A DNA stretch of 33,602 nt, taken from positions 1 through 33,602 of the forward strand of contig CAIXLU010000452.1 in the NCBI GenBank assembly GCA_903920315.1, in the 5' to 3' direction. Position numbers and translations under genes: made by a program. The notes beneath the pieces are model-generated. The model was not told where the DNA came from. It saw only the letters and a program-made list of their open reading frames with translations, and did no database searches. This document shows, piece by piece, positions 1 through 33,602 of the stretch. This DNA comes from an uncultured Oscillochloris sp. Its GTDB lineage: Bacteria; Chloroflexota; Chloroflexia; Chloroflexales; Chloroflexaceae. Position 1 is the stretch's first letter. Every line of letters begins with the position of its first letter.

Positions 1-1
1 G

Positions 2-328
2 ATCACGCGGATCGGAACCTTTCTACGTCAGACAAGCATTGATGAACTGCCGCAACTCGTGAATGTCATCCTTGGTCAGATGAGTCTTGTCGGCCCGCGC
101 ATGCTCACCAAAGAAGAACTGACCCATTTCGGTCGCTGGCAACACAGCCTGCTCAGCGTGCGCCCCGGCCTCACCGGACTCTGGCAGATCAGCGGTCGCA
201 GCAACCTGGGCTACGAGGATCGAGTTCGCCTCGACATCCAGTACATCCGCAACCACTCGATCTGGCTCGACCTCTACATTATCTATCGCACCATCCCGAC
301 AGTAATCGCCGGACGCGGAGCGTATTAG
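2..328 (+). CDS. Bacterial sugar transferase, C-terminal part (gene enters from the left)
   Basis: The frame is open from base 2 and ends with TAG at 326-328, so about 108 C-terminal residues are present and the start lies outside the window. The visible part has the hallmark end of the bacterial sugar transferase family (WcaJ/WbaP/RfbP type): a DELPQL motif, then MSLVGPR, then the [14 protein letters not shown] block, and a final [14 protein letters not shown] stretch. In this family the enzyme is a membrane protein that transfers a sugar-1-phosphate onto undecaprenyl phosphate to start exopolysaccharide or O-antigen assembly. The sugar cannot be told from this fragment. The next gene is a sugar-type dehydrogenase and a glycosyltransferase lies at 13.5 kb, which fits a polysaccharide setting. 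The family assignment is firm. Confidence 0.93.
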
Positions 329-329
329 C

Positions 330-406
330 GATTGTAGATTGTAGATTGTAGATTGTAGATTGCGGCCAATCCACAATCCACAATCCACAATCCACAATCC
401 GTAATC
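330..406. repeat. Palindromic 7-bp tandem array (GATTGTA, then CACAATC)
   Basis: Eleven consecutive 7-mers keep one register. Four copies of GATTGTA (330-357) are followed by GATTGCG, GCCAATC, four copies of CACAATC (372-399) and CGTAATC. The second half is close to the reverse complement of the first (GATTGTG against GATTGTA), so the whole array can fold back into one hairpin. It fills the gap between the sugar transferase stop and the ribosome binding site of the next gene. No T-tract follows, so a standard terminator role is not supported. Confidence 0.85.
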
Positions 407-422
407 CCACAGGAGAAATATC

Positions 423-1457
423 ATGGGAGCCACACTTCGTGCTGCAGTTATCGGTGTTGGCAGTATGGGCCGCAACCACGCCCGCGTCTACGCCAGTATG
501 GAGGGGGTTGAACTGGTGGCGGTGAGTGACGCCAACCAGACGATTGCCGAGCAGACTGCCTATATGTACCGCTGTCGTGCCTATACCGATTGCCGAGAGA
601 TGCTGGCTCACGAGAATCTCGATCTGGTGTCGGTAGTTGTCCCCACGCATGATCACTACCGGGTTGCCGCCGAGGTGATTGATTATGGCGTCGCCCTGCT
701 GATTGAAAAGCCCATCGCCGCGACCGTTGCCGAGGGTCGTGATCTGATAGACCGCGCCCATCGGCGCGGTGTGATCCTCACCGTCGGCCATATCGAGCGT
801 TTCAACCCGGCAATCATTGCCCTCAAAGAGTGCCTGGATTGCCAGGAACTCGGCAGCGTCTTCCAGATCATCGTCCGCCGGGTTGGCCCCTTCCCCGCCC
901 GCATTGTTGATGTCGGTGTGGTGATCGATCTGGCCACCCACGATATGGACATCCTCAACTATCTGATTGATTCGCCGATTGACCGCATGCACGTTGAGAT
1001 GAGCCGCCACGTTCATCCCAGTCACGAAGACGTTCTCTCGGCATTGCTCCACTTCAAAAATGGGGTGATTGGCACCCTCGATATTAACTGGCTCACCCCC
1101 ACCAAAATCCGTGAACTGAGCGTGGTCGGCGAGCGCGGCATGTTTGTCGCCAACTATATCACTCAGGATCTTACCTTCTACGAGAACGACCTTTGCCGTG
1201 ACAAGGCGTGGCACGAACTGGCAGTGCTGGGGGTGAGCGAAGGGCGCATGATCCGCCAGAAGATCCAGCGCCGCGAGCCATTGGTCGAGGAGTTGCGATC
1301 ATTCAGTGATTCCGTGCGCTACCAACGCGAGCCGCACGTGCGCGGTGAAGACGCCCTCCACGCCCTGATTATGGCCAATCGCCTCGTAGAACTGGGGACG
1401 CGCCCATACGACATTCCGGTACTCCGTGAGCGTGAGGTGAACATGCGTGTGAGGTGA
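423..1457 (+). CDS. Gfo/Idh/MocA family NAD(P)-dependent oxidoreductase
   Basis: This is a 344-residue protein of normal family length, with AGGAG about 8 bases before its ATG. The N-terminus (about residues 6-35) is a Rossmann fold with GVGSMGRNHARVYA, the nucleotide-binding loop. Around residue 95 the signature EKPIA carries the family's conserved lysine. The C-terminal half is the alpha/beta sheet domain, with a GTLDINWLTPTKIRELSVVG strand region. Family members oxidise or reduce sugars, sugar nucleotides or inositols. The preceding sugar transferase suggests a role in making a sugar nucleotide for exopolysaccharide, but this is inferred from position only. The substrate is unknown. A strong hairpin terminator follows the stop codon. 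Confidence 0.93.
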   Translation: MGATLRAAVIGVGSMGRNHARVYASMEGVELVAVSDANQTIAEQTAYMYRCRAYTDCREMLAHENLDLVSVVVPTHDHYRVAAEVIDYGVALLIEKPIAATVAEGRDLIDRAHRRGVILTVGHIERFNPAIIALKECLDCQELGSVFQIIVRRVGPFPARIVDVGVVIDLATHDMDILNYLIDSPIDRMHVEMSRHVHPSHEDVLSALLHFKNGVIGTLDINWLTPTKIRELSVVGERGMFVANYITQDLTFYENDLCRDKAWHELAVLGVSEGRMIRQKIQRREPLVEELRSFSDSVRYQREPHVRGEDALHALIMANRLVELGTRPYDIPVLREREVNMRVR

Positions 1458-1479
1458 AACGCCTACCTCTCTCTCATAC

Positions 1480-1512
1480 AAAAGGTCTGCCAGTAGAACT
1501 GGCAGACCTTTT
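1480..1512. terminator. Rho-independent terminator, probably bidirectional
   Basis: A perfect 14-bp stem (AAAAGGTCTGCCAG at 1480-1493, its complement at 1499-1512) closes on a 5-base loop, and the stem ends in T on both strands. It lies between two convergent genes, the oxidoreductase (+) and the giant Calx-beta protein (-), so it can serve both. Confidence 0.85.
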
Positions 1513-1516
1513 CTCT

Positions 1517-1583
1517 CTTTGCGTCTTTGCGTCTTTGCGTCACATGCGCGCATGGTTTGACGCAAAGGCGCAAAGGCGCAAAG
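1517..1583. repeat. Palindromic 8-bp tandem array (CTTTGCGT)
   Basis: Three CTTTGCGT units (1517-1540) lead into a central self-complementary 12-mer CATGCGCGCATG (1543-1554). The inverted arm follows at 1558-1583, with GGCGCAAA units. The 26-base arms pair with only two differences, both G-T type in RNA. It has the same layout as the 7-bp palindromic arrays in this window but a period of 8. It sits directly beside the terminator in the convergent gap. No coding potential is seen in 1458-1638. Confidence 0.85.
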
Positions 1584-1638
1584 AACCACACTTCGTCTAG
1601 CCTGACAGCGCTACTCATGCGGTAGCGCGAGACACGCC

Positions 1639-4600
1639 CTATTGAATACTCACCACACTCCCTGTACTGCCGACAAAGGGGTTGCCCAGCACATCCTTAT
1701 AGTCCGCCAGTAGGCTCACCCCGACAGGGCCGGTGGGCGTGCTTGCAGTGGTTATGAATGTCACGTTGCCCATCGGCGCCCCGGCGACAACGGTAGGCAC
1801 TGTGATTGTCAGGGTTCTCCCATCTGTGGACAGTGTGCAGGAGGAGGCACCACTACAACTCTTGTAGGTCAGGTTGATCGGCAGAGTGACGGTGAAGGTA
1901 GTGCCGACCGCCGCTCCCGCCGTGATTCCGCTTGATGTGTTTGTGTAGTTCGCCGTGAAGGTCAGGTCGTTGCCTACCAGCACCGTAGGCGAACTCGATG
2001 TCAGGCTCAGATCGAGCGCGGGGGTTCCTGGCTGCACGGTATAGCTAGCCTGATCGGTCTGGCCCTCCTGGATGTACTGGTTCTGAGAACCCGCAGTGTC
2101 TGTGCAGGTGACGATGCGCCACCAGCCTGATTCGGGGTTGGCAACAACATCACCGCCACGGGTAGCAGCATTCCCCCCGTTCCACTCGCCGTTAATAGAG
2201 GCCGCCCCTGCGATGCCGCCGGTATTCGCCAGCGGATCGTAGCTGGAACTCGGCGGGTAGTAGCGCACGCGTGCGGTCATCGCCGGGGGAGGGACGGGAT
2301 TGCTGTAGTCAAGATCGTAGTTATTGAAGGTTGCCGTCGCCTGACCCGGGCTCACATACTCGTAGAAGGTCGTACACTCATCGAGACCCCGAATGTGACG
2401 AAGCGTGTTCTGTAGGATGCCGACGGAGATTTCATCGCCGCTGCCGGGCAGCGCAGCAACACTGCTGTGTGCATTCGGTGCGGTTGGCGGGACGGTTGGC
2501 GCAACAACCTGCCAGCCTACCCGAATGCCCCAGCCATTGACATCATTGTCCGAGACCGACGCTCGTAGCAGGTAGGTGCCACAACCCGTGGGATCAATCA
2601 CGGGGCTTGCGGTGGCACTAATGGTCGCGAAGGTGTTCCAGAGACCACTCGTAGTGTCTGGAAGATAGTTTACCGTCTGTAGTAAATAGGTACTTAGCAG
2701 CGCTGGCGCTGGTACGTGCAGTCCGCTCGCGTCATAGCTCCAGCCCGTGGGCATCTTATAGAGATTGAAGGTTGTGTTGTCGGGGGGGGCACCGGGAGGA
2801 CCAACGAGTGGTGCCACCACCTCATCCGAAATCGCGGAATTGTTCGACGCTCCTACCGAAGCGGTATTCATCCCTGCGTCGTGTAGATCAATCTGGACAG
2901 GCGGCGGACTGGTGACCCCGCAGGGCACGTCAATCCGCATGTACGTATAGTTGGTACCACCACTGGCGTAGAAATTCCATTGGTTCCCATTAAGATAGTT
3001 CGGCCCAGCCGTTTGGAGAAAGCCCGCATCTGCGGTCGGCAATGCTTTGTCGTCATCAATGATCGCAACAGTGGCGGTAGTCCTGGCTGGATCAAGAGTG
3101 GCGCCTGTCGCCGTGCCAAGAACCACTGTGAAGACCTTGTCTGGCTGGGCGGTGGCGACAGGGATGATCGGCACAAGGATCGTCTTCTCGATTTCTCCTG
3201 CGATGAAGTTCAGTGGGCTTGGGAGATTCGTGTAGTCGGTAGGTGCTATTGCCGTACCATTTACCAGCGTATACGGCACGCTGATCGGGCTAGGAGCCGG
3301 CATACTCAGGCGTACCCGCAGCACCGCATTGCCATCAGTCTTACCCACGCTATAGGTGACGGCGCTAAAGCCCACCATCGGTATCGTTCCATCATCATTG
3401 GTGATCGTCCCCAGACCCTGGTTGTCGGCAATCACCACCGGGATCGTCCCATAAGTTAGACTCAACAACTGCACAGCGAAGGTCTCGTTCTGCTCGGGGA
3501 TGGCGTCGCCGATCACAGTTACCGTGATCGTGCCGGTTGTGTTGCCGAGTGAGGTCGTCGGGATGATGAGTGTACCGCTCGTTGCGGTATAGTCACTGCC
3601 CGCCGCAGCCGTCAGGTTGGCCGTCTTATAGGTTACGTTTACAGGCGCATCGGCGGGGTAGTCCAGGCTCACGGTGAAGGTGAATGCGGTGGTGGCGGAG
3701 GGAATCGAGGTTCCCTCAGCGAGCGTCACATCAGTGATTTTGAGTTTGATGGACGAATCATCGTTGAGGATCGTCCCCGTGCCGGTGCCGTTCGTCAGCG
3801 AGATCGCCCCCGCGCTCGCGCTAGTCAGCGTCAGCGTAAAGGTCTCATTCGCCTCATAGGTCGTGTCGCCGATGATGGGTACCACGATGGTCTGGCTTGT
3901 TGCGCCGATACCGATGTTTACCGTTCCTGCCACGAGCGGCGTGTAGTCGGCAGCCCCCGCCGCCGTCGTTGTATCAAAAGCCGTACCACTCACCGTCGCA
4001 CCATAGTTCACTGTCACCGGCGCGGTGATCGCCGACGCCTGCGCGTTCAGGCTCACCGTAAAGTTCATCGTCCCAGTGCCATTGCCCTCAGCCTGAGAAG
4101 GCGAATCAATGCTGGCGGTCAGCGTATCGTCGTTGAGGATTGTCCCCGTCCCGGTGCCGTTCGTCGCCGAAATCACCCCCGCACTCGTGCCGGTCAACGT
4201 CAATGTAAAGGTCTCATTCAGTTCATAGGTTGTGTCACCGATGATGGCCACCGGGGGGATAGCCTGACTTGTTGTCCCGGCACCAATGATCACAAATCCT
4301 GCCGCGAGTGGCGTATAGTCCGCAGCCCCCGCCGCCGTCGTTGTATCAAAAGCCGTACCACTCACCGTCGGCCCATAGTTCACCGTCACCGGTGCGGTGA
4401 TCGCCGATGCCTGTGCGTTCAGGCTCACTGTGAAGTTCATCGGTGTGGTACCGGGGCCGTTACCTTCATTCTGAGAGACCGAGTTAATGCTGGCGGTCAG
4501 CGTATCGTCGTTGAGGATTGTCCCCGTGCCGGTCGCCGAGGTGATTGGCACCGCAACCACCCCGACGGTTGCGCTAGTCAGCGAGATACTAAAGGTTTCA

Positions 4601-7600
4601 TCCAGCTCAAAAATCGTGTCGCCCAAGATCGTCACTGGGATGGTCTGTACCGTAACGCCGTTCGCAATAAAGGTGAATGTGCCAGCCGGAACGAATGTGT
4701 AGTCCGAGCCTGCCGTTGCGGTGCCATTTGCTGTAGCACCATAGTTCACCACCATAGTGTATCCCGTCGGCATTGGTGCCGAGAGCGTCACTGGGAAGTT
4801 CATCACCACGTTCGGTAGTAGGCCGTTCCCCTCGTTACTGGCTGGACTGCCGATGCTCACTGTCGGGAAGTCATCATTGGTGATCATCCCCGTACCCTGC
4901 GCACCGGCCAGCGTCACCGCGATTGCGCCGACGCCTGATGTCCGCAGGTTCGATAGCCGTACCAGAAATGTCTTGTCGGGTTCGGGAATGGTGTCGCCGG
5001 TCACATTGACCGTGATGGTGCCGCTCAGACTGCCCGCCGGGATCGTCAGCGTACCAGTGGCTGCCGTGTAATCGTTACCCGCTACGGTGGCTGTCTGATC
5101 AACCGTGGTGTAGTCCACGATCACATCTCTGGAGGCGATGTTGCTCAGGTTCACCGTGAAGATAAACGCGGTCGTGCCTGCGTTGCCCTCTGGCAGTGTG
5201 ACATTGGTAATCGTGACATTCGCCGTATCATTATCGAGATTGACTAGGCTCACCGTCTTCGGGAAACTACCGTTGTAAAGCGGGTCGCTGCCGCTGGCTG
5301 GGCCAATGCCGACGGTGTAGTTTATGTTCCCGTCAACCACAAAGTCATCTACGCCGGTGACGGTGACGGTCTGCGGGACGTTCCAGTTCGCGGCGGTAAA
5401 GGTCAGGCTGGCCGGGCTGACCGCACCCTCGGTGGTGTCGCTGCTGGCCAGCGGGATGGTGACATCTGCCGTCGGCTCGCTGTTCAGCCAGACGCTGAAG
5501 GTTGCCGCCCCACCTGCCTCGCTGGTTGTCCCGGTGGTTGTCGAAATGTTCACCCCGGCAACGTCATTATCGAGATTGACCAGGCTCACCGTCTTCGGGA
5601 AACTACCGTTGTAGAGCGGATCGCCACCGGTGGCGGGGCCAACACCGACGGTGTAGTTTATGTTTCCGTCAACCACAAAGTCATCTACGCCGGTGACGGT
5701 GACGGTCTGCGGGACGTTCCAGTTCGCGGCGGTGAAAGTCAGGCTGGCCGGACTCACCACACCCTCGGTGGTATCGCTGCTGGCTAGGGGGATGATGACA
5801 TCCGCCGTCGGCTCGCTGTTGAGCCAGACGCTGAAGGTCGCCGTGCCACCCGCCTCGCTGGTTGTTCCGGTCGTTGCCGAAATGTTCACCCCCGCCGTGT
5901 CGTTGTCGAGGTTGGTCAGGCTCACCGTCTTGGGGAAGGTGTTGTTGTAGAGCGGGTCGCCGCCGCTGGTCGGGCCAACGTTGACGCTGTAGGCCATATT
6001 CCCGTCAACCACAAAGTCATCTACGCCGGTCACGGTGACGATCTGTGGGACGTTCCAGTTCGCGGCGGTGAAAGTCAGGCTAGCCGGACTGACCACACCC
6101 TCGGTGGTATCGCTGCTGACTAGGGGGATAGTGACAGTGGCCGTCGGCTGACTGTTCAGCCAGACACTGAAGGTCGTCGTCCCCCCAGCCTCACTGGTCG
6201 TTCCGGTCGTTGCCGAGATGTTCATCCCCGCCGTGTCATTATCAAGGTTGACCACGTTCACCGTTTGGGTGAGAGTGCCGCCATAAAGCAGGTCGGTACT
6301 GCTGGTTGGGCCGACAGTGACGGTGTAGTTTATGTTCCCGTCAACTACAAAGTCATCCACCCCGGTCACGGTGACGGTCTGCGGTGTGTTCCAGGTGGTT
6401 GGTGTAAAGGTCAGGCTGGCCGGACTCACCGTGCCCTCAGTCGTGTTGCTGCTGATCAGCGGGATGGAGACAGTCGCCGTCGGCTGGCTGTTCAACCAGA
6501 CGCTGAAAGTCATCGTACCCCCGGCCTCGCTGGTTGTTCCACTTGTTGCCGAAAGGTTCACCCCCGCCGTGTCATTATCAGAATTGCTCAGGCTAACAGG
6601 CGTGATTGCCATGCCGCTGTAGAACGGATCGGCGCTGCTGGTTGGGCCAACGCTGACGGTGTAGGCCACAGGCCCGTCAACCACAAAGTCGTCTACACCG
6701 GTCACGGTGACGGTCTGCGGGACGCTCCAGTTCGCGGCGGTGAAGGTCATGCTGGCCGGACTCACCGTGCCCTCAGCCGTGTTACTGCTGTCCAGCGCAA
6801 TCGTGACATTCGCCGTTGGCTCGCTTGTCAGCGCCACGCCAAAGGTCGCCGGGCCGCCCGACTCCGTCGTGACCAGCCCGCTGGTCGGGCTGACCGTGAT
6901 CCCGGCGGTGTCGTTATCGGTGATGTTCGCGCCCACACGGGCAACGGTCATCGCGTTGTAATTCGGATCCGCGCTCGCGGTGCTGTGCGTGATCTGGCGG
7001 AAGTCTGGGTTCTCGGCAATCGCGTCGTCAAACGCCGAGACCGTTACCGTCTGCGGTTGATTCCAGTTTCCTGGCGTGAAGGTCAGGCTCAACGCGGAAA
7101 GAGTGGGCGCAGGCGTACCGATGCGCAACTGAGCATCGGCGCTAACCGCAATCATCACATCGGCGATGGGTTGGCTGCCCAGTTCTACGGTATAGGTGGA
7201 GGTCTGCCCACCCTCTGTCAGACTCAACGATGTGGCCGGTGTCACGATCACCCCGGCGCTGTCGTTATCAATGTTCGTCAGCGTAATGGTTTTTAGTCCA
7301 AGGCCGTTGTACACCGCCGAGCTACTGCTGGTCGGGCCGACCTGCACGCGGTAGACTCTATCGCCATCGGCAACCGCATCATTTACGCCGGTGACGGTGA
7401 CGGTCTGTGGCACATTCCAGTTCGCAGCCGTGAAGATCAGGCTCGCCGGGCCAACCGTCCCCTCGCCTACGTTATCACTGGAGATCGGCACCGTGACATC
7501 CGCCAGAGGTTGCCGAGTCAGCGCCACCTTGAATGTGACGGTATCGAGGTTCTCGCTGGTGGTGGTGCCGCTCTGCGCCAAGATCGTCAGATCGGGCGGA

Positions 7601-9981
7601 ACATCGTTATCTATGATCTGCACCGTGGCGAGCGCAATTGTGAGCGGGCGATAGAGTGGATCGGCGCTGTCCACACTAAAGGTGATGTTTCCGCTATGCG
7701 GCCCCTCGGCGATCAGATCGTCAACCGCCGACACCGTGATGATTCGGGCCGTATTCCACGTGTCGGGCGTGATCGTCAGCACCGTACTGGCCAACCCGTC
7801 CACATACAGTTTGGCATCGGCAGTAGCGGTAATCACCACCGTGTCCGTCGGCTGACTGTCCAGCGCCACGCGAATGGTTGCGGTTGCCCCACCCTCCGTC
7901 ACCGCCCCACTGACGGGATCAGCGGTAATCCCGGCGGTATCGTTATCAATGTTCGTCAGATTGACAGTGCGCGCCGCCACACTGCGGTAAATCGCGTCGG
8001 CATCGCTGGCGGGGCCAACGCTGACGGTATACGCGATATTTCCATCATCAACGAAATCATCCGCGCCGGTGACGGTGACGAGTTGCGCTGCATCCCAGGT
8101 AGTCGGCGTGAAAGTCAGGCTGGCCGGACTCACCGTACCCTCGGTCAGATCATTGCTCGTGATCGGGATGGTGACATTCGCCGTCGGTTCGCTATTGAGC
8201 CACACCTTAAGGGTGACACTGCCGCCTGCCTCGCTGGTGCTGCTGCTCCCGAGGATCTCAACATTCACCCCACCAACATCGTTGTCATCATTTGTTAGCG
8301 GGCCGATTGTCCGTGCGAACTTCCCGCCATAGAAGGGATCGGTACTCACGGCTGGCACAAGCTGCACCGCATAGGTGATTGGGCCATCTACCACGAAATC
8401 ATTCACGCCGGTGACGGTGACGGTTTGCAGAACTTTCCAGTTCGCGGCGGTGAAAGTGAGGGTAGTCGGACTCACCGTGCCTTCGGTCGTATCGCCACTG
8501 GTGATCGGGACAATCACATTGGCGGTGGGCTGACTATTCAGCCACACGCTGAAAGTGATGCTGCCACCAGACTCGCTGGTGCTGGTGCCGCTCAGGGCCG
8601 AGACATACACCCCGGCGGTGTCATTATCGGTAACGGTGATGATCGCCGACGTGCCGCGAGAGGCATTTGTCGGCGAGCCAAGAGTGGCACTGATCGTCTC
8701 AACGTTCTCTGCAACCTGATCATTGATAATCGCGAAGGGCAGGCGCACTTTCTGGACACCAGCGGGAACCACCACCGTGCCACTGCTCAGGCCACTATAA
8801 TCGCTTCCTGCCATTGCGCTACCACCGATGATATAGGGCACCGTCACATCATAGGCGCTCGGTTGGCTCAGGACAATCCAGAAGGCGGTGCGGCCCACGC
8901 TCTCGCTCACCGAACCGGCGTCGGCAACCAGGTTCACCACTGGCGGCGCACTCGCGTCAATAATCGTCAGGGTCGCCGTTTCCGTGCCGCCAAAGGTCGC
9001 GCCACTAGGCGCACTGAGCGTAATGAATGCGATCTCGTCCCGTTCCTTAATCGCGTCCGGGAGAATCGTCATCGTAATCGCCGCAGTGTTTATACCAGGC
9101 GGGAAGTAGAGTGTGCCGCTCGTTGCCAGATAATCCTGGCCAACCCCGGCTTTCGCGCTCCCATTGCTGGTTGCATAATGCACACTCACCGTATTCGTTC
9201 GCGAGGCACCAGCGGGCTGGATAGAAACATTGACCACTGCTGTCGCCACGCCCTGGGCCTCATTTGCTGAGATCGCGGATGATGCGAAGGCCAGCGTCAC
9301 CGCCGGGGTTGCCGTGGCCGTCGCCGTGGCCGTGGCCGTACTCGTCGAAATCACGATCTGGGTTGGCGTGGCCACATTGCCCGTCGTTTTGGTAAGCGTC
9401 GGCGTAGCCGTGCGTGTCGGCGTCGTTGTCGGTGTATGTGTCGTTGTCGGCGTCGGCGTAGACGTGGCAGGAACAGTAGCGGTTACGTCGCCGGGGTTGC
9501 TGATCGGGGTTAAGCTGGGGCTTATGTAGCCAATATTCCGCGTCGGTGTCGGGATTAGCGTCTGCACAATCGCGGTCGGCACGCGAGTAAGTGTGCGCGT
9601 GGAGACAGATACTGGGCGCGCTGTGGCAACCGTAGCGGTAGGCGAGGGACTTGGCGTAGGTGAGGGACTGGCTGTTGCGGTCGGCTCCTGGCTTGGGACA
9701 AGAATCTCCACCACCGGCTGGCTCTGGGAAGGCCCGGTATTCGTGGCGGGGCCATGTATCGTCTCTTCTGGGGGCGCAGCGGCAGCGGGCAGGGGAGCGG
9801 GAAGAATCGGGACATCACCACTCGCCCAAAAGCTATAGTCTCCCCGTCCTCTCGCAGACAGATTACCTTCATACATCATCACACGCGGCTCAACAAGAAG
9901 GAGCGCATAGCGCGCAATACAACTGACCGCGACGAGCGCGATCAGCATCGCCAACAGGATCAGCCAGGGCAGCGGACGCAT
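1639..9981 (-). CDS. Giant surface-anchored Calx-beta repeat protein
   Basis: About 2780 residues from the chosen ATG at 9981, 16 bp after the kinase stop. A longer reading from ATG 10050 would overlap the kinase by 53 bp and has no clear ribosome site. Residues 5-30 are a hydrophobic signal or signal-anchor segment. Residues about 50-227 are a Pro/Thr/Ser-rich stalk with TPTPT and TATATA runs. Two Calx-beta domains follow (228-450), then ten related modules of about 112 residues (450-1587) marked by VTVTGVDDFV and NDTAG, then six more Calx-beta domains (1587-2325) ending in NDD. A unique region (2325-2650) and a DUF11-like beta domain (2650-2780) close the protein. Calx-beta domains are extracellular folds that often bind calcium through acidic residues. 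A role in adhesion or cell-cell contact is inferred. No LPXTG or autotransporter end is seen. Confidence 0.9.
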   Translation of the reverse strand: MRPLPWLILLAMLIALVAVSCIARYALLLVEPRVMMYEGNLSARGRGDYSFWASGDVPILPAPLPAAAAPPEETIHGPATNTGPSQSQPVVEILVPSQEPTATASPSPTPSPSPTATVATARPVSVSTRTLTRVPTAIVQTLIPTPTRNIGYISPSLTPISNPGDVTATVPATSTPTPTTTHTPTTTPTRTATPTLTKTTGNVATPTQIVISTSTATATATATATPAVTLAFASSAISANEAQGVATAVVNVSIQPAGASRTNTVSVHYATSNGSAKAGVGQDYLATSGTLYFPPGINTAAITMTILPDAIKERDEIAFITLSAPSGATFGGTETATLTIIDASAPPVVNLVADAGSVSESVGRTAFWIVLSQPSAYDVTVPYIIGGSAMAGSDYSGLSSGTVVVPAGVQKVRLPFAIINDQVAENVETISATLGSPTNASRGTSAIITVTDNDTAGVYVSALSGTSTSESGGSITFSVWLNSQPTANVIVPITSGDTTEGTVSPTTLTFTAANWKVLQTVTVTGVNDFVVDGPITYAVQLVPAVSTDPFYGGKFARTIGPLTNDDNDVGGVNVEILGSSSTSEAGGSVTLKVWLNSEPTANVTIPITSNDLTEGTVSPASLTFTPTTWDAAQLVTVTGADDFVDDGNIAYTVSVGPASDADAIYRSVAARTVNLTNIDNDTAGITADPVSGAVTEGGATATIRVALDSQPTDTVVITATADAKLYVDGLASTVLTITPDTWNTARIITVSAVDDLIAEGPHSGNITFSVDSADPLYRPLTIALATVQIIDNDVPPDLTILAQSGTTTSENLDTVTFKVALTRQPLADVTVPISSDNVGEGTVGPASLIFTAANWNVPQTVTVTGVNDAVADGDRVYRVQVGPTSSSSAVYNGLGLKTITLTNIDNDSAGVIVTPATSLSLTEGGQTSTYTVELGSQPIADVMIAVSADAQLRIGTPAPTLSALSLTFTPGNWNQPQTVTVSAFDDAIAENPDFRQITHSTASADPNYNAMTVARVGANITDNDTAGITVSPTSGLVTTESGGPATFGVALTSEPTANVTIALDSSNTAEGTVSPASMTFTAANWSVPQTVTVTGVDDFVVDGPVAYTVSVGPTSSADPFYSGMAITPVSLSNSDNDTAGVNLSATSGTTSEAGGTMTFSVWLNSQPTATVSIPLISSNTTEGTVSPASLTFTPTTWNTPQTVTVTGVDDFVVDGNINYTVTVGPTSSTDLLYGGTLTQTVNVVNLDNDTAGMNISATTGTTSEAGGTTTFSVWLNSQPTATVTIPLVSSDTTEGVVSPASLTFTAANWNVPQIVTVTGVDDFVVDGNMAYSVNVGPTSGGDPLYNNTFPKTVSLTNLDNDTAGVNISATTGTTSEAGGTATFSVWLNSEPTADVIIPLASSDTTEGVVSPASLTFTAANWNVPQTVTVTGVDDFVVDGNINYTVGVGPATGGDPLYNGSFPKTVSLVNLDNDVAGVNISTTTGTTSEAGGAATFSVWLNSEPTADVTIPLASSDTTEGAVSPASLTFTAANWNVPQTVTVTGVDDFVVDGNINYTVGIGPASGSDPLYNGSFPKTVSLVNLDNDTANVTITNVTLPEGNAGTTAFIFTVNLSNIASRDVIVDYTTVDQTATVAGNDYTAATGTLTIPAGSLSGTITVNVTGDTIPEPDKTFLVRLSNLRTSGVGAIAVTLAGAQGTGMITNDDFPTVSIGSPASNEGNGLLPNVVMNFPVTLSAPMPTGYTMVVNYGATANGTATAGSDYTFVPAGTFTFIANGVTVQTIPVTILGDTIFELDETFSISLTSATVGVVAVPITSATGTGTILNDDTLTASINSVSQNEGNGPGTTPMNFTVSLNAQASAITAPVTVNYGPTVSGTAFDTTTAAGAADYTPLAAGFVIIGAGTTSQAIPPVAIIGDTTYELNETFTLTLTGTSAGVISATNGTGTGTILNDDTLTASIDSPSQAEGNGTGTMNFTVSLNAQASAITAPVTVNYGATVSGTAFDTTTAAGAADYTPLVAGTVNIGIGATSQTIVVPIIGDTTYEANETFTLTLTSASAGAISLTNGTGTGTILNDDSSIKLKITDVTLAEGTSIPSATTAFTFTVSLDYPADAPVNVTYKTANLTAAAGSDYTATSGTLIIPTTSLGNTTGTITVTVIGDAIPEQNETFAVQLLSLTYGTIPVVIADNQGLGTITNDDGTIPMVGFSAVTYSVGKTDGNAVLRVRLSMPAPSPISVPYTLVNGTAIAPTDYTNLPSPLNFIAGEIEKTILVPIIPVATAQPDKVFTVVLGTATGATLDPARTTATVAIIDDDKALPTADAGFLQTAGPNYLNGNQWNFYASGGTNYTYMRIDVPCGVTSPPPVQIDLHDAGMNTASVGASNNSAISDEVVAPLVGPPGAPPDNTTFNLYKMPTGWSYDASGLHVPAPALLSTYLLQTVNYLPDTTSGLWNTFATISATASPVIDPTGCGTYLLRASVSDNDVNGWGIRVGWQVVAPTVPPTAPNAHSSVAALPGSGDEISVGILQNTLRHIRGLDECTTFYEYVSPGQATATFNNYDLDYSNPVPPPAMTARVRYYPPSSSYDPLANTGGIAGAASINGEWNGGNAATRGGDVVANPESGWWRIVTCTDTAGSQNQYIQEGQTDQASYTVQPGTPALDLSLTSSSPTVLVGNDLTFTANYTNTSSGITAGAAVGTTFTVTLPINLTYKSCSGASSCTLSTDGRTLTITVPTVVAGAPMGNVTFITTASTPTGPVGVSLLADYKDVLGNPFVGSTGSVVSIQ
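3757..4516 (-). repeat. Tandem duplication of a Calx-beta domain, unit about 370 bp
   Basis: Two adjacent Calx-beta domains are almost the same at DNA level. Landmarks such as ATCGTCGTTGAGGAT recur at about 3757, 4126 and 4504, and both units encode LTASI, FTVSLNAQASAITAPVTVNYG and TYE-NETFTLTLT. The copies differ by scattered substitutions and a few codons. It is a second duplication, separate from the 336-bp block. Confidence 0.8.
5220..6900 (-). repeat. Five tandem coding repeats of exactly 336 bp inside the Calx-beta gene
   Basis: The marker GTCAACCACAAAGTC (with one-base variants) occurs at 5332, 5668, 6004, 6340 and 6676, always 336 bp apart, which equals 112 codons. The units are very similar at DNA level, most of all those at 5220-5900. 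The other five modules of the same family, at 6900-8630, are more diverged and vary in length. This indicates recent expansion or gene conversion of the central block. Confidence 0.88.
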
Positions 9982-9997
9982 ATTACTGCGCCGATAC

Positions 9998-12271
9998 TCA
10001 GGCAGATGCTGCAAGGGCGGTAAGAGATTTTTCAGTGCTGGTTGTCGCATTGGCGTAGCGCAACGTAAAGTAGAAGGTGCTGCCCTCCCCAGGCGCACTC
10101 TTCATCCAGATCATACCACTTTGTCGCTCAATGAGTTGTTTACAAATAGCCAGACCGAGGCCGATGCCGCGCTCAGATGAGTTAATTCCCTCGCTCGCCC
10201 CGTCGCCACGGACAAATCGCATAAATACCTGCTCGTGCATATCGGGCGAGATGCCCCTGCCCGTATCTTGAACCTCAACCAGCATATGCTCAGGCATCGC
10301 CGTGGCGCGCAGGATAATCCCACCCTCGCTCGTATAGCGTCGGGCGTTGTCGAGGAGTTGGTGCACGATCATCCGCACCTGATCGTAATCGGCCAGCACC
10401 TGCGGAAGATCTTTGGCTACCTCAATCTTCAGGCTGAGCCCCTTTGCCTTGATGAAACTCTGAAGCGGCCAAGTGGCATCATCAACCGGGCGACTTAGAT
10501 CGACCGCCTCAAGATCGGTGGTAAGCGAACCCGAGTCCATGCTCGCAATCACAATCACATTGCTGATCAGGCTGGTCATATTGGTCGCGTGCTGACGGAT
10601 AGAGTCAACAAAGACCTTCTGGTCATCGTCCAGAGGGCCAGCCAGTCCGCGCATCAGCAGGTCAGAATTGCCACGGATCACCGTAAGCGGCGTACGCAAC
10701 TCGTGAGAGATCGTGCCGATGAAGTTTGTCTTGGCCCGATCCATCGCCACCTCCTCGGTCATGTCTTGCAACACGCAGACCGAGCCGAAGTGCTGGCCGC
10801 TGGGTGCCACCACCGATTTTGCCGTCGCACGCACAATCCGCTCCCCCAGGGAGAAGAGGTTGTTGGCGCGCTGGCTACCAAACCCCGGCACGCCATCGGT
10901 CAGCTTCACCAGGGGAATATCGTCAAACAAGATCGGCAGCGGATCAGCAGCGCTGATGTTAAGGAACTGACGGGTGGCCTGGTTGATCAGGACGATCCGC
11001 CCCTCGGTATCACAGACGACAATCCCGTCTCCGATACTCTCGACGATAGCGGCGCGCTGTGTATACTCGTTCTGCACCTGATCATAGAGACTGGTCAGGT
11101 GACCGGTCATCGAGTTAAAGCTACGTGCCAGTACCCCGATCTCGTTGAGCGACTGAATATGGACGCGACGGGTCAGATCGCCGGCGGTGATCGCCTCGGC
11201 GGTGGTAGCCAGATCTCCTAACGGCGCAGTGATCCGATTGGCGGTGATCACACCAACGCCAATCAGCAGGCCAACCAGCGCCACCACAATCAGAGTCATT
11301 GGCCAGAGTGTGCTGGTATTGGCTTCATAGGCGTAGTCACGCGAGAGGGCCGGAGCGAGAATACCTACAGAGGTGCCACGGATGGTGAGGGGAATATAGG
11401 CAAACTGGAACTTACGACTGTCCAGCGTCTCGGTGCTGAAAAGGGTAAGTTCGCTCGTGCTAGCCTTGAATGCATCCATCAGTTCCGCGCTCATGGATGG
11501 CAGTTTGACACCGGTCGCGCTGAAAGTTGAGGCTAGCAGATGACCCGTATCGTCATAGAGTGTTATCCCGGCAGACTGGGAGCGCAACGCCAGCATACTG
11601 AGCAGACCATCGCTGCCATCAACCCGGATGGCGGCAATCAGACCACCCACCACATCTTTGCCCTGGCGCACCGGGGAGATCGTCGCAAAGTACAGCGTGC
11701 TGGTTTCGCTATTGGTCGTTTTAAACTGAAGCAGGCCCGCGTACTTATCACCACGGCTGTCGCCCAGGCTGGTAAGTACGCGCTGAGTAAACCACGCCTT
11801 CGAGAGATCAAAGGACGGGTGTACAATGAAATCTCTGTTGGAGGTACCCGACGTCCGCTCAAAATCGGTGACTGTTTGCCCGTTGCTATCAAAGGCAATT
11901 AGGCGATCCAGGCTCACTCCGCTGCGGCTGATACCCACGCGGAAGAATGGATCGAGCGCAGCTTTAAGCCCTTTGACATCCTTCTTAGCGAAGGCTTCGG
12001 CAACCCCCGGCGCACCCGTGTTCTGATTACCTTGAGCAAAAGCAACCTCACGCAGGAACTGGAGATTGGCCTGCTCCTGGCTCAGCAGAACATCATTGGT
12101 TGTGCGCGCCACCGAGGCAAGTTGGTTATTGAAGCGCTCCTGCAACGAGCTGGAAGTCTGATAAAAGACCACAGCCGAACCTACCACCGCTACAAGAACG
12201 GTGAGGAACAGAAACGGTCCGATAATCTGATAGCGGAGCTGTGAGCGTAGCCCCCGCAGTGCCCCTTGCAT
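9998..12271 (-). CDS. Membrane sensor histidine kinase (Cache-like, HAMP, PAS, HisKA, HATPase)
   Basis: This is a 757-residue protein with all expected parts in order. A transmembrane helix at about 16-37 is followed by an extracytoplasmic double-Cache-like sensor (40-320) and a second helix at about 323-345. Then come HAMP (346-400) and a PAS domain (about 405-505). The HisKA box ISHELRTPLTVIRG carries the phospho-acceptor His523. The ATPase domain has N-box Asn642, G1 DTGRGIS (669-675) and G2 GIGLGLA (702-708). Such kinases sense small molecules outside the cell and phosphorylate a separate response regulator. No regulator gene adjoins it, so the partner is elsewhere. It lies just upstream of the giant Calx-beta gene on the same strand with a 16-bp gap, so the two are likely co-transcribed. 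Confidence 0.94.
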   Translation of the reverse strand: MQGALRGLRSQLRYQIIGPFLFLTVLVAVVGSAVVFYQTSSSLQERFNNQLASVARTTNDVLLSQEQANLQFLREVAFAQGNQNTGAPGVAEAFAKKDVKGLKAALDPFFRVGISRSGVSLDRLIAFDSNGQTVTDFERTSGTSNRDFIVHPSFDLSKAWFTQRVLTSLGDSRGDKYAGLLQFKTTNSETSTLYFATISPVRQGKDVVGGLIAAIRVDGSDGLLSMLALRSQSAGITLYDDTGHLLASTFSATGVKLPSMSAELMDAFKASTSELTLFSTETLDSRKFQFAYIPLTIRGTSVGILAPALSRDYAYEANTSTLWPMTLIVVALVGLLIGVGVITANRITAPLGDLATTAEAITAGDLTRRVHIQSLNEIGVLARSFNSMTGHLTSLYDQVQNEYTQRAAIVESIGDGIVVCDTEGRIVLINQATRQFLNISAADPLPILFDDIPLVKLTDGVPGFGSQRANNLFSLGERIVRATAKSVVAPSGQHFGSVCVLQDMTEEVAMDRAKTNFIGTISHELRTPLTVIRGNSDLLMRGLAGPLDDDQKVFVDSIRQHATNMTSLISNVIVIASMDSGSLTTDLEAVDLSRPVDDATWPLQSFIKAKGLSLKIEVAKDLPQVLADYDQVRMIVHQLLDNARRYTSEGGIILRATAMPEHMLVEVQDTGRGISPDMHEQVFMRFVRGDGASEGINSSERGIGLGLAICKQLIERQSGMIWMKSAPGEGSTFYFTLRYANATTSTEKSLTALAASA

Positions 12272-12593
12272 GGGAGTTCTCTCTCGGCGTGCGAGGCTGG
12301 CTAAGCCGAGTTAGGAGATTGTGATGTAGGAGCGAGCGCGGCTGTCAGCATACGATGGTGACATGAACGACATAACTAGAGTATAGGAGAGTATGACACT
12401 AGGATCAAGGGCTTCAGTATTATAACTCCCTAACAGTTTATTTATAATTAAGCGCATTTTGATACTATAATGTGTCATAATTGACTGAGTGCAGAATTCG
12501 TGCAACAAAATGCTCTTCTCGTTCGCCCCAGACAGACCGATTGTGCTATAATCGCATCGGTGTTACGATGTGACGATCTCTGCGCGGCATACT
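12272..12593. other. Divergent intergenic region, AT-rich in the middle
   Basis: This 322-bp gap separates the histidine kinase (-) from the MBL hydrolase (+). Bases about 12400-12485 are much richer in A and T than the surroundings. They hold several TATAAT-like words on both strands, for example ATTATA at 12419-12424, which reads TATAAT on the minus strand and could be a -10 box for the kinase operon. A convincing -35 partner was not found there. No short tandem array is present, unlike most gaps in this window. A 65-codon reading frame here has no support. Confidence 0.5.
12544..12552 (+). promoter_or_regulatory. Extended -10 promoter for the MBL hydrolase
   Basis: TGCTATAAT fits the extended -10 pattern TGnTATAAT, with a perfect TATAAT at 12547-12552. 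No good -35 box is seen, which extended -10 promoters tolerate. A start point near 12559 would give a leader of about 35 bases to the ATG at 12594. Confidence 0.55.
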
Positions 12594-13361
12594 ATGCAGC
12601 TACGTTTTCTTGGAACCGGCACCTCCATGGGAGTCCCCGTCATCGGCTGCGGCTGTGCCGTCTGTACCTCGGGTGACTCACGCAACCGTCGCATGCGTAC
12701 TTCGGCGCTGCTACGCACTGCGGGTCAGACCATCCTGATTGACGCTGGCCCCGACTTTCGCATCCAGGCTCTCGACGCCAACCTTCGCCATGTGGATGGG
12801 GTGATCCTCACCCACTCGCACTTTGATCACGTTGCCGGGATTGACGATCTGCGTCCACTCTGCGATCACAGCGGCTGTGTGCCGATTTTCGGTAGTCCGC
12901 GTACCCTCGCTGAGGTACGTGAACGATTCTCCTATGCCTTTACCGAGAACTCGGTTGGCTCAACCCGCCCCAGCATTGAGCTGTGTCCTATTGATGCGCC
13001 CTTTCTGATCGGCTCTACGACGATCATTCCACTCACACTTATGCACGGCACATGGCCGATTACCGCCTATCGTATCGGCGATCTTGGTTATGTTACCGAT
13101 GCCAGCTATATCCCACCCGAGTCTGCAGATCGTCTGCGTGGCCTGGATGTACTCGTCCTCAACGCCCTGCGCTACGAGCCACATCCAACCCATTTCTCGC
13201 TTGCCGAGGCGCTTGATGTCATCGCAGATCTACGCCCGCGCCAAACCTTCCTTGTGCATATGACCCACGCCTTTGATCACGGTGCCGCCGGTGCCCAGCT
13301 TCCCCCTGGTGTTGCGTTTGCCTACGATGGGCTGGAGATTGAGGTCGGCAACAGGTCATAG
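12594..13361 (+). CDS. MBL-fold metallohydrolase, PhnP-like
   Basis: The 255-residue protein starts at ATG 12594 (MQLRFLGTGTS, the usual start of the family). A GTG at 12570 would add eight residues of no known value. Residues 18-24 hold the cysteine cluster GCGCAVC, seen in PhnP-type enzymes as a structural zinc site. The main metal motif is THSHFDH at 73-79 (His74, His76, Asp78, His79). Further metal ligands are likely in LMHGT, DAS (YVTDAS) and the late VHMTHAFDH segment. PhnP itself cleaves cyclic phosphodiesters, and relatives act on other phosphodiesters or lactones, so the substrate is open. An extended -10 promoter lies upstream and a palindromic repeat begins 10 bp after the stop. 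Confidence 0.9.
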   Translation: MQLRFLGTGTSMGVPVIGCGCAVCTSGDSRNRRMRTSALLRTAGQTILIDAGPDFRIQALDANLRHVDGVILTHSHFDHVAGIDDLRPLCDHSGCVPIFGSPRTLAEVRERFSYAFTENSVGSTRPSIELCPIDAPFLIGSTTIIPLTLMHGTWPITAYRIGDLGYVTDASYIPPESADRLRGLDVLVLNALRYEPHPTHFSLAEALDVIADLRPRQTFLVHMTHAFDHGAAGAQLPPGVAFAYDGLEIEVGNRS

Positions 13362-13370
13362 GCGAAGACA

Positions 13371-13523
13371 AGGTGTCAGGTGCGAGGTTTCAGGTGTCAG
13401 GCCAGAATGTGGCATCGTGATGCGCTCAACCTGCCACCTGACACCTAACACCTGACACCTAACACCTGACACCCGACACCTGACACCTAACACCTGACAC
13501 CCGACACCTGACACCTGACACCT
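13371..13523. repeat. Palindromic 7-bp array with a 34-bp core (AGGTGTC, core, ACCTGAC)
   Basis: The left arm is AGGTGTC, AGGTGCG, AGGTTTC, AGGTGTC (13371-13398). A non-repeated core follows at 13400-13433. The right arm is twelve 7-mers of ACCTGAC, ACCTAAC or ACCCGAC plus a final ACCT (13436-13523). The arms are reverse complements in type. The right arm ends on the base before the ATG of the glycosyltransferase. The core recurs inverted at 22724-22757 with 31 of 34 bases the same. Confidence 0.9.
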
Positions 13524-14636
13524 ATGAGAATCGGCATTGATGCGCGGCTGAACGCCTACCGCCAGGGCGGAATCGCCCAGTACACCCGGCTGCTGCTCGC
13601 GGCTATGGCACCGCTGATTGGTGAAGATACGCTGGTCGCCCTCCAGCACCGCCGCCAACCTCAGCCGATGACCGTTGCCCGAAATGTTGAACGAGCGTTG
13701 CTCTTCACCCCGCCCCACAATCGCTTTGAGCCACTGGCTCTGCCCATCGAATTGTTGCCCCAGCGGCTCGACCTGCTGCACTCTCCTGATTGTGTGGCCC
13801 CACGGCTGCGCCCCTGTCCTGCCGTCGTGACGATCCACGATCTGGCTTTTCTGCGCTTTCCCGACATCCTTGATGCCGACGCCCAGCGCTACTACGGTCG
13901 GGTACGTGCATCGGCCCACGCCGCCCAGGCCGTGATTGCCGTCTCTGAATCTACCCGCGCCGATATTGTTGAACTGCTTGATCTGCCGGTCGAGCGGATT
14001 GATGTGGTGTATGAGGCGGCAGCACCCTCCTTCCGCCCCGCTGAGGTGGGCGCGGGAGAGCAGCGCACGATCAACGAGCGACCGCTGCGGGCGGGAGAAT
14101 TCGCTCTCTTCGTCAGCACCATCGAGCCGCGCAAGAACCTGGAGACGCTGCTGCGCGCCCTGCGGGTCTGCCTCGACCGACGCCCGCAGACCGGCTACCG
14201 TCTGGCCATCGCCGGGGTGCGTGGCTGGCTGGACGGGCCGGTCTTCGATCTGATCCGTGAACTGCGCCTCGCGGATCATCTGGATTTTCTGGGTTGGCCC
14301 GAGCCCAGCCAGTTGATCTGGCTTTACAGTGCCTGCAGACTCTACCTCAACCCTTCGCTCTACGAAGGCTTCGGATTGCCGGTACTCGAAGCTCTGGCCT
14401 GCGGGGCACCGGCCCTAGTGGCAGACACCAGCAGCCTGCCTGAGGTTGCGGGCGACGCGGCGCTGCTCATACCGCCGCGCGATGTGGCGGCCTGGGCGGC
14501 GGCGATTATGGATCTCTGGGAAGATGACGCGGCGCGGATCGCGCTGGCGCGACGCGGGCCGATCCAGGCGGCGCAATTTTCCTGGGATCGCGCTGCCCGC
14601 GAAACCCTGGCGATCTACCGGCGAGTGGGACGGTGA
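13524..14636 (+). CDS. Family 4 glycosyltransferase
   Basis: This is a 370-residue GT-B protein. It starts MRIGIDARLNAYRQGGIAQY, a typical GT4 N-terminus with a glycine loop for the acceptor side, which is the reason for this start. VTIHDLAFLRFP and AVSESTRADI are conserved linker motifs. FVSTIEPRKNLETLL begins the nucleotide-sugar domain. SLYEGFGLPVLEALACGAP near residue 277 is the E-x7-E signature that holds the donor sugar nucleotide. GT4 enzymes of this kind are retaining transferases that build polysaccharides or glycolipids, and the exact sugars cannot be read off. No Shine-Dalgarno sequence is present, because the 7-bp array runs right up to the ATG. Translation may rely on an unstructured leader or on read-in from upstream. 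Confidence 0.93.
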   Translation: MRIGIDARLNAYRQGGIAQYTRLLLAAMAPLIGEDTLVALQHRRQPQPMTVARNVERALLFTPPHNRFEPLALPIELLPQRLDLLHSPDCVAPRLRPCPAVVTIHDLAFLRFPDILDADAQRYYGRVRASAHAAQAVIAVSESTRADIVELLDLPVERIDVVYEAAAPSFRPAEVGAGEQRTINERPLRAGEFALFVSTIEPRKNLETLLRALRVCLDRRPQTGYRLAIAGVRGWLDGPVFDLIRELRLADHLDFLGWPEPSQLIWLYSACRLYLNPSLYEGFGLPVLEALACGAPALVADTSSLPEVAGDAALLIPPRDVAAWAAAIMDLWEDDAARIALARRGPIQAAQFSWDRAARETLAIYRRVGR

Positions 14637-14656
14637 GTACGACAACGAGGTTTTGC

Positions 14657-14709
14657 CACAGAAAAACACAGAAGGACACAGAAAGAATACATTTCTGTGT
14701 CCTTCTGTG
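14657..14709. repeat. Palindromic 10-bp array (CACAGAAGGA) and hairpin
   Basis: Units CACAGAAAAA, CACAGAAGGA and CACAGAAAGA run from 14657. An 18-bp perfect stem pairs 14667-14684 with 14692-14709 around a 7-base loop. It lies between convergent genes (glycosyltransferase + and eIF2B-like -) and may act as a terminator for either, although no clean T-tract follows. A related, less perfect hairpin with ACAGAAAG and TTCTGTGG lies on the other side of the eIF2B-like gene. Confidence 0.8.
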
Positions 14710-14719
14710 GCCACGATCC

Positions 14720-15631
14720 CTATGTTCGCAGGGCCGGGTTGAGCTTGGTGGCGGCGAGCCACGCCTCGATCCCAACCGTGGGCTGAATCCCCTGCTCGGT
14801 GACGATTCCGGCCAAAATATTTAGCGGCGTCGAGTCAAAGTAGACGTTTGTCACCTGGATGTTTGCCGGTACCTCGGGCCAGACCTGATCGGCAGGCCAG
14901 CGAGTCTGCTCAGGCTGAGGATAGCCAGGGGGAAGAAATTTCTCGGAGCTACAGAGGGCGTAGACCGGCACGTTAGCCTCCCTCGCCGCAAGCACCATGC
15001 CGTAGGTTCCCACCTTATTCATCAGGCCGCGAACACTCAAGTGGTCGGCCCCGACCAGAACAAGCTGAGACTGACCGGCCAGGACCACAGCGAGGGCATC
15101 TACCACTAAGGTTGTTGGGATGCCACTAGCTGCCAGTTCGCTGGCCATCGTGCGACCCTCGCAGATAGGGCGTCCTTCAGCGCAGATCACACGGAAGCGC
15201 CGACCAGCCCGCTGGGCGTGGCGCAACACCGCACGCACCGTTGTGCTGCGCCCGTTCGTTACGATCTGCACGTCATCGCTGATCAACCGCAGAGCCGTCT
15301 CAGCGATGGCCGCCTCGTGGACGTGCAGGCGCCGCTTGAACTCATTTGCCGCATCAACCACGACCCGCTGGCCCTGGCCAAAGCTCTCCGCAGCGTCCAT
15401 CTTCCAGAGCAGCGCATTCACCAAATTCACCAGCGGTGCCATCGTCGGATGCGAGCGAATCAGCGCCCAACCCACCTCAAGCAACCCCTGATGCAAATGG
15501 AAGAGATCGCCGCTCTGATCCGCCTGCGCCTGATATATGAGTGCCTCAGCGCTCCTCTCGGCGATTTCAACCGCGCCGGAGATCCCGTCTTTGGCGATAG
15601 CAGCGATTGCCTGTGCGGTGTACTTATCCAC
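14720..15631 (-). CDS. eIF2B alpha/beta/delta family protein
   Basis: The 303-residue protein starts at GTG 15631, with GGAAGAA (15636-15642) as ribosome site. It matches the family of eIF2B regulatory subunits, methylthioribose-1-phosphate isomerase and ribose-1,5-bisphosphate isomerase: an N-terminal helical bundle (1-110), a Rossmann-like part with GAD at 195-197, NKVGTY at 205-210 and the end motif NVYFDSTPLN at 262-271. Catalytic isomerases carry a cysteine in a THC motif at the first strand. Here the equivalent place reads TNGRS (125-129), so the cysteine is absent while Asp196 is kept. It may therefore bind a sugar phosphate or nucleotide without being an isomerase, or use other residues. 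Hairpins with CACAGAA motifs flank the gene on both sides. Confidence 0.85.
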   Translation of the reverse strand: MDKYTAQAIAAIAKDGISGAVEIAERSAEALIYQAQADQSGDLFHLHQGLLEVGWALIRSHPTMAPLVNLVNALLWKMDAAESFGQGQRVVVDAANEFKRRLHVHEAAIAETALRLISDDVQIVTNGRSTTVRAVLRHAQRAGRRFRVICAEGRPICEGRTMASELAASGIPTTLVVDALAVVLAGQSQLVLVGADHLSVRGLMNKVGTYGMVLAAREANVPVYALCSSEKFLPPGYPQPEQTRWPADQVWPEVPANIQVTNVYFDSTPLNILAGIVTEQGIQPTVGIEAWLAATKLNPALRT

Positions 15632-15680
15632 AAAGTTCTTCCAATCGTACTATATAGGGTAACGAGACTTTCGCGATTCA

Positions 15681-15741
15681 TGGCCAAAGAAAGACGCGGA
15701 AGCCCACAGAAAGACTGTGCTTTCCGTGTTCTTCTGTGGCA
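15681..15741. repeat. Imperfect hairpin related to the 14657 array
   Basis: CCAAAGAAAGACGCGGAAG (15683-15701) pairs imperfectly with CTTTCCGTGTTCTTCTGTGG (15720-15739), and an inner CCACAGAAAG copy lies between them. The wording resembles the hairpin at 14657-14709. It lies upstream of the eIF2B-like gene, in the gap before the transposon. A possible -10 box for that gene (TATATA, minus strand, 15651-15656) lies just below it. Confidence 0.5.
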
Positions 15742-15810
15742 GAATTTCATGGTCGCACTTCGAGTACCGTATCACCGGTGCGGCCTATGACGAGCATACC
15801 ACAGTTTCGT

Positions 15811-15852
15811 TTACGGAAGTAGCCCGTAAAGCCCAGGAGCTTTAGCCCTGAG
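15811..15852 (+). other. Transposon left end with target TTAC, guide AAAG and hairpin
   Basis: Target TTAC (15811-15814) is followed after 13 bases by guide AAAG (15828-15831) and a hairpin: CAGG 15834-15837 with CCTG 15847-15850, and an inner GC-TTTA-GC. The right end has the same hairpin wording (AGCTTTAGC loop), which supports the pairing of the two ends. Confidence 0.8.
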
Positions 15853-15889
15853 ATATAAGGGCTTCACCCGCGTGAGCGGCTTTAGCTTC

Positions 15890-15918
15890 TTGACGAACGG
15901 GCGTGCGTATAGTATACT
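15890..15918 (+). promoter_or_regulatory. tnpA promoter
   Basis: TTGACG (15890-15895) and TATACT (15913-15918) are separated by exactly 17 bp, each one base from the sigma-70 consensus. The start point would be near 15925, about 22 bases before the tnpA ATG at 15947. It lies inside the transposon left end, so the element carries its own promoter. Confidence 0.7.
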
Positions 15919-15946
15919 GTCTGTATATATCTATCATAGGCGGTAT

Positions 15947-16360
15947 ATGGAAATCAGGCAAACGAACAAACCCTACCATACCGATCACAGCATCGTCTTT
16001 AGCTGTCAGTACCATGTGATCTTCTGCCCGAAGTATCGACGGAAGGTTCTGAACGAGCCTATTGCTGCTCGTATGAAGGAACTGGTACGTGCGAAGCAGG
16101 CCGAGTATGGCTACACGATCATTGAAATGGAAGTCATGCCTGATCATGTCCATCTCCTCTTGGACGCCGACCCTCGGGAGGGCATTCTTGGGATTGTGGC
16201 GAAGATCAAGGGCTATACCTCCCATGAACTGCGCAACGAGTTTCCCTGGCTCAAGAAACGCTTACCCACGCTGTGGACGCGCAGCAAGTTCATCTCAACC
16301 GTAGGAGCCGTCACATTGGATGTGGTGAAGCAGTACATTGAAGACCAAAAGAGCGTCTGA
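15947..16360 (+). CDS. tnpA: IS200/IS605 TnpA, single-strand Y1 transposase
   Basis: The 137-residue protein starts at ATG 15947 (MEIRQTNKPY). An in-frame extension upstream would run through the promoter and left end, so it is rejected. The HUH metal motif is His67-Val-His69 in MPDHVHLLLD, and the single catalytic tyrosine is Tyr130 in VVKQYIEDQ. Length and motif positions are standard for active family members. As a dimer, the enzyme cuts single-stranded transposon ends through a 5'-phosphotyrosine link, excising a circle and inserting it 3' of a short target, here TTAC. The stop TGA overlaps the tnpB ATG by one base, so translation is probably coupled. No inactivating change is visible. 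Confidence 0.96.
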   Translation: MEIRQTNKPYHTDHSIVFSCQYHVIFCPKYRRKVLNEPIAARMKELVRAKQAEYGYTIIEMEVMPDHVHLLLDADPREGILGIVAKIKGYTSHELRNEFPWLKKRLPTLWTRSKFISTVGAVTLDVVKQYIEDQKSV

Positions 16361-17478
16361 TGAGCCGCAAGAGTTTCAAATACCGGATCTACCTCTCGAA
16401 CGGCCAACGGCGCATCCTTGAGCAGCAGCTTGAGTTGAGCCGTTGGGCCTACAACGAGACACTTGCCGAGCGCAAGCGGGCGTATGAGGAACGCGGCGAG
16501 AGTCTGCGCTTGTACGACACGCAGGCGTTGCTGCCGGTCTGGAAGCTGACCAAGCCCGCGTTGAAGCTTGTCCACAGTCAGGTACTCCAGAACATCAGCG
16601 TGCGGGTGGATCTCGCCTTTCAGGCATTCTTTCGTCGGGTGAAGGGGGGTGCTGCTGAGGTTGGTTTCCCCAGGTTCAAGGGCTTCGGTAGGTATGATTC
16701 GCTGACGTACCCGCAATACGGCAACGGGGTGCGGTTGGAGGGTGAGCGGCTGATCCTCTCGAAGATGGTTGGGGCCGTGCATGTCGTCTTGCACCGCCCG
16801 TTGAAAGGCACGCCCAAAACCGTGACGCTCACCCGGTCGCGCACGGGCAAGTGGTTCGCCTGTTTCTCGTGCGAGACGGAGGCCGAGCCGCTGCCGCCAA
16901 CCGACGCCGCAGTGGGCGTGGATGTGGGGCTGTCGTCGTTTGCCACCCTCTCGGATGGAGGGAAGAAGATCGATAACCCGCGCTTCTATCGGCGCGACGA
17001 GGCCGACCTGAAACGTGTCCAACAGCGCAAGGATGCGGCCAAGAACGCTCAAAACTGGCCGGAGAACGTCAAACAGAAGGGCATTCTGGCCCGCATCCAC
17101 GAGCGGATCGCCAACCGGCGCAGCGACTTCGCCCACAAGGAGAGCCGCACGCTGGTGAACCGCTATCAGGTGATCGTGTGTGAAGACCTTGCTCCGATGG
17201 AGATGGGCCGAAGTCGCGGGATGCGCAAAAGCATCATGGATGTGGCGTGGACACAGTTCATCCGCATGACCGTCGCCAAAGCGGCAGAAGCTGGGCGGCG
17301 GGTAATTCTGGTGAACCCCCGCAATACGACCAAGATGTGTTCGACCTGCGGCGAGATTGTCTCCAAGGCGTTGAGCGTGCGCGTCCATACCTGCCCCCAC
17401 TGCGGGCTGGTGATGGATCGAGATGAGAACGCAGCGATCAACATTCTGCAACGGGGACTTCTTTCGCTACAAACCTGA
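16360..17478 (+). CDS. tnpB: TnpB, RNA-guided RuvC nuclease of the IS605 family
   Basis: The 372-residue protein is near the usual length of compact TnpB. The N-terminal part (1-175) is the wedge and REC-like region. The RuvC triad is intact: Asp188 in GVDVGLSSF, Glu275 in IVCEDLAP and Asp353 in DRDENAA. The zinc ribbon has CSTC (327-330) and CPHC (345-348). Family members bind an RNA made from the 3' end of tnpB and the right end, and cut DNA next to a TAM that equals the left target site (here TTAC). This helps keep the element after excision. All key residues are present, so activity is plausible. The gene starts within the tnpA stop codon. Confidence 0.96.
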   Translation: MSRKSFKYRIYLSNGQRRILEQQLELSRWAYNETLAERKRAYEERGESLRLYDTQALLPVWKLTKPALKLVHSQVLQNISVRVDLAFQAFFRRVKGGAAEVGFPRFKGFGRYDSLTYPQYGNGVRLEGERLILSKMVGAVHVVLHRPLKGTPKTVTLTRSRTGKWFACFSCETEAEPLPPTDAAVGVDVGLSSFATLSDGGKKIDNPRFYRRDEADLKRVQQRKDAAKNAQNWPENVKQKGILARIHERIANRRSDFAHKESRTLVNRYQVIVCEDLAPMEMGRSRGMRKSIMDVAWTQFIRMTVAKAAEAGRRVILVNPRNTTKMCSTCGEIVSKALSVRVHTCPHCGLVMDRDENAAINILQRGLLSLQT

Positions 17479-17539
17479 CTCTGTGGGATGGGGCGGCATC
17501 CCCGTGAAGCCCAAGAGCTTTAGCCTTGGGAGCCGTCAC
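17400..17539 (+). ncRNA. Predicted omega (right-end) guide RNA of TnpB
   Basis: In known systems this RNA covers the last part of tnpB and the right end, and its guide is the DNA just outside the element. Here the scaffold would end at 17539 and include two hairpins: GGGATG 17485-17490 with CATCCC 17497-17502, and CCCAAG 17510-17515 with CTTGGG 17525-17530. The guide would begin at 17540 (CGATTGTTGGAACCAATG). The 5' boundary is a guess. The RNA is inferred from family knowledge and these structures. Confidence 0.5.
17504..17539 (+). other. Transposon right end with guide GAAG, hairpin and TCAC
   Basis: Guide GAAG (17506-17509) sits at the foot of hairpin 17510-17530, followed by five bases and the cleavage site TCAC (17536-17539). 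TCA at 17536-17538 is also the reverse complement of the TGA stop of the hybrid kinase on the minus strand. Confidence 0.8.
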
Positions 17540-19974
17540 CGATTGTTGGAACCAATGGAACGCCGCTTCAGCAACTGTTTGATTACCACCTCAAGCTGGG
17601 CGATAGAGAAGGGCTTTGGCAAATAAGGGTTCCCGCTCCGCTCAAGTTGTTCAAGAGTGATCGGGCTCAGTGTATCACCTGTGATAAAGATCACCCGCTC
17701 GGCCAGGTCGAGGTCGCGCTCGCGGATGATGGACAGAAGCTCAAATCCGCTCATGCCCGGCATCCGCACATCGGTAAGAACCATGTCGAAGGATTCGCGG
17801 CTCAGGGCGACAAGTGCGGTTTCGCCACTGATCGTCACCGTCGAGCGGTGGCCGAGGTCGTGCAAAAGGCGTGAGATCAGACGAATCACAGGCTCCTCAT
17901 CATCCACGACGAGGACGTTGAGCGATGGTTCTATCTCGCTGATGACCGAATCCAGCAGAGCGGGTTGCTCAGTTATCATAACGGGAAGTTGGCGGACGGG
18001 CAGATCAACGAAAACACGTGTCCCCAAACCAATTTGGCTCTCAGCCCAGATCCGGCCCTCATGCTCCTTCACAATACCGAAGCAGATTGAGAGCCCGAGA
18101 CCAGTGCCTTGCCCTATCGGTTTCGTCGTAAAAAAGGGGTTAAATATCTTACGCAGATTACGTTCGGGGATACCCACACCCGTGTCGCCCACCTCTATCT
18201 GGATCATCTGCCCTCCAACCTCGTCCTCAGGACGAGTCGGCACCACCCGCGTGCGCAGGGTGAGCGTGCCGTGTCCACCACGCTCAACCATCGCGTGGCG
18301 TGCATTGGTGATCAGATTCAGGAAGACCTGCTGGAGCTGATGTGGGTCGGCCACCGTCTGAACGAGGTCTGGGTCGAGGTCGAGCTGTACCGCGATATTA
18401 TCAACCCGCAATTGATATGACTGAAGGGCAAGGGAGTCGCGCAGCACCGCATTGAGTGCCACCATCGAGCGTTCAGGCGTATGCTCACGAGCAAAGATCA
18501 GCAGGTTCTGGACGATCCTGGACGCTCGATCAGCCTGGGTGTGGATTTGCTCAATATCTTGGCGGATATCGTCGGAGAGGTGCGTATTACGCAAGGTGAG
18601 CTGGGCGTAGCCACTCACGCTGGTGAGCGGATTATTCAACTCATGGGCCACACCAGCAACTAATTGGCCAATCGCCGAGAGTTTCTCCGACTGGATGAGC
18701 TGCTGCTCCATGCGACGGCGTTCGGTCAGGTTGCGCGCAATACAGTGGAGACCTCCGGGCTTACCTCCGCCATTCTGCATCATGTGGGCGCTCACCTCCA
18801 AGTAGATCGGCTCCTGATTATGGTGCGCCAGCTCAAGTTCGAAGGGTAGCACTGCCTGTCCATCGAGCAAGTTACGCAGATGAACCTGCGCCGCTCTCCA
18901 CGAGTCGGGGGCGCAAAGCGACCAGATCGGCTGGCCAATCAGATCTTGTACGGGGTAGCCGGTGATCTGCGCACCAACTTTATTCACGCTCGTGATGCGC
19001 AGATCGCGGTCAAGCATAAAGATCATATCGTAGGCGTTCGCGAAGAGATCTTTGTAGCGCCGCTCGCTCAGCTTCACCTGCTCGTAGAGTCGGGCATTCT
19101 CAATCGCAATTGCCGCATAGTCGGCCAGTGTCGCCAGCAGATATTGGTCATTTTCACTGAATACCCGGTCGGACTGCTGATTATCCACCGCCAGCACACC
19201 CACCACCTGGTCGCCCACCATCAAAGGAACCTGAAGGATCGCCCGTACGAGAAACCCTGTCTTCACCTTTAAGGCCACACCGTTGCGAGTCCTATCGGTG
19301 CGGATCGGCTTACCTGTGCGGACGACCTGGCCTGCTAGGGTATCGTGAATCGCCATGCGTAGACTCTGGGCGCGCTGCTCGCCAAGGTTCTTCGCCGCCC
19401 GCAGGTACAGCTCGTCGTGCTGGTTATCGCGCAGCAGCAGGAAGCCCTCTTCGGCCTGGGTAATATAGACACCGGCCTCAACGATTCGCTCAAGCAGTTG
19501 TTCCTGCTCCATCAGGCCAGTTACCGATTTACCAATACGCGAGAGTACGGTAAGTTCCTGGACGCGCTGCTGGAGCGAGGCGGTAAGACGTTCCTTATCG
19601 CGGCGCAGGCGACGCTCACGCAGAGCTTGGTCAATCACCGCCCGCGCCTCGGTGTCAGAGAATGGCTTGATCAGATAATTCCGTGCGCCGAGGCGGAACG
19701 CCTCAACCGCGATATTCTCCGATCCGTGGGCGGTCATCAGAATGACCGGCACATCATAGCCTTCTTGAGCGATCAGGCGGAGGAGGTCAAGGCCAGAAAT
19801 ATCGGGGAGTTGGAGATCGAGCAGGATCATATCAGGCAAGCGGTCACGAAGGCGCTGAAGCCCCTGACGCCCGGTATTTGCGACAATCGGGCGGTATCCA
19901 AGCTCAGGCAGCACATAGTTCGCGAGAAGCCCGCAGATCTGCTCGCTGTCATCAATGATGAGGATCTCTTCCAT
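17536..19974 (-). CDS. Hybrid sensor kinase: REC, GAF, PAS, HisKA, HATPase, REC
   Basis: The 812-residue protein has no membrane segments, so it is cytoplasmic. The first receiver domain (1-120) has acidic Asp8/Asp9, phospho-site Asp53 and Lys103. A short coil leads to GAF (about 140-300) and PAS (about 305-420). HisKA has His444 in GVAHELNNPL. The ATPase part has Asn557, DTGVGIP (597-603) and GTGLGLS (623-629). The second receiver (685-800) has Asp691/Asp692, phospho-site Asp735 and Lys787. The two receivers suggest a phosphorelay hub, with the first receiver taking signal from another kinase. No partner adjoins it. Its TGA stop lies in the last four bases of the neighbouring transposon, and removal of the element restores the same end (SNNR) with TAA. 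Confidence 0.95.
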   Translation of the reverse strand: MEEILIIDDSEQICGLLANYVLPELGYRPIVANTGRQGLQRLRDRLPDMILLDLQLPDISGLDLLRLIAQEGYDVPVILMTAHGSENIAVEAFRLGARNYLIKPFSDTEARAVIDQALRERRLRRDKERLTASLQQRVQELTVLSRIGKSVTGLMEQEQLLERIVEAGVYITQAEEGFLLLRDNQHDELYLRAAKNLGEQRAQSLRMAIHDTLAGQVVRTGKPIRTDRTRNGVALKVKTGFLVRAILQVPLMVGDQVVGVLAVDNQQSDRVFSENDQYLLATLADYAAIAIENARLYEQVKLSERRYKDLFANAYDMIFMLDRDLRITSVNKVGAQITGYPVQDLIGQPIWSLCAPDSWRAAQVHLRNLLDGQAVLPFELELAHHNQEPIYLEVSAHMMQNGGGKPGGLHCIARNLTERRRMEQQLIQSEKLSAIGQLVAGVAHELNNPLTSVSGYAQLTLRNTHLSDDIRQDIEQIHTQADRASRIVQNLLIFAREHTPERSMVALNAVLRDSLALQSYQLRVDNIAVQLDLDPDLVQTVADPHQLQQVFLNLITNARHAMVERGGHGTLTLRTRVVPTRPEDEVGGQMIQIEVGDTGVGIPERNLRKIFNPFFTTKPIGQGTGLGLSICFGIVKEHEGRIWAESQIGLGTRVFVDLPVRQLPVMITEQPALLDSVISEIEPSLNVLVVDDEEPVIRLISRLLHDLGHRSTVTISGETALVALSRESFDMVLTDVRMPGMSGFELLSIIRERDLDLAERVIFITGDTLSPITLEQLERSGNPYLPKPFSIAQLEVVIKQLLKRRSIGSNNR

Positions 19975-20275
19975 AAATGGTGGTGCTGTTACTGCCCAAG
20001 GCGCTACTTACGATAATGACCCACTACTCGATGGTATGTTGGTAGGAGTGTCACATGGCTTTGAATTGTACCCTGTTACGATAGCGGTGGCAAGGGATTG
20101 TCCTTATATGGTGGGCCACATCAAAGTCACCCGTCAGGAGATTCAGTCTCCCGTGCAGTGGATGAGCGACCCTGGGCGAATTGCTGTTATCATAGGCTCA
20201 GTTTTTTCAGGGGCACGGATCAACAATCAACAATCAACAATCAGCAATCGGCAATCAGCAATGGGGGAGGGAGCG
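19975..20275. other. Divergent intergenic region between hybrid kinase and oxidoreductase
   Basis: About 300 bp. Bases 20219-20261 hold a 7-bp tandem array, and GGGGGAGGGAG before 20276 is the ribosome site of the next gene. A reading frame continues through the region from the kinase side but has no family features before the ATG at 20276. Promoters for both genes must lie here, yet no pair of boxes stands out. Confidence 0.5.
20219..20261. repeat. 7-bp tandem array (ATCAACA)
   Basis: Six units in register: three ATCAACA, then ATCAGCA, ATCGGCA, ATCAGCA, ending in AT. It is one-armed, with no inverted partner. It ends within a few bases of the ribosome site of the quinone oxidoreductase. Confidence 0.85.
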
Positions 20276-21244
20276 ATGCGAGCGATCCGCATTCGTGAGA
20301 CGGGCGGGCCGGAGGTGTTGCGCTACGAGGATGTGCCCACGCCCGATCCAGGGCCGGGCCAGGTGCGGGTGAAGGTGACGGCCACCGGCTTAAACTATAT
20401 CGAGACTTACCACCGCACCGGGCTTTACCCGTTGTCGCTGCCCTTCATCCCCGGCGGCGAGTTTGCGGGCACGGTGGACGCCCTCGGCCCTGGGGTGAGC
20501 GGTTTCGCCTTGGGTGATCGGGTTGCCACCGCCTCGGGCGCGGGCGGCTACGCCGAGTACGCCCTGGCCCCCGCCGATAAGCTTGTCGCCGTGCCCGAGG
20601 GTGTGGATCTGCACCTGGCCGCTGCGGTCATGCTCCAGGGCATGACCGCGCACTATCTGGCCTACAGCACCTACCCGCTCAAAGCGGGCGAGATCTGCCT
20701 GATCCACGCAGCGGCTGGAGGGGTTGGTCTGCTGTTGACGCAGATCGCCAGTCGTCTGGGTGCGCGAGTGATCGGCACTGTTGGCTCACTAGAGAAGGCC
20801 GAATTGGCCCGCGCCGCCGGGGTCAGCGATGTCATCCTCTATCGCGACGAACCCTTCGCCCCGCGTGTACGTGAGCTAACCTGCGGGCGTGGTGTGGATG
20901 TGGTCTACGACTCGGTGGGCCAAGATACCTGGGAGGGCAGTCTGGACTGTCTGCGCCCACGCGGCATGATGGTGACATTCGGCAACTCCAGCGGCCCCGT
21001 CCCGACAGTTAGTCCGCTGGTGCTGAGCAGCAAGGGGTCGCTCTTCCTGACGAGGCCAACTCTGTGGCACTATATCGCCACGCCCGAGGAGTTAGCTTGG
21101 CGTGCGGGAGATCTGTTTGGCTGGATGATTGCCGGCGCACTAAGCGTGCGGGTAGATCACCGCTTTCCCATGGCCGACGCCGCCGATGCCCATAGTGCCC
21201 TCCAGGGTCGGGCCACGGCCGGCAAAGTATTGTTGATACCATAA
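20276..21244 (+). CDS. Quinone oxidoreductase (zeta-crystallin type, zinc-free MDR)
   Basis: The 322-residue protein starts at ATG 20276 behind a strong GGAGGGAG site. The upstream in-frame extension lacks family features. The N-terminal GroES-like domain reads MRAIRIRETGGPEVLRYEDV and carries GLNYIETYHRTGLYPLSLPF and PGGEFAGTV, typical of quinone reductases. The Rossmann domain has AAAGGVGLLLTQIA, the NADPH loop. GRGVDVVYDSVG and GRATAGKVLL close the family pattern. Catalytic zinc ligands of alcohol dehydrogenases are absent. Enzymes of this group reduce quinones or related enones with NADPH in the cytoplasm. The physiological substrate cannot be told. Aspartate kinase follows 48 bp later with a hairpin between them. 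Confidence 0.93.
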   Translation: MRAIRIRETGGPEVLRYEDVPTPDPGPGQVRVKVTATGLNYIETYHRTGLYPLSLPFIPGGEFAGTVDALGPGVSGFALGDRVATASGAGGYAEYALAPADKLVAVPEGVDLHLAAAVMLQGMTAHYLAYSTYPLKAGEICLIHAAAGGVGLLLTQIASRLGARVIGTVGSLEKAELARAAGVSDVILYRDEPFAPRVRELTCGRGVDVVYDSVGQDTWEGSLDCLRPRGMMVTFGNSSGPVPTVSPLVLSSKGSLFLTRPTLWHYIATPEELAWRAGDLFGWMIAGALSVRVDHRFPMADAADAHSALQGRATAGKVLLIP

Positions 21245-21250
21245 TTAAGG

Positions 21251-21279
21251 GTAGAGACGCCCCGGCGGGGCGTCTCTAC
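21251..21279. repeat. Perfect 13-bp stem hairpin between oxidoreductase and aspartate kinase
   Basis: GTAGAGACGCCCC (21251-21263) pairs perfectly with GGGGCGTCTCTAC (21267-21279) around a 3-base loop. There is no T-tract, so it is not a standard terminator. It resembles REP-type palindromes that recur in bacterial genomes, but only this copy is in the window. It could lower readthrough or protect the upstream message. Confidence 0.7.
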
Positions 21280-21292
21280 GGTCGAGGAATGT

Positions 21293-22693
21293 ATGCGTGT
21301 TGTGATGAAATTTGGCGGTACTTCGGTCGGCAGCGCCGATGCGATTCGCCAGGTTGCCGCGATTGTGAGTACCACTCACCGCGACCACGAGGCTGTGGTG
21401 GTGGTGTCGGCGATGAATGCCCCCGACTTGCGCACGACCGACTCGCTGATCGCTGCCGCCCACGCAGCGGCTAGGGGCGAGGGCGATGCTACGGCGCACG
21501 TGGCCCCGCGTCTGCTTGAATTGCACATGCGCGCCGCCGCCGAGTTAACTTTGCCCGCCGAGTGCGCCGCCCTTGAGCCGGAGTTGCGGGCCATGCTCGA
21601 TTATCTGAGCAATCTGTCGCGCAGTATCGCGGTGCTGGGCGAACTGACGCCACGGGCACTAGATCTGTTTAGTGGCCTGGGTGAGCGGATCAATGCCCGC
21701 CTGATTGCTGCCGCCCTACGCAGCGCGGGCGTCCCAGCCCAGGCAATTGACGCCACCGACCTGATTATCACCGACGAACGCTACGGCAACGCCACGCCAC
21801 TGATGGAGGAGACTACCGAGCGCGCCCGTGAGCGCCTGCTGCCCCTGCTGGAGTCCGGTACCGTGCCGGTTGTCACCGGGTTCATCGGGGCTACGCGATC
21901 TGGCGTACCCACCACTCTCGGGCGCGGCGGCAGCGACTACTCCTGCTCCATTCTCGGGGCCAGCCTTGATGCCGATGAGGTCTGGTTCTGGAAGGAAGTT
22001 GACGGCGTACTCACGGCCAACCCCAAGGTCGTGCCCGAGGCGCGCACTCTGCGGATGCTCTCGTACAGCGAGATGGCCGAACTGGCCTACTACGGAGCCA
22101 ACGTGCTGCACCCGAAGACGGTGCAGCCCTTGGTGCAGCGGCGCATTCCCATCCGCATCCGCAATACCTTCAACCCCGATCATCCCGGCACGCTGATCGG
22201 CGATGGTCGGGGCGACCGCACCGCCCGTGCGGTCACGGCGATCAAGGATGTGAGCATGATCACCGTGGGCGGGCCAGGGATGCTGGGCCTGTCGGGGGTG
22301 GCGGCACGAATCTTCGGGGCGGTTGCCCGCGCCCACGTCAACATCCTGCTGATCTCGCAGGCCAGCAGCGAGCAAAGCGTTTGCCTAGCTGTCTCCCACG
22401 CCGAGGCCGCCGCCGCTGAGGCCGAACTGCGCAAGGAACTGTCCGATGAGTTTTCCGACCAGGATGTGGAGCATATCGAGGTGCTGGAGTCACTGGTGAT
22501 CGTGGCCGTGGTTGGCTCGGGTATGCGCGGCACACCGGGCATCGCCGGGCGTGTCTTCGGGGCCATGGGCAATGCCGGGATCAATGTGATCGCCATCGCC
22601 CAGGGCAGCACCGAGAACAACATCTCCCTGGTCGTCTCTGCCGCCGATGGCGATGAAGCGGTGCGGGCCATCCATCGCGGGTTTGACCTGTAG
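21293..22693 (+). CDS. lysC: Aspartate kinase
   Basis: The 466-residue monofunctional enzyme starts at ATG 21293 behind GAGGAA. The N-terminal kinase domain begins MKFGGTSVGS (the aspartate and ATP site motif). It continues with GFIGATRSGVPTTLGRGGSD, and then WKEVDGVLTANPKVV and MAELAYYGANVLHPKTV. Two ACT domains fill the last 150 residues (ISQASSEQSVCLAVS and IAQGSTENNISLVV are their ligand-binding strands). It phosphorylates aspartate in the first step of the lysine, threonine, methionine and diaminopimelate pathway, and the ACT pair points to feedback control by an end product. No homoserine dehydrogenase part is fused. A 7-bp array starts 4 bp after the stop. Confidence 0.96.
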   Translation: MRVVMKFGGTSVGSADAIRQVAAIVSTTHRDHEAVVVVSAMNAPDLRTTDSLIAAAHAAARGEGDATAHVAPRLLELHMRAAAELTLPAECAALEPELRAMLDYLSNLSRSIAVLGELTPRALDLFSGLGERINARLIAAALRSAGVPAQAIDATDLIITDERYGNATPLMEETTERARERLLPLLESGTVPVVTGFIGATRSGVPTTLGRGGSDYSCSILGASLDADEVWFWKEVDGVLTANPKVVPEARTLRMLSYSEMAELAYYGANVLHPKTVQPLVQRRIPIRIRNTFNPDHPGTLIGDGRGDRTARAVTAIKDVSMITVGGPGMLGLSGVAARIFGAVARAHVNILLISQASSEQSVCLAVSHAEAAAAEAELRKELSDEFSDQDVEHIEVLESLVIVAVVGSGMRGTPGIAGRVFGAMGNAGINVIAIAQGSTENNISLVVSAADGDEAVRAIHRGFDL

Positions 22694-22696
22694 ACA

Positions 22697-22757
22697 AGGT
22701 TTCAGGTGCGAGGTTTCAGGTTTCAGGTCGAGCGCATCAAGATGCCATATTCTGGCC
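22697..22757. repeat. 7-bp array (AGGTTTC) plus inverted copy of the 34-bp core
   Basis: Units AGGTTTC, AGGTGCG, AGGTTTC, AGGTTTC, AGGTCGA run from 22697. The core at 22724-22757 is the reverse complement of the core at 13400-13433 (31 of 34 the same). The left flanks of both loci match in the same direction (GACAAGGT, then TCAGGTGCGAGGTTTCAGGT), so the core is inverted relative to its flank. No right arm is present here. Confidence 0.85.
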
Positions 22758-22794
22758 TGAACTGTAAAGTATCTGCGAACCATGTCGTAGGGAC

Positions 22795-22855
22795 AAATGG
22801 CCACGGATGCCCGACTATCGGCTATCGGCTATCGGCTATCGGCTATGTTCACGTT
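22795..22855. repeat. CTATCGG 7-bp element, short copy with both flanks
   Basis: Left flank AAATGGCCACGGATGCCCGA (22795-22814), 4.6 units of CTATCGG (22815-22846), right flank TTCACGTTGG. The element at 27516-27577 shares both flanks and the one at 23931-24066 shares the right flank. It covers the last codons and the TAG stop of the beta-propeller gene at 22829. Confidence 0.88.
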
Positions 22856-23884
22856 GGGCAGATAGATCTGTGTACCGATCTGCGGCAGCGCAGACATATC
22901 CGACTGTCGCCAGATCACCTCGTCAACTCCAATCGCGAGTCCGTTACCGATGACATACGACGACCGCATGCCGGTCGCATCACGGTAGAACTCGTGCGCC
23001 CATCCAAGCGGGAACGCGGCAGAAGGTTGCCAGGGACCAAATGGTGACACCGCCCAGCGCCAGCGAGTGCCGCTGCCGGTAGCCCCTGTTGCGTTGTAGA
23101 AGATATAGAACAGCCCGCCCTGTTCAATAACATGCGGCGATTCGGGGATCTTCCCTGGCTCAGTCGCCTGATAGGTTGCACCCAGATCGTACCACGGCCC
23201 AGCAGGATTATCGGTCATCGCCACGCCGATGATCGGGCCGCTACGGTTGGCCCCAGTGTAGTAGAGATAGTAGCGCCCGTTGTACGCCAGCACCATCGGA
23301 TCGCGGCAATCGGACCATGTGGTCGGCCCTGGATAGAACGCATCAGGGTGGTGCGGGCGAAAAACAACCCCCTGCTTCTGCCAGCTTTGTGGGTCGGCGG
23401 GGTTCGTGCTGGTCGCCAGCATGATCGTCTGGGCGATCTGCGTATTCACCCCGGTGTAGTACATGTAGAAGGTGCTGCCCACAGTGATCACGTGGGGTGC
23501 CCAGACATACGCCTCGTCAGCATCACCCGGCCCACCGTGGCGTAGCGGCGTGGCCAATTCTTCCCAGGTGCAGAAATCGCGTGTACGCGCATAGGCAAAC
23601 TGGAGTTCGCCCCGGTCGTTGAGAGCGGGCAAATCAATGCGGGTGGCAACCAGATAGTACCAGCCCTCAAAGGCGAAAAGGCTGTGATCTTTCAGCTTCA
23701 CCTGAGGTAACGCAAAAGGGGTGTGACAGAGTGTCGCCGCTGGTGCGAGAGATCCGTGCGCCAAGATCGGATCGGCAGATTGCATAGCCTGAACAATCCC
23801 GCTCTGTACAAACCCGATAGATCGATCTCGATCCGTCACGCCGACGATCAGGGTCATTAATACGAGTACCAGGAGGTGTCTCAC
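22829..23884 (-). CDS. Secreted GH43-like five-bladed beta-propeller protein
   Basis: The 351-residue protein starts at GTG 23884, and its first 16 residues (MRHLLVLVLMTLIVGV) look like a signal peptide, so it is probably exported. Repeated blades carry FEGWYYLVATR, VGSTFYMYYTG, YNGRYYLYYTG and GGLFYIFYNA. Three acidic positions match the GH43/GH32 pattern: Asp in LKDHSLF, Asp in CRDPMVL and Glu in ESPHVIE. Such proteins hydrolyse arabinan, xylan, fructan or other glycans; the substrate is not readable, and inactive propellers exist. The last codons (NIADSR and TAG) are encoded by a CTATCGG repeat element, so the original C-terminus may have been replaced or extended. Confidence 0.8.
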   Translation of the reverse strand: MRHLLVLVLMTLIVGVTDRDRSIGFVQSGIVQAMQSADPILAHGSLAPAATLCHTPFALPQVKLKDHSLFAFEGWYYLVATRIDLPALNDRGELQFAYARTRDFCTWEELATPLRHGGPGDADEAYVWAPHVITVGSTFYMYYTGVNTQIAQTIMLATSTNPADPQSWQKQGVVFRPHHPDAFYPGPTTWSDCRDPMVLAYNGRYYLYYTGANRSGPIIGVAMTDNPAGPWYDLGATYQATEPGKIPESPHVIEQGGLFYIFYNATGATGSGTRWRWAVSPFGPWQPSAAFPLGWAHEFYRDATGMRSSYVIGNGLAIGVDEVIWRQSDMSALPQIGTQIYLPNVNIADSR

Positions 23885-23930
23885 ACCAACCGTCCATGCG
23901 ATTCGCGCATAACGCCTGACGACAATAGCC

Positions 23931-24066
23931 GCTATCGGCTATCGGCTATCGGCTATCGGCTATCGGCTATCGGCTATCGGCTATCGGCTATCGGCTATCG
24001 GCTATCGGCTATCGGCTATCGGCTATCGGCTATCGGCTATCGGCTATCGGCTATCTTCACGTTAGC
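23931..24066. repeat. Perfect CTATCGG array, about 18 copies
   Basis: From 23931 to 24055 there are 17 full 7-mers plus six bases with no mismatch, followed by the shared flank TTCACGTTAG (24056-24065 region). The TAA stop of the zinc-ribbon gene (24062-24064, minus strand) lies inside that flank. The left side (CCTGACGACAATAGCC) does not match the left flank of the other two copies. It fills the gap between the beta-propeller and zinc-ribbon genes. Confidence 0.95.
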
Positions 24067-24577
24067 GCGTAGTCTTCTCAACCGATGGCCTGTAGTTGCT
24101 CGCCTGAACCGTAGGTGCCTGGCGCGAGGCAGTCGTACCATCATCGCCGCAGTACGGGCAGATGCTCCAGGTTAGATCGACCACCCGCGCACAGCCGCTG
24201 CAGCGACGGCGCAGGGAGGTATTACAGTGTGGACAGAGGATGAAGTCTGGCTCAATTGGGCGCTGACATTCCGGGCAGACATACTTCTCTTCAATATCAT
24301 TGCGCAGGTACTCTTCCTCAAGCGAGCGTTCGTACTTCTCGGACAAGGTCTGTGGCGGGCGCAAGATCAGGTGCAGTGGGATACCGACAAAGGGCAGCAG
24401 CAGCACCAGGCCAACAGCAAGTACCTGCACCGAGACATCCTCACTGCGCCGACGAATATCTCGATAGGCCCACAGCACCGACGCCGCCCAGAGCAACACC
24501 AAGTAGGCTCCAAGAAACACGCCTAAAGCCTGGAGAACCGGCACCAGATCCGACAGAAAGTTCTGAATCGCTTCCAT
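24062..24577 (-). CDS. Membrane protein with double zinc ribbon
   Basis: The 171-residue protein has two hydrophobic helices (about 15-37 and 49-70) with a short basic loop RDIRRRSEDV between them, then an acidic, charged stretch (LSEKYERSLEEEYLRNDIEEKY) and two zinc ribbons. The ribbons are CPEC with CPHC and CSGC with CPYC, spaced as in the DZANK or zinc-ribbon family. The ribbons are probably cytoplasmic. No enzymatic motif is seen and no precise function is known. It is downstream of darA on the same strand with a 66-bp gap that holds a 7-bp array. The stop codon TAA lies in the flank of the CTATCGG element. Confidence 0.82.
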   Translation of the reverse strand: MEAIQNFLSDLVPVLQALGVFLGAYLVLLWAASVLWAYRDIRRRSEDVSVQVLAVGLVLLLPFVGIPLHLILRPPQTLSEKYERSLEEEYLRNDIEEKYVCPECQRPIEPDFILCPHCNTSLRRRCSGCARVVDLTWSICPYCGDDGTTASRQAPTVQASNYRPSVEKTTR

Positions 24578-24611
24578 GAAACCTCAATAGGCCAGCAGCA
24601 AGAAGCGGCCT

Positions 24612-24642
24612 CTGCCTCCTGCCCCCTGCCTCCTGCCCCCTG
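24612..24642. repeat. 7-bp tandem array (CTGCCTC/CTGCCCC)
   Basis: Alternating CTGCCTC and CTGCCCC, four units plus CTGG, in exact 7-bp register. One-armed. It lies just after the darA stop codon. Confidence 0.8.
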
Positions 24643-24643
24643 G

Positions 24644-24970
24644 TTACAGCCGCGTCGTCTCCGCCTTCAGGACAAAGACTGTCGCCCCGCCCACCTGTAC
24701 CTCCAGCGGTGCCGGTGGGTAGAACTCGCCCGACTCGGCAATGGGTGGCATGGGTGAGACATAGCGCGTGCGTGTCGAGCAGTGTTCGCGCACCGTCTTG
24801 ATTACCATATTCACCTGAGCGTCATCCACACTCAGCAACAGCGTCACATTTCCCTCGCGCAGAAACCCGCCTTGGCTGCTCAGCCGTGTTACCCGATAGT
24901 TCTGCTCAGTGAGGGCATCCACAAGGTTTCCGGCATCCTGATACTGCACCACCGCAAATATCAGTTTCAT
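24644..24970 (-). CDS. darA: Cyclic-di-AMP receptor (PII-like, DarA/PstA family)
   Basis: The 108-residue protein has the family's usual length and pattern: MKLIFAVVQYQDAGNLVDAL, then YRVTRLSSQGGFLREGNVTLLLSVDD, the ligand-binding loop region, and a C-terminal strand GGATVFVLKAE. DarA proteins are cytoplasmic trimers that bind cyclic di-AMP, and their output is poorly known. The ATG overlaps the tmk stop as ATGA, so the two genes are translationally coupled. The same tmk-darA order is known from Bacillus (tmk-yaaQ), which supports the call. The middle of the protein (HCSTRTRYVSPMPPIAESGEF) is the variable loop. Confidence 0.9.
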   Translation of the reverse strand: MKLIFAVVQYQDAGNLVDALTEQNYRVTRLSSQGGFLREGNVTLLLSVDDAQVNMVIKTVREHCSTRTRYVSPMPPIAESGEFYPPAPLEVQVGGATVFVLKAETTRL

Positions 24971-25659
24971 TGATATACCCCCAGGCGCGTGACACGCTTC
25001 AGCAAGGGCGCAACCTCATGCGCTATCTGCTCCGCCAATTCAGCCAAAGGCTGATCCGCCGAGAACGAGCGCCAGCGGTCGGGATCCTGGCGGATCAACT
25101 CGGCAAACCCGGCGGCCACCCGCTGATGGTAAGCCAGGTCACGGGCGTCTAATCGGTTCCACTCCGGCGGCGTGCTAAACGTCGTTCCCGGCGCACTCTG
25201 CTCAGATCGTTCCTTCGCCACTTGCTTGCGCCGCAGGCCATCCTCCACCGGCAGATCCAGATAGAGGGTAAGATCCGGCATCAACCCGCCCGTCGCCACT
25301 GTTGTGATCGCCTGAAGCTCATCCAGATCGCGCCCGAGCCCGTAGCCCTGGTAGGCAAAGGTCGAGTCCGCATAGCGATCACAGAGGACAATCCCGCCGG
25401 TGTTGAGGTAGGGTCGTACCAACTCGCTCACCAGTTGCGCTCGCGCCGCCGAAAAGAGCAGTGTCTCGGTTGTCGGTGCCATCTCCGTATGCCGCAGATC
25501 CACGACGATTCGCCGGATCAACTCGCTGATCCGGGTGCCCCCCGGCTCACGGGTTAGGATCACCGGGTAGCCTATGGCCTGGAGCCGCTCGTAGAGGAGA
25601 CGGGCCTGTGTACTCTTGCCGGAACCTTCCGGTCCCTCGAATGTGATAAATACGCCCAT
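24967..25659 (-). CDS. tmk: Thymidylate kinase (dTMP kinase)
   Basis: The 230-residue protein starts at ATG 25659 (MGVFITFEGPEGSGKST), the standard start, with the P-loop at residues 9-17. A GTG at 25683 would add eight residues but overlaps a TATAAT box. REPGGT (37-42) and CDRYADSTFAYQGYG are the dTMP-binding motifs. The region VEDGLRRKQVAKERSEQSAPGTTFSTPPEWNRLD is the lid, longer than in short-lid enzymes. It converts dTMP to dTDP for DNA synthesis. Its stop overlaps the darA start. No ribosome site is seen before the ATG, and the position of the -10 box hints at a leaderless transcript. Confidence 0.96.
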   Translation of the reverse strand: MGVFITFEGPEGSGKSTQARLLYERLQAIGYPVILTREPGGTRISELIRRIVVDLRHTEMAPTTETLLFSAARAQLVSELVRPYLNTGGIVLCDRYADSTFAYQGYGLGRDLDELQAITTVATGGLMPDLTLYLDLPVEDGLRRKQVAKERSEQSAPGTTFSTPPEWNRLDARDLAYHQRVAAGFAELIRQDPDRWRSFSADQPLAELAEQIAHEVAPLLKRVTRLGVYQ

Positions 25660-25665
25660 AGGCAC

Positions 25666-25671
25666 ATTATA
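25666..25671 (-). promoter_or_regulatory. TATAAT box just before tmk
   Basis: On the minus strand a perfect TATAAT ends 6 bases before the tmk ATG at 25659, so the usual start point would coincide with the A of ATG. No good -35 box at 17 bp is seen. Leaderless start is an inference. Confidence 0.4.
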
Positions 25672-25686
25672 GCCTGTCTGCACCTA

Positions 25687-25779
25687 GGCATGTTTCAGAT
25701 TGCAGATTTTAGATTGCAGATTTGCCGCAACAGGACGCGGTGCATATGCCCAAACTGTCAAGCTGGTGTGAAACATGCC
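25687..25779. repeat. 7-bp array inside an 11-bp inverted repeat
   Basis: Outer arms GGCATGTTTCA (25687-25697) and TGAAACATGCC (25769-25779) are perfect reverse complements. Inside lie AGATTGC, AGATTTT, AGATTGC, AGATTTG (25697-25724), then about 45 bases with no repeat. The element fills the gap between the Ycf45-like gene and tmk. Confidence 0.75.
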
Positions 25780-25780
25780 G

Positions 25781-27475
25781 TCACCTGTAGATCTTCACCC
25801 GCCGGTTCGGATCGTCGCCGCGACTCTCCGAGCGCAGATTATAGCGGTCGGCCATCTGGTGCTGGAGCCGACGGATATAGCTGCTGCGTGGCGTCAGTTC
25901 GATTACGCTGCGCTCGCCATTCATCAGTTGGCTGATCGCCGTCTCCAGTTCGACCATCGCATCCTCGATCACTTCGGATCCGTTGGTGCGTTTCCCACTA
26001 TCGCCCTCGGATTGCCCACCCTCGTCGGTCTCAACCTCGCGCAGGTTGAACACCTGGGCCAACTGGCGCTCCATCTGTGTGATTGTATTGTTCCGCAGCA
26101 CGTACACGGGTACGCCGTGTTCCTCAGCCTGCTTGAGCCGCTGGGCGCTCTGGCGATAGTAGTTCTTCAACGTCATCACCAGCGAAGCGTCTTTCATCTC
26201 ACGGACAATCACCGCAGGCACGCGCAATCGCTCGATGGCCGTCTCTAGCCGGTTGCGACTCACCCCAAACGGAAAAATTCGCTGGGTCGTCGCCCCTGGG
26301 CCAGCAGCACCATTCGCACCGCTCGCACCACTGCCCGATCCGCTGCGATCACGCAGGCGCGGCCCGCTGACCCGCTCACTCCCACCAAAACGCTCACCGC
26401 CGCCCCGTTCGCCGCCCGAACTGCCTCGCCCTGGGGCCATGCGGCGGCCCAGGGACGGCGCATCAATCCGCTCACGCTCCACCGTCTCCACATGCACGAC
26501 CCCGTCCGCATCACGCGAACGCAGCTCGGCGGGTGGGTTCTCGCCGCGCAAAATGGCGTCCACCGCTGTCGCCACATCATCGTAGACCGTCACGCTATCC
26601 CAACTCTCGATCTCGACCAGTATCTCAAAGGTTGGCGGGGCCTTGCGCTCTAGCACCGTCTTCTGCGTGCCACGCCGCCGCGCCTCCTCATCGCCAAGCG
26701 TCACCGCCTGGATACCGCCCACCAGATCCGAGAGTGTCGGGTTGATCATCAGGTTGTCGAGGGTATTGCCGTGGGCCGTGCCCACCAGTTGTACGCCGCG
26801 CTCGGCAATCGTGCGTGCGGCCAGCGACTCAAGCTCCGTGCCGATCTCGTCAATAACGATCACCTCGGGCATGTGGTTTTCCACCGCCTCGATCATCACC
26901 CCGTGCTGCTCGGCTGGACGTGGCACCTGCATGCGCCGCGCCCGCCCGATCCCGGGGTGCGGGATGTCGCCATCGCCGGCAATCTCGTTCGAGGTGTCCA
27001 CGATCACCACCCGCTTGCGGAATTCCTCCGCCAGCACACGGGCCGTCTCACGCAGCAGGGTTGTCTTGCCCGTGCCCGGTTTGCCCAGCAGCAGAATGCT
27101 CTTCCCGGTCTCCACGAGGTCACGGATGATCACCACCGTGCCAAACACTGCCCGTCCCACCCGGCAGGTCAGGCCGATCACCGTGCCGCGACGATTACGG
27201 ATCGCCGAGATCCGATGCAGCGTGCGCGGGATACCAGCCCGGTTATCCTCGCCAAACTCGCCGATCCGCCCGATCACATGGTCAATGTCCTCCTGAGTCA
27301 CCTCGCGATTGCTCAGGAATCGCTCCACATCACGGTAGCGCGCCTCCGGCAGTCGCCCCAGATCGATCACAATCTCAAGCAAATCCGCCACGTCATCCGT
27401 GCCAGCCTGGAGAGCATCAGTGATATGGGTCGGTAGCGTGTCAAGCAGCAGATCGATATTGTTATTGTTTGTCAC
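25781..27475 (-). CDS. Ycf45/SpoIIIAA-like AAA ATPase with C-terminal R3H domain
   Basis: About 564 residues from GTG 27475, which has GGAG 8 bases upstream. A GTG at 27505 is possible but lacks this. Residues 1-110 are a helical N-domain. The ATPase core has Walker [16 protein letters not shown] (about 130-144), the conserved [11 protein letters not shown] and [13 protein letters not shown] (Walker B), and [11 protein letters not shown] low-complexity Gly/Ser/Arg stretch (about residues 370-400) follows. Then comes a domain with SVIVREMKD-like and [16 protein letters not shown] segments, and the R3H motif [13 protein letters not shown] at the end. R3H binds single-stranded nucleic acid. Proteins of this kind occur in cyanobacteria, plastids and Chloroflexota. 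Their role is not established. Confidence 0.9.
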
Positions 27476-27515
27476 ATCAGGTCTCCATGGAACTCCGCCG
27501 CACACTGCCGCATGA

Positions 27516-27577
27516 AAATGGCCGCTGGTGTCCGACTATCGGCTATCGGGTATCGGCTATCGGCTATTTTCACGTTA
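27516..27577. repeat. CTATCGG 7-bp element, second short copy
   Basis: Left flank AAATGGCCGCTGGTGTCCGA (27516-27535, 16 of 20 as at 22795), 4.6 units (27536-27567, one GTATCGG variant), right flank TTTCACGTTAGG. It lies about 20 bp after the stop of the minus-strand gene at 27596, between that gene and the start of the Ycf45-like gene. Confidence 0.88.
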
Positions 27578-27595
27578 GGTCGCTCGGACATAGGA

Positions 27596-28588
27596 TTATG
27601 TATCCTCCCTGGCCGCAGAGATGCGTGGGGCTATCACCCGAGGCTCCAGCCCCGGCTCAAAGGTTGGCACCAGCAGTGGTCGTCGCACCGCAACGACCAT
27701 ACTCTTTACGAGCAGAGCCTGCTCGCCAATCGGCTGAAAGCCGAGGGCGGAGCATGGCTCAATCAGATCCGCCTGGTACTCGCGTAGCACCAGGTAGACC
27801 GGGCGTGCGTCACTGAGTTGCGCCAGCCCAAAGCGCAGCACATCAACCACCTGATCGCGCATGTCGGGCCGAACCATCAGGCTAAAGACATGCCCCGAGA
27901 CCCCTCTGGTCAGCCGCAGGTAGGCGGTTAGATTATCGTCGGGGCCAAGAACCCAGGCCACTTGGCGTTGCCTGCCGAAGTGCGGCGAGAGCGACAGCGA
28001 CCAGTGGCGGGCGTTGCGTACCTCGGCGTGCTGCACCAGATGCGGCGTCACCACGCCGTAGAGCTTATGCACGGCCCAGTGATCGCGGCGAGCCTGCATA
28101 CGCATGGGTGCCAGCGTGGTGCGCTGATCCCAGTCGGGGCCAGAAAGTTGGAGGATGGTCGTATGCGTGTACGCCTGGAATCCAAGCTGACGGAAAATCT
28201 CACGCACTTCGGTGTGCTGGCAGGGGGCAGCAGCATAGAGCCGCTGGACATAGGCGTGCCCGGCGTGGACGCAGAGTTGTTCGAGCAGACGAAACCAGAT
28301 GTCATAGTCGCTTGGCAGGCGCGTCGCTCGTGTGCCGGAGGTGCCGAGGTAAACGACATCCTGCTCAGGGCGACCACTGCGCCCGAGGGATTGGACAACC
28401 GCACTCGTGCCGCGCTCCTGCATAATGAGCGTGGTGCGATCCCGCCCATTGCCCTGGAGCATACAGTGCAGCGCACACCACGCAGGCCGGTGAGCCTGCG
28501 CGAGCAGACCATCGGTGTAGAGGACTACCTGATTACGCGGCTTGCGCCGTAGCGACCAGAGATCGCCGGGGGCCACAGAGCGAATCAT
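27596..28588 (-). CDS. Putative tandem GNAT-fold protein
   Basis: The 330-residue protein starts at ATG 28588 (MIRSVAPGDLWSL). It shows no clear enzymatic signature. Two places look like the end of a GNAT acetyltransferase fold: EVREIFRQLGFQAYTHTTIL near residue 135 and IEPCSALGFQPIGEQALLVKSM near residue 285. Both have the LGF-x-x-strand pattern seen in that family. The acetyl-CoA pyrophosphate loop (Q/R-x-x-G-x-G/A) is not obvious. It may be a degenerate acetyltransferase or another alpha/beta protein. No membrane segment or signal peptide is seen. The two flanking gaps are filled with repeats. The fold assignment is tentative. Confidence 0.55.
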   Translation of the reverse strand: MIRSVAPGDLWSLRRKPRNQVVLYTDGLLAQAHRPAWCALHCMLQGNGRDRTTLIMQERGTSAVVQSLGRSGRPEQDVVYLGTSGTRATRLPSDYDIWFRLLEQLCVHAGHAYVQRLYAAAPCQHTEVREIFRQLGFQAYTHTTILQLSGPDWDQRTTLAPMRMQARRDHWAVHKLYGVVTPHLVQHAEVRNARHWSLSLSPHFGRQRQVAWVLGPDDNLTAYLRLTRGVSGHVFSLMVRPDMRDQVVDVLRFGLAQLSDARPVYLVLREYQADLIEPCSALGFQPIGEQALLVKSMVVAVRRPLLVPTFEPGLEPRVIAPRISAAREDT

Positions 28589-28593
28589 AGCGT

Positions 28594-28792
28594 GATTTTA
28601 GATTTCGGATTTTCGATTTTAGGCAATACCGCATAAGTAACCCTGTCATCGTGTCACGCAGAGCGCAGCGAAGCGTCCCGATCTGCATTATCATCGCCGG
28701 GACGCTTCGCTGCGCTCTGCGTGACAGGGTTACTTATGCTCTATTGCGATTTTAGACTGCGCACCGCAATCTAAAATCCACAACCTAAAATC
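28594..28792. repeat. Nested palindrome: 7-bp arrays flanking a 42-bp-arm hairpin
   Basis: GATTTTA, GATTTCG, GATTTTC, GATTTTA (28594-28621) form the left array. A long hairpin follows: 28631-28680 pairs with 28698-28739 around a 17-base loop, perfect apart from an 8-base bulge in the left arm (ATCGTGTC, next to TGTC). The right side is GATTTTA, GACTGCG, CAC, CGCAATC, TAAAATC, CACAACC, TAAAATC (28748-28792), again with 7-bp units, and it forms a small hairpin of its own. The whole gap between the GNAT-like gene and pdxT is occupied. Confidence 0.88.
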
Positions 28793-28794
28793 GT

Positions 28795-29367
28795 CTACAA
28801 TTCCAAAAAGTAGCGATGCACCCGGTCATCACTCGTCAGTTCGGGGTGAAAGGTGGTCGCCATCATACGGCCCTGTTGTGCGGCCACAACCGCCCCGCTC
28901 GGTAGGCGTGCCAGCACACGTACCGTCGGCCCGACCGACTCGATCTGCGGTGCGCGGATAAACACCCCCGGCAGTGGCTCGTCGCCCAGAACAGGCATGT
29001 TAAGTGGCAGTTCGAAGCTATCAAGCTGGCTGCCGTATGCATTACGCCGCACCGTTATGTCCATCACCTCAAGGCCAGGTTGCCCGCCCTGCTTCATATC
29101 GAGAACCGTGCGCGCCAGCAAGATCGCCCCCGCACACGTCCCCCAGATCGCCAAGTCACGACCGGCCCGGGCGCGCAGCGGGGCGATCAAGTCATAGAGC
29201 GTCAGCAGGCGACCAATCGCCGTACTCTCGCCACCGGGGATGATCAGGCGATCAACCGCCGCCAGATGTTTCGGCAGTCGCACCTCCACGGGCCTTACGC
29301 CAATTCGCCGCAGGATCTCGCTGTGTTCACGAACATCGCCCTGAAGTGCCAGTATGCCAACATTCAT
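28795..29367 (-). CDS. pdxT: Pyridoxal 5'-phosphate synthase glutaminase subunit
   Basis: The 190-residue protein starts at ATG 29367 ([15 protein letters not shown]), the standard start. An in-frame ATG further upstream would run through the hairpin in the pdxS-pdxT gap. The class I glutaminase triad is intact: Cys78 in GTCAG, His174 and Glu176 in FHPEL. PGGEST (44-49) is the oxyanion strand motif. It releases ammonia from glutamine and passes it to PdxS. It lies 58 bp after pdxS on the same strand. A weak GGA is the only ribosome site seen, so coupling or the intervening hairpin may matter. Confidence 0.97.
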
Positions 29368-29377
29368 AAAAAAATCC

Positions 29378-29418
29378 GTTGGGCCACCGTCGCAGTACTG
29401 CGACAACAATGGCCCAAC
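29378..29418 (-). promoter_or_regulatory. Double palindrome between pdxS and pdxT
   Basis: Outer arms GTTGGGCCA (29378-29386) and TGGCCCAAC (29410-29418) enclose a perfect 16-bp palindrome GTCGCAGTACTGCGAC (29389-29404). The stem would form in the transcript between the two genes. It may tune pdxT expression or act as a processing site. No T-tract of note is at its 3' side on the minus strand except TTTTTTT just before the pdxT ATG (29368-29374), so it could also be a partial terminator. Confidence 0.6.
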
Positions 29419-29425
29419 CAAGAGA

Positions 29426-30307
29426 CTACCAGCCGCGCTTCGCCATCAGTTGTTCAGCCGGGATCTGATCAATGTTAATGCCGACCATCGCTTCGCCCAG
29501 ACCCTTGCTCACCCGTGCGATAATTTCCGCATCCCTGTAGTGCGTGGTCGCCTCAACAATCGCCCGCGCCCGCTGCATAGGGTTGCCGCTCTTGAAGATC
29601 CCCGAACCCACAAAGACACCATCAACCCCAAGTTGCATCATCAGAGCGGCATCGGCTGGTGTGGCGATCCCGCCGGCGGCAAAGTTCACCACCGGGAGCC
29701 GACCCGACGCCGCCACCTGCTTCACGAGTTCATAGGGAGCTTGCAGGTTCTTGGCCGCCGTGAACAACTCATCCTCATCCATGCTCTGGAGGCGACGAAT
29801 GTCACCCTGAACGGTGCGGAAGTGGCGGACAGCCTCTACCACATTGCCCGTACCCGCCTCGCCCTTGGTGCGCAGCATCGCTGCGCCTTCGGCCAAACGG
29901 CGAAGCGCCTCGCCCAGGTTGCGGCAACCACAGACAAAGGGAATCGTAAACTTGTGCTTATTGATGTGGTACTCCTCATCCGCTGGGGTGAGGACCTCAC
30001 TCTCATCAATATAGTCAATGCCCAAGACCTCGATCACCTGGGCCTCTACAAAGTGGCCGATCCGGGCCTTGGCCATCACCGGGATGGTCACTGCCGCCTT
30101 GATCGCCGCTATCAGCTCAGGGTCGCTCATCCGTGCAACGCCGCCTTGGGCACGGATGTCGGCAGGCACGCGCTCAAGCGCCATCACCGCCACAGCACCC
30201 GCCTCCTCAGCAATCCGCGCCTGCTCGACCGTGACCACGTCCATGATCACGCCACCCTTGAGCATCTGCGCCAGGCCGACTTTCGTCGTCCAGGTTGATT
30301 TTTCCAT
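29426..30307 (-). CDS. pdxS: Pyridoxal 5'-phosphate synthase lyase subunit
   Basis: The 293-residue protein starts at ATG 30307 with GAGGTG five bases upstream. A GTG directly before it (30310) is less likely. Residues Asp23, Lys80 ([10 protein letters not shown]) and Lys148 (RTKGEAGTG) match the catalytic Asp and two Lys of the family. [16 protein letters not shown] and [11 protein letters not shown] hold the phosphate-binding loops. PdxS forms a dodecamer and makes pyridoxal phosphate from ribose 5-phosphate, glyceraldehyde 3-phosphate and ammonia from PdxT. It is the first gene of a two-gene operon, and no internal change is seen. Confidence 0.98.
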
Positions 30308-30357
30308 CACAACACCTCACTCACGCACGGTTCAACAGTAGAGACAGCACACCTTAT

Positions 30358-30388
30358 TCTACCATAGCCGCTCTTATCGGGGCAACGC
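30358..30388 (-). promoter_or_regulatory. Possible pdxS promoter
   Basis: On the minus strand TTGCCC (30383-30388) and TAGAAT (30358-30363) are 19 bp apart, longer than ideal. The start point would lie about 45 bases before the pdxS ATG. No PdxR-type operator was recognised. Confidence 0.35.
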
Positions 30389-30421
30389 AGCGAGACTCAT
30401 CCCCCACCCGTCGTCGGTTTC

Positions 30422-30450
30422 TTGCGATCCCTAATGCACGGGTTTATACT
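30422..30450 (+). promoter_or_regulatory. Promoter of the AAA+/CpaF genes
   Basis: TTGCGA (30422-30427) and TATACT (30445-30450) are exactly 17 bp apart. The start point near 30457 gives a leader of about 60 bases to the ATG at 30519, with GGAAGGGGAA as ribosome site. Confidence 0.65.
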
Positions 30451-30518
30451 GATGGTTGCGCAGGTCGCCTGCCCCGTTAACTCACGTAGCGCATCTGCGG
30501 GAAGGGGAATAGTACACT

Positions 30519-31898
30519 ATGACGTTCAGGTTGCACGAGATCCAGCCGTCTTCGTCAGCGCCACGCTCGGCTCCGGGTGTGAAGATGCCCGACATCCCGG
30601 CTCAGCCCACCACGGTTGCCGATTCAGGGTTGAATATGGGTTTCCTGACCGACCTCGTCCTCAAAGTTATCTACTTTACCGGCTCTGTCACCGGCCAGCG
30701 CCTTGAAGAGATGACGAAACTGCCGTTCCTTGGCATTATTGATAAGGCGCTTGAGTTTCTTAAGCTTGAGGAGTTTGTTGATATTACTGGTGCCGAGGGT
30801 GGCTTCAGCGAGCGCTCATTCCAATATATCATTGCAAACAAAGGCCGTGCGAAGATCCTTGAGGTGCTTGAGCGATCTCAGTACGCTGGCCCGGCCCCCG
30901 TGCCGTTTCAGACGTATGTTGATATGGTCAACCGCCAGAGTGTCGGGGACATGGTTATTGATCAGGCCACCATTCGCCAGGCGTTCGGTCACCTGATTGT
31001 CAATGAGAAAATGTTGGATAAGATCGGGCCGGCGGCGAACTCGGCTCGCTCGCTCTTCCTCTATGGCCCCCCTGGTAACGGCAAGACGACCATCGCCGAG
31101 GGGATCTCAAATATGCTCGGCGGGTATGTTCTCATCCCCTATGCCGTTGAGATTGATGGCCAGATCATTAAGATCTTCGACCCGCTTAACCATCAGGTCG
31201 TGCAACAGAATCAGGTTGGTCACGTTGATGTCGCCCCGCCTTTCCCCGGTGCCCCCGTTCGCCAGTCATCTAACTCTTTTCCTGATGCGCGCTGGCTTGT
31301 TTGCAAGCGTCCGCGTGTCATCGTCGGTGGCGAACTTATCCTTGAACAGCTTGAACTGATCTTCGACCCGACCGTCAAAATCTACGAGGCTCCCTTTCAG
31401 CTCAAGGCCAATGGCGGCCTCTTCCTGATTGATGACTTCGGTCGCCAGAAGTGCCGCCCCCAAGATTTGCTCAATCGCTGGATCGTGCCCCTAGAGAAAA
31501 AATTTGACTACCTCGCCCTCCAAACAGGCAAGAAGCTCCAGGTGCCCTTCGATGTACTCATCGTCTTCTCGACCAACCTTAACCCTAAGGATTTGGTGGA
31601 CGACGCCTTCCTGCGCCGCATCCGCCACAAGATCGAGGTGCCCAACCCCTCGCCCGCTGAGTTCCGCTCCATTTTTCAGCTTGTCTGCAAGCTGAAGAAG
31701 ATCCCGTATAGCGATGAGGGTCTGCGCCATCTGATCCAGGAACACTATATGAAGGCCGGTCGCGATCTGCGCGCATGTCACCCGCGTGACCTCTGCGACC
31801 AGATTCTTGATGAGGCGAAATATCGTACCATCGAGCCCTCGATGAGCAAGGAACTGATTGACCGCGCCTGTGAGGCGTATTTCGTCAAGCTTGGCTAG
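30519..31898 (+). CDS. MoxR-like AAA+ ATPase
   Basis: The 459-residue protein has a Pro/Ser-rich start (1-40) and a helical N-domain with FVDITGAEGGFSERSFQYI (about 86-104). The ATPase core has Walker A GPPGNGKT (183-190), Walker B LFLIDDFG (301-308), sensor-1 FSTNL (350-354) and an arginine-rich FLRRIRHK (364-371) that may serve as the finger. The C-terminal lid holds DLRACHPRDLCDQIL. The family includes chaperone-like remodelling ATPases. The CpaF/TadA ATPase follows in the same direction 169 bp later, so a link to a Tad pilus or secretion machine is likely but inferred. A good promoter lies upstream. Confidence 0.88.
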   Translation: MTFRLHEIQPSSSAPRSAPGVKMPDIPAQPTTVADSGLNMGFLTDLVLKVIYFTGSVTGQRLEEMTKLPFLGIIDKALEFLKLEEFVDITGAEGGFSERSFQYIIANKGRAKILEVLERSQYAGPAPVPFQTYVDMVNRQSVGDMVIDQATIRQAFGHLIVNEKMLDKIGPAANSARSLFLYGPPGNGKTTIAEGISNMLGGYVLIPYAVEIDGQIIKIFDPLNHQVVQQNQVGHVDVAPPFPGAPVRQSSNSFPDARWLVCKRPRVIVGGELILEQLELIFDPTVKIYEAPFQLKANGGLFLIDDFGRQKCRPQDLLNRWIVPLEKKFDYLALQTGKKLQVPFDVLIVFSTNLNPKDLVDDAFLRRIRHKIEVPNPSPAEFRSIFQLVCKLKKIPYSDEGLRHLIQEHYMKAGRDLRACHPRDLCDQILDEAKYRTIEPSMSKELIDRACEAYFVKLG

Positions 31899-31949
31899 TA
31901 CAGATTCCCGGAAGTCCATACCGGGTTTGATCATCGTGTCTGCACGTGC

Positions 31950-32005
31950 GATTCGGGTTCCGGTGGCCGGGTTCCGGCAGCCGGCCACCGGAACCCGGTC
32001 ACCGA
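31950..32005. repeat. Palindromic 7-bp array (NNNNCGG) between the ATPase genes
   Basis: Eight 7-mers in register, nearly all ending CGG: GATTCGG, GTTCCGG, TGGCCGG, GTTCCGG, CAGCCGG, CCACCGG, AACCCGG, TCACCGA. A perfect 16-bp stem pairs 31955-31970 with 31981-31996 around a 10-base loop. It may reduce transcription between the AAA+ and cpaF genes. No T-tract follows. Confidence 0.8.
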
Positions 32006-32067
32006 ATCTGCGTTGGCTGGATGCATCCACAACCCGGTACGAACGTCCAGAAAGAGGTATGCTCCCT

Positions 32068-33552
32068 ATGTCTCTGCTCAAACGTCTTGGTGGCACAGCC
32101 CAACCTCCCCCTCCCCCCGAGGCTGCGGTCGCTGCGCCCGTGCGTAGTCCTGCCCCTCTTAACCCCATTTCTGAGGCTCCGGTTGCGGTCGCTCCTCCTG
32201 AGCCACGTAGCGCCCCGCCCTCGCAGGGCCAAGCCGCCGTGGTGGACGAGTCCCTGCCCGCGACCGATCCAAAGCGTATGCTCGATCTCTCGCTCTGGAT
32301 CGTTGACCGTATTCAGGCATCCCTCGGTAATCAGAGTGAACTTAAGCGATCTCCAGAGAGCGAGAAGTTGCTCCAGGAACGATTCGCCCGCACCTACCAG
32401 CAGGCAGGGGTTACTCTTCCTGATGCTGCGGTCAAACAGATGTTCACGATGGTCTGCGATGAACTGATGGGCTTCGGCCCCATCCAGCAGTTGCTCAACG
32501 ATGACTCGATCTCTGAGATCATGATCAATGGCCCTAACCAGGTCTATGTTGAGCAAAAGGGCAAGTTGCGCCTCACCCCCGTGCGTTTTGCCGGTGATGA
32601 TCACGTACTTAAGGTGATTGACCGGATCATCCGCCCCCTCGGTCGTCGCGTTGATCGTAAGTGGCCCATGGTTGATGCCCGTCTCCCCGATGGCTCTCGC
32701 GTTAACGCGATTATTCCGCCCTGCGCTATTGATGGCTCCACGGTCACTATTCGTAAGTTCTCAAAGAACAAGCTCAAGATTGACGATCTCATCCGCTTTG
32801 GCTCGATGAGTCCTGAGATGGGCGAGTTCCTGCGCGCCTGCGTGATCAGTCGGCTTAATATCGTCGTCTCCGGCGGCACCGGCTCCGGCAAGACGACGCT
32901 GCTGAATGTGCTCTCTAACTTCATCCCCGAGGACGAACGGATCGTCACGATTGAGGATAGCGCCGAACTTCAGCTTGCCCAGGATCATGTGGTGCGCCTG
33001 GAGTCAAAGCCTGCTGAGGTAGACGGAAGCGGACTCGTGTCCATCCGCGATTTAGTAAAAAACTCCTTGCGTATGCGCCCCGAGCGTGTAGTCATCGGCG
33101 AGTGTCGTGGTGGTGAGACCCTCGATATGCTTCAGGCGATGAATACCGGCCACGATGGATCGCTCACTACACTCCACGCGAATACCCCTCGCGATGCCCT
33201 GGCCCGCATGGAAACAATGTCAATGATGGCCGGTATGGATCTGCCCCTGAAGGTTATCCGTGACCAGATCGCTGCGGCGATTGATGTGATTGTCCAGCAA
33301 TCGCGCCTCGATGACGGCCAACGTAAGGTAACCTACATCACCGAGGTGCAGGGTATGGAGGGTGAGACGGTGGTTCTCCAGGACATCTTCAAGCTGGAGA
33401 TTCTCGGTAAGTCGCCCGAGGGCAAAATCCAGTGCGAGATGCGCCCATCCGGTGTGCGCCCGCGCTTCACCCCGCGCCTTGAGGCCCACGGCTTCAAGCT
33501 GCCGCCCAGCATCTTCGGCGCTCAGGTTCCTGGCCAGAAAAAGGGTTGGTAA
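32068..33552 (+). CDS. cpaF: CpaF/TadA-type secretion ATPase
   Basis: About 494 residues from ATG 32068, with AGAAAGAGG 10 bases upstream. ATG 32059 is too close to that site, and further upstream the frame runs through the palindrome. Residues 1-65 are Pro/Ala-rich and variable. LMGFGPIQQLLNDDSISEIMINGP marks the N-domain of type II/IV secretion ATPases. Walker A GGTGSGKTTLL is at about 267-277, ERIVTIEDSAEL follows, then RVVIGECRGGE (Walker B) and the His box GHDGSLTTLHAN near 360. The enzyme powers assembly of Tad (Flp) pili at the inner face of the membrane. The rest of a tad locus is expected to the right. Confidence 0.95.
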   Translation: MSLLKRLGGTAQPPPPPEAAVAAPVRSPAPLNPISEAPVAVAPPEPRSAPPSQGQAAVVDESLPATDPKRMLDLSLWIVDRIQASLGNQSELKRSPESEKLLQERFARTYQQAGVTLPDAAVKQMFTMVCDELMGFGPIQQLLNDDSISEIMINGPNQVYVEQKGKLRLTPVRFAGDDHVLKVIDRIIRPLGRRVDRKWPMVDARLPDGSRVNAIIPPCAIDGSTVTIRKFSKNKLKIDDLIRFGSMSPEMGEFLRACVISRLNIVVSGGTGSGKTTLLNVLSNFIPEDERIVTIEDSAELQLAQDHVVRLESKPAEVDGSGLVSIRDLVKNSLRMRPERVVIGECRGGETLDMLQAMNTGHDGSLTTLHANTPRDALARMETMSMMAGMDLPLKVIRDQIAAAIDVIVQQSRLDDGQRKVTYITEVQGMEGETVVLQDIFKLEILGKSPEGKIQCEMRPSGVRPRFTPRLEAHGFKLPPSIFGAQVPGQKKGW

Positions 33553-33589
33553 ATCCTGTGGGGGCGAATCATGGGGCAGGGTGTTGGCA

Positions 33590-33602
33590 ATGAGTAGCCG
33601 AC
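33590..33602 (+). CDS. Possible start of the next gene (cut by the window end)
   Basis: ATG at 33590 opens a frame (MSSR...) that is cut off after four codons. The ATG at 33571 closes at once with TAG. By Tad operon order tadB would be expected here, but nothing in the bases proves it. Confidence 0.25.

Follow-up and report, generated by a model that had tools for sequence, protein, structure and literature searches.

Can the end of a transposon take the place of a stop codon while the protein stays as it was, and could this make gene ends safe landing sites for a whole family of elements? The question is raised by a stretch of 33,602 nucleotides from an uncultured Oscillochloris sp. (the window), in which a complete element of 1725 bp (15815–17539, plus strand) runs into the 3' end of an opposing gene encoding a hybrid histidine kinase of 812 amino acids (17536–19974, minus strand; receiver, GAF, PAS, HisKA, HATPase and receiver domains). 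The kinase frame closes with AAC AAT CGG TGA (SNNR and stop), and its TGA is the complement of 17536–17538, where the element ends in TCAC; the stop codon of the kinase is thus supplied by the element, as the preliminary description had it. The element now lies between the kinase and the next gene downstream on the same strand (14720–15631, minus strand), recognised as an open reading frame only. Elsewhere in the window, we noted a single repetitive open reading frame of 2819 amino acids (1639–10098, minus strand), which contains many similar internal blocks and adjoins a histidine kinase-like frame, and short tandem TCAACAA/TCAGCAA-like units at 20220–20262, upstream of a quinone oxidoreductase-like gene (named by eye).

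The element has the anatomy of the IS200/IS605 group. Reading along the plus strand, the host flank provides TTAC (15811–15814), the left cleavage and target tetranucleotide and the complement of G-TAA. Then come GTAA (15826–15829), the exact complement of TTAC and placed 5' of the left hairpin, tnpA (15947–16360, 137 amino acids; Pfam Y1_Tnp, E 1.3e-39) and tnpB (16360–17478, 372 amino acids; Cas12f1-like_TNB, 2.3e-23, and OrfB_IS605, 6.1e-19). GTGA (17504–17507), the exact complement of TCAC, precedes a hairpin CCCAAG-loop-CTTGGG read from the letters (17510–17530), which is followed by the right cleavage site TCAC (17536–17539) and, from 17540, by the host right flank beginning with CGATTG. 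By Pfam, TnpA is a Y1 HUH transposase and tnpB belongs to the IS605 group; in the TnpA translation, HVH and the tyrosine of KQYIEDQ are presumably the Y1 HUH transposase motif. Compared with shuffled sequences as folded DNA, the left end is the more stable (z -2.5), the right end being weak (z -1.3), and an Rfam scan of 15600–17700 gave no matches. By analogy with IS608, whose guides occupy the same position (PMC5934647, excerpts), GTAA and GTGA are candidate left and right guides, each matching its cleavage site in the window element. Other copies carry TTGA, GTAA or AGGA at the right-guide position; in those ending in TATTTCAC it is mostly AGGA (13 of 16), which is not complementary. Similarity between copies ceases 0 to 11 bases beyond TCAC in the alignments listed, except for c42, where a separate repeat lies farther out, which is independent support for the right boundary. 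In the 23 copies whose left end could be identified, the target reads TTAC in 16, TTAT in 5, and CTAC and TTAA in one each; when the pattern is relaxed, CTGC/GTAG takes the place of TTAC in one of them. One copy, L186, combines the target CTAC with a left guide GTAG, a paired change relative to TTAC/GTAA, and its original stop would be TAG. A sister subfamily (L207, L211, L214, L230) shares the hairpin loop and ends in TGAC instead of TCAC, which would give no stop on the opposite strand in this phase; given enough copies, it would be a natural control.

Joining TTAC to CGATTG, as if the element were removed, gives AAT CGG TAA on the minus strand. The joined flanks align without a gap across the junction with four of the five congeneric kinases that lack the element (L010, L011, L012 and L013), the fifth, L014, showing a gap, and no bases are duplicated at the junction. 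Insertion 3' of a fixed tetranucleotide was therefore precise, and the C-terminus of the kinase is native: L010 and L011 likewise end in SNNR, and the other three in SNNP, SSDR and STN. That the protein came through the insertion unchanged, as first proposed, is thereby borne out, and unchanged proteins suggest that such insertions would be neutral.

The preliminary description had called for a count of family copies on in-phase stops. We searched 41 genomes of the family for right ends and found 45 in 10 genomes, of which 43 could be scored (two dropped, with flanks of 119 and 0 bp); two later sets added 12 scored copies from the family and 42 from other Chloroflexota (two of 44 dropped, with 0 and 108 bp). 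Seven listed places were left out as likely chance matches (G186:C15, G055:C1, G056:C109, G045:C16, G377:C1, G154:C85 and G212:C455). Genes were called with a simple home-made caller, for which 783 kb of congener tiles served as the training set and which also underlies the TTAC null. By this one caller, and unadjusted for shared ancestry of copies, the right end coincides with the stop codon of an opposing gene in 22 of the 97 scorable copies (13/43, 3/12 and 6/42), the rest of the first set falling within genes (5) or elsewhere (25). Only one pair, L328 and L333, has right flanks that resemble each other over most of their length, and neither is on a stop. Long frames with no match in Pfam (c3, c20, c21 and c41) were not taken as genes, the caller giving no stop gene there; c12, an uncalled frame of 252 codons ending at TGA, was also left out of the count.

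Against this, 36 of the 1390 TTAC sites in the congener tiles lie on stops and 914 in genes, so that stops make up 36 of 476 non-coding sites; the separate null for the distant set gives 27 and 987 of 1687, and 27 of 700. Relative to non-coding TTAC, copies are in excess on stops (pooled Mantel-Haenszel odds ratio 5.9, p = 1.5e-11), with 13 of 38 non-coding copies in the first set, 3 of 10 in the further family copies (p = 0.039) and 6 of 33 in the other Chloroflexota (p = 0.0024). With so many copies in the same arrangement, the kinase case is not a matter of chance. The excess is not explained by a pyrimidine being favoured just after TTAC, since the subset with one at +1 still differs (11/28 versus 20/220, and 4/17 versus 16/359), nor by a longer T-rich target, the share of stops being lower for TTTAC (6 of 149 non-coding sites). 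Landing on stops is not confined to G-TAA, since one copy on a stop has CTAC (stop TAG) and another TTAT (A-TAA). Among the copies from other Chloroflexota, only two had a left target that could be read, and it resembles TTAT, for which the share of stops is lower still.

The genes so ended are for the most part recognisable: 17 of the 22 score above the Pfam cut-off, 3 have weak matches and 2 none. Besides the kinase, three have congeneric orthologues that end at the same place, namely c32 (beta-lactamase-like; LKK or LEK in 3 of 5 orthologues, with stops TAG, TAG and TGA, the other two differing), c38 (an NMT1-type binding protein; FIK or FIQ in 5 of 5, with stops TAG, TAG, TAA, TAA and TAG) and c28 (a thioesterase; RRQR or RRQK in 4 of 4, with stops TGA, TAG, TGA and TGA). 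For c5, only paralogues at about 39% identity were found.

Gene ends might simply be safe space, with copies gathering anywhere downstream of genes and exact overlap with the stop being unimportant. Few copies indeed lie inside genes (16/97; 7/55 and 9/42 in the family and distant sets, a depletion relative to the TTAC sites), and TTAC is frequently intergenic. Yet 22 copies lie exactly on the stop and only 7 within 0–100 bp past the end of a convergent gene, whereas the corresponding numbers of TTAC sites are 63 and 95 (odds ratio 4.7, p = 4e-4). Stops are thus preferred over sites just beyond them, so that gene-end safety falls short of a full account, and we regard safe space by itself as a possible but doubtful explanation.

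The history of the kinase stop itself is less simple than first thought. The preliminary description held that insertion had swapped TAA for TGA; the element-free kinases of all five congeners do share the end point, but all five stop with TGA, with TCAC at the motif position in four and TCAA in L014, never TTAC, and none of the empty alleles found has TAA. Over the longer term, the stop has therefore not passed from TAA to TGA, and a TAA before insertion, suggested by the left flank alone, would be a short-lived intermediate. Either TGA mutated to TAA, creating TTAC, and insertion restored TGA, or the left flank changed from TCAC to TTAC later. In the latter case TAA would never have stood at the end of the kinase: entry would have been at the ancestral TCAC, with mutation of the left flank afterwards. 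Both orders involve a single substitution, and TGA in all congeners would fit entry at TCAC; however, no readable copy has TCAC as its left target, against 16 of 23 with TTAC, and the candidate guide GTAA pairs fully with TTAC, so that we think entry at TCAC unlikely. If TTAC came first, an element-free allele should read CGG TAA and then AACGAAACTGTGG, where the later flank mutation predicts CGG TGA.

It could also be argued that right ends serving as stops are kept by selection while others decay beyond our search pattern, and a few of the copies on stops are indeed remnants with little past the right end (c36, c37 and L306). A search of the genus that did not ask for TCAC, however, gave 44 right ends, 39 of them with TCAC (the other five being four TGAC, from another subfamily, and one TTAC), and of the copies whose left target is readable and whose right flank can be scored, 7 of 21 are on stops; such a bias is very unlikely to lie behind the pattern. 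Least likely of all is that TnpB, guided by the right flank, which at a stop would be the conserved 3' coding end of the gene, keeps and spreads the element there as in the gene drive reported for plasmids (PMC11870625, excerpts): the share of stops is similar with and without remains of TnpB (10/34 and 9/40 non-coding copies of known type), which led us to reject TnpB homing as the cause, and the congeneric kinase alleles do not offer TTAC at the motif.

We think it likely that the pattern reflects single-strand insertion at TTAC over an opposing stop, selection against copies that break genes, and a right end that is itself a stop in phase. An IS200/IS605-type element would use the single-strand route and enter 3' of a TTAC lying across the stop of the opposing kinase. 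The target TTAC would remain on the left, and TCAC would replace it against the coding sequence, so that G-TAA becomes G-TGA, with a new stop triplet and the same last residue and length. Purifying selection would then clear copies from gene bodies, leaving those on stops to survive. Inside an opposing gene TTA never occurs in the replaceable phase, because there it is a stop; the replaceable phase thus exists only at gene ends. Selection and the in-phase TGA would account for survival at stops and for much of the excess. The residual excess may be due to selection against parting genes from their 3' signals, to target capture or to error in the null.

The closest model among characterised elements is IS608 (ISHp608), which also combines a Y1 TnpA with TnpB, has guides 5' of its hairpins and inserts 3' of a TTAC kept on the left, preferably followed by C (PMC5934647, excerpts). 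The complement of its right cleavage site, TCAA, also holds TGA in the same phase; TCAC, however, keeps the base before the stop, where TCAA would change G to T, and the guides of IS608 are AAAG and GAAT, whereas the candidate guides here are full complements. Stop supply by the termini of repeats moved by related enzymes has already been reported: GTAG REP palindromes, small and tied to Y1 transposases, often give flanking frames their TAG stop (PMC3733652, excerpts). These repeats are short and go with a REP-associated transposase (RAYT), whereas here we have a complete tnpA-tnpB unit with ends TTAC/TCAC, replacement of a stop in phase by a different triplet, and a measured excess. Stem-loops of IS605B likewise lie at the 3' ends of Borrelia lipoprotein genes, one overlapping 8 nucleotides of coding sequence; these are remnants only, and the excerpts of PMC2775950 describe no in-phase replacement of a stop. 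Nine mini-elements of 46–47 bp, measured from left target to TCAC and consisting of fused ends only (L167, L176, L179, L183, L188, L192, L193, L197 and L201; two at stop positions), resemble the PATEs of Haloquadratum, terminal-only IS605 derivatives of 52 bp, for which stop codons at insertion sites are not mentioned in the excerpts of PMC3119063. Our literature search returned no report of an IS605-family insertion replacing stop codons, the nearest being the REP statement in the excerpts of PMC3733652.

One might speculate, although we hold it to be rather unlikely in this full form, that these are stop-substituting transposons, with a right end shaped as an in-phase stop matching the complement of the target and with a single cost-free site on the coding strand, the stop of an opposing gene, and that something beyond survival, either target capture or RNA effects at the 3' end, favours stops. 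With this finding, the places open to a very common transposon family in compact genomes can be put as a simple, countable rule, and target specificity is linked to the phase of the genetic code. It also warns annotators that the boundary of an insertion sequence can be a genuine gene end, and opens to test which of RNA-guided TnpB, selection and target capture governs where these elements are found.
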